Part shown: piece after piece, positions 1 through 53,087 of the stretch
Layout: every line of letters starts with the position of its first letter
Position numbering within the stretch: the first letter of the stretch is position 1
Assembly: GCA_947170415.1 (NCBI GenBank)
Contig: CAMVTN010000002.1
Coordinates: forward strand, 1-53,087
Origin: an uncultured Lachnospiraceae bacterium
Lineage (GTDB): Bacteria > Bacillota > Clostridia > Lachnospirales > Lachnospiraceae
DNA: 53,087 nucleotides
Reading direction: 5' to 3'
The notes under the pieces: generated by a model
What the model saw: only the letters and a program-made list of their open reading frames with translations
Told to the model about the DNA's origin: nothing
Database searches by the model: none
Program-made: the position numbers and the translations under genes

Positions 1-279
1 AATAGCCAGTGCATTTTTTCCGGAAAGTCGTATGATGGTTATGCTTATAATAAGGTTTGCGATACTTACAGGGACTAATAGGATAGCGATAACTGCAAGA
101 AAGATGAGAAGAAACGCTCCGCCAAACAAAATGTACCAGCCGATCACCGGATTATCGTGGCTTCCTGCACAACCGTATAAAAATCGAAGAACCCCAAGGA
201 ATCCCAAGATTAAAAGAATAGACTGCATAATGCTCAAAATGCGATTAGTTACTATAAAATCCTGTATGTTGCCTTTCAT
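1..279 (-). CDS. Small membrane protein, 3' end beyond the left edge
   Basis: An open frame of 93 codons runs from an ATG at 277-279 leftwards to the window edge without a stop. It starts MKGNIQDFIVTNR and then shows two clear hydrophobic stretches, roughly residues 14-33 and 48-75, separated by a short loop with a Cys and a DNP motif. A Shine-Dalgarno-like GAGGAT lies about 6 nt before the ATG. It sits 29 nt downstream of the next minus-strand membrane protein gene, so the two are probably co-transcribed. I do not recognise the family; only a membrane location can be supported. Confidence 0.6.
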   Translation of the reverse strand, partial: MKGNIQDFIVTNRILSIMQSILLILGFLGVLRFLYGCAGSHDNPVIGWYILFGGAFLLIFLAVIAILLVPVSIANLIISITIIRLSGKNALAI

Positions 280-308
280 TTTTATCTATCCTCGAATTTA
301 TTCATTTC

Positions 309-830
309 TCAAAGCTGATTTGCCTGCTGTGGAGCGATAAAATGTTTTTTATAGTCGTTTCTTATTGCGAATGCTGTGATTATGTCGATGAGATACCATG
401 AATTTACAACTAAGTATAATAACATTTTTATTACAGATATTTTTTTATCCATTTTTAGCTTGATCGTACATATTTCTGCTGGGATAACTGTTGTAGCAAA
501 TACCGCGGCATCTATTGCTATTAGTATTGGTAAAACAAAAATTCCGGCGCCTGCCAGAGCCATTAAGATAGTAAAAATTCCCGTTGCTACTACAAAAAAT
601 AGTACATAATATGGGATTTGTATCAGTTTTACTATCAGATTCACTTTCGCAAGTTTACTTTTATCAGGTGATAATATCGAGATTATTAAGGTGAAAATTA
701 TCTCAATTATCATTCCTATAAAACAAATGCTGTAAAGCAGTACCCAACTATCCTGAATTTTGCTTGAAGTATAAAAAAGTATCAGATAAATATAGGGCAT
801 TACTGCGTTGAGATACAAAAGATTTTCCAT
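309..830 (-). CDS. Four-helix membrane protein of unknown function
   Basis: 173 residues, largely hydrophobic, with about four membrane segments near residues 7-25, 28-55, 68-115 (long, Gly/Ala-rich, possibly two passes) and 132-155. Soluble parts are short and Lys-rich, for example KLKMDKK before the last helix. There is no catalytic motif I recognise. It is the upstream partner of the partial membrane gene at 1-279. The region just before its start carries a half copy of the dispersed palindromic repeat (896-917). The long open frame and hydrophobic pattern support a real gene; its function is unknown. Confidence 0.65.
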   Translation of the reverse strand: MENLLYLNAVMPYIYLILFYTSSKIQDSWVLLYSICFIGMIIEIIFTLIISILSPDKSKLAKVNLIVKLIQIPYYVLFFVVATGIFTILMALAGAGIFVLPILIAIDAAVFATTVIPAEICTIKLKMDKKISVIKMLLYLVVNSWYLIDIITAFAIRNDYKKHFIAPQQANQL

Positions 831-895
831 GATTTACCCCGTTTCTGCTAAGTTATTTCATGTTTTTCATGGTACTCCTATTAATTATTTATTTC

Positions 896-917
896 AATGA
901 TATGATGACAGGGTCAA
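896..917 (+). repeat. Half copy of the dispersed ATGATGACAGGGTCAA repeat
   Basis: Starts AATGAT and continues ATGATGACAGGGTCAA. All 22 nt are identical to the half copy at 36135-36156. The matching right arm is not recognisable beyond this point. It lies between the end of the LacI gene and the start of the minus-strand membrane protein gene. Confidence 0.7.
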
Positions 918-963
918 TGTCTCCTTTTTCAACTCTCTTTTACTGTTGTTGATCAACTTATGC

Positions 964-2022
964 TTAGAAAGAATCCCGATAGATCAGATTAGTTTCTGTG
1001 TGTACTATCCTGAAGTTCATGGATGGTTCCTTGATCCTTGACAAAAGAAGTTCAACAGCTTCATGTCCCATCAGCTGACTATGGATATGCACTGTAGTCA
1101 GCGCAGGATTAACGATAGTAGATTCCTGAGAGTCGTCAAAACCACATAATTTCACATCATCGGGTACGGAAATATTATTTTTTCGGGCTATTTTCAGAAA
1201 ATCGAAGGCAACAAAATCATTTGCGCATATGAAAATATCGGGGAGTTTTTTGATCTTTTTTATTTCTGATTCAAGGTAGCCCTGATAATTTATTGCTTCA
1301 CCGGTTTTGGAATTAATCTCAGATTCTGTGAGACATATACTATCATCATATTTGAGTCCGTAATAATTCAAAGCATTTCTAAAAGCAGCATATCTCTCAT
1401 AAAAAGAACGGCAGTGATATTTATCACCGATAAATCCTATCCTTGAAAATCCCTTTTCACAGCACTTTTTTATAACAGAATAAGCGTAAGCTTCATTTTC
1501 CATTAGCAGGATATCCGCATTTAACGGTTCTTCGCCCATTACGCAGGGAGCGTCGATGAAAAGCACCGGAACAGATAGTGATGACAACATTCTGCAATAG
1601 GCGATATTAAACATCTCTGCGCAGAAAATCCCGGCTATCCGGGACAGGCTCAGGCTGCCGGGAAGCCTGCATTCTGCAATCTCAGAAGGAAGTACCCTAT
1701 AAATGGTCAGACTGCATCCGATCTCGGAGAGTTCCTGCTGGATCTTATCGATCATAGTGGAACCAAAGTGAGAGTTATCAAGTTTGGAAGTGGTGATAAA
1801 AGCCAGATCCATAGGTTTGTCAGTTGAGATATTGCCTTTGATCTTTTTCGTCGTTACGTCTATGTAGGAAAACTGCTTATATCCCATTTCTGCAGCTTTT
1901 TGCAGAACCATATCACGTGTTGAATCAGCGATAGTGCCGGTATTGTTAATAGCTTTCGAAACAGTGTTTCGGGATAAGTTAAGTGCATCGGCAATATCCT
2001 GAATGGTTACTCTAGTATTCAT
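964..2022 (-). CDS. LacI-family transcriptional repressor
   Basis: 352 residues. The N-terminus has the LacI helix-turn-helix and hinge pattern (VTIQDIADALNLSRNTVSKA, residues 5-24). A periplasmic-binding-protein-like effector domain follows, ending with the usual DVKLCGFDDS (about 287-296) and the LTTVHIH strand. The family represses sugar genes and is released by a sugar or sugar phosphate. It is divergent from the ABC transporter/GH32 operon, so a fructan-derived sugar is the likely inducer; this is inference. The 363-bp divergent region holds two TTATCGAtAA-like sites with the central CG typical of LacI-family operators. The lacI reading direction leaves it free to autoregulate. Confidence 0.93.
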   Translation of the reverse strand: MNTRVTIQDIADALNLSRNTVSKAINNTGTIADSTRDMVLQKAAEMGYKQFSYIDVTTKKIKGNISTDKPMDLAFITTSKLDNSHFGSTMIDKIQQELSEIGCSLTIYRVLPSEIAECRLPGSLSLSRIAGIFCAEMFNIAYCRMLSSLSVPVLFIDAPCVMGEEPLNADILLMENEAYAYSVIKKCCEKGFSRIGFIGDKYHCRSFYERYAAFRNALNYYGLKYDDSICLTESEINSKTGEAINYQGYLESEIKKIKKLPDIFICANDFVAFDFLKIARKNNISVPDDVKLCGFDDSQESTIVNPALTTVHIHSQLMGHEAVELLLSRIKEPSMNFRIVHTETNLIYRDSF

Positions 2023-2061
2023 TCTAAATCCTCATAAGAAAGTTTTAAGCGACAAATACAT

Positions 2062-2101
2062 ATGATGTCACGGAAAAAAGGACTTTTGACCCTGACATCA
2101 T
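2062..2101. repeat. Full 40-nt copy of the dispersed palindromic repeat
   Basis: Outer arms ATGATGTCA and TGACATCAT are perfect inverted repeats. Read on the minus strand, the inner part is GGGTCAAAAGTCC, matching the copies at 5879-5932 and 18773-18812. Total length is exactly 40 nt, as in the copy at 18773. It lies in the divergent lacI/permease spacer. Confidence 0.75.
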
Positions 2102-2113
2102 ACATATGACTCC

Positions 2114-2123
2114 TTATCGATAA
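2114..2123. promoter_or_regulatory. Candidate LacI-family operator (first of two)
   Basis: Perfect 10-bp palindrome TTATCGATAA with a central CG, the hallmark of LacI-family operators. A second, one-mismatch site TTATCGACAA lies at 2237-2246. Their separation (123 bp) would allow looping. No binding data; the assignment rests on symmetry and position. Confidence 0.4.
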
Positions 2124-2236
2124 ACTAATCTTAATTTATATTTTGTAATGTGTCAAATGTAAAAGTGACAAATGTCATAATGTAACATAAACAAATGTAA
2201 TTGGATAATTAGGAGAAAAGCCGAGGTTGTAGTTGA

Positions 2237-2246
2237 TTATCGACAA
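2237..2246. promoter_or_regulatory. Candidate LacI-family operator (second of two)
   Basis: TTATCGACAA, one change from the palindrome at 2114-2123, about 140 bp before the first permease start. It could overlap the operon promoter, although I cannot place a convincing -35/-10 pair. Confidence 0.35.
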
Positions 2247-2385
2247 AAAAGGACATTTGATCATGTGACATTTAAATAAATATATGTGCAAATGCACAAA
2301 TATTATTGACGTATGCACAACAATGGAATACTATTGGTTTCGGAAAAAAGAAACAAGGTTGTGCAAATGTAAACATGAGGCTTTT

Positions 2386-3300
2386 ATGGATAGAAATATA
2401 AGTGAAATAAAGAAGACATTTACTTATGTAAAAAAACACTGGCAGTTATATGTGATATTTTTGATGCCGGCACTTTTATTAACAATTATCTTTAAGTATC
2501 TACCGATGGGAGGCATACTTATAGGATTTATGGACTATAACCCGATAAGGGGGATACTTGGGAGCAGGTGGATCGGATTTAAGAATTTCAGCAGATTTCT
2601 TTCTTCTCCGGATTTCATGAGTTACCTGTTAAACACCCTAAAGCTTAGTATATTTGGACTGGCATGGGGATTTCCGGTTCCGATAATCCTTGCTTTGACA
2701 CTTAACAGGGTGAGAAGCAAAGGAGTGAGGCAGAAATTACAGACGGTGTTATATCTTCCAAACTTTATATCGGTAATAGTCCTTTGTGGTCTGGTGAGAA
2801 TCCTTCTTTCGGTAACAGGACCTATAAATCAGCTTTTAGGTTCACAGATCAATTTTATGACAATGCCGGGAGCTTTCAGAACCATCTACATTGCGTCCGG
2901 AATCTGGCAGGGAGCCGGCTGGGCATCGATCATGTATACAGCAGCGCTCGCAGGAGCAAGTCAGGAGCTTAGAGAAGCGGCAGTAATGGATGGGGCGAAC
3001 CTCTGGCAGCAGATAAAGGTAGTTGAATGGCCGGCGATCAAGGATATGGTCGTGATCCAGTTCATACTTCAGGCCGGAAACATTATGAGTATTGGTTTTG
3101 AAAAAGCATATGCCCTTCAAACAGACTTAAATATGGCGAGTTCCGAGATCATAGCGACCTATGTTTATAAGAAGGGTCTTCTTGACGGAGATTACAGTTT
3201 TTCAACTGCAGTAGGTCTTTTTAATACGATTATCAATGTCATTCTTCTTCTTATCGTAAATAAGGCAGTTGAAAAAATGAATGACGGAAAGGGTCTTTGA
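2386..3300 (+). CDS. ABC sugar transporter permease (LplB/YteP type)
   Basis: 304 residues from the ATG at 2386, which is preceded by GAGG 6 nt upstream. An in-frame ATG at 2284 would add a Cys-rich, non-homologous 34-residue tail, so I reject it. Six membrane helices are visible, and the MetI-type cytoplasmic loop ELREAAVMDGANLWQQIKVV, the EAA motif that contacts the ATPase, is intact. The opening KKHWQLYVIFLMPALLL and FKYLPMGG are typical of the LplB/YteP branch that imports oligosaccharides. It is the first gene of an operon with a second permease, a binding lipoprotein and a GH32 hydrolase. No ATPase gene is present, so a shared MsmK-like ATPase elsewhere must energise it. Confidence 0.93.
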   Translation: MDRNISEIKKTFTYVKKHWQLYVIFLMPALLLTIIFKYLPMGGILIGFMDYNPIRGILGSRWIGFKNFSRFLSSPDFMSYLLNTLKLSIFGLAWGFPVPIILALTLNRVRSKGVRQKLQTVLYLPNFISVIVLCGLVRILLSVTGPINQLLGSQINFMTMPGAFRTIYIASGIWQGAGWASIMYTAALAGASQELREAAVMDGANLWQQIKVVEWPAIKDMVVIQFILQAGNIMSIGFEKAYALQTDLNMASSEIIATYVYKKGLLDGDYSFSTAVGLFNTIINVILLLIVNKAVEKMNDGKGL

Positions 3301-3302
3301 TC

Positions 3303-4199
3303 ATGAGGAAAAGAAAATTTGCAAATATACCGTTTTCGGACAAGGTACTGTTGAGCTTTAGCTTCGTTTTTCTTGGATTATTTGTAGTTGCGGTCATAGT
3401 TCCGATAGTTTACATCATCATTGCTTCCTTCATGGATCCGGTAACGCTGCAAAATAGCGGAATATCCTTTGACATGAGTAAATGGACAACTACAGCCTAT
3501 GAGAGAGTTCTGTCAAATCCTCAGATATGGACAGGATTCAGAAATGCGATCGTTTATTCCGTGTTATTTACGGTCATATCCGTAGGTGTAACACTTCTCG
3601 CAGCATATCCTATGTCGAGAAAAGACTTTAAGGGCAGAAAATTTTTTAATCTGATATTTGTAATAACGATGTTTTTTGGAGGCGGTCTGATACCTACATA
3701 CCTCCTGATAAGCGATATGGGACTATTGAACAGTATGTGGGCTGTGATCCTTCCGGGAGCATTCAGCGTATGGAATATGATAATCGCCCGCACATATTAT
3801 CAAAATATACCGTCAGAGTTAAGGGAAGCGGCAGAGGTTGATGGAGCAAGTGATCTGGTTTATTTTTTCAAGATCCTGCTTCCGGTATGTACGCCTGTCA
3901 TAACAGTTTTGGCTCTTTGGCAGTTTGTCGGTATGTGGAATAGTTACTTTGATGCAATGATCTATCTGAACGATGCAGCAAAACAGCCGCTTCAGCTGGT
4001 GCTTCGTTCGATACTTATACAAAATCAGCCTGAGTCGGGAATGATAGCTGATATGCAGAGTACGGCAGCCAGAGCTCAGCTTGCTGAGCTTTTGAAATAT
4101 GCAACCATCATTATATCAAGCTTACCGCTTCTTATAATGTATCCATTTTTCCAGAAGTATTTTGACAGCGGAATAATGGTTGGATCTGTAAAGGGTTAA
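3303..4199 (+). CDS. ABC sugar transporter permease (YtcP type)
   Basis: 298 residues from the ATG at 3303, with GGAAAGGG ending 9 nt upstream. A TTG two codons earlier overlaps the previous stop and is less likely. Six membrane segments and the EAA loop ELREAAEVDGASDLVYFFKI are present. The C-terminus YPFFQKYFDSGIMVGSVKG is the standard ending of the YtcP/YesQ branch. It forms the membrane channel with the preceding permease and starts 2 nt after its stop. Confidence 0.94.
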   Translation: MRKRKFANIPFSDKVLLSFSFVFLGLFVVAVIVPIVYIIIASFMDPVTLQNSGISFDMSKWTTTAYERVLSNPQIWTGFRNAIVYSVLFTVISVGVTLLAAYPMSRKDFKGRKFFNLIFVITMFFGGGLIPTYLLISDMGLLNSMWAVILPGAFSVWNMIIARTYYQNIPSELREAAEVDGASDLVYFFKILLPVCTPVITVLALWQFVGMWNSYFDAMIYLNDAAKQPLQLVLRSILIQNQPESGMIADMQSTAARAQLAELLKYATIIISSLPLLIMYPFFQKYFDSGIMVGSVKG

Positions 4200-4217
4200 A
4201 GGGAAAGGAAAGGAACA

Positions 4218-5882
4218 ATGAAAAAGTGGGTATTGAGATTAATCATGACATCAGTATTGGCGGCTTTTGTGGCTGTATCGAGTGCTGGGTGCGGCAAAAA
4301 GGCAGCACTCAGTAATGGAGAGATGCAGGTAGTAGCGAAGGAAAGCCTCGCATTTCCGTTAAAGGAGCAGATAACCATAAAGGGTTTAACGAGCTATCCT
4401 GCAAATACAGAGTCTGATCCGAATAACAGAACTATTTTCAAGCGACTTGAGGAAGAAACAAATGTACATGTGGATTGGAACGCTATCCAGTCAGATCAGT
4501 GGGCAGATAAGATCTCTCTTGAAATGGCTAACGTAAATACTCTTCCGGATTTTGTGTTTACGGCATCCTTTAATGACAGTGATCTCTTAAAGTATGCAGA
4601 TCAGGGTGTGATCATCAATCTTGAGGAATACATTGATAACTACATGCCAAATCTCAGGGCGGTTTTTGATAAATATCCTGAATATCGTGCTATGTGCACG
4701 GATGTCAACGGACATATCTGGGCTTTGCCGTGGATAGAGCAGCTCGGAAGTGAAAAGACAGCTATTCAGACCATCGACAATATGAGCTTTATTAATAAAA
4801 AGTGGCTGGATTTCCTTGGACTTGAGGTTCCGGAAACAACTGATGATCTTGAAAAAGTCCTCATTGCATTTAGAGATCATGCTCCTGAGCTTCAGAAAGA
4901 GTTTGGTATCGAGGGATCTATCATTCCCATGTCCTGCATAGTTAATGATGGTGGACAGGATCCTGCGATCATCATTAACGGATTTGGCGAAGGCATCGGA
5001 GATCCTGATAAGGGCAGACATATCGCAGTAAATGATGATCAGAAGGTAGTGTGCAGTGCGACTCAGGAAGGCTATAAGAAAGGCATCACCTGGCTTCATA
5101 AGCTCTATGAGGAAAATCTGATCGATCCTGAAGCATTTACTCAGGAATGGTCAACCTACGTATCAAAGGGAAAGTCAGGCAGATACGGAGTTTGCTTCAG
5201 TTGGGACGTTGCAAATATCGCAAATCTGGAAGACTGGGTTCCGCTTCCGGCACTTACTGCAGATGTTAGAAATATCACACCTCAGAACGGTTCGTATACG
5301 AGTGGTTTTGACAGAGGACGCTGCGTGGTAACTGCTGCAGCTAAGGAACCGGCACTGGTATGCGCATGGCTTGATAAGATGTATGATCCGTTCCAGTCTC
5401 CGCAGAATAACTGGGGAACTTACGGAGAAAATGATGATTTTGACATTTTTGAACTTGGCGAAAACGAGAATGGTGAAAAAATGCTGAAGCACGCACCGCT
5501 CGGTGATGCATCTCCTGTTGAAGTAAGAGAGGCAGAGTGTGTTGGCGGACCTCTTGCAGTCTTAGATGAGTACTATGGCAAATATGTAACCTGCCCTGAT
5601 GACGCGCAGTACAGACTTGACTGGATCAAGGATATTTATACACCGGATATGCACACTAAGTATATTTATCCGAATGTGTTCATGACAAGAGAGGATAACG
5701 AAGAGATTTCAAATATCCAGGCGGACGTAGTAAAGTCGATCAATGCACATAAGTCAGACTGGATAATGAATGGCTTCACTGATGCAGATTGGGATGCGTA
5801 TATATCTGAGCTTGAAGGTTATAAACTTGATAAGATGCTTGAGATCTATCAGAAGTATTACGATGCGAGAGTAAATAAATGA
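4218..5882 (+). CDS. Extracellular sugar-binding lipoprotein (LplA/YtcQ type)
   Basis: 554 residues. The signal peptide ends in the lipobox SSAGC, with Cys25 as the lipidation site, so the protein is tethered to the outer face of the membrane. The size and the motifs ITIKGLTSYP, WADKISLEMA and LPDFVF are those of the large family-1 binding proteins that pair with LplB/YtcP permeases. It captures the oligosaccharide for the two permeases just upstream. AAGGAAAGGA gives a strong ribosome binding site. A copy of the dispersed palindrome overlaps its stop codon. The exact substrate is not readable from sequence; the neighbouring GH32 suggests fructo-oligosaccharides. Confidence 0.93.
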   Translation: MKKWVLRLIMTSVLAAFVAVSSAGCGKKAALSNGEMQVVAKESLAFPLKEQITIKGLTSYPANTESDPNNRTIFKRLEEETNVHVDWNAIQSDQWADKISLEMANVNTLPDFVFTASFNDSDLLKYADQGVIINLEEYIDNYMPNLRAVFDKYPEYRAMCTDVNGHIWALPWIEQLGSEKTAIQTIDNMSFINKKWLDFLGLEVPETTDDLEKVLIAFRDHAPELQKEFGIEGSIIPMSCIVNDGGQDPAIIINGFGEGIGDPDKGRHIAVNDDQKVVCSATQEGYKKGITWLHKLYEENLIDPEAFTQEWSTYVSKGKSGRYGVCFSWDVANIANLEDWVPLPALTADVRNITPQNGSYTSGFDRGRCVVTAAAKEPALVCAWLDKMYDPFQSPQNNWGTYGENDDFDIFELGENENGEKMLKHAPLGDASPVEVREAECVGGPLAVLDEYYGKYVTCPDDAQYRLDWIKDIYTPDMHTKYIYPNVFMTREDNEEISNIQADVVKSINAHKSDWIMNGFTDADWDAYISELEGYKLDKMLEIYQKYYDARVNK

Positions 5883-5932
5883 TGTTGGGGTCAAAAGTCC
5901 TTTTGCCCCCCAACTTATGACCCTGTCATCAT
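5879..5932. repeat. Full (expanded) copy of the dispersed palindromic repeat, overlapping a stop codon
   Basis: Begins ATGATGTTGGGGTCAAAAG, contains an internal hairpin GTTGGGG...CCCCAAC, and ends with GACCCTGTCATCAT, the complement of the repeat's other arm. It is 54 nt long instead of 40. It starts on the last codon and stop of the binding-protein gene (TGA 5880-5882) and lies before the GH32 gene. No run of T follows, so a classic terminator role is doubtful. Confidence 0.75.
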
Positions 5933-5978
5933 AATAAATAAGGACTCAAAAAAATTTCATCATAAAAAGGGAGAGAGT

Positions 5979-8900
5979 ATGAAAAATAGAAAAATGGTCC
6001 GCTCATTATGCGGAGTATTAGGAACAACGGTAATGTTAAGCGGCGCTGCGGTAAATAATGTTCAGGTTTTTGCCGCTCCGACCGTAAAGGAACAGGAAAT
6101 GGTAGCAACACAGACTTCTAAAAAGCTTGAGAATTATAAAAATAACATTGGTGAGCTGACATATTTTGGTGACGGCGAATGGAATGTTACGGATGAGGGT
6201 CTCTTAAGTGATGCTATCGGAAAGGGTGACTGCTTTGCCTTTTCAAAGACGCATGGAACAAATTTCGTATATTCAACAGACGTATGCTTTAAGGAGAATC
6301 AGGGAGCTGCAGCACTTCTTTTCAGAAGTAATGCGAAGGCGGACAATAAAGAGAGCTATGCTGTAAATATCGATGCTTCAAATCATAAATGCAAGTTTTT
6401 TAGATGGCAGAGAAATGATGCTCTTCAGCTTATCGATGAGAAGGAAGTCAAGGCTAACGAAAACGGACGTTATACACTTAAGGTAGTTGCCATAGATTCC
6501 TGGATACTCTATTACGTTAATGATGAACTCGTTGCCAGCTCAGGAGATTACACATTGCAGCCGGGGGATCTCGGACAGGATACAGTTATCCCGGAAGGTG
6601 TATTTGGACTTCTGAACTGGAACAGCAAGGTTGTATTCCAGAATACCTATTATAAAGAGCTGAATGATAGCTTTTCTCCATTACTTGATGATATAAAGGT
6701 AACTTCAGACAAGGGAACAGTTGAAAAAGAAGCGAGATTTGTTCCTACTGAGCCGATGATGCTTCAGTATGTAAAAAATGATGCATCAGAAGTAAATATC
6801 GAAGTTGAGAAGAGAGATAAAAATGCAGTTGTAGAGATTTCTGATGCTGATGGAAATATCTATAAAGACGGAAAAGGCATACCTGTTAAAGAGGGCAAAA
6901 ACTATATTACAGTTAAGACTACCGTTTCCGATAAAGATGGAAATGAGGCATCGGCTGTATATAAGGTGAATGTCCACAGATTTAAGCAGGATGTAGAGTA
7001 CTACAATGAGGTTTATCGTGATCAGTATCACTACTCCGTAAAGGAAGGCTGGGCAAACGATCCTAACGGTCTTGTTAATTACAATGGAAAATATCATCTG
7101 TTTTATCAGTTCTATGATGATATCAAATGGGGCCCCATGCACTGGGCACATGCGACAAGTAAAGACCTGCTTCACTGGGAAGAGGAACCGATCGCATTTT
7201 ATCCAGATGCAAACGGAGCAATGTTCTCAGGCTGTATAGTTGCAGATAGCAACAATAGCTCAGGACTTTTCAAATCAGATAAGGGTGGTCTGGTAGCTCT
7301 TATCACAGCAGATGGAAACGGTCAGAGAATAAAGGTAGCTTACAGCGAGGACGAGGGAAAGACCTGGAAACAGCTCGACAAGGTTGCTGCGGACTGGACC
7401 AATGATCCGTTACATAACCGTGATTTCAGAGATCCCAAGGTATTTAGATGGGAGGGTAAATGGTTCATGGTTGTTGCCGGCGGCCCGCTTAGAATCTATT
7501 CCTCCGAAAATCTTCTGGATTGGAAGTGCGAGTCAACATATGATAAGCTGCACACAGAGTGTCCGGATCTCTATCCGATCAAAGCAGATGATGGAAAACT
7601 AAAGTGGGTTCTGTCCAGAGGCGGCAGATTATACAAAGTCGGGTCCTTTAAAGAGACGAACGGTAAATGGGCATTTATTCCTGATGAGGAATATAAGAAC
7701 AAAGACGGCATTATGAACTTTGGCAGGGATTCATATGCAGCCATGACCTACTATGTTCAGGACTTTGGCACAGAAGAAAATCCGGAAATCCCGGAGATCA
7801 CAGAAATAAACTGGATGAATACCTGGGAAGACTACTGTAATTCTGTTGCAGAGAAGACAGGTCAGGACTTCAACGGAACCTTTAACCTCAATCTTAATCT
7901 TGGATTAAAGAAGGATGGTTCCTCATATCTTCTGACTCAGACACCGGTAAAGGATTATGAGAAACTCAGAAAGACTTCTGAAGCAGTAAAGATCAAGGAT
8001 GCAAAGGTAACTGCTGACAACAATGTTCTTAAAGATTTCAGCGGTGATACTTATGAAATCTGCGCAAAATTCCTGCCTGATAAGAATACTAAAAAGGTTG
8101 GATTTAAGCTTAGAAAGGGTGCTGGCGAAGAGACTGTCGTTGCTTATGATGTAGACAGCAAGAAGCTGTATATCGACAGAAGTGAATCCGGAATCGCTAT
8201 CAGCAATAAGTTCAAAGAAGTTTCCTCTCAGGATATGAAGGTAAATGCTGACGGAAGTATAGAGCTTCATATCTATGTTGATAAGGCAAGTGTCGAGGTA
8301 TTCTCCGGAGATAATACAGTATGCGGAGCTGCACAGATTTTTGCTAATCCTTTAAGTCTCGGAGCAGAGGCGTTTGCAGAGGGGGGCTCAGCAAAGGCAG
8401 ATATAGACATTTATCCGATGGAGAGCATCTGGACAGATAAGAAGGTTGCTGATAAGGCATATGCAGTAGGTTCAACATCTTCCGCAACTACATATCTGAA
8501 TTGCGGTGAGAGCACAAAGCTCAATGCTTATGTACTGCCTCTTGATTCTGATCAGGAAATAGAGTGGAGCCTTGAGTCAGGAGAGGATGTTATAGAACTT
8601 TCCGGTGATGGCGAGATCAAGGCACTGCAGAAGGGAAATGCAGTAGTAGTTGCTGCAGCTAAGGCAGATCCTTCTCTTACAAGAAAGTTTAAGATAAATG
8701 TTTATCGCAATACTTTCAAGACAAATGTTAAAGAATTTGTAAATCTCAACGGTAACTGGACTGTAGATGATGACACACTTTTTGTATCAAATTCCGGTCA
8801 GAATGACTACTATATGGCAAAGGAAATGGTACACGGTGATTATGTCTGGGATACAGATATCAAGTTCACAAAGGGACTCATAAATCTCTTTATCCTTTCT

Positions 8901-9917
8901 GAGCAGCAGAATCCGATAGATGGAGACGGAGCATATTCGATCCAGTTTGCACCGGACAACAAGGCTGTGAGACTCTTCAGATTTGGAAGAGATGACATGT
9001 TCAGAGGTGAACTCAAGGAGACTATCGGTGATGGAAAGTATCATCATGTAAAGGTTAAGAAGGCAGGACAGTCTCTGTCAGTATATGTAGATGATGAGAG
9101 CTGCCTTGAGTATTCTTTTGCAGATGATGTAAAGTTCTCTGATGGATTTGTAGGTCTTGGATTATGGGATGGAGCACTTGAAGTGCAGAACTTCTACATA
9201 AATGCCGGAGATAATGACAATCCGGGAACAGAGGAGCCTACTCCGGAGAATCCGACACCTGAGAATCCTACACCGGAACAGCCTGAGGTCGTAGCTCCGA
9301 CAGAGGAAAAGGTTCATGCAAGAACTGTAAGTCAGGTCAGTGTGGACGTAGACGAGAATTATAGGGCAGTTATAAACTACAACCGTAACCTGTCTTATAC
9401 AGGTAAAAAGCTCAGCGATAAAGATGCAGATGCTACTCTGTATGTTTACGATGCAAAGGCTGCTAATACATCTGAGCCTATCGCATCAGCAAAGGTGCAG
9501 GGCAAGTTTGATGCTTCAAAGGCTGCTAAGGGAACAGAGGCAGGAAGTGCAGTATTTACAATTACTTCCGTTAAGGGTAAGTCAGCAGATAAGAAACTTA
9601 TCAAGTCTGTGTCTAAAGCTGTTAAGGGCACAAAGCTCGATGTAAGCGTAGCACCTTTACAGCTCTCTGCAGAGGGAGTTTCTGCGGATCTCAAGGGTGT
9701 ATCCAAGAAGAACGTGAAGCTTTCCAAAGATGGTGTTCAGTACCATCTGACAGTCAAGGTTAATAGTAAGAAGCCTGAAAAGTCAAAGGTTACTCTCTAT
9801 TACCTGCAGGACAACAAGGTAAAATCTTCAACTCTTAAGAATGGCAAAAACGGATTCCGTATGACATACGAAAACGGTAAATTCGTATTTACAGGTGTAG
9901 TTGAAGGAACAATGTAA
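5979..9917 (+). CDS. Secreted multidomain GH32 fructan hydrolase (levanase/inulinase type)
   Basis: 1312 residues. A signal peptide (about 1-32) is followed by a CBM66-like beta-sandwich (about 45-215), a cadherin-like sandwich (about 225-335) and the GH32 five-bladed propeller. The propeller has nucleophile Asp361 in NDPNG, transition-state Asp485 in FRDPKVF and acid/base Glu527 in ECPDLY. Then come the GH32 C-terminal sandwich (about 650-820), a BIG2-type Ig domain (845-920), a second CBM66-like module (925-1085), a Pro/Thr/Glu repeat linker near 1090-1110 and an unassigned 200-residue tail. GH32 enzymes release fructose or fructo-oligosaccharides from levan, inulin or sucrose. No LPXTG sorting signal is present, so attachment, if any, would be through the tail. 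It follows the ABC importer and would feed it. Endo or exo action cannot be decided. Confidence 0.95.
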   Translation: MKNRKMVRSLCGVLGTTVMLSGAAVNNVQVFAAPTVKEQEMVATQTSKKLENYKNNIGELTYFGDGEWNVTDEGLLSDAIGKGDCFAFSKTHGTNFVYSTDVCFKENQGAAALLFRSNAKADNKESYAVNIDASNHKCKFFRWQRNDALQLIDEKEVKANENGRYTLKVVAIDSWILYYVNDELVASSGDYTLQPGDLGQDTVIPEGVFGLLNWNSKVVFQNTYYKELNDSFSPLLDDIKVTSDKGTVEKEARFVPTEPMMLQYVKNDASEVNIEVEKRDKNAVVEISDADGNIYKDGKGIPVKEGKNYITVKTTVSDKDGNEASAVYKVNVHRFKQDVEYYNEVYRDQYHYSVKEGWANDPNGLVNYNGKYHLFYQFYDDIKWGPMHWAHATSKDLLHWEEEPIAFYPDANGAMFSGCIVADSNNSSGLFKSDKGGLVALITADGNGQRIKVAYSEDEGKTWKQLDKVAADWTNDPLHNRDFRDPKVFRWEGKWFMVVAGGPLRIYSSENLLDWKCESTYDKLHTECPDLYPIKADDGKLKWVLSRGGRLYKVGSFKETNGKWAFIPDEEYKNKDGIMNFGRDSYAAMTYYVQDFGTEENPEIPEITEINWMNTWEDYCNSVAEKTGQDFNGTFNLNLNLGLKKDGSSYLLTQTPVKDYEKLRKTSEAVKIKDAKVTADNNVLKDFSGDTYEICAKFLPDKNTKKVGFKLRKGAGEETVVAYDVDSKKLYIDRSESGIAISNKFKEVSSQDMKVNADGSIELHIYVDKASVEVFSGDNTVCGAAQIFANPLSLGAEAFAEGGSAKADIDIYPMESIWTDKKVADKAYAVGSTSSATTYLNCGESTKLNAYVLPLDSDQEIEWSLESGEDVIELSGDGEIKALQKGNAVVVAAAKADPSLTRKFKINVYRNTFKTNVKEFVNLNGNWTVDDDTLFVSNSGQNDYYMAKEMVHGDYVWDTDIKFTKGLINLFILSEQQNPIDGDGAYSIQFAPDNKAVRLFRFGRDDMFRGELKETIGDGKYHHVKVKKAGQSLSVYVDDESCLEYSFADDVKFSDGFVGLGLWDGALEVQNFYINAGDNDNPGTEEPTPENPTPENPTPEQPEVVAPTEEKVHARTVSQVSVDVDENYRAVINYNRNLSYTGKKLSDKDADATLYVYDAKAANTSEPIASAKVQGKFDASKAAKGTEAGSAVFTITSVKGKSADKKLIKSVSKAVKGTKLDVSVAPLQLSAEGVSADLKGVSKKNVKLSKDGVQYHLTVKVNSKKPEKSKVTLYYLQDNKVKSSTLKNGKNGFRMTYENGKFVFTGVVEGTM

Positions 9918-9936
9918 TACATAGGTGAGCCGTTGG

Positions 9937-9980
9937 GGACGGAGTAACAGGTCCATTTACCTGTTACCCCGTCCTTTTTG
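9937..9980 (+). terminator. Rho-independent terminator after the GH32 gene
   Basis: Stem GGACGG-A-GTAACAGGT (9937-9952) pairs with ACCTGTTAC-C-CCGTCC (9959-9974) with one internal mismatch, then TTTTT. It ends the ABC/GH32 operon. Confidence 0.85.
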
Positions 9981-10125
9981 ATTATGCGGAGCACTTAGCG
10001 AGGTATTTTCGAGCCTAGCGTAACTTGTTTATAGGATGATGGATTAAAAAGGTACTATATAATGCCGAATATGTATGTAATAAGGTGAATATAGATATAG
10101 TGAATTTGCACCGGAAGGAGTATTC

Positions 10126-10818
10126 ATGAGTTCGGCCAATAAGAAAATCATTATAGGCATAGTTTTAGTTATTTTCGTGCTGGGAGTTATAGCAGTTTTC
10201 GAAAAAATGCTTACAGGATTTGATTATAAGGATCATTTAGATGACACGGTTATTTCTGTTGACAGGGAATGTATTACGCTTCGTGAGTTTGGTTATTATA
10301 TTTATGAAGTAGAGGAATTTGTGCAGAATCAGGCACTTTTGTATGATCCTGAAAATCCGAGGCTTTGGTGGAATACACATTTTTCAGCAGGGGCTGATTC
10401 ACAGTTCGTTTGCGAGTATGCAAAAAACGAGGCTTTGAATGTTTGTATATGTGACCAGATATATTACAAGGAAGCAATTAAAGCCGGCTTTATCCTTGAT
10501 GCGGTAACTGAAACACAGAACCGTGTGGAATCAAGAGAATTGTTTATGGAGATGGATCCGTCACAGATCGAAGCAACGGGACTAAATGAAGAAATCATAG
10601 ATAAAATGTATAGAAAGCATATGATCGCTTCGAAATATGCTGAAACTCTTTCAAAAAGGCAGGATTTGTACGGATATGGTAAAAAGCCGGAGGAAGTACT
10701 GAATTGGGACGGAGAATACTACCGGGAAAAAATTCTTCCGAAACATGAAGTGGAATTAAACGATAAAATTTTGGATGAAGTTGTACTGGGTGAAATAACG
10801 GTGAATCAGGAAGAATGA
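10126..10818 (+). CDS. Membrane-anchored foldase-like protein lacking a PPIase domain
   Basis: 230 residues. One N-terminal membrane segment (about 8-26) acts as an uncleaved anchor, leaving an extracytoplasmic domain. The start of that domain, VISVDRECITLREFGYYIYE, resembles the N-terminal chaperone helix of SurA/PrsA-type proteins (xVNGxxIxLxEF). No parvulin or FKBP catalytic module follows, only about 150 more helical residues. GGAAGGAG precedes the ATG. A role in folding or holding exported proteins is an inference from this weak similarity. It stands alone between the GH32 terminator and the two-component operon; a TATAAT is at 10058-10063 without a good -35. Confidence 0.65.
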   Translation: MSSANKKIIIGIVLVIFVLGVIAVFEKMLTGFDYKDHLDDTVISVDRECITLREFGYYIYEVEEFVQNQALLYDPENPRLWWNTHFSAGADSQFVCEYAKNEALNVCICDQIYYKEAIKAGFILDAVTETQNRVESRELFMEMDPSQIEATGLNEEIIDKMYRKHMIASKYAETLSKRQDLYGYGKKPEEVLNWDGEYYREKILPKHEVELNDKILDEVVLGEITVNQEE

Positions 10819-10868
10819 AGATTTGAAAGGACCATGGTTCGATATAATATAACTATGAGCAAGCTACT

Positions 10869-10923
10869 ATTAACACAATAGAAACAATTCTGAAACAAAA
10901 TATTGTTGAAGAGAATTTATATT
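10869..10923 (+). promoter_or_regulatory. Predicted response-regulator promoter of the two-component operon
   Basis: ATTAACA (10869), GAAACAA (10881) and GAAACAA (10892) lie on an 11-bp phase. Exactly 17 nt after the last repeat unit (ending 10900) is TATATT (10918-10923), so the repeats occupy the -35 position. The same arrangement, with 25 of 32 positions identical, precedes the efflux operon at 13102-13156. Tandem repeats of one helical turn are typical OmpR/PhoB-family sites. A separate TATAAT at 10843-10848 could mark another start. Confidence 0.55.
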
Positions 10924-10963
10924 TCATCTGAGATCCTGAACAATGGATGGGAAGGAGATTCGG

Positions 10964-11332
10964 GTGAAAGAGCAGCAGTTTGAGTATAGCTACGATTCTG
11001 AGATCGCAAAAGAAGTTCGTGATATCCAGAAAAAGTATATTATGGAAGATAAAAATGCCTTGGATCGGATGAGGCTTATCGATAGGAAAATAGAGAATCG
11101 TGCACGTATAGTCTCGGTTATTTCAGGAATGATGGGAACGCTGGTACTCGGTGCCGGTATGAGCCTGATCCTTGTGTGGGGCGGTATTTGTTTTGCAATA
11201 GGGATCATAGTAGGCTTAGTAGGAATATGTATTATTTCTGCAGCTTATCCGATATATAGGAAAACGGTTACAACGCTGCGTAAAGAACATGCCGAGGAGA
11301 TAAATGCTCTGGCAAAGAAGATATTGAGATAG
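10964..11332 (+). CDS. Small two-helix membrane protein heading the two-component operon
   Basis: 122 residues from the GTG at 10964, which has AAGGAG 6 nt upstream; an in-frame ATG at 10943 lacks such a site. The first half is charged and helical (DIQKKYIMEDKNALDRMRLI). Two membrane segments follow near residues 50-68 and 72-95, then a basic/acidic tail. The gene ends 10 nt before the response regulator and shares its promoter. A role as an accessory or sensor-partner protein is a guess from position; I do not recognise the family. Confidence 0.7.
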   Translation: MKEQQFEYSYDSEIAKEVRDIQKKYIMEDKNALDRMRLIDRKIENRARIVSVISGMMGTLVLGAGMSLILVWGGICFAIGIIVGLVGICIISAAYPIYRKTVTTLRKEHAEEINALAKKILR

Positions 11333-11342
11333 GGGGATTGAC

Positions 11343-12020
11343 GTGTTTAACATATTCCTTGTAGAAGATGATAAAAACTTAAATAGGACATTGGCTGAAT
11401 ATCTGAAATTAAAAGGGTATGAAGTTAAGGGGTTTTTGTCCGCGGCGGAAGCACTTAGTGAGATGAGTGGCAGAAACGTGGATCTCGTCATATCTGACAT
11501 TATGATGCCGGGAATGGATGGGTTTGAATTTGCAGGTGCAGTTCGATCTGTGAATGATAATATACCGATCCTTTTTCTAACTGCCCGGGATGATTTTGAG
11601 GCAAAGCAGCTTGGCTATATGGCAGGAATAGACGATTATATGACAAAACCTGTCAGTTTTGAAGAGTTGAATCTGCATATCGGGGCTTTGCTAAGAAGGG
11701 TAAAGGCAGCTGAGAGCAAAAAACTTCAGATAGGGTCTCTTACGATGGATATGGAAGAACATGTTGCTCTTGTTGGAAACGAAGAAATCCCTCTTACACC
11801 GCGTGAATTTAATATACTGTTTAAGCTGCTTTCCTTCCCAAAGAAAACGTTTACCCGTGGCCAGCTGATGGATGAGTTTTGGGATCTTGAGTCTGAAACG
11901 ACACTTCGGGCAGTTGATGTATATATGACAAAGCTCCGTGATAAGTTTTCATCATGTGATGACTTTAAGATCGTGACGGTACGAGGACTTGGGTACAAAG
12001 CTGTACCAAAGGGAGAATAG
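11343..12020 (+). CDS. OmpR-family response regulator
   Basis: 225 residues, GTG start behind AGGGGG. Receiver domain 1-115 with acidic pocket EDD (8-10), phosphorylation site Asp52 in DLVISDIMMPG, Thr at LFLTARD and Lys at DDYMTKPV. The winged-helix DNA-binding domain (about 125-222) shows LTPREFNILFKLL and the TLRAVDVYMTKLRDK recognition region. Its partner kinase starts 3 nt later. Likely targets are its own operon and the downstream efflux operon, both of which carry the phased GAAACAA repeats. Confidence 0.96.
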   Translation: MFNIFLVEDDKNLNRTLAEYLKLKGYEVKGFLSAAEALSEMSGRNVDLVISDIMMPGMDGFEFAGAVRSVNDNIPILFLTARDDFEAKQLGYMAGIDDYMTKPVSFEELNLHIGALLRRVKAAESKKLQIGSLTMDMEEHVALVGNEEIPLTPREFNILFKLLSFPKKTFTRGQLMDEFWDLESETTLRAVDVYMTKLRDKFSSCDDFKIVTVRGLGYKAVPKGE

Positions 12021-12023
12021 CGA

Positions 12024-13076
12024 ATGCATAAACGGAAGAATAGCTTATTTTCGTTTCGCCGATATATCCTTTATTTTATAGTGCTGTGTATTGTAATAAG
12101 TATTTCATCTTTTTTGCTTTTACGTTCTGTACATGTGGACAGAAGTGTCATAGGCGATAGAGCGGTATATGTATTCTTAAATATCATTTTTCTGAGTTTT
12201 GTCCTTAGTATGCTTGATGGAGTCTGGAGGCGCGTCCAGATAAAGCAGCCTGTAGGTAAGATTCTGGAGACTACAGGGAGGCTTGCAAAGGGAGATTTTA
12301 AGGCACGTATTGAAGTAACCGACTCAATATTCGGGTCTAATGAACTTACTGATATTTCGGAGCATATCAACAAGATGGCTGAGGAACTTTCAGGAATCGA
12401 GACTATGCGAACGGATTTTGTGTCCAATGTGTCTCATGAGATCAAGACACCTTTGGCTGTGATCAATAATTATACGGAACTATTGAAGGAGCCGGGAATT
12501 ACTGATGAAGAGCGCAGACAATATGTAGAAGCGATATCGCAATCGGTAAATAGGTTGTCAGATCTTGTGACCAATATATTGCGTCTGAATAAGCTTGAAA
12601 ATCAGCAAATCTATCCGGATGAAAAGAAGTATGATCTGGGAGAACAGCTATGTGAATGTCTGGTCGGATTTGAAAAAATCTGGGAAGAAAAGAATATAGA
12701 ACTTGAAACAGACATTGATGATGATGTATTGGTAGAGAAGGATCCTTCACTGCTGACACTTGTCTGGAATAATCTCTTATCAAATGCGTTTAAGTTCACT
12801 CCGGATGGAGGAAAGGTGACTGTTGTCGTAAAAAGAGCCGGTGATGAGGCGGTAGTTACAGTAGGTGATACCGGGTGCGGTATTTCCGCTGAAAGCGGTA
12901 AACATATCTTTGATAAGTTTTATCAAGGAGATACGTCCCACGCAACCAGAGGAAACGGGCTTGGTCTTGCGCTGGTGAAGCGGGTAATAGAAATCTCAGG
13001 TGCGCGGATCAATGTTAGCAGCGAGGTTGGTAAAGGGACAACGATAATTGTCAGGCTTGATGCAAGTGAACCGTGA
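12024..13076 (+). CDS. Membrane sensor histidine kinase
   Basis: 350 residues. Two membrane helices (about 13-35 and 49-65) enclose a very short external loop of about 15 residues, so it may sense within the membrane or through a partner rather than bind a ligand outside. A HAMP linker (about 68-120) is followed by the dimerisation helix with His138 in VSHEIKTPL. The ATPase domain has WNNLLSNAFKFT, VGDTGCGIS and GNGLGLALVKRV. The short sensor loop resembles kinases that respond to envelope-active compounds (established for BceS-like, intramembrane-sensing kinases; similarity here is only architectural). Confidence 0.95.
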   Translation: MHKRKNSLFSFRRYILYFIVLCIVISISSFLLLRSVHVDRSVIGDRAVYVFLNIIFLSFVLSMLDGVWRRVQIKQPVGKILETTGRLAKGDFKARIEVTDSIFGSNELTDISEHINKMAEELSGIETMRTDFVSNVSHEIKTPLAVINNYTELLKEPGITDEERRQYVEAISQSVNRLSDLVTNILRLNKLENQQIYPDEKKYDLGEQLCECLVGFEKIWEEKNIELETDIDDDVLVEKDPSLLTLVWNNLLSNAFKFTPDGGKVTVVVKRAGDEAVVTVGDTGCGISAESGKHIFDKFYQGDTSHATRGNGLGLALVKRVIEISGARINVSSEVGKGTTIIVRLDASEP

Positions 13077-13101
13077 CTGATGACACAGTTCTAAGAAGCT
13101 A

Positions 13102-13156
13102 ATTAACAAAACAGAAACAAAACAGCAATAAAACAGAAAATCAGAAACCTTATCCT
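13102..13156 (+). promoter_or_regulatory. Predicted response-regulator promoter of the efflux operon
   Basis: ATTAACA (13102), GAAACAA (13114), GCAATAA (13125) and GAAAATC (13136) recur every 11-12 bp. AAAACAG occurs at exactly 13108, 13119 and 13130. TATCCT at 13151-13156 sits 17 nt after position 13133, the same spacing as in the copy at 10869-10923. The distance to the start codon (68 nt) is also close to that copy (63 nt). Confidence 0.55.
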
Positions 13157-13201
13157 TTTTGAAGATCAGAAGTTAGTGTTCGGAAAGGATGAGGTTTTTT
13201 T

Positions 13202-14668
13202 ATGCATAGGAGAATAGTGGCAGCGATAATGCCGTTGATTTTTACCGTATCTATGTTTACAGGATGCAGCGGAGAAAAGGTTGAACCTGTTCTTGACCCC
13301 GGGATTACGGTAAATGTGGAAGAAGTTGGAAAGGGATGCCTTGAAAAAGAGGGAAAGTATGTGGCTGTCGTGTCTGCAGCTGAAAATGTAGAAGTGATCC
13401 CGTTGGTATCCGGAAAGGTAGAGAAGATAAATGTTCAGGCGGGGCAGACTGTCAGTGCAGGAAGTGTACTGTGTAATATTGATGACTCGTCAGCGAAATA
13501 TACATTAGAGAGCGCAAAAGCCAGTTATAAATCATCCGTGGATTCTGCTGAGGCAACAAAAAACAGTAATTACATTCTTGCTGCGGAACAGGAACAGAAT
13601 AATATTGAGTCACAGCAAAAGACGGCAGAGGGCTATCAGGCGCAGATCGAAGAAGTGAATGCTGATAAGGGATTGTTGTCATACAGACTTAGTGAAGCAC
13701 AGAGAGCCATGGATGAAGCAGAAGATGAATATAGAAGTGCGAAGAAAAAGCTTGAAAGAGCACAAAGGGAGTCTGATTCGACAGTAGGCGACTCATCAGA
13801 TATAGATAGAAAAGTTTCAAAACTCCAGGATAAGATGGCGGAAAAAAAGAGCGAATATCAGTCAAAAAAGAGTACCTATGAAAGTCTTTGCAATTCATAT
13901 GATACTTCTCAAAAGGGCTATGATGATAAGATCGCATCACTGGAGCGGTCACAGGAGGCTGCACAGCAGAATATACAGCATTCTCAGGAGATACAGGCTA
14001 TCAATAATACGATCACTTATCGTGATAAGCAAAAGAATGCTGAAAATTCCGTTGCTTCTGCAAAGATTTCACTGGAACAGGCGGAATATCAGTTATCGCT
14101 TTATACGATAACTGCACCGATGTCCGGAAAGATAGAAGAAGTTAATGTTACAGAAAATAATTATGCTTCCTCCGGTCAGCCGGCGTTTGTGATCACTTCT
14201 GATGATGAGAAGATCGTTACTTTTTATGTGACGGAAGATGTGAAAGACAGTCTGGAATATGGTCAAAAAGTTACCTGTTCTTATCATGATGAAGAATATG
14301 AAGGCAATATCACAGAAATCGGTACTGCGGTGGATGAAGAAAAGGGTCTTTTCAAGATAAAGGCGGCGATGCCGTCCTTGAAGCAGGCATCTAACGGTGT
14401 ATCGGTAGAAGTCTCTCTTGTGACTGAAAAAACAGATTCTGCAGTGATCGTGCCTTTTGATTCGGTAAATTATGATAACGGAAACCCATATGTATATCTT
14501 TTGAACGAAGCTGGAACAGCTGTCAAACGTGATATTGCTGTTGATATACATACGAGTGACAGAGTTGCTGTTGTTGATGGACTGAAGGATGGAGATAAAG
14601 TAATAACCAGCTGGTCCGCATCTCTTAGGGATGGTGTCAGTGTAAATGCAGTTTCGGAGGTTAGATAA
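13202..14668 (+). CDS. RND-type efflux periplasmic adaptor (HlyD/AcrA family), lipoprotein
   Basis: 488 residues. The signal peptide ends in a lipobox-like MFTGC, with Cys22 the probable lipidation site. A biotinyl-lipoyl half-motif (EVIPLVSGKVEKINVQAGQT, about 62-81) is followed by an unusually long coiled coil (about 105-290, rich in Gln, Lys and Glu). The second lipoyl half is LYTITAPMSGKIEEV, then a beta-barrel and membrane-proximal domain. Such adaptors link an inner-membrane pump to an outer path; in Gram-positives they assist export of drugs or lipids. It overlaps the pump gene by 1 nt (TAATG), so the two are translationally coupled. Confidence 0.92.
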   Translation: MHRRIVAAIMPLIFTVSMFTGCSGEKVEPVLDPGITVNVEEVGKGCLEKEGKYVAVVSAAENVEVIPLVSGKVEKINVQAGQTVSAGSVLCNIDDSSAKYTLESAKASYKSSVDSAEATKNSNYILAAEQEQNNIESQQKTAEGYQAQIEEVNADKGLLSYRLSEAQRAMDEAEDEYRSAKKKLERAQRESDSTVGDSSDIDRKVSKLQDKMAEKKSEYQSKKSTYESLCNSYDTSQKGYDDKIASLERSQEAAQQNIQHSQEIQAINNTITYRDKQKNAENSVASAKISLEQAEYQLSLYTITAPMSGKIEEVNVTENNYASSGQPAFVITSDDEKIVTFYVTEDVKDSLEYGQKVTCSYHDEEYEGNITEIGTAVDEEKGLFKIKAAMPSLKQASNGVSVEVSLVTEKTDSAVIVPFDSVNYDNGNPYVYLLNEAGTAVKRDIAVDIHTSDRVAVVDGLKDGDKVITSWSASLRDGVSVNAVSEVR

Positions 14669-17652
14669 TGAATATTCAGAAATTGATATTGAAACGTCCG
14701 GTATCGGCATTTCTGATCATAGCAGCCATTGTAATATTTGGTATCACGTCCATCCTGGGAATTCGAATGGAATATTTTCCGGATCTGGAAATGCCCATGC
14801 AGGTCGTGTCTATCGTTTATCCAGGTGCAGATGCTGAGACTATAGAATCAATGGTCACCGAAAAAGTAGAGGATCTTGGGAAATCTTTATCTAACATCAG
14901 CTCGGTGGCTTCAAATTCATATGAAAACTACATGGTGGTGCAGTTTTCGTATAAGTATGGAACTGATCTTAATGAAGCCTATGATGACCTGAAAGCGGAA
15001 CTCGACAGGCTTAAGAGTGATTTGCCGGATGAGTGTGAAAACCCTGTCATCATGACAGTAAGTATTGATAATGAGGCAACTATATCACTTTCTCTTATGG
15101 GAGAAGAAGGAGTAGATGTTTCAAAATATGCTACAGACACACTGCTTCCAGAACTCGATAATATTGCAGGTGTAGAAAAGGCAGAGGTATCAGGAGAGAA
15201 AGATCCATATGTGAGGATCGTTCTTAATGAGGAGAAAATGAACCAATATGGTCTCACGATCTCTAAGGTTGCAAATTATGTATCATCGGCTGATTTCAAT
15301 ATTCCGGCAGGCAGCATGGATCTTGGAAACAGGGATATGAAAGTCTCTGCGAGGACGATGGTAAACTGGGAGGAGGATCTTCCGGAAGTCCCTCTTTACA
15401 CGGGTGACGGGGCATTGGTACGACTGGGAGATGTGGCCGATTTTATAAATCTATATGAAGATGACGCTGATTCTTTCAGTCGTTATAACGGAACAGAAAG
15501 TGTACTTGTAAATGTTACTGCAAAAAAAGATGCATCAACTATAGAGGTCTGCGACAAAGTAACACAAATCGTGGAGCAGATGTCAGATGGTAACTATACC
15601 TACAATATTATCCATTCATCAAAAGATGACATTATAGATAACCTGATGGAGGTATTAAAGACCCTTGTAGAGGGTGTCCTGTTTTCCATGCTTGTCCTGT
15701 TTGTTTTCTTTGGAGATTTGAAAGCGTCCCTTATTGTAGGAAGCAGTATGCCATTATCTCTTCTTGCAGCTATGATTCTGCTTAATGGCGCGGGCATCAA
15801 TATGGATCTCATGACCGGAACCGGACTTATAATCGCGATAGGAATGATCGTAGATAACTCTATTGTTATCCTTGAGAGCTGTTTCAGGATTAAAGATGAA
15901 GGTAAGTCTTTCTATGATGCAGCAGTGAAGGGCGCCGGTACTATGATGATGTCAGTGCTTGGCTCAACGCTTACTACTATTGTTGTTTATGCACCGCTCA
16001 CAACAACACAGGGAATGTCAGGAGCGATGAATCAGCCTCTTTGCTGGAGTATCATCTATACTATGACAGCTTCTCTTATCAGTGCGGTGTCGGTTGTACC
16101 ACTGTTTTTCTATCTGGTAAAACCTAAGGAGAAAAAGAATCTCCCGATCAACAAGATACTTGACGTACTTGGAAAAGGTTATGAAAAGATAATGGGAGTG
16201 CTTTTGAAGCACCGGATCAAAACCGTAGCAGCAGTTTTTGCAATGATGGTAGCGGCTGTTTTTATGGCATCAACGCTTCATGTGGATCTTTTTCCCAGCA
16301 GTTATGACGGCAGCATAGAGACAACTGCAAGGTTTAGACCCGGAACGAAGCCTGAATTTATCGATAAAAAGATTTCAGATATTGAAAAAATCCTTCTGGA
16401 GGATAAAATATTTGACCGTGTGAATCTGTCAGTTGATGGAGAAACAGCATCTATAAAGGCATATGCTGTAAATAATAAGAGAAGCAGCGAAGATGCGGCT
16501 GCATATTACACAGAGAAATTCCGTAACTATACTGATATGGATATTTCTGTAATGCCACTTGGCACAGCAGGTGGTCTTGCATCTCTTATGAGCACCGGAA
16601 ACACCGTGAAGGTGACTCTTGCAGGAAAAGACCTTGATTCGCTTGCAGAAGGATGTGATATCCTTGCAGAAAAGATCGTGAAGGTTCCGGGACTCTTGAA
16701 AATCGATAATGAGCTTGAAACAGAAGAAACTGCAGCAAGGATCGTTGTTAATCCGCGTCTGGCAGTGAACTATGGTCTGACACCGTCCGCAGCTTCTATG
16801 GAAGTATACTATGCGCTTAGCGGTGTCAAGGCCGATAAGTTCTCTGAAGACGGAGAAGAGTATGATGTGAAGCTTGAATATCCGGAGGGGAAATATAAAT
16901 CACCTGAGGATCTGCTTCAAAAAGAAATATCGTTGTCTGATGGAACTAAGATAACTCTTAGCGACATAGCAGGACTTGAGTACGTGAACCTTCGTAGGGA
17001 GATCAAAAGGCTCGACGGATACTTTACAGCGGAAATAGTAGCTACAACAACAGAAACAGCAAAATATTCTGCAGCAAGCGAGATACAGAAGATTGCATCA
17101 GAGATTTCATATCCGGAAGGTGTGACCGTAGCAGAAAGTACTATGGATAAGACACTTAAGGAAGAAATGACGAAGATGGGAAATGCACTTTTTATGGCTG
17201 TGGTCCTGGTTTTCCTTGTAATGGCGATCCAGTTTGAGTCAGTACGTTTCTCGTTAATGGTAATGGCATGTATTCCGTTTAGTGTGATAGGATCATTTAC
17301 ACTGATGTTCCTTTTTGCGCAGCCTATATCTATGATGGCTATGATGGGATTTTTGATGCTGGTCGGAATTGTTGTAAATAACGGAATACTACTGATAGAT
17401 TCTATAAATATCTTTAGACAGACAATGCCGCTGGAAGAGGCTTTGCTTAAGGCAGGAAGTGTCCGGCTTCGCCCGATCCTCATGACTACTCTTACCACTG
17501 TGCTCTCGATGCTGCCGATGGTGCTGTCTGCAGCGAGCGGAATGAGTATGATGCGCGGAATGGGGCTTGTGATCATAGGAGGACTTCTTGCATCGACATG
17601 TATTGCAATGTTCCTTATGCCGATACTTTATTCGTTGATCGGAAAGGAATAA
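14668..17652 (+). CDS. RND-family efflux pump
   Basis: 994 residues with the RND pattern of one N-terminal helix, a large loop (about 35-320), a helix bundle, a second large loop (about 530-830) and a second bundle. The start MNIQKLILKRPVSAFLIIAA and FPDLEMPMQVVSIVYPGADAE are typical of the hydrophobe/amphiphile branch. The proton-relay helix reads GMIVDNSIVILES in the first half and GIVVNNGILLIDS in the second. It is driven by proton (or Na+) influx; the substrate is unknown. Control by the adjacent two-component system suggests an envelope-active compound. No terminator is evident after it before the next promoter. Confidence 0.94.
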   Translation: MNIQKLILKRPVSAFLIIAAIVIFGITSILGIRMEYFPDLEMPMQVVSIVYPGADAETIESMVTEKVEDLGKSLSNISSVASNSYENYMVVQFSYKYGTDLNEAYDDLKAELDRLKSDLPDECENPVIMTVSIDNEATISLSLMGEEGVDVSKYATDTLLPELDNIAGVEKAEVSGEKDPYVRIVLNEEKMNQYGLTISKVANYVSSADFNIPAGSMDLGNRDMKVSARTMVNWEEDLPEVPLYTGDGALVRLGDVADFINLYEDDADSFSRYNGTESVLVNVTAKKDASTIEVCDKVTQIVEQMSDGNYTYNIIHSSKDDIIDNLMEVLKTLVEGVLFSMLVLFVFFGDLKASLIVGSSMPLSLLAAMILLNGAGINMDLMTGTGLIIAIGMIVDNSIVILESCFRIKDEGKSFYDAAVKGAGTMMMSVLGSTLTTIVVYAPLTTTQGMSGAMNQPLCWSIIYTMTASLISAVSVVPLFFYLVKPKEKKNLPINKILDVLGKGYEKIMGVLLKHRIKTVAAVFAMMVAAVFMASTLHVDLFPSSYDGSIETTARFRPGTKPEFIDKKISDIEKILLEDKIFDRVNLSVDGETASIKAYAVNNKRSSEDAAAYYTEKFRNYTDMDISVMPLGTAGGLASLMSTGNTVKVTLAGKDLDSLAEGCDILAEKIVKVPGLLKIDNELETEETAARIVVNPRLAVNYGLTPSAASMEVYYALSGVKADKFSEDGEEYDVKLEYPEGKYKSPEDLLQKEISLSDGTKITLSDIAGLEYVNLRREIKRLDGYFTAEIVATTTETAKYSAASEIQKIASEISYPEGVTVAESTMDKTLKEEMTKMGNALFMAVVLVFLVMAIQFESVRFSLMVMACIPFSVIGSFTLMFLFAQPISMMAMMGFLMLVGIVVNNGILLIDSINIFRQTMPLEEALLKAGSVRLRPILMTTLTTVLSMLPMVLSAASGMSMMRGMGLVIIGGLLASTCIAMFLMPILYSLIGKE

Positions 17653-17743
17653 AGTAAATAATACGGGAGTTGATCAGACGTTTCTTGCATAATCTCGACT
17701 AAATGCACAAAAAATAGCTGTAAAAATTGTTTAATAATGCAAG

Positions 17744-17772
17744 TTTACAAACAAAGATGGCTTTGTTATAGT
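17744..17772 (+). promoter_or_regulatory. Promoter of the bgl antiterminator operon
   Basis: TTTACA (17744-17749), 17-nt spacer, TATAGT (17767-17772). Transcription would start near 17779, just before the antiterminator RNA at 17781. Confidence 0.7.
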
Positions 17773-17780
17773 ATCTATTG

Positions 17781-17877
17781 TGATTTGTGACTGGTAAGGC
17801 AGGCAAGGCTCACGCAGATAATACTGACTGTAGATTATTCAGTATAAGTGTATGCGTATAGCCGCCTGCCTTTTTAT
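17781..17877 (+). promoter_or_regulatory. RAT antiterminator/terminator RNA switch ahead of licT
   Basis: The RNA antiterminator word lies at 17781-17812: TTGTGACTG, loop, GGCAGGCAAGGC. It matches the LicT/SacY-type target (UUGUUACUG...CAGGCAA). It overlaps the left arm GGCAGGC-AA-GGC (17798-17809) of a terminator whose right arm GCC-GCCTGCC (17861-17870) is followed by TTTTT. The structures exclude each other, so binding of the antiterminator protein allows read-through into its own gene. Confidence 0.85.
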
Positions 17878-17911
17878 GTTCACAATATTTTTGTTTTACC
17901 GGAGGTCTTTT

Positions 17912-18760
17912 GTGAAAGTTATAAAAGCACTCAATAATAATATGGTGCTGGTCCGTAACCAGGATGGAAATGAACTTATCTGTCAGGGAAAGGGAATCGG
18001 ATTTCAGAAAAGGGCCGGTGACAGTCTGGAAGAAGACAAGATAGAACGTCGATTTATTCCGGAGAATGCTTCTGAAAGTCGTCACTTCCAGGAACTCTTT
18101 ACGGAAATACCTGATGAATACTGGGAGATTGCAGAGGATGTTCTTGATTATGCAAGAAAAGAATGTAATGTTCATGTATCGGACAGGATAATCCTTCCGC
18201 TCTGTGATCACATGGCGGGAAGCGTTGAGAGAAGCCGTGAAAACGTAACACTTGATAATCCGATGCTTTGGGATATCAAGCGGATATATCCGGCAGAATT
18301 CAGGATTGGTAAATATGCTCTTAAAGTTTTGAAAGAACGGTTTGGAGCAGATCTTCCACAGGATGAGGCAGCATTTATCGCATATCACTTTGTGAATGCA
18401 GAGCTCTCAACCAGATCTACGGTTTCACCTGATGAAGTATCAAAACTCATCGGGAGTGTAGTGGATATAGTTCAGCAATCTTTTCAGACTCAGCTTGATG
18501 AAGAGGAATGGAACTATCAGAGGTTCTTAACTCACCTTAAATTTTTTGCAAAGCGTATCCTTTCAAAAGAGTGTTTTGAAACTGCAGAAGATGATGACAT
18601 ATTTACAGAACTTTCAGGACGGTTTGTCCATGTGAAGAACTGTGTAGACAGGATCGCTGATTATATATTGATCGAATATCACTATGATATTAGTGCTGAT
18701 GAACGTTTATATCTTTTGATCCATCTTGAGCGTGTTACACGCAGGATCAGATCAAAATGA
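17912..18760 (+). CDS. licT: BglG/LicT-family transcriptional antiterminator
   Basis: 282 residues from the GTG at 17912, preceded by GGAGG. An upstream in-frame ATG at 17852 lies inside the terminator hairpin and is rejected. The RNA-binding domain (1-55) begins KVIKALNNNMVLVRNQDG. Two PTS-regulation domains follow with all four regulatory histidines at His100 (CDHM), His159 (YHFV), His208 (THLK) and His271 (LIHL), almost the same numbering as B. subtilis LicT. In that family the PTS permease phosphorylates PRD1 to inactivate, and HPr phosphorylates PRD2 to activate. The protein should act on both RAT switches flanking its gene (17781 and 18833), opening itself and the PTS/GH1 genes when beta-glucosides are transported. 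Confidence 0.95.
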   Translation: MKVIKALNNNMVLVRNQDGNELICQGKGIGFQKRAGDSLEEDKIERRFIPENASESRHFQELFTEIPDEYWEIAEDVLDYARKECNVHVSDRIILPLCDHMAGSVERSRENVTLDNPMLWDIKRIYPAEFRIGKYALKVLKERFGADLPQDEAAFIAYHFVNAELSTRSTVSPDEVSKLIGSVVDIVQQSFQTQLDEEEWNYQRFLTHLKFFAKRILSKECFETAEDDDIFTELSGRFVHVKNCVDRIADYILIEYHYDISADERLYLLIHLERVTRRIRSK

Positions 18761-18772
18761 TTTAGATATCAA

Positions 18773-18812
18773 ATGATGTTGGGGTCAAAAGACCTTTTGA
18801 ACCTGTCATCAT
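18773..18812. repeat. Full 40-nt copy of the dispersed palindromic repeat
   Basis: ATGATG...CATCAT outer arms, inner TCAAAAG-AC-CTTTTGA, with a few mismatches between (TTGGGG against CCTGT). Exactly 40 nt, starting 12 nt after the licT stop and ending 20 nt before the second RAT site. Confidence 0.8.
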
Positions 18813-18832
18813 CAAATTAAATAGTTTTCACA

Positions 18833-18950
18833 GGATTGTGACCTTAAGTGGGCAAGGCCTGGATACACCAAGACATAAGAAACGTGATTACTGCATATAT
18901 GAGGCAGGAAAACGGTTTCGTCAGGTGTTTCCGGTCTTGTCCCTTTTTTA
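18833..18950 (+). promoter_or_regulatory. Second RAT antiterminator/terminator switch, ahead of the PTS gene
   Basis: GGATTGTGACC-TTAA-GTGGGCAAGGCC (18833-18859) keeps the conserved GGATTGT and GGCAA parts of a LicT/SacY target. Its 3' half GGGCAAGGCCTGG can pair imperfectly with CCGGTCTTGTCCC (18931-18943), followed by TTTTTTA, giving the competing terminator. The PTS gene starts at 19117. The remaining 165 nt hold two small hairpins built on GACC/GGTC words near 19003-19060 and a lone TATAAT at 18994-18999. Confidence 0.75.
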
Positions 18951-19116
18951 TATAAAAATAGTATTTTGGCAGCGTCGCGAACTGCTTAAAAGATATAATA
19001 CCCGACCTTGAAGGAATCCACTTGGTCGGATAAGTGAAATAAAAAGGTCGGTAGACCGGCAAAATTAAAACGAAGAAATTGGATCCGGTAAAAAAGGATT
19101 CGGAAAGAGGAAAGAA

Positions 19117-21039
19117 ATGGCACTCGATTATCAGGAGACATCCAAAAAGATTCTCGCTGCCGTAGGCGGAGTTGAGAATGTTACAAGTGCAACTAACTGT
19201 ATGACACGTCTTCGTCTCACACTTAGGGACGAAGCAAAGGCAGATGATGCAAAGGTTAAGAGCATCAAAGGCGTAAAGTCCATAGTAAAGCAGGGCGGTC
19301 AGTATCAGATCGTTATCGGTAATGAAGTATCTAATCTTTACAAAGAATTTGCGAAACTTGGAAACTTTAATGAGGGCAGCGCAAGTGCTGCAAAGCCTAC
19401 CGGAAACATTGCTCAGCGTATTTTCGGATTCGTTGCAGGCTGCATGACACCGCTTCTTCCGGCGATGCTCGGAACAGGTATGGTGAAGGTTCTCTTAACC
19501 CTTCTCGTAACATTCGGTGTTATGGACAAGGCAAGCTCAGGCTATGTGCTTCTGTACGGTATGGCAGACTCATTCTTCTATTTCCTGCCTGTATTCCTTG
19601 CTTACCAGATAGCAAAGAAGCTCAACGGTTCACCGGCGCTTTACATGGTAGTAGCTACCATGCTTGTTTATCCGGATATCGTAAACCTGATGGCAGGCAC
19701 AAATGCTGATCTTCCGCTTGGTTCATTCCTCGGAATGCCGTCAACATCACTTTTCGGACTTCCGGTTATCACAGCGACTTATACTTCTTCCGTACTGCCG
19801 ATCCTTCTCATGGCACCGGTAATGAAAGCTGTAGAGGACTTTGCTGATCGTGTTTCACCTAACGTAGTAAAGGCATTCCTGAAGCCAATGCTTTTCCTGC
19901 TTATCTGTACTCCGGTAGCGCTCTGCGTACTCGGACCTCTCGGAAATGTCATCGGTAATGCTCTTGCAGGTGTATTCTCTGCAATGTACAACACAGTACC
20001 GTGGCTCACAGTAGGTATCCTTTCAGCTGCAATGCCTTTCATTGTTATGACAGGTATGCACTATGCGCTTATTCCGCTTTGCATGAATAACCTTGCAACT
20101 CTTGGCTTTGATGTGATCGTAATGGTAACAATGTTCTGCTCAAACCTTGCACAGGGTGGTGCAGCTCTCGGTGTAGCAGCTAAGTCAAAGGATACAGATA
20201 CAAAGTCAGAAGGTATTGCCTGCGGTATCTCCGCAGTAGTTGCAGGTATCACAGAGCCTGCTATGTATGGTATCAACCTTGCAAAGGTAAAGCCTATGAT
20301 CGGTGCTGTTATCGGTGCAGGTCTTGCAGGTCTTTTCACAGGTATCACAGGTGTTAAGGGTTACACAATGGGCGGTTCTCCGTCACTTTTCTCCATCATC
20401 ACATTTATTGGTGGTGAGAATCCTATGAGCGGTGTATACTTTGGTATCATCGGTGCAGTGATCGCTATCGTTGTACCTTTCGTACTTACACTGATCCTTT
20501 ACAAAGAAGAAGCAGTAGAAAAAACAGTAGAAGCTGTCGCAGTTCCGGAAGTTGCTGAAGCTGAAGAAGTTAGAAAGCCAATGGTAAAGAAGATCAATCT
20601 GGTAACTCCTGTTGAGGGAAAAGTTATACCTATGGCTGAGATTCCGGATGAAGGTTTTTCAACAGGTGCTCTCGGAGAAGGTGTAGCAGTTATTCCTGAA
20701 AATGGAAATATCTATGCTCCGGCAGATGGTGTAGTTTCATCTGTGATGGACACAAAGCATGCTGTAGGTTTCACAACAGATGATGGTCTTGAAATTCTGA
20801 TCCATGTTGGTATCGATACAGTTGAGCTTAACGGTGCGCCGTTTGAATATAAAGTTTCTGAGGGAGCACATGTAAAGAAGGGAACACTTCTTATGACTGC
20901 GAATCTCGAGGCGATAAAGAGTGCAGGAAAGCAGATCATTACCCCTGTAATTGTTACAAATTCTGATGATTATGTATCTGTAAAGGCAACATCTCAGGAT
21001 ACTATAAAGAATGGAGAAACTATTCTTTCTATAGTCTGA
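19117..21039 (+). CDS. bglP: PTS beta-glucoside permease, EIIBCA
   Basis: 640 residues. EIIB (1-85) has phosphorylation site Cys28 in ATNCMTRLRL. EIIC (about 100-470) has ten or so hydrophobic segments and the GITEPAMYG signature. A Val/Glu linker leads to EIIA (about 500-640) with phospho-His563 in ILIHVGIDTV. The protein imports and phosphorylates a beta-glucoside using HPr. The order B-C-A is that of BglF/BglP, and pairing with a GH1 phospho-beta-glucosidase and LicT supports beta-glucosides rather than sucrose. It should also inactivate LicT by phosphorylation when sugar is absent. Codon use is strongly biased (GTA, GCA, CTT), suggesting high expression. Confidence 0.94.
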   Translation: MALDYQETSKKILAAVGGVENVTSATNCMTRLRLTLRDEAKADDAKVKSIKGVKSIVKQGGQYQIVIGNEVSNLYKEFAKLGNFNEGSASAAKPTGNIAQRIFGFVAGCMTPLLPAMLGTGMVKVLLTLLVTFGVMDKASSGYVLLYGMADSFFYFLPVFLAYQIAKKLNGSPALYMVVATMLVYPDIVNLMAGTNADLPLGSFLGMPSTSLFGLPVITATYTSSVLPILLMAPVMKAVEDFADRVSPNVVKAFLKPMLFLLICTPVALCVLGPLGNVIGNALAGVFSAMYNTVPWLTVGILSAAMPFIVMTGMHYALIPLCMNNLATLGFDVIVMVTMFCSNLAQGGAALGVAAKSKDTDTKSEGIACGISAVVAGITEPAMYGINLAKVKPMIGAVIGAGLAGLFTGITGVKGYTMGGSPSLFSIITFIGGENPMSGVYFGIIGAVIAIVVPFVLTLILYKEEAVEKTVEAVAVPEVAEAEEVRKPMVKKINLVTPVEGKVIPMAEIPDEGFSTGALGEGVAVIPENGNIYAPADGVVSSVMDTKHAVGFTTDDGLEILIHVGIDTVELNGAPFEYKVSEGAHVKKGTLLMTANLEAIKSAGKQIITPVIVTNSDDYVSVKATSQDTIKNGETILSIV

Positions 21040-21071
21040 AAAAAGAATAAAATGATTTTATGATATACTTC

Positions 21072-21098
21072 CTGCCGGTGCTGTTGGCATCGGCAGGA
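21072..21098 (+). other. Hairpin between the PTS and GH1 genes
   Basis: CCTGCCGGTGC pairs with GCATCGGCAGG across a TGTTG loop (11 bp, one G-T). No T run follows and a ribosome binding site (AAAGGAG) comes after it, so it may stabilise or process the mRNA rather than stop transcription. Confidence 0.5.
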
Positions 21099-21104
21099 TC
21101 ATGA

Positions 21105-22553
<1,449 letters not shown>

Positions 22554-22560
22554 ATAAAAA

Positions 22561-22606
22561 AGAATCTTCAAGTCAACGTATAACGAGACTTGAAGATTCT
22601 TTTTTA
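22561..22606. terminator. Bidirectional terminator between bglA and the PilZ gene
   Basis: AGAATCTTCAAGTC (22561-22574) and GACTTGAAGATTCT (22587-22600) form a perfect 14-bp stem with a 12-nt loop. A runs precede and T runs follow, so it can serve both converging genes. Confidence 0.92.
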
Positions 22607-22639
22607 TCCTATGAGTATTAAATTCTTATTTCTTATTTC

Positions 22640-22996
22640 TTATTTCTCGCCGGTCTCTTCCATGTGATCCTGGAATTCCTCGTAAACACAGATACGAACC
22701 CAGTCAGACTCCGGCATGCCAATAAATATACCGCCGTAAACAGTGCCTCTTTCCTCATGGTTAACACGAACAACATTGATAAATGCAGTGATCGTATCAC
22801 CTGTCCAGATACGGATATCGGCCTTGTAAACAGCGCCATTAGTGATCTCTTCCGAACAGATAAAGCCAATGCCGGCACGTGACACATCCAAAACATCAAC
22901 TGAAATACCCGGTGCATTCGCCTCGTCAACACGGGTCATGTAAAGTTTCACATCAAGACCCATTCTCTTGAATCTTCTGCGTTCAACATTTGCCAT
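22640..22996 (-). CDS. PilZ-domain protein (c-di-GMP binding)
   Basis: 118 residues from the ATG at 22994-22996, with GAGGGG 7 nt upstream; a longer frame to 23032 lacks a ribosome site. The single PilZ domain has the ligand motif ERRRFKR near the N-terminus and DVSRAGIGF about 35 residues later (RxxxR and D/NxSxxG). The family binds cyclic di-GMP and acts as a receiver for motility or surface control. It stands alone with its own promoter, so the output partner is not local. Confidence 0.88.
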   Translation of the reverse strand: MANVERRRFKRMGLDVKLYMTRVDEANAPGISVDVLDVSRAGIGFICSEEITNGAVYKADIRIWTGDTITAFINVVRVNHEERGTVYGGIFIGMPESDWVRICVYEEFQDHMEETGEK

Positions 22997-23048
22997 AGCT
23001 ATTCCCCTCTTTTTAAAAAAACAGAACCCCATCTGTAATCTTGTTCTA

Positions 23049-23077
23049 ATTTTATATCGTTAGAAAACCTTCGTCAA
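23049..23077 (-). promoter_or_regulatory. Promoter of the PilZ gene
   Basis: On the minus strand TTGACG (23077-23072), 17-nt spacer, TAAAAT (23054-23049). Five of six matches in each hexamer; the start would lie about 45 nt before the PilZ ATG. Confidence 0.75.
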
Positions 23078-23099
23078 TTTAGGAAAAATTAACAAAACA

Positions 23100-24401
23100 T
23101 TAGGCGTTGATCATCAAAGAATCAAGATCCTTAAAGAAATCAGGATATGAGATCGAAACGCAGGCAGAATCCTGTATGTCAGTAGGTTTAACATCATCGT
23201 TTATCTGTGCAGCAATAGCGAAACTCATTGCGATACGATGATCCTTTGCGGTATCGATAGAAGCATGGTGCAGAGGTGTCGGACCGTGAATGATCATTCC
23301 ATCATCTGTAGCCTCAATATCAGCACCCATAGCCTTTAAGTTTTTAACAGTAAGGTCGATACGGTCAGACTCCTTGACCTTAAGCTCGGCAGCATCGCGA
23401 ATGACGGTGGTGCCTTCTGCCTGAGTCGCAACCACAGCGATCAGAGGAAGCTCATCAATAAGTTTAGGGATAACATTTCCAGCGATTTCTGTGCCTTTAA
23501 GAGCAGAAAAGCGCACGAGGAGATCCGCTGTCTTTTCTCCGGCTTCTTCACGTACATTCTGCTCGGTAATATCAGCACCCATTTCCTTAAACACAGTAAG
23601 TATGCCGTCACGAGTAGGATTTATTCCAACGTTCTTTATGAGGATTTCTGAATCAGGTACGATAAGTCCGGCTCCGATGAAATATGCGGCACTGGAAATA
23701 TCGCCCGGAACTGTGATCTTTTGTGCAGTAAGAGGTTTTCCCGGACGTATGCTTGCGGTTGGGTTTTCTTCTGTACCCGGAGTCAGATCCGCACCAAACG
23801 CTTTAAGCATGAGCTCTGTGTGATTGCGCGAAAGAGCAGGCTCGGTAAGCGTGGTCTCGCCGTCAGCATAAAGACCTGCCAAAAGTACAGCAGATTTAAC
23901 CTGTGCAGATGCAACCTTGGTAGTGATATGTGTTCCGTGAATCTTAGAAGGGCATATCTTAAGAGGTGCACAACCATTATCACGTATAGACTCGATATCA
24001 GCGCCCATTTCCTGCAGAGGATCTATCACACGTCTCATGGGACGTTTCTGGATAGAACTGTCTCCTGTCAAAGTGCTTTCAAAAGACTGGCCGGCAAGAA
24101 TGCCTGAAATGATGCGTGTAGTAGTACCTGAATTTCCGCAGTCAAGGACGTGATCAGGTGCTGTGAGACCATTCAGTCCCTTTCCGTGGACCAGGACAAC
24201 ATCATCTTTTTCCTCTATTTCAATTCCCATATCCCTAAAGCAGCCAATGGTCGACAGGCAATCTGCGCTCTTTAGGAATCCGCGAACTTCTGTAACTCCC
24301 TCAGCAATTGCGCCGAACATGATGCTTCTGTGCGATATGGATTTATCTCCCGGAACACTTATAGTACCTATAAGAGGATTTTTTGCATGTGCGATCTTCA
24401 T
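23100..24401 (-). CDS. aroA: 3-phosphoshikimate 1-carboxyvinyltransferase (EPSP synthase)
   Basis: 433 residues. The N-terminal PGDKSISHRSIMFGAIAEG holds the phosphoenolpyruvate/shikimate-phosphate Lys, Ser and Arg. LDCGNSGTTTRIISG, RPMRRVIDPLQEMGA and PGDISSAAYF are further family blocks, and the C-terminal VKESDRI and DHRIAMSFAIA complete the site. It joins shikimate 3-phosphate and phosphoenolpyruvate in the aromatic amino acid pathway. It lies 75 nt after tyrA with no terminator between, so the two are one operon. Confidence 0.97.
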   Translation of the reverse strand: MKIAHAKNPLIGTISVPGDKSISHRSIMFGAIAEGVTEVRGFLKSADCLSTIGCFRDMGIEIEEKDDVVLVHGKGLNGLTAPDHVLDCGNSGTTTRIISGILAGQSFESTLTGDSSIQKRPMRRVIDPLQEMGADIESIRDNGCAPLKICPSKIHGTHITTKVASAQVKSAVLLAGLYADGETTLTEPALSRNHTELMLKAFGADLTPGTEENPTASIRPGKPLTAQKITVPGDISSAAYFIGAGLIVPDSEILIKNVGINPTRDGILTVFKEMGADITEQNVREEAGEKTADLLVRFSALKGTEIAGNVIPKLIDELPLIAVVATQAEGTTVIRDAAELKVKESDRIDLTVKNLKAMGADIEATDDGMIIHGPTPLHHASIDTAKDHRIAMSFAIAAQINDDVKPTDIQDSACVSISYPDFFKDLDSLMINA

Positions 24402-24476
24402 ATATGATAAACCTTTCTAAATTGGTTAGGAAAATGTTTTCTTTTTTTCGTTTCAAAGAACGTGGCAATACTGATC

Positions 24477-25586
24477 TTAGCTTCTTGAATCAAGTATCCT
24501 GTAGCCGTGTTTCATGAGCAGGTTCACAGCTTTGCTGCAGGCTTCGCTCTCATAAAATTCTATATGAAGCGCGCCTTCCTCATAAGTCCGGTTGTGAACG
24601 ATCCCAATGTTTCTAAGTGACACAGAATGGGTAGACAGGATAGTAGCAATAGTAGCGATAGCTCCCGCTTCATCAATGATGTCACAGTGAAGATCATAGA
24701 CCTTGGGGATCGCTCCGACATTTGTATCGGACAAAGAATTGCGATACTGTTTAGCTCTGTCAAAAAGATCGATGAGACTGTCGCTGTCTCGTTTTGCAAT
24801 CAGTTCTTTAAGGTCAGAAAGCTTCTGCTGGTACATATCCATGAGCTTTATGATATTATCCGGGTTTGCCATGCAGATCTGCTCCCACATGGTAGGATCT
24901 GATGACGCTATGCGGGTTATATCCTTAAAGCCGCCGGCTGCGATAGCACGCATGTACTGCTCGGGAGAATCTGACTCGTGGATCAGATCAACCAGAGAAT
25001 ATGCGATCATATGCGGCAGATGACTGATGGCTGCTGTTACAAAGTCATGCTGATCCGGTGCGAGAGTAAGCGGTATGGAATCCAGAGAACGCACAAAGTC
25101 CTCGTATCGCTTCACGTCATCGGGAGTTGCTGAAGGTGATGGTGTAAGGATAAAATATGCGTTTTCTATCAGGTGATCATTGGCATTTTCATAACCTGAC
25201 TTTTCCGAACCTGCCATTGGATGTCCGCCGATAAATCTTGCATCAGGTGCGATCTTTTCAAGAGCCTTATGGATTTCCGACTTAACAGATCCTACATCGG
25301 TAAGGATGGTTTTTTCGGATAAATAAGGAAGAAGATCCTTTACAAAACGAATATTTGTACTTACCGGAGCGCACAGAAAGATAAAATCACAATCGCTGAA
25401 ATGTTCATCAACAGTATGTGTTCCGTACTGTATGATGCCATCTGAAAGAGCTGCCTCCAGAGGAGCGTCTGAACGATTAAGAGCGATGATCTCTGCATCA
25501 GGATATTTCTTTCTTATTGTCATGGCGATGGAGCCGCCGATCAGGCCAAGGGCGATAAAGCCAACTTTAAGTCTGCCGTTTTCCAT
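24477..25586 (-). CDS. tyrA: Prephenate dehydrogenase with C-terminal ACT domain
   Basis: 369 residues. Rossmann fold start VGFIALGLIGGSIA, then TDVGSVKSEIH and the prephenate-binding HPMAGSEKSGYENA block with its conserved His. The helical dimer domain has DQHDFVTAAISHLPHMIAYSL. The last 75 residues form an ACT domain (ATIATILSTHSVSLRNIGI), the usual site of tyrosine feedback. It converts prephenate to 4-hydroxyphenylpyruvate. First gene of the tyrA-aroA unit, transcribed from a promoter near 25661-25689. Confidence 0.96.
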   Translation of the reverse strand: MENGRLKVGFIALGLIGGSIAMTIRKKYPDAEIIALNRSDAPLEAALSDGIIQYGTHTVDEHFSDCDFIFLCAPVSTNIRFVKDLLPYLSEKTILTDVGSVKSEIHKALEKIAPDARFIGGHPMAGSEKSGYENANDHLIENAYFILTPSPSATPDDVKRYEDFVRSLDSIPLTLAPDQHDFVTAAISHLPHMIAYSLVDLIHESDSPEQYMRAIAAGGFKDITRIASSDPTMWEQICMANPDNIIKLMDMYQQKLSDLKELIAKRDSDSLIDLFDRAKQYRNSLSDTNVGAIPKVYDLHCDIIDEAGAIATIATILSTHSVSLRNIGIVHNRTYEEGALHIEFYESEACSKAVNLLMKHGYRILDSRS

Positions 25587-25660
25587 TTTTTTACCAAGCT
25601 TTCTCCCTAATAAAAGGGCAAAGACAGAACGTCTTTGATGTTTTTAGTTGAATCAGTGTC

Positions 25661-25689
25661 AGTATAGCACTTTGACGCGTTGAAGTAAA
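25661..25689 (-). promoter_or_regulatory. Promoter of the tyrA-aroA operon
   Basis: On the minus strand TTTACT (25689-25684), 17-nt spacer ending in TGC (an extended -10 element), TATACT (25666-25661). The leader of about 70 nt contains a 7-bp hairpin CAAAGAC/GTCTTTG at 25618-25636. Confidence 0.65.
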
Positions 25690-25756
25690 GAAGTAGTTGA
25701 GATAAGAGGGGTAAATAAAAATATGTTTGACGATTGTAGAAAACGCACAAAAGATG

Positions 25757-25785
25757 TTGCACAAAATATGATTATTTAGTAAAAT
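25757..25785 (+). promoter_or_regulatory. Promoter of the EF-G-like gene
   Basis: TTGCAC (25757-25762), 17-nt spacer, TAAAAT (25780-25785). It gives a leader of about 135 nt before the start at 25927, in which I see no clear riboswitch. Confidence 0.65.
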
Positions 25786-25926
25786 ATTCTCATTGAACCA
25801 GGTGCCTGCACAGGTTTTGAATAACAAAATAGACCATGTTGCGTAAAATGCTGATACAGAACGACATGATGGTCAAAAAACAGGGACGGCATGGATCAAA
25901 ATATTGGAAGGCGGAGGTAATTTCAT

Positions 25927-28020
25927 ATGAAAGTGTACACGACGGATAAGATTCGGAATGTGGTTTTGCTGGGCCACGGCGGTTCCGGAAAGACAAGCCT
26001 TGTAGAAGCAATGGCTAAGCTTTCCGGTCTGACGAACAGGCTCGGCAGTGTCAGTGATGGTTCAACCATCAGCGATTATTCCAAGGAAGAACAGAAGCGT
26101 AAATTCTCCATCAGCACTTCGGTGATCCCCATTGAGTGGGAGGATACCAAGCTGAATATTCTCGACACGCCGGGCTATTTTGATTTTGTCGGTGAAGCAG
26201 AGGAGGCTATTTCTGCAGCTGCAAGCGCTATCATTGTCATCAATGGTAAAGCTGGCGTTGAAACCGGCACAGAAAAGGCATGGGAGATGTGCGAGAAGTA
26301 CAATATTCCCAGAATGTTCTATGTATCCAATATGGATATCGATGATGCTTCCTTTAAGAATGTGCTTGAGGAGCTCACAAGTCTTTACGGAAAGAAAATC
26401 GCGCCTTTCCACTTCCCAATTCGTGAAAATGAAAAATTCGTAGGCTACGTTAATGTTGTGGCTGAAAAGGCTTTCCGCTGGAATGATAAGGGAGATGCAG
26501 TTGAGACTGAGATCCCGGAGTATTCCAAGGAGAATCTCGGAATATATCGTGATTCCCTGATGGAAGCTGTAGCAGAGACCAGCGAAGACTTTATGGAACG
26601 CTATTTTAACGGAGAACAGTTCTCTGACGCTGAGATCCGTGCAGCACTCCATGCGAGTGTTTGCGATGGAACTATCGTTCCGATCACAATGGGTTCCAAT
26701 ACATTGATCCAGGGTATTTATACATTGCTTGATGACTGCGTAAAGTATCTGCCGAGTCCAGAGGGAAGAAAGATCGCAGGTATCGATACAGCATCCAGTG
26801 AGATTTTTGAAGCTGATTATGACTTCTCAAAGCCAAAGACAGCAATCGTATGGAAGACCATCATCGATCCGTTCATCGGTAAGTATTCCTTATTTAAGGT
26901 TTGCTCGGGCGTAATAAAGAGCGGAGATGTTTTATATAACGTAAATAAGGACGTAGAAGAAAAGACCGGAAAGCTTTATATACTTTGTGGAAATAAGGCA
27001 GTGGAAGTACCTGAACTCCATGCAGGAGATATAGGTGCATTCGCAAAGCTCGCTGTTACAAAGACAGGTGACTCACTTGGAACTAAGGCAACGGCTATCA
27101 GATTTGGTAAGCCGATGATCTCTACACCGTACACGGCAATGAGATATAAGCCGGTGAATAAGTCTGATGTAGATAAGATCTCTCAGGCACTTACACGTAT
27201 CTGTGACGAGGATCTTACTCTTAAGGATATTAACGATGCAGAAAATCACCAGACACTTCTCTATGGTATTGGTGAGCAGCAGCTTGATATCGTTAAGACG
27301 AAGCTTGAAAATGAATACAAGGTTCAGATCACACTTTCCAAGCCGAAGGTTGCATATCGCGAGACTATCCGCGGAAAGTCTGATGTTCAGGGAAGATATA
27401 AGAAGCAGACCGGTGGACATGGTCAGTTTGGTGATGTAAAGATGATCTTTGAGCCTAGCGGAGACCTTGAAAAGCCTTATGTATTTGAGGAAAGAGTTGT
27501 TGGTGGAGCTGTTCCGAAGAACTTTTTCCCGGCAGTAGAAAAAGGACTCACAGAGTCTGTTTCCAAGGGACCTCTCGCAGCTTACCCGGTTGTTGGTGTA
27601 AAGGCTATTCTTTATGATGGATCCTATCATCCGGTAGATTCCTCAGAGCAGTCCTTTAAGACAGCAGCAAAGCTGGCTTTCAAGGATGGATTTATGCAGG
27701 CAACACCGATCCTCCTCGAGCCTATCATGAGCCTCAAGGTAAGAGTACCTGATAAGTATACAGGTGATGTAATGGGTGACCTGAATAAACGCCGTGGACG
27801 AGTTATGGGAATGAATCCTGACGAAAACGGCAAGCAGGTTATCGAGGCTGAGATACCTGAGGCAAATCTCTTTGGATACAATACAGACCTTCGTTCCATG
27901 ACAGGAGGCCGTGGAGAGTATTCATATGAATTTAACCGTTATGAGCCGGCACCTTCTGATATTCAGGCAAAGGAGATCGAGTCGCGTAAGGATAAGATCG
28001 AAAAGAATATTGATGAGTGA
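25927..28020 (+). CDS. EF-G-like translational GTPase
   Basis: 697 residues with the five EF-G domains. P-loop GHGGSGKTS (16-24), switch II LDTPGYFDF, later domain-III/IV blocks KQTGGHGQFGDVKM and the C-terminal RGRVMGMNPDENGKQVIEAEIPEANLFGY. It belongs to the divergent FusA2-like branch rather than canonical EF-G: the G4 motif reads SNMD (134-137) where NKMD is expected, and the N-terminus begins at once with the G domain. Branch members act on ribosomes under special conditions, but their role is poorly defined. It is a single-gene unit with its own promoter and terminator. Confidence 0.9.
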   Translation: MKVYTTDKIRNVVLLGHGGSGKTSLVEAMAKLSGLTNRLGSVSDGSTISDYSKEEQKRKFSISTSVIPIEWEDTKLNILDTPGYFDFVGEAEEAISAAASAIIVINGKAGVETGTEKAWEMCEKYNIPRMFYVSNMDIDDASFKNVLEELTSLYGKKIAPFHFPIRENEKFVGYVNVVAEKAFRWNDKGDAVETEIPEYSKENLGIYRDSLMEAVAETSEDFMERYFNGEQFSDAEIRAALHASVCDGTIVPITMGSNTLIQGIYTLLDDCVKYLPSPEGRKIAGIDTASSEIFEADYDFSKPKTAIVWKTIIDPFIGKYSLFKVCSGVIKSGDVLYNVNKDVEEKTGKLYILCGNKAVEVPELHAGDIGAFAKLAVTKTGDSLGTKATAIRFGKPMISTPYTAMRYKPVNKSDVDKISQALTRICDEDLTLKDINDAENHQTLLYGIGEQQLDIVKTKLENEYKVQITLSKPKVAYRETIRGKSDVQGRYKKQTGGHGQFGDVKMIFEPSGDLEKPYVFEERVVGGAVPKNFFPAVEKGLTESVSKGPLAAYPVVGVKAILYDGSYHPVDSSEQSFKTAAKLAFKDGFMQATPILLEPIMSLKVRVPDKYTGDVMGDLNKRRGRVMGMNPDENGKQVIEAEIPEANLFGYNTDLRSMTGGRGEYSYEFNRYEPAPSDIQAKEIESRKDKIEKNIDE

Positions 28021-28053
28021 TCATCGGTAAAATAAGACTATAAAAAGATATGA

Positions 28054-28087
28054 GGCGGTCACGGATCCATAACCGTGACCGCCTTTT
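28054..28087 (+). terminator. Terminator after the EF-G-like gene
   Basis: GGCGGTCACGG (28054-28064) and CCGTGACCGCC (28073-28083) form a perfect 11-bp stem followed by TTTT. Confidence 0.9.
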
Positions 28088-28114
28088 ACAGTTGTAGACA
28101 TGCGGAGCATACGG

Positions 28115-29608
28115 ATGAAAAAAATAAGAGCGGGTACGGCAATTGAATACATGTTTGTTGGAATTTCCGGAATATTGTTCATACTTGTGGCATCGAGCTG
28201 GACCAGTCCGCTTTTTCCGTGGGCATACGGATACGACAGTTCCTGGTATTCGCTGATGGGAAGAGCAATAATTGAGGGGAAAGTGCCGTATAAGGATCTT
28301 TTTGATCTAAAGGGACCGGTATTGTTTTTTTATGAAGCACTGGGACAATTTTTTGTCAGAGGCAGAAACGGTATCTTTCTGATCCAGTGTGTTTCTATTG
28401 TTTTTACGACAGGTTTTTTATATAAGCTGTCAAGACTTTATCTTGATCGTTTTGCATCCGCGTTTATTCTGATGCTTTTTTATTTCACAGAGTTTTCGAT
28501 TCTGTGGGGTGGAAATACAGCAGAAGAACTTTTTATGCCTTTTAATATGGCTGCAGTATATTTTGTGGTGAATTATCTCAAGAACAAGCGTTATGAAGAA
28601 TGCGAGATCCCTTCTTTCGCTCTGGGACTGGGTTTTGCGATCATGGCACTGTCAAAAATAACTATTGCGATGGCACTGGTTTCGTCGGTGATAACGGTTG
28701 TTACATGCCTTGTTTTAAAGAAAGAATGGAAAAACATAGCAAGATCGGCAGGTTACTTTTTGACAGGGAGTTTGATCGTCATACTTCCGGTGCTTTTTTA
28801 TTTTGGATTTCGAGGTGCACTTTCTGACTTTTTCTTTGCGGTATTTACTTTTGCATTTAAGAGATCCACTGACTATTACGAGGCTTTTTCTCTTGATTGG
28901 GAGAAGTCACTTTTGATAGCTGATGCGGCTTTTGTTTTCGGGCTCCTCTTAAAAGGGGATAGCGATGAAAAGAAAGAAATTAAATTATTGATAATAGTGA
29001 CATCGGTCATAACCTATCTGCTTTTACATCTTGGAACACCATATCCGTATTATTTTCTGTCTCTGATGCCACTTTTGGGCCTGTTTTCAGTATTGTGGAT
29101 GAAAAATATAAAGGAGTTTATTGGCGGCATAAGGAAAAGAGAGCTTACATCGGGTCGTATCGCCGTAAACATTGCAATGATCCTGCTGATCGTACCTGCT
29201 GTTGGATTTTGGATCGTTCCTTCCGCAAATAAGATAGAAGAAAATATAAATATTTATCGATATGATATTGGACGGGATCAGGTCAGGGACTGCATTGAGA
29301 TCAATGAACTGATTCCGGAATGGGAAAGAAATGAGGTATATAATCTGGAATCCGGCATGATATATTATGAAGTGAATCAAATGCTGCCTGCTAATAAATA
29401 TCCTGTAAATCTGCCGTATTTTCTGCATCTTCATCCGCCGATAAAAGAAGAAGTGCTTCGGAAACTACGGATAGAAAGACCTGTGTGGATCATCTGTGAG
29501 TATATGGATGGTTTTGATGACGAAGACATAAAAAATTATGTTTTTGATAATTATGAGCTTATAGCTGATAACACAGGTGAACAGCTTTACAGACGTTGCA
29601 AACCTTGA
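28115..29608 (+). CDS. Multi-pass membrane protein, GT-C glycosyltransferase-like
   Basis: 497 residues from the ATG at 28115, with GGAG 7 nt before; an earlier in-frame ATG at 28100 has no such site. About ten hydrophobic segments are visible. The first external loop reads YGYDSSWYSLMGRAIIEG and then DLFDLKGPVLFF, resembling the acidic-loop pattern of the dolichyl-phosphate-mannose/ArnT-like GT-C group. The C-terminal 130 residues are soluble. Such enzymes move a sugar from a lipid carrier to a surface acceptor. No partner glycosylation genes are adjacent, so acceptor and donor are unknown. Confidence 0.65.
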   Translation: MKKIRAGTAIEYMFVGISGILFILVASSWTSPLFPWAYGYDSSWYSLMGRAIIEGKVPYKDLFDLKGPVLFFYEALGQFFVRGRNGIFLIQCVSIVFTTGFLYKLSRLYLDRFASAFILMLFYFTEFSILWGGNTAEELFMPFNMAAVYFVVNYLKNKRYEECEIPSFALGLGFAIMALSKITIAMALVSSVITVVTCLVLKKEWKNIARSAGYFLTGSLIVILPVLFYFGFRGALSDFFFAVFTFAFKRSTDYYEAFSLDWEKSLLIADAAFVFGLLLKGDSDEKKEIKLLIIVTSVITYLLLHLGTPYPYYFLSLMPLLGLFSVLWMKNIKEFIGGIRKRELTSGRIAVNIAMILLIVPAVGFWIVPSANKIEENINIYRYDIGRDQVRDCIEINELIPEWERNEVYNLESGMIYYEVNQMLPANKYPVNLPYFLHLHPPIKEEVLRKLRIERPVWIICEYMDGFDDEDIKNYVFDNYELIADNTGEQLYRRCKP

Positions 29609-29758
29609 CTTTTCAAGGGTAACGCATTAAACTTGAAACGTTGATTTTCGTTACTTGAGCCGACACAGGTAACACATTTTTCATGGGGAACGACATGAAA
29701 GATATGAGTATAAACAACGAAAAGAATTATGATTACGTTCCGGAATGAGAGGAAATAA

Positions 29759-32158
29759 ATGGCAGAACCGTATAATCACGCCCAGGTGGAAGATAAATGG
29801 ACAAAGATCTGGGAAGAGCACCCGGTTAATGTAAACGACGGAAAGCGTCCGAAGTATTACTGTCTGGATATGTTCCCATATCCGTCTGGCGCTGGACTTC
29901 ATGTAGGTCACTGGAGAGGATATGTTATCTCTGATGTATGGAGTCGTTATAAGCTGATGAACGGCTACTATGTCATTCACCCGATGGGATGGGATGCATT
30001 CGGACTCCCGGCTGAGAACTATGCGATCAAGACCGGTCAGCATCCGTCGATTTCTACCCAGAAGAATATAGATAATATCCGCCGTCAGGTTAAGCAGATC
30101 GGTGCAATCTATGACTGGGACATGGAGCTTAATACAACAGATCCTAAGTTTTATAAGTGGTCTCAGTGGATCTTTGTTCAGCTCTTTAAGAAGGGTCTCG
30201 CATACGAAAAAGAGATGCCTCTTAACTGGTGCCCGAGCTGTAAGGCTGTACTTGCAAATGAGGAAGTTGTTGATGGTAAGTGTGAGCGCTGCCACAGCGA
30301 AGTTACAAAGAAGAATCTCCGTCAGTGGATGTTGAAGATCACAGCTTATGCTGATCGTCTTCTTGATGACCTTGATGCACTCGACTGGCCTGAAAAGGTT
30401 AAGAAGATGCAGACAGACTGGATCGGCCGAAGCTATGGTGCAGAGGTTGACTTCCCGGTAGAGAACCGTGACGAAAAGATCACAGTTTATACAACTCGTC
30501 CGGATACTCTTCATGGTGCTACATTCATGGTACTTGCACCTGAGCACGATCTTGCGAAGAGCCTTGCAACAGACGATCAGAGAGATGCTGTTGAAAAGTA
30601 CATCGCTGAAGCTGCAAATAAGTCCAATGTTGACCGTATGCAGGCGAAGGAAAAGACTGGTGTATTCACAGGTTCTTATGCGATAAATCCGCTTAACGGC
30701 AATAAGGTTCCGATCTGGCTTTCAGACTATGTTCTTGCTGATTATGGTACAGGAGCTATCATGTGCGTACCTGCACACGATGATCGTGACTTTGCATTTG
30801 CTAAGAAATTTGACCTTCCTATCGTTCAGGTAATCGCTAAGGACGGTAAGGAAATTGAAAATATGGAAGAGGCTTATACCGAGGCTGCCGGAACAATGAT
30901 CAACTCCGGTGAGTGGAATGGTATGGAGTCTGCAGTGCTTAAGAAAGAGGCACCTCATATCGTTGAAGAGAAGGGCTTTGGTCGCGCAAAGAAGAACTAC
31001 AAGCTTCGTGACTGGGTATTCTCAAGACAGAGATACTGGGGTGAGCCTATTCCGATCATCCACTGCCCGAAGTGCGGTGCTGTACCTGTTCCTGAAAAGG
31101 ATCTGCCGGTAGTTCTTCCTAATGTTGAGTCATATCAGCCGACTGATACGGGTGAGTCACCTCTCGCAGCAATGGATGAATGGGTTAATACAACATGCCC
31201 GTGCTGTGGTGCACCTGCAAAGAGAGAAACAAATACTATGCCTCAGTGGGCAGGATCTTCATGGTACTTCCTGCGTTATGTGGATGCTCATAACAATGAT
31301 GCACTTGTTGATCGTGAAAAGGCAGATAAGTATCTTCCGGTAGATATGTATATCGGTGGAGTAGAGCATGCGGTTCTTCATCTTCTTTACTCCAGATTCT
31401 GGACAATGTTCCTGCATGATATCGGAGCAGTAGATTTCGATGAGCCTTTCAAGAAGCTCTTTAACCAGGGTATGATCCTCGGCCCGAAGGGCGTAAAGAT
31501 GAGTAAGTCTCTTGGTAATGTCGTTTCACCTGATGATATGATCGACAACTACGGATGTGATACCCTTCGTATGTATGAGCTTTTCATCGGACCGCCTCAG
31601 CAGGATAGTGCATGGGATGACAGCGGTATCGAGGGTGTATATCGTTTCCTTTGCAAGGTTTGGAATCTCGTACTTGATAACAAGGATAAGAACGCAGCAG
31701 AGACAAAGGATCTCATCCGTCTCCGTCACCAGCTTATCGATACAGTAACAACAAGACTGCAGGGCTTCAATCTGAATACTGTAGTATCTGCATTCATGGA
31801 GTTTAACAATAAGCTCAGTAAGATGGATGTTGATAAGAAGACACTGGAAGCATATGTAACTCTTCTTGCTCCGTTTGCGCCTCACATGGCTGAGGAGCTT
31901 TGGCAGCAGCTTGGTCACGATACATCTGTATTTAAGGAAAAGTGGCCTGAGGCTGATAAGGCTGCTATGCAGGAAGATACACTTGAGATCCCTGTACAGG
32001 TTAACGGAAAGATCCGTGCTACTGTAAGTGTTGCAGCTGATGCAGGTAAAGATGAAGTTCTCGCTCTTGCAAAAGAGGCTGTAAAGGACAGACTTACAGA
32101 TAATATCGTAAAGGAGATTTACGTTCCGAAGAAGATCGTAAATATCGTAGTAAAATAA
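29759..32158 (+). CDS. leuS: Leucine-tRNA ligase
   Basis: 799 residues, the full length of bacterial LeuRS. HIGH-class motif GLHVGH (46-51) after MFPYPSGA, zinc-knuckle Cys pairs CPSC/CERC and CPKC/CPCC, the editing domain with TTRPDTLHGATF, and KMSKS at about 580-584. The anticodon-binding domain and a C-terminal ubiquitin-like tail (VQVNGKIRATVSV) are intact. GAGAGGAAATAA precedes the ATG. No T-box leader is seen in the 150 nt upstream. Confidence 0.98.
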   Translation: MAEPYNHAQVEDKWTKIWEEHPVNVNDGKRPKYYCLDMFPYPSGAGLHVGHWRGYVISDVWSRYKLMNGYYVIHPMGWDAFGLPAENYAIKTGQHPSISTQKNIDNIRRQVKQIGAIYDWDMELNTTDPKFYKWSQWIFVQLFKKGLAYEKEMPLNWCPSCKAVLANEEVVDGKCERCHSEVTKKNLRQWMLKITAYADRLLDDLDALDWPEKVKKMQTDWIGRSYGAEVDFPVENRDEKITVYTTRPDTLHGATFMVLAPEHDLAKSLATDDQRDAVEKYIAEAANKSNVDRMQAKEKTGVFTGSYAINPLNGNKVPIWLSDYVLADYGTGAIMCVPAHDDRDFAFAKKFDLPIVQVIAKDGKEIENMEEAYTEAAGTMINSGEWNGMESAVLKKEAPHIVEEKGFGRAKKNYKLRDWVFSRQRYWGEPIPIIHCPKCGAVPVPEKDLPVVLPNVESYQPTDTGESPLAAMDEWVNTTCPCCGAPAKRETNTMPQWAGSSWYFLRYVDAHNNDALVDREKADKYLPVDMYIGGVEHAVLHLLYSRFWTMFLHDIGAVDFDEPFKKLFNQGMILGPKGVKMSKSLGNVVSPDDMIDNYGCDTLRMYELFIGPPQQDSAWDDSGIEGVYRFLCKVWNLVLDNKDKNAAETKDLIRLRHQLIDTVTTRLQGFNLNTVVSAFMEFNNKLSKMDVDKKTLEAYVTLLAPFAPHMAEELWQQLGHDTSVFKEKWPEADKAAMQEDTLEIPVQVNGKIRATVSVAADAGKDEVLALAKEAVKDRLTDNIVKEIYVPKKIVNIVVK

Positions 32159-32161
32159 AAA

Positions 32162-32983
32162 ATGAGTCTTGATAAGTATTTAAATCATTATCTCGACTGG
32201 GAGAAGGCGGGGCCATTCCTCGCCTTTTCCTTTGCCGGATTGATCGTAATAATCGCGCTGATACTTATATGTGCAAAAATAGTCGGCGCAGGTAAAAATT
32301 ACACCGAAGATGAAGACGAAGAAGAGTTAAATCCGCGAAAGAAAAAGAAGAGACCGATGACAGCCGGAGAGCGTTGGATCGAACGGTTTTATTCGCTTAT
32401 TTTTTCAAATACGTCGATCCTGTTTTTTATTTCTGCCTATTATCTTACAGACAGATTTTTACAGTATTTTCCGGAGGCATGGGCTGTATGGCAGGATTAT
32501 GATGATTTTATCCTGTTGGCGGCATTGCTCTGTTCAACGCTCTTAAATAATCTGTTGGACAGGATCATCGTGAGACTCAGAAGTCTTACAAATGAAGACA
32601 GAGCTGCAATGAAGCTCGTTGCCATGATCTATCTGATCCTTATATTCGCTTATATCAAGTTTATATATGAGGATAATAACTATGATGAACTGATCATGTA
32701 TTTCATCACTCTTATGATCGGTCGTTTTGTTTATTTTGATGCGTCATTCCATGATTTCATCGTGGCAATGGGGGCGGCACTTAAGAATATCCCGTTCCTG
32801 ATCCTTGTACTGGCTTATTCCGGAGCAATGTGCTATATAGGATTTACATCAAAGTTCCTTTGGACTTCAAATGGTGTAATTGTTAGCGTATTCATCACGC
32901 ATTTGTTTATGGATATTGCTATTTTCTTTATTCATCACACAAGAATTGTGAGATTGATCACCAGAAAATCTAAGAAACAGTAA
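32162..32983 (+). CDS. Membrane protein of unknown function, coupled to leuS
   Basis: 273 residues. One N-terminal helix (about 18-40) is followed by a highly charged cytoplasmic loop (DEDEEELNPRKKKKR), then five or six helices (about 75-250) and a basic tail. It starts 3 nt after the leuS stop and has no ribosome binding site of its own, so translation is probably coupled. No domain is recognisable. The paired terminator at 32984-33034 closes the leuS unit. Confidence 0.7.
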   Translation: MSLDKYLNHYLDWEKAGPFLAFSFAGLIVIIALILICAKIVGAGKNYTEDEDEEELNPRKKKKRPMTAGERWIERFYSLIFSNTSILFFISAYYLTDRFLQYFPEAWAVWQDYDDFILLAALLCSTLLNNLLDRIIVRLRSLTNEDRAAMKLVAMIYLILIFAYIKFIYEDNNYDELIMYFITLMIGRFVYFDASFHDFIVAMGAALKNIPFLILVLAYSGAMCYIGFTSKFLWTSNGVIVSVFITHLFMDIAIFFIHHTRIVRLITRKSKKQ

Positions 32984-33040
32984 AATATCGGCTGTGTTGA
33001 TTCCTTTTTGGGGGAATATGGCACAGCCGATATTATTGTT
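32984..33040 (+). terminator. Terminator after the leuS unit
   Basis: AATATCGGCTGTG (32984-32996) and CACAGCCGATATT (33022-33034) form a 13-bp perfect stem with a 25-nt loop, followed by ATTGTTTT. The loop is longer than usual. Confidence 0.7.
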
Positions 33041-33096
33041 TTAAACAGGAAATCCGATAAAGATATGGGAAACTATTTACAGAGGAGGATTTCGCC

Positions 33097-33717
33097 ATGT
33101 CGATAAGGAAAACATTACTTCTTCTGACTTTGAATTATATATGTATCTTCTTTTGGATATTTTCATATCGGGCGGCGATATTTAGTGTCCTTTTTCTGTA
33201 TCCGGTAACGATCCTGATAGTGACGTTTGATTCGTTGCTGCTTGACAGTCGGAAAAGCATAATGTTCTGGTGCTCAAATCTCATGCTTGCAACGGCAATA
33301 GGGATAATACTCCAGACGTGGCTCATAGGGAGATATTTCGGGCCGGTCAGCATTGCGTTGATCATCAGGATGTTTATCGAAATAGGTGCCGCTTCTGTGA
33401 TGATATATATCGCAGCACTGATCGCGGGTCGTATGAGTGAAAAGGCAGCGCCGGCAAGAGCACGAAGACGGGAACGCAGACGCATCGAGAGAGACACGAG
33501 CCCGCTCACTCAAAGAGGCGATGGATACGAGAAATACGGGCTTGATGAGATGGAAGAGGTTATTGCTGACGAAGACTATCATTATGGTCGTGATGAAGCA
33601 GATGAGGAAATGGGTCCCGTAAACAAGTTCAAGGGTGATCAGGGGGATTATATAAAGGCTCCTGAAGAAACTGAAAACAAAGAAGACGAGCGTAATCGTG
33701 TGATCAAGAAAAAATAA
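33097..33717 (+). CDS. Membrane protein with a long charged tail, unknown function
   Basis: 206 residues. Four hydrophobic segments fill residues 5-115. A basic stretch ARARRRERRRIERD (about 119-132) then gives way to an acidic tail rich in Glu, Asp and Tyr up to the Lys-rich end. AGAGGAGG precedes the start. A basic patch beside the membrane followed by an acidic disordered tail suggests a scaffold or regulator rather than an enzyme, but no family is recognised. It is a single gene between two terminators. Confidence 0.7.
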   Translation: MSIRKTLLLLTLNYICIFFWIFSYRAAIFSVLFLYPVTILIVTFDSLLLDSRKSIMFWCSNLMLATAIGIILQTWLIGRYFGPVSIALIIRMFIEIGAASVMIYIAALIAGRMSEKAAPARARRRERRRIERDTSPLTQRGDGYEKYGLDEMEEVIADEDYHYGRDEADEEMGPVNKFKGDQGDYIKAPEETENKEDERNRVIKKK

Positions 33718-33747
33718 CAAATGAAATAAATATATTTTTGTAAAAAA

Positions 33748-33778
33748 ACATCTGCTACATGGTGCAGATGTTTTTTTA
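33748..33778. terminator. Terminator after the charged-tail membrane protein gene
   Basis: ACATCTGC (33748-33755) and GCAGATGT (33764-33771), extended by A/T pairs on the outside, with seven T after the stem. Confidence 0.88.
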
Positions 33779-33895
33779 CTCTGCTATGATAAAGAGAAGC
33801 TCTGCAAATGTTTTATTTCAAGTGCATCATAATCTTAAAATAAATTTTGCAGACAAGGGGAAACTAAGAGAATGGGATAAGGAGAGTATACGATT

Positions 33896-34663
33896 ATGAA
33901 GGTATGGAAGGGTTTTGTTCTGCTGTTTGCGGTAGTTATGCTGGTATTTTTACCTGGTTCAGCAAAAAGTGTAAAAGCAGATAATTTTGTGATAATCTAC
34001 GATTTCAGCGGTATGGCTATACCTGATGGACAGCCGGCACAGCTTGGAGTAGATGCCGGTACAGTACAGCTTATGCAGGCAGATGCTTCAGTGATAAATG
34101 CATTCGTTCAGGCTCTGGCAGCCAGATATAATTCTGAGAATCTTGTGATCGATCAGAGTGCAGAAGTATCATACCTTACAGCAGCCGTAAATGGCGTGCT
34201 CCCAATGGGAATACATATTCCGGCAGTTGGCAATGCAGCTCAGCCTGTAGTAGAGACACCGGTTGTGACCGGAGACACATCTATAAATGGCGGAACTTAT
34301 GTTGATATAAACATCACAACACAGACACTTGCAGTATTCCAGAACGGTGTTCTCGGAATGACAACACCGATCGTTACAGGAAATGTTTCCGCACATCACA
34401 ACACTCCCACCGGTCTTTACAGTATCAAGACTAAGGAAAGAGAAAGATATCTTACAGGTCCTGACTATAAGTCATATGTACACTATTGGAGCCAGGTAGT
34501 TGGCGGCGTTGGTATCCATGATGCTACATGGAGATCAAAGTTTGGCGGAAACATCTATCAGACAAGTGGCTCTCATGGCTGTATAAATGTGCCTTATGAT
34601 AATATGGCAGTGCTTTACAATAACTATCTTCAGGTAGGTATGCCGGTTATCATTCACAACTGA
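33896..34663 (+). CDS. Secreted L,D-transpeptidase (YkuD family)
   Basis: 255 residues. Signal peptide about 1-29, a 110-residue linker region rich in Ala and Val, then the YkuD domain (about 135-255). The catalytic motif is GIHDATW (His near 207) and SHGCINV (His227, Cys229). The enzyme makes 3-3 peptidoglycan cross-links or attaches ligands to peptide stems in the cell wall. An extended -10 (TGC-TATGAT, 33782-33790) lies about 105 nt upstream. Its last 14 nt overlap the convergent trmO gene. Confidence 0.92.
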   Translation: MKVWKGFVLLFAVVMLVFLPGSAKSVKADNFVIIYDFSGMAIPDGQPAQLGVDAGTVQLMQADASVINAFVQALAARYNSENLVIDQSAEVSYLTAAVNGVLPMGIHIPAVGNAAQPVVETPVVTGDTSINGGTYVDINITTQTLAVFQNGVLGMTTPIVTGNVSAHHNTPTGLYSIKTKERERYLTGPDYKSYVHYWSQVVGGVGIHDATWRSKFGGNIYQTSGSHGCINVPYDNMAVLYNNYLQVGMPVIIHN

Positions 34664-35327
34664 TCGACAGGACGGTCAATACGTCGTCTTTTACCTGAAA
34701 TTTTACTTCGTGACCGGCAAAGGGAAAACCGTAGATCCGTTCAGGGTCCTTTTTCTGATAAGCCGGTCGCGGATCTTCTGAAAGTATACCGATCAAAGAC
34801 TTTTCCTTATCCTCAGGAAGAATGTTACGAGCGTTATCTTTGAGTACGACAGTCAAAGTATGCCATTTGGTTTCTTCGGTAAAACCTCCGGATGCATCGC
34901 TGATACAGTCAGTGTACGGGATGTAGGGCTTTATGTCGTAAATGGGTGTACCGTCTACCATGTCTGCGCCGCGGACCTCGATTACTGTACCTTCATTAGG
35001 CGTCTTTATGATGTTTTCGATCCTGACACAGGAGAGTCCTATTCCGTTTGGTCGAAAAGGGGATCGCGTGGCGAAGACACCGAGATGGCGGTTTTCTCCG
35101 AGGCGTGGAGGTCGTACGGTTGCCCGGAAGGAAGAACTTTCCGGATTTTCTGAAAATCCCCATAGCAGCCATATGTGACTAAAACCTTCCAATCCATTTA
35201 GCGCATCGGGATTTCTGTATTCGGGTTCAAATACTATTTTTCCCTTCAGATTTTCGACTAGTCCGCTCTGACGCGGAATTCCGAATTTTGTCGGAAAATC
35301 TGTCTTAATTCGTGCGATTATTTTCAT
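34650..35327 (-). CDS. trmO: tRNA (t6A37) N6-methyltransferase TrmO
   Basis: 225 residues from the ATG at 35325-35327, preceded by AAAGGA; an ATG six codons earlier lacks such a site. Family blocks are IARIKTDFPTKFGIPRQSGL, LEGFSHIWLLWGF, RPPRLGENRHLGVFATRSPF and RPNGIGLS. A C-terminal extension contains DPRPAYQKK. The SAM-dependent enzyme methylates threonylcarbamoyladenosine at position 37 of some tRNAs. It converges on the L,D-transpeptidase gene with a 14-nt 3' overlap. Confidence 0.93.
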   Translation of the reverse strand: MKIIARIKTDFPTKFGIPRQSGLVENLKGKIVFEPEYRNPDALNGLEGFSHIWLLWGFSENPESSSFRATVRPPRLGENRHLGVFATRSPFRPNGIGLSCVRIENIIKTPNEGTVIEVRGADMVDGTPIYDIKPYIPYTDCISDASGGFTEETKWHTLTVVLKDNARNILPEDKEKSLIGILSEDPRPAYQKKDPERIYGFPFAGHEVKFQVKDDVLTVLSISCE

Positions 35328-35371
35328 GTTAGCTATTCCTTTCATGCAATTATTATAATACAGGTTTTTTT

Positions 35372-36136
35372 ATGAATGATGAAGAAAAAGTAATTCGGAA
35401 GCATTTTCTGGATCTATACCGCAAGTCGTGGCAGAGCAGCATATATTCGTTTACGGATTTTCTGTCCCTTGCGGATATTTCTGTGCTTACAGAATTGATA
35501 CAGTCGGGAGAGATACAGGTTGATTTTGTGACACTGTATGGCGGTTTTTCAGGAGCCGAACGTCAGATTGCCCGTTTTGGTTCGGCGGAAGAATTTGGTT
35601 GGGAAGAAGATTTCCCTATAAAGATCTTAAAAGTCTCACCTTTACTTGAAAAATTTGGTGAGAATCTATCACATCGTGATTATCTTGGCGCATTGATGAA
35701 TCTCGGAATAGAGAGAAGTACGATCGGTGACATACGTATCAGAGAAAAGCATGCATGGATAGCTGTTCAGGATCATATGTCGGATTATATAGTTGATAAT
35801 CTGGAACAGGTGAGGCACACACACGTAAAATGCGAGGAAGCATCTGAAGACGAGATCGCTGCTGATGTGAAATTGGAAGAAATATCATTTACAGTTTCAT
35901 CGTCGCGTGTTGATGCAGTTGTGTCAAAGCTTGTAAACGAATCCAGGGGAAAGGTTTTGGAGCGCTTCCGTGAGAAAAGGATCTTTGTGAATGGAAGAGT
36001 GCAGGAAAATAACAGTGCATCACTTAAAGACGGAGATGTGCTCTCTATACGCGGCTCAGGAAAATATATATTTGAAGGATCGGACTATATAACGAAAAAA
36101 GGAAATTTACATGTTATTATAAAAAAATACGTGTAA
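35372..36136 (+). CDS. ylmH: YlmH/RqcP2-like S4-domain RNA-binding protein
   Basis: 254 residues. The N-terminal two thirds match YlmH: TDFLSLADIS, GGFSGAERQIARFG, LSHRDYLGALMNLGIERSTIGDI. A C-terminal S4 domain (about 180-240) shows SSRVDAVVSKLV and RIFVNGRVQENNSASLKDGD. B. subtilis YlmH binds ribosomes and peptidyl-tRNA in quality control and lies near division genes; here that context is missing. A half copy of the dispersed repeat begins within its stop codon. Confidence 0.9.
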   Translation: MNDEEKVIRKHFLDLYRKSWQSSIYSFTDFLSLADISVLTELIQSGEIQVDFVTLYGGFSGAERQIARFGSAEEFGWEEDFPIKILKVSPLLEKFGENLSHRDYLGALMNLGIERSTIGDIRIREKHAWIAVQDHMSDYIVDNLEQVRHTHVKCEEASEDEIAADVKLEEISFTVSSSRVDAVVSKLVNESRGKVLERFREKRIFVNGRVQENNSASLKDGDVLSIRGSGKYIFEGSDYITKKGNLHVIIKKYV

Positions 36137-36158
36137 TGATATGATGACAGGGTCAAAA
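36135..36158 (+). repeat. Half copy of the dispersed repeat at the ylmH stop codon
   Basis: AATGAT followed by ATGATGACAGGGTCAAAA. It begins on the last two bases of the ylmH stop (TAA 36134-36136). The first 22 nt are identical to 896-917. No second arm is visible. Confidence 0.7.
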
Positions 36159-36178
36159 TAACATGAAAGAAGGACAGG

Positions 36179-37690
36179 ATGGTCAGACAGAGATTGCTTA
36201 ATAAGAAGAACAGGATTAAAAATGTTGTTTTAATAACACTGTGTACAGCTCTCATAGGGACGAATACAGGAGTTATAGAAGCCGGTACATTGAACGAGCC
36301 GGAATCGATGATAAGTACAGCGGTCTGCACAGATAACGTAACAAGTGGTGACGTCAAAGAACCGCATAGATACAGTGCTTTTTCAGATGACGAAGATGAA
36401 AACACAGATGTTATCTCCTTCGAAAGAGGTGATACTGCATCGGAAAATAACGGTACGATAGGGTACTGTGTGGTTGGAGAAAAGGTTCCTGTAACACCTT
36501 ATTTTACAAGCCGTTCAAAGATAAAGGTTGTTTCCGGATATGAAAAGATGGCCAAGATCAATAAAAGAGGGATTTTGGTCGGACGTAAGCCGGGAACGGT
36601 TAAGATCACAGATGGTTTGGAAGAAAAAAGCATCGTGGTATTAAAACCGCAGCTGAAATTTGAGACCGTAGATTCACTTAATGTCATTGTCAGTGAAAAT
36701 ACAATAAAGGCATTGAATTATATAAGTGATAATAATGCTACGGTGAGCGGAGCAGAGCTGCTTCCGGATGAATGGAAGAGTTCAAATGAGCGGGTAGCCA
36801 TAATCAATAGCAAAACAGGTGAGATCATACCTCTGAAAAAAGGTACGACCACTATTACAGCATTTTTTGGAAAAAATAAAAATGCGGCAAAAGTTACTGC
36901 AAAACTAAAGGTAAATGTACCGTTCTTTAATAAAAGTGCCGTTTCGCTGAAAGTGTCCGGAACGAAAAAGATTCGTGTAAAGGGAATCCGACCGAAGGAT
37001 ACGGAGATATCATGGAATATAGTCAATGCAGAGACATTGACATTTGACAACCCTGTATCTTCTGATAAAGTCCCGCTCAGCTGGAACAAGGCTGGAGACA
37101 GTGATGTGGCAGTTGTTGATGATGATGGCTATGTTACAGGTGTTCAGACAGGAAGATGTACGCTTGCAGCATATATTCATGAGAATGGAAAAACGACAGT
37201 ACTTACTTGCAGGGTTTATGTCGGACTTGAAGATAATGAGTCATATACCATTCAGCTTGAAAACGGATCAACAGCGGTTAAGGGACATTTTGATTTCGCC
37301 ATGACGGATGAGGTATATGAGAAAGTCAATAATTATCGCAAAGCAGAAGGTCTTGGAAAACTTACACCGTTTGATGATCTCGATACGACAGCGATGACAA
37401 GGGCAGTGGAGTTAAGCTATCAGACTTCACATGACCGTCCTAATGGTGATGAGTGCTTTACAGCATATCCAAATGTTGGTAAGGCGGGAGAAAACATAGC
37501 AGCAGGCTATAAATCTGCTGACCAGCTGTTTAAGGCGTGGAAGAAATCAGCAGGACATAACGCAAATATGCTGAATAAGGATTATACTCATGCCGGAATG
37601 GCGGTTTTTGTCACGAGCAACAATAATAATAACGGGATGTCCTATAAATACTATGCAGTCCAGTGTTTTACCGATGAACTGAATTGGTGA
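36179..37690 (+). CDS. Secreted CAP (SCP/PR1) domain protein with Ig-like modules
   Basis: 503 residues. A basic start and hydrophobic segment (about 14-33) form a signal peptide. After a variable acidic stretch come two or three bacterial Ig-like (BIG2-type) modules (about 85-345), recognisable by SSNERVAIINSKTGEI, KKGTTTITAF and DDDGYVTGVQTGRCTLAAY. The C-terminal CAP domain (about 370-503) has VNNYRKAEGL, TSHDRPNGDECF and GENIAAGYKSADQLFKAW with HNANMLNKDYTHAGM. CAP proteins in Firmicutes are secreted, often wall-associated; their activity is not settled. Confidence 0.9.
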   Translation: MVRQRLLNKKNRIKNVVLITLCTALIGTNTGVIEAGTLNEPESMISTAVCTDNVTSGDVKEPHRYSAFSDDEDENTDVISFERGDTASENNGTIGYCVVGEKVPVTPYFTSRSKIKVVSGYEKMAKINKRGILVGRKPGTVKITDGLEEKSIVVLKPQLKFETVDSLNVIVSENTIKALNYISDNNATVSGAELLPDEWKSSNERVAIINSKTGEIIPLKKGTTTITAFFGKNKNAAKVTAKLKVNVPFFNKSAVSLKVSGTKKIRVKGIRPKDTEISWNIVNAETLTFDNPVSSDKVPLSWNKAGDSDVAVVDDDGYVTGVQTGRCTLAAYIHENGKTTVLTCRVYVGLEDNESYTIQLENGSTAVKGHFDFAMTDEVYEKVNNYRKAEGLGKLTPFDDLDTTAMTRAVELSYQTSHDRPNGDECFTAYPNVGKAGENIAAGYKSADQLFKAWKKSAGHNANMLNKDYTHAGMAVFVTSNNNNNGMSYKYYAVQCFTDELNW

Positions 37691-37699
37691 TTACCATCA

Positions 37700-37728
37700 T
37701 TGCGTTTTAATAATGAAAAATATATAAT
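37700..37728 (+). promoter_or_regulatory. Promoter ahead of the 104-residue protein and pnp
   Basis: TTGCGT (37700-37705), 17-nt spacer, perfect TATAAT (37723-37728), starting about 30 nt before the start codon at 37765. Confidence 0.65.
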
Positions 37729-37764
37729 TAAGTGTTGTAATTTGATTCAGATAGAGGTAAACAC

Positions 37765-38079
37765 ATGGTAAACAATGAAGTCGAATTAACAAGAACAGTT
37801 GATACAGCAGAGAAAGAACGTCTGATCAGCATGCTTGTAAAGAACCGGGTCTCATATCTTGAGAAATGGACAAAGGTTTCTATCTTTCGCCGTAAAGAGT
37901 ACAATGGCGCGAAAGAAGTGTGTGTAATCTACGTAAATGACAATCAGAAGGAACAGGCTTTTTCAATCCTTGAAGATTTTAAGCAGGGAAAGGGCGTTGT
38001 TCCTAAGAATGCCGCAATGGAGCGGCTCAGAGGAAACACAGTGGATGAGACCGCCAAAGGTGACGACGACATCAAATAA
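37765..38079 (+). CDS. Small soluble protein of unknown function upstream of pnp
   Basis: 104 residues. A compact alpha/beta pattern: helix ERLISMLVKNRVSYLEKW, strands with FRRKEYNGAKEVCVIYVN, helix QKEQAFSILEDFKQG, then a disordered tail ending DDDIK. The pattern resembles small signal-transducing/DUF2007-like proteins (a guess). AGAGGTAAACAC precedes the ATG. It shares a promoter with pnp, 35 nt downstream. Confidence 0.65.
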   Translation: MVNNEVELTRTVDTAEKERLISMLVKNRVSYLEKWTKVSIFRRKEYNGAKEVCVIYVNDNQKEQAFSILEDFKQGKGVVPKNAAMERLRGNTVDETAKGDDDIK

Positions 38080-38114
38080 ATAATGCAGAATTTTTAATAA
38101 CGAGGAGGTATCCG

Positions 38115-38942
38115 ATGGGGGAAAACGCAGTTTACGAAAAGGTAAAGAGATGCCTTGCAGAAGTTAGAAAGATCACTGATTTTGAGCCGGAGATTGCTCT
38201 TACACTAGGTAGTGGTTTAGGTGACTTTGCTGATAATATCGAAGTAGGGGGTGTCATTAACTACAGCGATATAGAGGGATTTCCTGTTTCAACCGCACCG
38301 GGACATGCAGGACAGTTCATATACGGAACACTCGGTGGAAAGAAGATCATCTGTATGAAAGGCCGTGTTCACTACTATGAGGGGTATCCGGTAACAGATG
38401 TAGTTCTTCCGGCTCGGCTTATGAAACTCATGGGAGCAAAGATACTTTTCCTTACAAATGCATCAGGAGGTATCAATCCTACATTTAAGGCTGGTGATTT
38501 CATGCTTTTGACAGATCATATTTCTTCATTTGCACCTAATCCGCTTATTGGCCCTAACATCAATGAGTTCGGCGTGAGATTTCCGGATATGACTCATGTA
38601 TATGATGTTGAGCTCTCCGATATTATCAGGAAGACAGCTGCTGAGGATGGTATCGATCTGAAGGAAGGTGTTTATCTTCAGACAACAGGACCTTCTTATG
38701 AATCACCTGCAGAGATCCAGATGTTCAAAAAGCTCGGAGCTGATGCAGTTGGCATGAGCACAGTTGTTGAGGCGATCGCAGCACATCATGCAGGACTTCG
38801 TGTAGTTGCTGTATCATGTGTATCAAATATGGCGGCAGGCATATCACCTACTCTTCTCACAGAGGAAGAGGTACTTGAAGCCGGTCGTGCAGCAGCACCG
38901 ATGTTCAAAAAGCTGGTTATCGACTCGATTCATAAATTTTAA
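38115..38942 (+). CDS. punA: Purine-nucleoside phosphorylase (trimeric PNP family)
   Basis: 275 residues. Phosphate site LGSGLGDFAD and HAGQFIYG, the purine site block RVHYYEGYP, LTNASGGIN and GPSYESPAEIQMFKKLGADAVGMSTV with its conserved Glu and Met. It splits inosine or guanosine with phosphate into base and ribose 1-phosphate. A strong AGGAGG precedes the start. A half copy of the dispersed repeat starts on its stop codon. The next gene, an MTA/SAH deaminase, would supply inosine-type nucleosides, so they may act in sequence. Confidence 0.96.
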   Translation: MGENAVYEKVKRCLAEVRKITDFEPEIALTLGSGLGDFADNIEVGGVINYSDIEGFPVSTAPGHAGQFIYGTLGGKKIICMKGRVHYYEGYPVTDVVLPARLMKLMGAKILFLTNASGGINPTFKAGDFMLLTDHISSFAPNPLIGPNINEFGVRFPDMTHVYDVELSDIIRKTAAEDGIDLKEGVYLQTTGPSYESPAEIQMFKKLGADAVGMSTVVEAIAAHHAGLRVVAVSCVSNMAAGISPTLLTEEEVLEAGRAAAPMFKKLVIDSIHKF

Positions 38943-38957
38943 TGACAGGGTCAAAAG
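38941..38957 (+). repeat. Half copy of the dispersed repeat at the pnp stop codon
   Basis: AATGACAGGGTCAAAAG, beginning on the last two bases of the pnp stop. It matches the inner part of the other copies (ACAGGGTCAAAAG). Confidence 0.65.
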
Positions 38958-38991
38958 TAAAATAATAAAGACATTTATTTATAGGGGAGCC

Positions 38992-39060
38992 TTTTTGTCG
39001 ACGAATGTCAAATCTTTAGATTTGAACAGGAGTTGCAACAAAAACGGCCATTCGACAAAA
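38992..39060 (+). other. Structured RNA element between pnp and the MTA/SAH deaminase gene
   Basis: Outer stem TTTTGTCG-(ACG bulge)-AATG (38993-39007) pairs with CATT-CGACAAAA (39049-39060). Inside lie the hairpin TCAAATC-TTTA-GATTTGA (39008-39025) and a GTTGCAAC palindrome (39032-39039). It is followed by a small GTCAG/CTGAC hairpin (39064-39081) and a terminator, then the deaminase start at 39140. Confidence 0.5.
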
Positions 39061-39088
39061 TTTTGTCAGATATGAACTGACTATTACA

Positions 39089-39118
39089 GAGGAGGAGTAT
39101 TACGCTCCTCCTCATTTT
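39089..39118 (+). terminator. Terminator hairpin 20 nt ahead of the deaminase gene
   Basis: GAGGAGGAG (39089-39097), loop TATTACG, CTCCTCCTC (39105-39113), then ATTTTT. It can end the pnp transcript or attenuate the following gene. Confidence 0.8.
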
Positions 39119-39139
39119 TGACGTAAAAGGAAAAAGCAT

Positions 39140-40441
39140 ATGAACACAAGAATCTATAATGCAAGAGTCCTCACAATGGACGGCGACACAAACATAATCG
39201 AAAATGGTGAAGTACTGGTAAAGGGAGATAGGATCCTATATGCCGGCTCTAAAGAAGGTGCGATCGAATATCTGAAAAACAGCACAGATACTATCATGTG
39301 GAACCGGGAGATCGATGCGAACGGTAACCTCGTTATGCCGGGATTTAAGAATGCACATACACATTCCGGAATGACATTTCTTCGTTCTGCGGCTGATGAC
39401 ATGAAGCTTGATGACTGGCTCACACAGCAGATATTCCCGAGAGAAGCACTTCTCACTCCTGATGACGTGTATATCGCTACAAAACTTGCGGTACTTGAAT
39501 ATCTGACAAGTGGTGTTACTGCCGTTTGCGAAATGTACCTTATGCCGGAAGTCATTGCAAAAGCCATGGAAGAAAGCGGTATGAGATGTGTTCAGTGCGG
39601 TGGCATGAATAATTTCTCACAGAGTCTGGAACTTCAGAGAAAGTGGTTTAAGGAGTTAAATAAAGAGAATTCTTTAACATCATATCGTCTGGGACTTCAT
39701 GCAGAGTACACAACTTCAAAAGAGCTGCTGGAGCAGACGGCTGCTCTTGCGAAGGAATTAAAAGCTCCTGTATACCTGCATAATTCTGAGACAGAAGCCG
39801 AGGTTCAGGGATGTAAAGACAGATATAATGGACTGACACCCACAGAAGCATTGGATGAAATGGGGATGTTTGAGTACGGTGGAACATTCTTCCACGGCGT
39901 TCATGTGACAGACCATGATATGGAGATCATGAAGAAGCATAATATCGCGGTTGTTACAAATCCTGCGTCAAATGCAAAGCTGGCAAGCGGGATCGCTCCG
40001 ATAGAGAAGTATTTGAAAGAGGGTATAACCCTTGGAATCGGAACGGACGGACCTGCAAGTAATAACTGCCTCGATATGTTCCGTGAGATGTTCCTTGTGA
40101 CAGGACTTGCGAAGCTCAGAGAGAATGATGCTTCGGCGGTTGATGCGGCAGAAGTGCTTAAGATGGCTGCTGTTGGTGGTGCTCATGCAATGGGACTCAC
40201 AGACTGTGATTCACTGAAGAACGGTAAAAAGGCAGATCTCATCATGCTTGATATGCATGCACCTAATATGCAGCCTATCAATAATATCGTTAAGAACGTT
40301 GTTTATTCCGGATCAAAGAGTAATGTTCTCATGACTATGATCGATGGAAAGATCCTGTATGAAAAGGGTGAATTCAATATCGGAGAAGATCCGGAGAAAA
40401 TCTATAGTGAAGTACAGGCAATAATCGACAGGATGCGTTGA
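39140..40441 (+). CDS. mtaD: MTA/SAH deaminase-type amidohydrolase
   Basis: 433 residues. Metal-dependent amidohydrolase with the first metal motif NAHTHSGM (HxH), LGLHAEYTTS, HNSETEAEVQGC, HGVHVTD and GTDGPASNN, in the order seen in 5-methylthioadenosine/S-adenosylhomocysteine deaminases. It removes the 6-amino group from MTA, SAH or adenosine in the cytoplasm. With the neighbouring phosphorylase it would route purine from methylation by-products to salvage. Twenty nt separate it from the MutS-like gene, so they are one operon. Related chlorohydrolases cannot be fully excluded. Confidence 0.92.
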   Translation: MNTRIYNARVLTMDGDTNIIENGEVLVKGDRILYAGSKEGAIEYLKNSTDTIMWNREIDANGNLVMPGFKNAHTHSGMTFLRSAADDMKLDDWLTQQIFPREALLTPDDVYIATKLAVLEYLTSGVTAVCEMYLMPEVIAKAMEESGMRCVQCGGMNNFSQSLELQRKWFKELNKENSLTSYRLGLHAEYTTSKELLEQTAALAKELKAPVYLHNSETEAEVQGCKDRYNGLTPTEALDEMGMFEYGGTFFHGVHVTDHDMEIMKKHNIAVVTNPASNAKLASGIAPIEKYLKEGITLGIGTDGPASNNCLDMFREMFLVTGLAKLRENDASAVDAAEVLKMAAVGGAHAMGLTDCDSLKNGKKADLIMLDMHAPNMQPINNIVKNVVYSGSKSNVLMTMIDGKILYEKGEFNIGEDPEKIYSEVQAIIDRMR

Positions 40442-40461
40442 AGCACGGGTGAGAGGAAGAG

Positions 40462-42177
40462 ATGGAGACCTATACCATTCTATTTCTGGCAGTTGCATTT
40501 TTAATATTTCTTTACATAAAAGCCAGACGTGATGCCGTGATTCAGGCAAAAAAACTAAAGAACTTTCTAAAGGAGAACTTTGGAAAGAAAAGCAGCAGAG
40601 AATACGAACCGGATGAGTATGAACGTATTTCGCATCTGTATCTGCATGACAGGGAGAGTCATTCTTTTAGTGAAGAAAAATGGGAGATAGATGATATCAC
40701 CTGGAATGACCTTAACATGGACAATCTGTTCATGGCGATGAATACTACCCAGTCACAGATAGGTGAGGAAATGCTGTATTCAATCCTTCGATATCCTGTA
40801 ACGGATTCGGAAGAAGGAAATAAGATACTTAAAGAAAGAGCCAGAGTTATCCGCTACTTCGAAGAGCACGAAGAAGAGAGAATTTCTTTTCAGACCGCGT
40901 TCAAGACGATGGGGCGCATTCGTAAGTATTCCCTTTCGGATTATATTGGATTTTTGAAGGAAGTACGTGATGAAAAGAACTACGGACATTATCTGAGTAT
41001 TGCTTTCGGTCTGTTTTCGATTTCGATGATCTTCCTTATGCCGCCGGCGGGCTTTGTACTGATATTGGTTGCCACGGCGGTGAATGTTGCGAGCTATTTT
41101 CATCGTAAAAATGAGATAACACCGTATCTCATCTGTTTTATGTTCATTGTTCGCGCGATGAGAGAAAGCAAGGAACTGTTGAACAAAGACATTCCGGAAT
41201 TGTCAGAGTATCAGACAAGGATACGAGAAGACCTGGCGAGACTCAGTGAACTCAACCGCATGACCTGGCTTCTGATGTCAGGCCGAAGCCTTACAGGCAG
41301 CATTATGGAAATACCGATGGACTATATGAGGATATTTTTCCATCTGGACCTCATTAGATTTAATGATATGCTGGCGGTGCTCAGAAGAGAGGAAAGTGCT
41401 CTCGGAGATCTCCTTCATGTGACAGGTTATCTGGATAGTATGATAGCGGCAGCATCCTTTAGACATATGCTGCAGTACTATACTGAGCCGGAATTTATCG
41501 ATGGTGATGGAACCGGATTTGAGACAGAAGGCTTATATCATCCGCTTTTGATGAAGCCTGTTCCGGCAGATATTGATGCTAAAAGAGGTGTGCTTGTAAC
41601 AGGATCAAATGCTTCCGGTAAGTCAACGTTCCTTAAGAGCACTGCGCTTGCGGTAATTCTTGGCGAAACAATAATGACGGTACCTGCCCAAAAATGCAGG
41701 ATGAATCGATTTGCGGTCCTTACTTCCATGTCTCTTCGTGATGACCTCATGGCAGGAGAAAGCTACTTTATGGCTGAGATCCGTGCAATGAAGCGGATAT
41801 TGGATGCAGTTAAAGAAAAAAAGCAGAATATCCTTTGCTGTGTAGATGAAGTACTTCGCGGAACCAATACAGTAGAACGTATTTCTGCCGGAGCAGAACT
41901 TCTACTCGGACTTAGTAATGAGAAGACTCTTTGTTTTGCTGCTACGCATGATATAGAGCTTACGCATATATTGGAAGCCTACTATGATAATTATCATTTC
42001 AGTGAAACTATAGTAAATGACAATATCACATTTGATTATCATCTGCTTCCGGGCAGAGCAGAGTCCAGAGATGCCATAAGGCTTCTCGGCATGATGGGAT
42101 ATGACCGTGAGATCACTGAGGCAGCATTTGGAATAAGTGAAGAGTTTATAAAGACAGGAGTCTGGCCCAGGCTATAG
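40462..42177 (+). CDS. Membrane-anchored MutS-family ATPase
   Basis: 571 residues. N-terminal helix (5-20) and a two-helix hairpin (about 174-213) place it in the membrane. A MutS core-like helical region follows and then the ATPase domain: Walker A TGSNASGKSTFL (380-391), signature LRDDLMAGESYFMAEI (425-440), Walker B ILCCVDEVLRGTNTVE (457-472) and ATHDIEL (495-501). The mismatch-reading and connector domains of MutS1 and the Smr domain of MutS2 are absent. The family normally clamps DNA; why a member should sit in the membrane is unknown. It lies in an operon with mtaD and just before dut. AGAGGAAGAG precedes the ATG. Confidence 0.87.
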   Translation: METYTILFLAVAFLIFLYIKARRDAVIQAKKLKNFLKENFGKKSSREYEPDEYERISHLYLHDRESHSFSEEKWEIDDITWNDLNMDNLFMAMNTTQSQIGEEMLYSILRYPVTDSEEGNKILKERARVIRYFEEHEEERISFQTAFKTMGRIRKYSLSDYIGFLKEVRDEKNYGHYLSIAFGLFSISMIFLMPPAGFVLILVATAVNVASYFHRKNEITPYLICFMFIVRAMRESKELLNKDIPELSEYQTRIREDLARLSELNRMTWLLMSGRSLTGSIMEIPMDYMRIFFHLDLIRFNDMLAVLRREESALGDLLHVTGYLDSMIAAASFRHMLQYYTEPEFIDGDGTGFETEGLYHPLLMKPVPADIDAKRGVLVTGSNASGKSTFLKSTALAVILGETIMTVPAQKCRMNRFAVLTSMSLRDDLMAGESYFMAEIRAMKRILDAVKEKKQNILCCVDEVLRGTNTVERISAGAELLLGLSNEKTLCFAATHDIELTHILEAYYDNYHFSETIVNDNITFDYHLLPGRAESRDAIRLLGMMGYDREITEAAFGISEEFIKTGVWPRL

Positions 42178-42179
42178 AT

Positions 42180-42208
42180 TTGAAATGTGTCGGGGGCTAT
42201 GCTAGACT
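42180..42208 (+). promoter_or_regulatory. Extended -10 promoter of dut
   Basis: TTGAAA (42180-42185), 17-nt spacer ending in TGC, TAGACT (42203-42208), directly after the MutS-like stop codon. It makes the 44-codon open frame before the dut ATG part of the leader rather than coding. Confidence 0.65.
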
Positions 42209-42311
42209 ATTAGATGTCGCTGAAACGAAATTACGTCAGATGACACTGAAAAACGCTTTGGAAAATGTTTTCGTAGCGGAAAAATCAGAAAGGTTAATAC
42301 TGAAAGAATTA

Positions 42312-42743
42312 ATGGAAATCAAGATTAAATATTTTACAGACAAAATCGAAAAGCTTCGCTATATTGACGGGAAATCTGACTGGATCGATCTTCGCTGCTC
42401 AGAGGATATCCATCTCTCAGCAGGTGAATTCAAGCTTATCCCGCTTGGAATGGCAATAGCTCTTCCTCAGGGATATGAAGCTCATATCGTTCCCAGAAGT
42501 TCGACTTTCAAAAACTGGGGAATCCTTCAGAGCAATTCCTGCGGTATCGTAGATGAGTCCTATTCCGGAGACAACGATCAGTGGATGATGCCTGTATATG
42601 CAACCCGGGACACTGACATCCACGTAAATGACAGGATCTGCCAGTTCCGTATCTTCGAGCATCAGCCGGCATTTTCTTTTAAAGAGGTTGAACATCTCGA
42701 CGGACCGGACAGAGGAGGGTTCGGCTCAACTGGGTTAAATTAA
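42312..42743 (+). CDS. dut: dUTP diphosphatase
   Basis: 143 residues from the ATG at 42312 (MEIKIKYFTDKIEKLRY), the usual length of trimeric dUTPase. An in-frame TTG at 42180 would add 44 residues but overlaps the promoter. Motifs: GMAIALPQGYEAHIVPRSST (motifs 1-2), GIVDESYSGDN (motif 3 with catalytic Asp), NDRICQFRIF (motif 4) and RGGFGSTG (motif 5). It hydrolyses dUTP to dUMP, keeping uracil out of DNA and supplying thymidylate synthesis. The ribosome site is weak (GAAAG), which lowers certainty about the start. Confidence 0.93.
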   Translation: MEIKIKYFTDKIEKLRYIDGKSDWIDLRCSEDIHLSAGEFKLIPLGMAIALPQGYEAHIVPRSSTFKNWGILQSNSCGIVDESYSGDNDQWMMPVYATRDTDIHVNDRICQFRIFEHQPAFSFKEVEHLDGPDRGGFGSTGLN

Positions 42744-43069
42744 CCGTTCAACTGCTTGGCTTTTCACTTGATAGCACGTCATAAAAATCCTCGACGTAGC
42801 TTACTACGCCTTCGTTTTTAACATATAGGAATTTCCAATGGAATTCCTATATGTTAAAATGCACTACGTGCATTGGATGCGACGCGCGCGGAAAGGAAGA
42901 GCCTTCGGCTCCCGCGCTTGCGCGACGAATCCGGCTTTGCCGGATTCTTTATTCAAGCACTCTCAACCGATCATCCTTCGCATTAGAACGGCCGTAAAGA
43001 CTTTTACTTTATATAGAGATACTTTGGAGCAGAGAGTTTTCTCTGCTCTTAATTTTACTTGGAGAGATT
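42744..43069. other. Hairpin-rich non-coding spacer between dut and the AraC gene
   Basis: 326 nt without a convincing gene. In order: CGTAG-CTTA-CTACG (42795-42808) before a T run; an 18-bp perfect inverted repeat TTTTAACATATAGGAATT (42816-42833 with 42842-42859); ATGCAC-TAC-GTGCAT; GAGCC-TTC-GGCTC flanked by GCGCG/CGCGC words; GAATCCGGC-TTT-GCCGGATTC; and GAGCAGAGA-GTTT-TCTCTGCTC at about 43027-43048, just before the AraC ribosome site. Base composition is unlike the neighbouring spacers (GC-rich arms). Confidence 0.7.
42816..42859. repeat. 18-bp perfect inverted repeat
   Basis: TTTTAACATATAGGAATT and its exact complement, separated by TCCAATGG. It has T-rich and A-rich outer ends, so it could terminate transcription in both directions (dut and the divergent strand). 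Confidence 0.8.
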
Positions 43070-44017
43070 ATGAAACGTACACCGAGACAGACAATTGAAT
43101 TTCGGTATTATGATATGCCGGTGGAGCATTATGTGCTGCCGAAGCTTGGTAAGGGGTGGGAGCAGCAATATGGTATTGCCGAGTCGGGCAAGCTGCATTT
43201 CCATAATTATCTGGAAATCGGTTTCTGTTACCATGGGCGCGGGAAACTGACCATTTCGGATCAGGTTTTTAGATACGGTGATCAGATGTTTACAATTATT
43301 CCCGCAAATATTCCGCATACTACGGAAAGTGATCCTGGCAACATATGTAAATGGGAATACCTGTTTATTGATTCGGATTCTTTTATCCGTAATGAGATGA
43401 AGGATTGCAAGATACCATCAGATGAGATCATACGTATCGTGAATAAGCAGGGGATTTTTCGTACTGCTGAGAAAAATGCTCACACGGCGGAACTGATCCA
43501 CCAGATAATCGAAGAGTGCAGAGCAGAGGCACCGTTTTATGAGGAAAGCTTAAAAGGGTATCTCAGAGCGCTCATCATAGATATACTTCGTATGGATCAG
43601 GCACAGGAAAAAGTTAATAATAATGTTCGGTACAATGATTTTGTCGAAAAGGCTACGGGATTTGTTAAAGATCATTACGCCGAGGACATAAAAGTAAAGG
43701 ATATTGCGGAGTACTGTGGGTTAAGTGAGAGCCACTTCAGGAGAATTTTCGAAGAGATCACAAACATGAAACCAATGGACTATGTAAATATGGTCAGGAT
43801 TGATGAAGCCTGCATGTTGTTGGTCAAGGAAAATATATCCATGCAGGATTTGGGGAAAACAGTCGGATACCAGACAGCGTCCAGTTTTAACAGAAATTTC
43901 CGGCATCTCACGGGGATGTCTCCTCTGCAATGGAGAAATAAAGAAACAAAGAATGGAAAAAACAGCCTGAAACATTATCATATTAGTGCACTTAAGGGCT
44001 GGGAGGCACAGGAATGA
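43070..44017 (+). CDS. AraC-family transcriptional regulator
   Basis: 315 residues. The N-terminal cupin has LHFHNYLEIGFCYHGRGKL, GDQMFTIIPANIPHTTES, the sugar-sensing type. The C-terminal double helix-turn-helix (about 205-305) has VKDIAEYCGLSESHFRRIFEE and MQDLGKTVGYQTASSFNRNF. Such proteins usually activate the adjacent sugar genes on binding an oligosaccharide, here the ABC/GH2/GH3 group. TTGGAGAG precedes the ATG, and a hairpin lies just upstream. It overlaps the next gene by 4 nt. Confidence 0.94.
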   Translation: MKRTPRQTIEFRYYDMPVEHYVLPKLGKGWEQQYGIAESGKLHFHNYLEIGFCYHGRGKLTISDQVFRYGDQMFTIIPANIPHTTESDPGNICKWEYLFIDSDSFIRNEMKDCKIPSDEIIRIVNKQGIFRTAEKNAHTAELIHQIIEECRAEAPFYEESLKGYLRALIIDILRMDQAQEKVNNNVRYNDFVEKATGFVKDHYAEDIKVKDIAEYCGLSESHFRRIFEEITNMKPMDYVNMVRIDEACMLLVKENISMQDLGKTVGYQTASSFNRNFRHLTGMSPLQWRNKETKNGKNSLKHYHISALKGWEAQE

Positions 44018-44520
44018 CAGATTATAGAATAGTAAAACAGGTTCATAGAAAAGTAAGAAATAGCAGTAAAGTATTAAAGACGATAATGCTCATATGTATC
44101 GTGATATTCATGTTGAGTGCGATCATCTTTTCGCGTGGATTTATGCTTCCGTGTTTTCTGATGACAGCACTGTATGTTTTTTATGATACGGTAGCATGTA
44201 AGGAATATGAATATGTACTGGATGATCGTGAATTATCCATATATATGATCCTGGGACGCCGTTATCGCCTGACCAGGCATAATCTCGATCTGGATCAGAT
44301 GATTGTACTTGCGCCTCATGACAGCAATGAGGTTTCTGCATGGAAAAAGGGCGGGATCGAGAAAATAAAGAAATTTGACTATACATCCTATGAGGACAAC
44401 ACCCCATATTACACAATGATAATTAACGAAAACAACGAAAAAATCAAACTTCTGTTGGATTTAGATGACGAAATTCTCGAAAACATTAAGAGAAAATATC
44501 CAAACAAAGTCTTTAGATAA
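44014..44520 (+). CDS. Small two-helix membrane protein coupled to the AraC gene
   Basis: 168 residues. Two adjacent membrane helices (about 22-40 and 43-60) and a soluble C-terminal domain with the pattern YEYVLDDRELSIYMILGRRYRL and a later TMIINENNEKIKLLLDLDD. This beta-rich pattern is reminiscent of DUF6106-type membrane proteins of Lachnospiraceae (uncertain). It starts in ATGA overlap with the araC-type gene and so is translated with it. A link to sugar sensing is suggested only by position. Confidence 0.7.
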   Translation: MTDYRIVKQVHRKVRNSSKVLKTIMLICIVIFMLSAIIFSRGFMLPCFLMTALYVFYDTVACKEYEYVLDDRELSIYMILGRRYRLTRHNLDLDQMIVLAPHDSNEVSAWKKGGIEKIKKFDYTSYEDNTPYYTMIINENNEKIKLLLDLDDEILENIKRKYPNKVFR

Positions 44521-44684
44521 GCGGTTTGCGGGACAAATTAAACATAAAAAGTCGAATTTGCACATTTTTAGGTTATAAATGCAAACAAACCATGTGATAC
44601 TTCGAGTACAATATGTCCTGTTGAAAGGGAAACGGAATGAGCCGTTAACCAACAATACGACGTGTAGTACGGAGGAAAAGTATT

Positions 44685-46061
44685 ATGAAGAGAAAAGTAG
44701 TTTCAGTACTTCTTGCAGGTGCAATGGTTGCATCTCTCACAGCTTGCGGTGGATCAGGTTCATCTGCAACAGCTACAACAGCAGCAACTGGCAATGACGC
44801 AGCAGCAACAACAGCAGACGGTGCAGCATCACAGGCAGCTGTAGCAGACGTTGCTTCTGAGGATGAGCACACACTTTCAGTTTATGCATGGGATAAGAAC
44901 TTCAACATTCCGGCTCTGCAGGCAGCAGAAGCTGATTATAAGAAGAATGTTGATCCTGATTTCAAGCTGAATATCATTGAGCAGTCACAGTCTTCTGATG
45001 TTGAGACAGCTATCACAACAGCAGCAAGCGCAGGTGATTTCAGCACACTTCCTGATATCGTTCTGTTCCAGGATCACTGGATCCAGAATTTCGTTACAAA
45101 CTATCCGGATGCATGGAAGGATCTTTCCGCAGCAGACATCGACTGGAGCGATTTCGGAGCTGAGAAGCTTTCATACTCAACTATCAACGATGTTCACTAC
45201 GGTGTTCCGGTAGATAACGGTACAGTAATCTTCGCTTACAGAACAGACCTTCTTGAGCAGGCCGGCTACTCCATCAAGGACGTAACAGGTGTTACATGGG
45301 ATAAGTGGATCGAGATCGGTTCTGATGTATATGAGAAGACAGGTAAGTATCTCCTTTCCATGGATGGTGATGGAAACGATCTTCCTTACATGATGCTTCA
45401 GGCAGAGGGCAAGTCACAGTTTGATGAAAATGGTGATCCTCAGCTCACAAGCGAAGATGTAAAGGCAGTTGTAGATGTTATCACACGTGCACAGCAGGCT
45501 AATGCTCTTTACCTTGCAAATGACTGGTCCGATTACACAGATCAGACTATCGTAGGTGACATGGTTGCAGGTGTTATGAACGGTAACTGGATCATCCCGA
45601 CAATCGAGCAGGTTACTGAGAACAGCGGTAAGTGGGAGATCACAACACTTCCTACACTTAAGGGCGGCGAAGGCTATGCTTCAAATGGTGGTTCTTCTCT
45701 TTACGTAACAGCTAACTGCAAGAACGTTGACCTTGCAAATGACTTCCTTGCAAAGACATTCGGCGCAGGTTCTATAGAGACATATGATGAGGCTCTTACA
45801 AAGGGCGGTGTTATCACATGTTCTACAAAGGCAGGTTCTTCTGAGGTTTACAACCAGGGTGTTGAGTACTTTAACAATCAGCCTATCTACTCCACAATCG
45901 TTGAGTATGGTACACACGTTCCTGTTGTAAAGCAGTCTGACTTCCACTACACAGCACGTGAGCAGGTTGCAGCAGCTATCCAGAATATCCTTGGCGGTGC
46001 AGACATCGATTCTTCACTTAAGGATGCACAGGATCAGCTTCTCTTCGCAATGGGCAAGTAA
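44685..46061 (+). CDS. Extracellular sugar-binding lipoprotein (CUT1 family)
   Basis: 458 residues. Lipobox LTAC with Cys21, then a low-complexity Ala/Thr/Gly linker (about 22-55) and a family-1 binding fold (LSVYAWDKNFNIPALQAAE, GVPVDNGTVIFAYRTDLLEQ, GDMVAGVMNGNWIIPTIEQV). It delivers an oligosaccharide to the two following permeases. Codon use is strongly biased, and CGGAGGA precedes the start, both signs of high expression. A hairpin terminator separates it from the permeases. Substrate: probably a beta-galactoside or other beta-linked oligosaccharide, from the GH2 and GH3 genes. Confidence 0.94.
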   Translation: MKRKVVSVLLAGAMVASLTACGGSGSSATATTAATGNDAAATTADGAASQAAVADVASEDEHTLSVYAWDKNFNIPALQAAEADYKKNVDPDFKLNIIEQSQSSDVETAITTAASAGDFSTLPDIVLFQDHWIQNFVTNYPDAWKDLSAADIDWSDFGAEKLSYSTINDVHYGVPVDNGTVIFAYRTDLLEQAGYSIKDVTGVTWDKWIEIGSDVYEKTGKYLLSMDGDGNDLPYMMLQAEGKSQFDENGDPQLTSEDVKAVVDVITRAQQANALYLANDWSDYTDQTIVGDMVAGVMNGNWIIPTIEQVTENSGKWEITTLPTLKGGEGYASNGGSSLYVTANCKNVDLANDFLAKTFGAGSIETYDEALTKGGVITCSTKAGSSEVYNQGVEYFNNQPIYSTIVEYGTHVPVVKQSDFHYTAREQVAAAIQNILGGADIDSSLKDAQDQLLFAMGK

Positions 46062-46100
46062 TTAATACGGATCGCGTGTCGGTCTGACACGTATCTGATC

Positions 46101-46140
46101 GGGAGGAACCGGTCGTAATAACATCGGTTTCTCCCTTTTT
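46101..46140 (+). terminator. Intra-operon terminator/attenuator after the binding-protein gene
   Basis: GGGAGGAACCG (46101-46111) pairs with CGGTTTCTCCC (46125-46135) with a G-T pair, then TTTTT. A second hairpin CGTGTC/GACACG lies at 46075-46091. Partial termination here would make more binding protein than permease. Confidence 0.8.
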
Positions 46141-46212
46141 ATTTCAATATTATCAAGTTGAATTTGCAATAAATTCCCAAATAAAAACACCTCGAAAAAG
46201 GGGGAGAAGAAA

Positions 46213-47112
46213 TTGGATACGAAGAAAAAAGGCTTTGGCCTCCTTGCTAAACAGCGCGCAGCAGGCTGGGCTTTCCTTACACCCGCAACGCTTTTAATCT
46301 TTATCATGAGTTTTTACCCTATGGTACAGGCCTTTATCATGTCATTAAAGACAGGCTCCAGTGCCAACATGCAATGGGGAAATCCTATTACATATAATTA
46401 TGCTCGAATGTTCCAGGATAAGCTGTTTCAGCGTTCCATCGGAAACACTTTCCTGTATCTTATAATTGAAGTTCCGATCATGCTGATCTTTGCTGTACTT
46501 CTTGCACAGCTCCTTAATGAGAAGCATCTGAGATTTAAGGGAATCTTCCGTACATGCGTATTCCTTCCCTGTGCAACATCTCTGGTTTCTTACGCATTGA
46601 TCTTTAAGTCTCTTTTTGCAACACAGGGTCTTATCAATACTGTGCTGGTTCATCTTGGAATTTTTTCTGAAAACTACAATTTCCTTGGCACACCGGCAAG
46701 TGCAAAGGCTGTTATCATCATCGCTCTTATCTGGAGATGGACAGGATACAACATGGTATTCTACCTTGCGGGTCTTCAGAATATCGAGTATTCAGTATAT
46801 GAGGCAGCTAAGATCGATGGTGCTACAGGATGGAAGACTTTCTGGTATGTTACAGTACCGCTTCTTAAGCCGGTTATCGTTATGACATTCATTATGTCCA
46901 TTAATGGTACACTTCAGCTTTTTGATGAGTCTGTAAACCTGACAAAGGGTGGTCCGGCAAATACGACTATCACAATGTCACATTATATTTACAACAACTC
47001 CTTTGACGGAGTTGCAAACTTCGGATATGCCTGCGCAATGTCCTTCGTAGTATTCATAATGGTTGCTATCCTTGCTGCTATTAATATGAAAGTAGGTGAT
47101 ACACGTGACTGA
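46213..47112 (+). CDS. ABC sugar permease (MalF/UgpA-like)
   Basis: 299 residues with a TTG start at 46213 behind GGGGGAG. Six helices and the EAA loop SVYEAAKIDGATGWKTFWYV. The start LLAKQRAAGWAFLTPATLLIF is typical of the first permease in CUT1 importers. It works with the following permease and the binding protein at 44685. The ATPase is not encoded locally. Confidence 0.94.
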   Translation: MDTKKKGFGLLAKQRAAGWAFLTPATLLIFIMSFYPMVQAFIMSLKTGSSANMQWGNPITYNYARMFQDKLFQRSIGNTFLYLIIEVPIMLIFAVLLAQLLNEKHLRFKGIFRTCVFLPCATSLVSYALIFKSLFATQGLINTVLVHLGIFSENYNFLGTPASAKAVIIIALIWRWTGYNMVFYLAGLQNIEYSVYEAAKIDGATGWKTFWYVTVPLLKPVIVMTFIMSINGTLQLFDESVNLTKGGPANTTITMSHYIYNNSFDGVANFGYACAMSFVVFIMVAILAAINMKVGDTRD

Positions 47113-47119
47113 GGTTAAG

Positions 47120-47944
47120 ATGAAAAAGAATAAGTCGGCTATACAGAGACGACTGATACCAAGTTATATATTTCTGACTTTCTGGTCACTGATCTCTGTA
47201 TTCCCGCTTTACTGGATGATAACAGCTGCTACCAATACAACTGTAGAGGTTGCCAGAGGTAAGATCTGGTTCGGAACAAACGCTGCAGAAAACTTTAATA
47301 AGCTCATAAGTCAGAATGATCTGTGGGGATCAATGGCAAACTCTTTCAAGTATTCGATAGTACAGACTCTTCTTTGTCTGTTTGTCTGCTCACTTGCAGG
47401 TTTTGGATTTGAGCTTTACCACGATAAGATCAAGGACAGACTCTTTGCACTGCTCCTGCTTGCAATGATGGTTCCTCAGGTAGCTACCATGATCCCTCTT
47501 TTCAAGATGGCATCCGGTATGAAGCTCCTGAATAGTGTATGGGGATTCATTCTTCCCTCCATTTCTACACCGTTTATGATCATGATGTTCCGTCAGAATT
47601 CACGTAATTTCCCGGTAGATATCATGGAAGCGGCCAGAATGGATGGTCTTAGCGAAGTTGCTATATTCTTCCGTATGTATCTGCCTGTTATGAAATCAAC
47701 ATATGCAGCTGCAGCAGTTATCACATTTATGAATGCATGGAACTCATATCTGTGGCCGAAGGTTGTAATGCTGGATAACAGCGCGCAGACAATGCCTATG
47801 CTTATCGCAAACCTTGCAGCAGGATATACCATTGACTATGGTGTGTTGATGATGGGCGTTCTTTTCTGCTCAATACCGACAATGGTCATCTTCTTTATCC
47901 TTCAGAAGCAGTTTGCAGAAGGTATTACCGGTGCGGTTAAGTAA
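47120..47944 (+). CDS. ABC sugar permease (MalG-like)
   Basis: 274 residues from the ATG at 47120, with GAGG 5 nt upstream. Alternative GTG starts at 47096 and 47105 would overlap the previous gene by 17 or 8 nt; the 47105 GTG also has AGGTGA ahead, so the start is not certain. Six helices, EAA loop DIMEAARMDGLSEVAIFFRM, and the end FAEGITGAVK, the standard MalG-type C-terminus. Confidence 0.93.
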   Translation: MKKNKSAIQRRLIPSYIFLTFWSLISVFPLYWMITAATNTTVEVARGKIWFGTNAAENFNKLISQNDLWGSMANSFKYSIVQTLLCLFVCSLAGFGFELYHDKIKDRLFALLLLAMMVPQVATMIPLFKMASGMKLLNSVWGFILPSISTPFMIMMFRQNSRNFPVDIMEAARMDGLSEVAIFFRMYLPVMKSTYAAAAVITFMNAWNSYLWPKVVMLDNSAQTMPMLIANLAAGYTIDYGVLMMGVLFCSIPTMVIFFILQKQFAEGITGAVK

Positions 47945-47985
47945 GACGTACGTTAGATTCAAGTAAATCAGTTGTTATTTATGAG

Positions 47986-48035
47986 AGGAGAAAAAGGGCT
48001 GGGGACATTCTCTCCAGCCCTTTTAATACGAAAAA
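47986..48035 (+). promoter_or_regulatory. GH2 leader: Shine-Dalgarno separated from the start by a hairpin
   Basis: AGGAG (47986-47990) is followed by a hairpin AAAAGGGCTGG (47992-48002) / CCAGCCCTTTT (48014-48024), then 11 nt to the ATG at 48036. No other ribosome site lies closer. Folding the hairpin would shorten the gap from 45 nt to about 12. The same hairpin, with its four T, could act as a weak terminator. A 23-codon open frame from ATG 47981 overlaps the GH2 start. Confidence 0.55.
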
Positions 48036-51000
48036 ATGGCTACAAAGTTTGATTTTAAGATCGTCGCAGATCCGACAGTATTCAAAGTAAATTGTCTGCC
48101 GGCACACTCCGATCATGTCTGCTACAGAAATGAGTCAGAAGCAGAGCAGGAGAGAACAGCCAATCGCAGATCTCTGAACGGCCTTTGGAAGTTTTCATAT
48201 GCTGTTAATCCGGCCTCTGTGATCGAGGGTTTTGAAAGTCTTGATTATGACTGTACCGGTTGGGACAGCATCCGTGTTCCTTCCAATATGCAGATGGAAG
48301 GATACGACAAGCCGGCATACGTAAATACACAGTATCCGTGGGACGGCAGAGAAGATATCAAGCCGGGAGAGATTCCCACAGAATATAATCCGGTAGGAAG
48401 CTATATCACATATTTCAATATTCCGAAAGAATGGAAAGACCAGCCGGTATGCATTTCTTTTCAGGGTGTTGAATCAGGCTTTGCCCTGTATCTGAACGGA
48501 CAGTATGTGGGATATAGCGAGGATTCCTTTACAGCATCAGATTTTGATCTGACTCCTTTTATTCAGAAAGGTATTAATAAGCTGGCAGTACGAGTATATA
48601 AGTGGACAGCATCCAGTTGGCTTGAGGATCAGGATTTTTATCGTTTTTCCGGAATTTACAGAGATGTATATCTTTATACGGTTCCTTCTGTTCATCTTTT
48701 TGATCTGAAGATCCGTGCATTGCTGGATGATGCGTATAAAGACGGTACACTGGAAATAACTCCTTCATATACAATTGATGGCTGTACACAGGGACTTAAG
48801 AAGTCCGGCGGACGCGGAGTTTACGGTACTACAGAGTATATCCTGTCAAGAGAAGGGGAAGAGGTTCTTTCCGGTGAGGTTCCCACAAAGGCAGATACAG
48901 TTATCCGTGAAAAGGTTGGATCACCGGATCTCTGGAGCGCAGAAAAGCCTGCACTTTATGATCTGACTCTTTATCTTAAGGATGAAAAGGGTGAGATAAT
49001 CGAGGTTATCCATGAGAAAGTAGGATTCCGTCGTTTTGAAATGAAAAACGGTATCATGTGCATTAACGGAAAGAGAATTGTTTTCCGCGGTGTAAATCGT
49101 CATGAGTTTTCCTGTGATACAGGACGGACACCGAATCCTGATGAGGTACTGTCAGATATCCTCACAATGAAGCGCAATAATATCAATGCACTTCGTACAT
49201 CACATTATCCGAATGCATCCATGATCTATCGACTTTGCGATGAGTACGGTATCTATATGATCGCTGAGAACAATATGGAAAGTCATGGATATTGGGATAA
49301 GCTTTGGAGAGAAGATCTTCCGTACAGCGAGGCTCTTCCGGGTAATCGTAAGGAATTTCTGCCGATGCTCCTTGATCGCGTAAATTCCACATACGAAATT
49401 GATAAAAATCATCCGTCTATCCTTATCTGGTCTGATGGAAATGAGTCCTATACAGGTCAGGATATACAGGATATGACAGATTATTTCCACATGAAGGATC
49501 CTGACAGACTGGTGCATTACGAGGGTGGAGACCATGATCCGGATGATCATTTCCCGGATAGCACCGATATGTATTCTCAGATGTATTCGACCGTGGACAG
49601 GATCGAGAAATTCCTCGCTGCGCCGGAGCATCAGGATAAGCCGTTGATCCTCTGCGAGTATACTCACTCAATGGGCAATTCAAACGGAAATATGTACAAG
49701 TACATTGAACTGTCCGACCGTGAGCCTCGTTATCAGGGCGGATTTATATGGGATTTTGTAGACCAGTCTGTTCGCAGAAAGAATCGCTATGGTGAGGAAT
49801 TCCAGGCATACGGCGGAGACTGCGGAGAACGTCCGACTGACTATGAATTTTCCGGAAACGGTATCCTCGACGGAACACGTAAGCCCTATGCAAAGATGCA
49901 GGAAGTTAAGGCATGCTATCAGCCTCTTGATGTAAAGGTAGACGGAACAAAGGTTACTATCGTAAACCGTAATCTTTTCACAGATACAAGTGAGTATGAT
50001 TGTGTAGTTACTGTTGAGCGCGAGGGTGTACTTATTAGCGAAGAGCAGATAATGACAAAGGTTCCGCCTCTTTCTGAGGGTTCATACAATCTGCCGATAC
50101 TTAAGGAAAAACAGGCAGGAGAGTATGCAGTAACAGTTTCCTTCAGACTTCATGAGGATACTGACTGGGCTGAGGCAGGTTATGAGATCGCTTTTGGTCA
50201 GGGTGTTTATACTGTTGCTGATAAAAAGAAGAAAGCTGATGCTGACGAAGCATCAGATTACAGCGAATCACTTCTCGTTGTAAAGAAGCCGGGTAAGTTT
50301 AAGGTTAATAACTGCGTGCACAATGTTGGCGTGCAGGGTGACGATTTTGACATCCTTCTGTCAAAGCTCAAGGGTGGTATTGTTTCCTACCGTTATGGCG
50401 GAAAAGAGCTGATCGATGCTATCCCGAGACCGAATTTCTGGAGAGCTCCTATCAGCAATGACTATGGTAATAAGATGCCGGCTCGTTACGGTGTCTGGAA
50501 GCTTGCGAGCCTGTATCAGGACTTCACGGATCCTTTTGCAGCTCCTTACACATTATCCGATGAGGATAAGAAGTATCCGATCGTAAAGGAGACAAAGGAA
50601 TTTGTCGATGTCACATGGAAGAAGTATCTGCCGACAGTTCCTATGAGCGCATGCTTTGTAACCTATCGTATATTCGCTGATGGTACCGTTCGTGTGATCA
50701 TGGACTATGATCCGGTTGAGGGACTTCCTCCGATGCCTGAGTTTGGATTTATGTTTAAGATCGATGCAGACTATGATCACCTCACATTCTACGGAATGGG
50801 ACCGGATGAGAATTACTGCGACAGAAATCATGGCGCGCGTCTCGGAGTTTATGAGGTAGATGTAAAGGATAACGTAGAGAAGTACCTCGTTCCGCAGGAA
50901 ACCGGTAACAGGACCGGCGTGCGCTGGGCAAGGGTTACAGACTACAGAGGCCGCGGAATCGAGTTCAGAGGTGCTGAATTTACAGAGAGCGGAGATCCTA

Positions 51001-51233
51001 TGGCTTCCAAGTCTGGAACATTTGAAATGTCAGTAACTCCGTATACACCGGAGCAGCTCGAGGAAGCAGCACATGCATATGAGCTTCCGAGGGTATTCAA
51101 CACGGTTGTACGCCTGTCACTTAAGCAGATGGGCGTAGGCGGCGACGACAGCTGGGGCGCAAGAACACATGATGAATTCCTGCTTCCGACAGACAAAAAG
51201 CTGCAGTTCGCATTTGAATTTAAAGGAATATGA
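48036..51233 (+). CDS. lacZ: GH2 beta-galactosidase (LacZ type)
   Basis: 1065 residues, no signal peptide. Jelly-roll domain with RRSLNGLWKFSYA and WSSIRVPSNMQMEG-like block (about 45-90), Ig domains, the GH2 barrel with FRGVNRHEFSCDTGR, acid/base Glu470 in IWSDGNES and nucleophile Glu541 in ILCEYTHSMGNSNG, then the long C-terminal domain with GMGPDENYCDRNHGARLGVY (Bgal small chain). It hydrolyses beta-galactosides in the cytoplasm after import by the ABC system upstream. The residue before GNES is Asp rather than the common Leu. Other GH2 activities cannot be wholly excluded, but the LacZ-length C-terminus argues for beta-galactosidase. Confidence 0.94.
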   Translation: MATKFDFKIVADPTVFKVNCLPAHSDHVCYRNESEAEQERTANRRSLNGLWKFSYAVNPASVIEGFESLDYDCTGWDSIRVPSNMQMEGYDKPAYVNTQYPWDGREDIKPGEIPTEYNPVGSYITYFNIPKEWKDQPVCISFQGVESGFALYLNGQYVGYSEDSFTASDFDLTPFIQKGINKLAVRVYKWTASSWLEDQDFYRFSGIYRDVYLYTVPSVHLFDLKIRALLDDAYKDGTLEITPSYTIDGCTQGLKKSGGRGVYGTTEYILSREGEEVLSGEVPTKADTVIREKVGSPDLWSAEKPALYDLTLYLKDEKGEIIEVIHEKVGFRRFEMKNGIMCINGKRIVFRGVNRHEFSCDTGRTPNPDEVLSDILTMKRNNINALRTSHYPNASMIYRLCDEYGIYMIAENNMESHGYWDKLWREDLPYSEALPGNRKEFLPMLLDRVNSTYEIDKNHPSILIWSDGNESYTGQDIQDMTDYFHMKDPDRLVHYEGGDHDPDDHFPDSTDMYSQMYSTVDRIEKFLAAPEHQDKPLILCEYTHSMGNSNGNMYKYIELSDREPRYQGGFIWDFVDQSVRRKNRYGEEFQAYGGDCGERPTDYEFSGNGILDGTRKPYAKMQEVKACYQPLDVKVDGTKVTIVNRNLFTDTSEYDCVVTVEREGVLISEEQIMTKVPPLSEGSYNLPILKEKQAGEYAVTVSFRLHEDTDWAEAGYEIAFGQGVYTVADKKKKADADEASDYSESLLVVKKPGKFKVNNCVHNVGVQGDDFDILLSKLKGGIVSYRYGGKELIDAIPRPNFWRAPISNDYGNKMPARYGVWKLASLYQDFTDPFAAPYTLSDEDKKYPIVKETKEFVDVTWKKYLPTVPMSACFVTYRIFADGTVRVIMDYDPVEGLPPMPEFGFMFKIDADYDHLTFYGMGPDENYCDRNHGARLGVYEVDVKDNVEKYLVPQETGNRTGVRWARVTDYRGRGIEFRGAEFTESGDPMASKSGTFEMSVTPYTPEQLEEAAHAYELPRVFNTVVRLSLKQMGVGGDDSWGARTHDEFLLPTDKKLQFAFEFKGI

Positions 51234-51236
51234 TCC

Positions 51237-51282
51237 ACGTGGACGGGGGTGTTGGTCTATAGACCAGCACCCCCGTCCACGT
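51237..51282. repeat. 46-nt near-perfect palindrome after the GH2 gene
   Basis: ACGTGGACGGGGGTG, one mismatch, TGGTCTA, and the complement, centred at 51259/51260. About 20 bp of GC-rich stem with a TATA tip, starting 3 nt after the GH2 stop. No T run follows. It may act as a factor-dependent terminator, an RNA stabiliser or a cruciform. Confidence 0.85.
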
Positions 51283-51321
51283 AGTCTGCTGAAAAGGAAA
51301 GAGACCTTCGGCAGAACCAAT

Positions 51322-51384
51322 CTGTGCCACGTGTGATGCAGGCTGTGCCAGAAGTATTGTACTTAGCGGGCTTCCGGGTAAAAT
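51322..51384 (+). promoter_or_regulatory. Candidate activator-dependent promoter of the GH3 gene
   Basis: TTGTAC (51357-51362), 16-nt spacer, TAAAAT (51379-51384). Directly upstream, CTGTGCCA occurs twice at exactly 21 bp (51322 and 51343), the spacing of AraC-family half-sites, ending 7 bp before the -35. Confidence 0.5.
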
Positions 51385-51409
51385 TTGTTTTATCAGATGG
51401 AGGTACGAT

Positions 51410-53087
51410 ATGAGAAGGAAAAAACTTTGGACAGGACTTGCGTCACTTACAGCCTTTTTACTTACGTTTTCAATAGTAGGAACAAATTGCATGTATGGCT
51501 ACGCAGGAACAGTAAACGGAGCGCTAGGAATACGCACCAGTAAGGTTGTGAATGAAGACGGAGATACTTCAGACACAACATATTATGAAAGTGAGTATGG
51601 TGAGCTCAATTCGGAAAACTTACAGAAGCTTATCGCAGATACTTACGATGAAAGTGTTCTTGAGGAAGAAGAGGGAGCGGTACTCTTAAAAAATGAAAAC
51701 AATGCACTTCCGTTATCGGAAAATGAACACAGCGTAACACTCTTCGGACACGCATTTGCACAGCCTCTCTACAAGGCAGCATCTGCAGGTTCAAACGGTT
51801 ACAAGGGAGAATACTGTATCGATCCGTACACGGCATTCGAAAATGCAGGTTTTGAAATAAACAGCACACTGATGGATGCATATAAATCCTCAAAGACAGA
51901 AAGAGGAACCGGTGCTTTCGATTTCGTGTCACAGACCAGCAGCATCCTCTCAATGGGAGAAGAAAACAAAGCATTTTACACATCGGATATAAAGTCATCC
52001 TGGGAAAATAACTACAATGATGTCGCTATCGTGATGTTTGCAAGAGAAGGCGGTGAAGGTGTGGAGCTGGCAACGGAAGACTCAGAAGGAATAAGCCAGT
52101 TGTCTCTACATGAAGATGAAAAGAATCTCCTGAAGATGATAAAAGATTCCGGCAAGTTCAAAAAGACCATTGTTTTATTAAATACAGGTAATCCAATGGA
52201 ACTTGACTGGCTTGATGAGTACAGCGTAGATGCTTGTCTGTGGATCGGTGAGCCCGGACAGAGAGGATTTGAAGGAGTTGTAAATCTTCTTACCGGTAAG
52301 GCTGATCCCAGTGGACATCTGACTGATACATATGCTGCAAATTCGCTTTCATCACCGGCAGTAGTAAATGCCAGCGGAAATAATCAGACATGGACAAATA
52401 TTGATGAAGTGCTGTCAAAGACTACAGAAGGTGAAAATGATATTTCATACTATGATGCGCAGGCAGAAGGAATCTACGTAGGATATAAGTATTACGAAAC
52501 GAGATATGAAGATGCTGTCTTAGGTCAGGGAAAGGCTGACAGTACTAAAGGATCATCAACCGGAAATGCGTGGAACTATGCAGATGAAGTGACCTATCCC
52601 TTTGGATACGGACTTTCCTATACTGAGTTTGCACAGACACTTGATAGTGTAGAAACAGGGGAAGATACCGTTAATGTAAAGGTAACGGTGACAAATACAG
52701 GAAGTGCAGCGGGAAAGAGCGTAGTTCAGGTTTACGCGCAGACACCGTATGGTGATTATGAAAAGCAGAATCATGTAGAAAAGTCTTCCATACAGCTTTT
52801 GAACTTTGCAAAGACCAGGATGCTTGAACCGGGACAGAGTGAGACTCTTGAGATAAGCTGCGATAAATATCTCCTTGCAAGCTACGATCATACAAAAGCA
52901 AAGAGTTACATCATGAGTGAAGGAGATTACTATATCTCGATCGGTACAGATGTGCATGATGCGTTAAATAACATCCTCGCATCAAAGGGAGCAGAAGCTC
53001 TCATAGATGCTGATGGATCTTACGTAAAAGGAAATGCGGGTAATACGTATACGTGGAAAGAAAGCTTTGACAGTGAAAAATATTCTG
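51410..53087 (+). CDS. GH3 beta-glucosidase with reversed domain order, 3' end beyond the window
   Basis: 559 codons are open from the ATG at 51410 (GATGGAGG upstream) to the edge. An N-terminal hydrophobic segment (about 6-32) suggests a signal peptide or anchor. The GH3 C-terminal (alpha/beta sandwich) module comes first: EEEGAVLLKNENNALPLSE, VMFAREGGEGVELATED, GEPGQRGFEGVVNLLTGK, then YPFGYGLSYTEF and a fibronectin-III-like domain with VTNTGSAAGKSVVQVYAQ. In ordinary GH3 enzymes the TIM barrel with the catalytic Asp precedes these parts; here it must follow, outside the window. This reversed order is known from Butyrivibrio fibrisolvens and Ruminococcus albus beta-glucosidases. It closes the beta-galactoside/glucoside locus. 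Confidence 0.88.
   Translation, partial: MRRKKLWTGLASLTAFLLTFSIVGTNCMYGYAGTVNGALGIRTSKVVNEDGDTSDTTYYESEYGELNSENLQKLIADTYDESVLEEEEGAVLLKNENNALPLSENEHSVTLFGHAFAQPLYKAASAGSNGYKGEYCIDPYTAFENAGFEINSTLMDAYKSSKTERGTGAFDFVSQTSSILSMGEENKAFYTSDIKSSWENNYNDVAIVMFAREGGEGVELATEDSEGISQLSLHEDEKNLLKMIKDSGKFKKTIVLLNTGNPMELDWLDEYSVDACLWIGEPGQRGFEGVVNLLTGKADPSGHLTDTYAANSLSSPAVVNASGNNQTWTNIDEVLSKTTEGENDISYYDAQAEGIYVGYKYYETRYEDAVLGQGKADSTKGSSTGNAWNYADEVTYPFGYGLSYTEFAQTLDSVETGEDTVNVKVTVTNTGSAAGKSVVQVYAQTPYGDYEKQNHVEKSSIQLLNFAKTRMLEPGQSETLEISCDKYLLASYDHTKAKSYIMSEGDYYISIGTDVHDALNNILASKGAEALIDADGSYVKGNAGNTYTWKESFDSEKYS

Follow-up and report, generated by a model that had tools for sequence, protein, structure and literature searches.

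Does the response regulator encoded between two operons control both of them through one kind of operator? The question is raised by a stretch of 53,087 nucleotides from an uncultured Lachnospiraceae bacterium (the window), in which similar direct repeats precede the regulator's own operon and that of an efflux pump. The evidence set out below leads us to the view that both boxes are very probably operators of this regulator, which would activate from the -35 position its own operon, encoding a small membrane protein, the regulator and a histidine kinase, as well as the operon encoding an adaptor and an RND permease.

The host assembly (G000) is fragmented, measures 2.32 Mb and is 76% complete. 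All genes of the locus lie on the forward strand, in the order SurA-like protein, small membrane protein (10964..11332), OmpR/PhoB-family response regulator (11343..12020), sensor histidine kinase (12024..13076), RND periplasmic-adaptor-type protein (HlyD/RND_mfp; 13202..14668) and AcrB-type RND permease (ACR_tran; 14668..17652). The last two were recognised by profile matches of 158.4 bits for RND_mfp (cut-off 94.9) and 615.7 bits for ACR_tran (cut-off 28), as befits an RND pump operon. For the small membrane protein, GTG at 10964, with the Shine-Dalgarno sequence GGAAGGAG at 10950-10957, appears better placed as the start than ATG at 10943. The protein resembles DUF2207_C with a score under the family cut-off, and relatives of it are present in 63 of 80 two-component loci (a set of 80 loci of regulator relatives); by analogy to SaeQ, it may assist the kinase or feed back on it. 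The kinase carries HAMP, HisKA and HATPase_c domains and has hydrophobic segments at residues 15-33 and 47-65, and the predicted loop between them, of about 13 residues, is too short for a sensor domain. The response regulator combines a Response_reg domain with a winged-helix Trans_reg_C domain (PF00486, 67.3 bits), which makes it a candidate cognate regulator, and its nearest named relatives belong to Butyrivibrio and another Lachnospiraceae MAG (69-71% identity). It was rejected as a YycF orthologue (NF040534, 123.3 bits against a cut-off of 340), as a PhoB equivalog (TIGR02154, 151.4 against 296.2 bits; NF053854, 165.2 against 270) and as BaeR, where its score likewise lay under the cut-off.

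Box 1 (10870..10898, forward strand), 5' of the operon of the small membrane protein, regulator and kinase, consists of TTAACA at 10870 and GAAACAA at 10881 and 10892. Box 2 (13103..13131, forward strand), 5' of the adaptor/RND operon, consists of TTAACA at 13103, GAAACAA at 13114 and GCAATAA at 13125, the last without an AACA core; both assignments rest on the sequence and on matrices from genomes of the same genus. The sequence confirms the six units where the original prediction had placed them (ATTAACA at 10869 and 13102; GAAACAA at 10881, 10892 and 13114; GCAATAA at 13125), comparison of the boxes reproduces the claimed identity at 25 of 32 positions, and taking TTAACA as the first unit brings both boxes to an exact 11-bp phase (10870/10881/10892 and 13103/13114/13125). 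At the position of a fourth unit box 1 has the degenerate TTGTTGA (10903..10909), in a register taken from relatives, where this is the -35-proximal half-site. Box 2 has there the degenerate GAAAATC (13136..13142), and its -10 hexamer starts 8 nt further on. The forward-strand -10 hexamers TATATT (10918..10923) and TATCCT (13151..13156) each begin 24 nt from the first A of the core of unit 3 (AACA in box 1, AATA in box 2), a register shared by relatives in the case of box 1 and taken from the sequence and a congener matrix in the case of box 2. A gap of exactly 17 nt between the last unit and the hexamer, with start codons 63 and 68 nt away, had also been predicted. The equality of the gap in the two promoters stood, but counted from 7-nt units it amounts to 19 nt in both (10899-10917 and 13132-13150), and 17 nt was dropped as the gap behind units of that length; that figure and the start-codon distances hold only with a last unit of 9 nt (GAAACAAAA and GCAATAAAA) and with the small membrane protein starting at GTG 10964. 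A consensus promoter scan returned no -35/-10 pair that uses TATATT at 10918 or TATCCT at 13151, a pair with TATCCT requiring five of six matches in the -35. Direct repeats about 11 bp apart, a box in place of the -35 element and a fixed distance to the -10, the marks of a class II box, are all present here.

If the boxes serve this regulator, similar boxes are to be looked for at its relatives. We collected 109 of these (sets of 29 and 80 loci) and counted the 107 with at least 100 nt of upstream sequence, leaving out L013 and L106. AACA-N7-AACA stands at most 300 nt upstream of 59 of the 76 regulators of at least 55% identity, 2 of the 12 at 45-55% and none of the 19 at 35-45%, in counts that share kinship and are not independent events. 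By narrower bands it was found in 4 of 6 at 65% or more, 45 of 48 at 60-65%, 10 of 22 at 55-60%, 1 of 6 at 50-55% and 1 of 6 at 45-50%. In dinucleotide-shuffled sequence the mean was 0.02-0.46 for each band, and gaps of other lengths occurred 0-3 times in each. Twelve of the 22 relatives at 55-60% identity have no box within 300 nt; for L007-L009 among them the reason is that the operon starts further up. The consensus of these promoters is approximately AAAACGCAAACAAAACTTTAACATTTnTGTGnTATAAT, from an alignment that includes L013, whose upstream stretch was wrongly cut. Unit 3 of the window is matched by its distal unit, and the place where the window is degenerate (10903 and 13136) by its proximal TTTAACA.

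We also asked where else such boxes occur, using the genomes that belong to 35 of the 80 loci. Box and -10 together gave 48 matches in 30 genomes against 7 for the reversed control, a sample that, being mostly already known to have the box, tests its locations and not its frequency. The surroundings of 36 distinct boxes were read, and 29 of these lie upstream of a response regulator, 2 of a gene for the small membrane protein and 5 of neither; 27 of the 29 stand before regulators of this family, including second and third paralogues within one genome, and 2 before regulators of 30-31% identity. The pattern, two units and a -10, would pass over two-unit sites of lower quality and diverged ones, those of the window among them. 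These contexts in the relatives indicate that the regulon looks small and local, comprising the two-component genes, at times the small membrane protein and, in this genus, the pump.

One could instead propose that a different, global regulator of the OmpR type, for instance a homologue of WalR/YycF or PhoP, binds the box and controls both operons, given that such regulators use similar TGTTAA/TTAACA half-sites and that the sites predicted for YycF in Staphylococcus epidermidis include TTAACACTACCTTAACA (excerpt of PMC5405149). The two regulators of 30-31% identity that carry a similar box are in keeping with this, and on their account the predicted half-site is not wholly private to the present family. 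The box of a global regulator would, however, be expected before many genes, whereas 31 of the 36 boxes precede a regulator or small-membrane-protein gene (in genomes chosen for such regulators). The box moreover tracks the regulator family as far as the second and third paralogues of one genome, with 0 of 19 for regulators under 45% identity, and we regard a global regulator as unlikely.

In the mechanism that we favour, with the regulator encoded at the locus as activator, the phosphorylated protein would bind head-to-tail to (T/G)(T/A)AACA half-sites that are spaced by 11 bp and face the same side of the helix. Occupying the units as tandem dimers and contacting sigma at -35, by analogy to PhoB, it would take the place of the missing -35 element and recruit RNA polymerase to the -10 at a fixed distance. 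Box 1 would drive the operon of the small membrane protein, regulator and kinase, amounting to positive autoregulation, box 2 would drive the adaptor-RND operon, and a signal at the short-loop kinase would raise both regulator and pump. Binding by the regulator, its dependence on phosphorylation, activation in preference to repression, and the signal are what we infer.

The sign of regulation is not given by sequence, and as the boxes overlap the polymerase site the regulator might be pictured as a repressor of its own promoter and of the pump, to be relieved by a signal. Against this, the consensus scan paired neither -10 with a -35 hexamer, as expected for activator-dependent promoters, and class II activators are characterised by a fixed distance between box and -10, which is what is found: TA...T stands at +24 in 58 of 63 AACA-N7-AACA sites (runner-up offset: 16). 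Repression consequently strikes us as quite improbable.

It is also conceivable that the units, which are A-rich and recur at every helical turn, merely bend DNA as phased tracts or act as UP elements, with no specific regulator involved. The gap of 7 nt is nevertheless enriched (48 matches, control 7), while the same pattern with a gap of 6 nt, used as a spacing control, gave 6 matches in the 35 genomes (control 4), and no enrichment is seen for other gaps. The boxes are, in addition, located next to one regulator family, which leaves phased tracts as a very improbable explanation.

The association with the pump itself can be followed within the genus. G031 carries adaptor, RND permease, regulator and kinase in one direction, and G036 carries adaptor, permease and a regulator inside which the contig ends, so that in each the pump shares one operon with a regulator of the window regulator's family; in both, four 11-bp units precede the adaptor, and the -10 hexamers (TATCAT/TATACT) keep the register of the window, 24 nt on from the initial A of AACA in unit 3. 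The fourth unit of the congener pump promoters reads GAAACCC, CAAACCC or TAAACCC. A pump-type pattern of units 2 and 3 plus TANNNT in register, built after G000, G031 and G036 had been read, gave 6 matches in 5 of 48 congeneric genomes and none with the reversed pattern, namely both window sites and one site each in G031, G036, G043 and G042. The box in G043 precedes an adaptor fragment of 256 codons. In G042 the box, the ribosome site and the start codon are all intact and are followed by a short, broken remnant of the adaptor, a scar. Neither genome, G043 being 65% complete, yielded an RND permease of the window-pump clade or a regulator of this family. The pumps of G000, G031 and G036 are mutual nearest relatives (53% identity, next best 43%) and come together with full support in a tree built from the 12 best matches. 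Elsewhere in the Lachnospiraceae the box was found in 0 of 26 other adaptor upstream regions, these being the usable ones of 29 (L130 and L137 left out as wrongly cut, L118 as too short), where 8 of the starts were extrapolated from partial matches. In the larger regulator set, not one of the 80 loci has an RND or adaptor match near the regulator, and the link to the pump is thus seen in this genus only.

How exceptional the two sites are was judged by pattern and matrix scans. The three-unit pattern, taken from the two sites themselves and in that sense post hoc, had 2 matches in the window with up to three mismatches, against 0.02 expected. That the repeats are a matched pair, as first claimed, held up in a scan of the entire 2.32 Mb with the pattern from both sites, where up to two mismatches returned only these two places and the reversed control none. 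A looser three-unit pattern gave 14 matches in 7 genomes against 4 in the control. Seven of the 14 were read in context, and those before operons of this kind were both window sites and sites in G031 (C50), G036 (C47) and G062 (C52); two matches in the own genome (C41 and C124) were dropped, as they lie inside open reading frames. The same 7 genomes had 25 matches to two units plus the -10 (control 14), 2 of the 25 at known promoters of response regulators, and the two-unit pattern in the own genome gave 9 matches against a control of 10, which is no enrichment.

A matrix from the four pump promoters of G031, G036, G042 and G043, two of these genomes having been found through a pattern partly drawn from the window, placed the two sites first and second in 53 kb (both strands) on units 1-3, at 27.4 and 20.7 bits against maxima of 100 shuffles with a mean of 13.8 and a largest value of 20.9. 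With the -10 added the scores were 30.5 and 26.3 bits against a largest shuffle of 20.7; unit 4 was omitted from this matrix after its degeneracy in the window had been seen. A second matrix was built from G031 and G036, both found through the regulator and not through the box. With all columns it gave box 2 29.2 bits (largest of 100 shuffles 22.0) and box 1 only 10.9 bits, fourth in the window and not significant. On units 1-4 box 2 scored 23.3 and box 1 15.0 (ranks 1 and 2; 95% point of the shuffles 18.2), on units 1-4 plus the -10 the two reached 29.4 and 18.6 (ranks 1 and 2; 95% point 17.9, largest shuffle 23.2), and on units 1-3 they reached 17.4 and 22.8 (95% point 17.9, largest shuffle 20.5). 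Box 1 ranks first in the window with units 1-3 of the congener pump promoters and lower once unit 4 counts. By the G031/G036 scores, the fit to the congener pump promoters extends over the full length in box 2, and over units 1-3 plus the -10 in box 1. A matrix of 57 two-unit regulator promoters from other genera and loci did not recognise the window sites (scores -16.0 and -11.5). Reduced to its distal unit and the -10, it gave 14.3 for 10894, the best place in the window, and 9.6 for 13127, the fourth best, and neither score stands out against shuffles of 2-mer blocks (mean maximum 12.6, 95% point 18.2). Both sites are missed by the other-genera matrix, and box 1 by the all-column G031/G036 matrix, because the -35-proximal unit is degenerate in both. 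That two AT-rich promoters are alike by chance would agree with the lack of two-unit enrichment in the own genome and with the low full-length score of box 1, but is hardly credible beside the genome-wide three-unit scan, the 48-genome scan for the pump-type pattern, the counts at regulator relatives and the matrix tests, which make chance unlikely.

The same genome holds a second regulator/pump pair. On contig C61 a response regulator (44% identical) and a histidine kinase lie beside an RND pump, the regulator gene being divergent from the adaptor gene, and the promoter facing the adaptor contains GTTTAT-N5-GTTTAT with TA...T exactly 10 nt on. This repeat is present in 9 of 9 congeneric loci of the C61 type (L148 and eight others) and in 0 of the 11 other regulator loci looked at; one of the 11, L016, is from a different family and likewise has a divergent adaptor. 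AACA-N7-AACA occurs in 0 of the 9 C61-type loci. The boxes thus differ, either regulator/pump pair of this genome having an 11-bp box to itself. The idea that an OmpR/PhoB-type regulator acts from -35 on itself and the pump, which the original prediction had put forward, draws support from the box before congener pump operons, before 59 of 76 regulator relatives and before some small-membrane-protein genes. It is further backed by the fixed distance to the -10, by 31 of 36 boxes lying next to regulator or small-membrane-protein genes, and by the paralogous pair with its different box.

The history of the regulators does not run parallel to that of the pumps. The window regulator, on a long branch, groups with L033-L035 (support 100/99) and not with the regulators of G031 and G036. 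A single clade of the regulators of G000, G031 and G036 is rejected (p-AU 0.002), and one of the kinases of G000 and G031 is not (p-AU 0.09), in tests whose groups were named after the first tree had been seen. Since the regulators are not sisters although the three pumps form one clade with the same kind of box, one pump clade would seem to be served by different members of the regulator family that share an operator, a reading moderately supported at best. More broadly, one might tentatively speculate that a Clostridia two-component family, many of whose members come with the small membrane protein as a possible feedback partner of a short-loop kinase, shares one operator, and that this common operator allows now one member, now another, to take charge of the same pump.

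Two-component systems are known to control RND pumps in Gram-negative bacteria, BaeSR with mdtABC among others. The present locus resembles BaeSR/mdtABC in that regulator and kinase genes adjoin those of adaptor and permease; it differs in belonging to a Gram-positive-type lineage and in that the permease is followed by a frame of 302 amino acids at 17852, apparently in place of an outer-membrane channel. The matches listed in our literature search on RND and response regulators in Lachnospiraceae, Butyrivibrio and Clostridium, judged by title and the opening of the abstract, include no such system, and from these it would seem that the RND pumps of gut and rumen bacteria of the Gram-positive type, and the way they are controlled, have received little study. 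For these the finding offers a concrete candidate operator together with a regulator, and a regulon open to testing that comprises the regulator, the small membrane protein and the pump. A simple rule, by which every regulator/pump pair has an 11-bp box of its own, could guide the matching of regulators with pumps in genomes of uncultured organisms.

Judged by its sequence and contexts, the box is a new, conserved candidate operator of a familiar type. The pho box has an 11-bp period, and PhoB is autoregulated. The resemblance to the pho box and PhoB of E. coli lies in an OmpR-family regulator, head-to-tail repeats and a box over the -35; excerpts of PMC3348028 and PMC4415409 describe PhoB as binding head-to-tail to direct repeats, in a box that covers the -35 region. 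Unlike the pho box, the present one has the half-site (T/G)NAACA, the congener pump boxes have four units, and the regulator scores under the PhoB equivalog cut-offs. The PhoP box of B. subtilis has half-sites of the TTAACA/TGTTAA type with an 11-bp period. WalR/YycF is likewise similar in its TTAACA/TGTTAA half-sites, N5 and 11-bp period, as far as the excerpt with the predicted site goes (PMC5405149). Both differ from the window system, which appears local and not global, has GAAACAA and GCAATAA in units 2 and 3, and has a regulator that scores 123 against the YycF cut-off of 340. SaeRS of Staphylococcus aureus, according to an excerpt of PMC5083920, has the 11-bp repeat GTTAAN6GTTAA, an autoinduced promoter before auxiliary genes and a kinase, SaeS, with a very short loop. 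The SaeRS site itself was sought in the window boxes and rejected, only unit 1 having TTAA and units 2 and 3 having GAAAC or GCAAT. The 11-bp repeat, the short-loop kinase and the small auxiliary membrane protein in the operon recall that system as described there, in a likeness of arrangement; in contrast to SaeRS, the half-site core is a different one here, and the target here would be a pump.

In the host genome G000, a paralogous response regulator and histidine kinase (RR/HK) lie divergent from an adaptor-RND operon at locus L148 on contig C61, where a GTTTAT-N5-GTTTAT box (in the stretch 2392-2425) faces the adaptor. The same arrangement, with the box directed towards the adaptor and TA...T placed 10 nt further on, was observed at 9 of 9 congeneric loci in which this paralogous RR/HK is divergent from the adaptor-RND operon (L148, L017, L021, L023, L025, L026, L027, L029 and L030), and GTTTAT-N5-GTTTAT is thus far the private box of the paralogous pair. 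The congener G042 retains a pump-type box, a ribosome site and a start codon, all intact, followed by a short, broken adaptor remnant (L254:4480-4640, contig C28); searching its genome, we found neither a pump of the window clade nor an RR of the window family.

At other loci, the two-unit RR promoters, which carry AACA-N7-AACA, mostly show a TG one base ahead of the -10, an extended -10 motif; of the 64 rows, which include L013, an upstream stretch that was wrongly cut, 53 have the T and 53 the G. We looked for this TG in both window promoters and in four congener pump promoters, and it was absent from all six.

Members of the small membrane protein (SMP) family (window 10964-11332; loci L033-L112) accompany two-component systems related to that of the window: the gene lies before or after the system at 63 of the 80 loci, some of which have two copies. 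Several of the loci read encode a membrane protein of ~300 aa between HK and SMP; for two of these proteins, no Pfam family reached its cut-off.

Three spirochaete records (Treponema/Spirochaetaceae; L092, L093 and L111) hold RRs with 57-60% identity to the window RR, which suggests transfer or mis-binning; upstream of these RRs, and likewise upstream in L097, AACA-N7-AACA occurs in the opposite orientation. AACA boxes similar to the window-family box also stand before a -10 at RRs only 30-31% identical to the window RR (L244:2906; L245:1300 and 3529), the second copy in L245 preceding the gene that follows the kinase.
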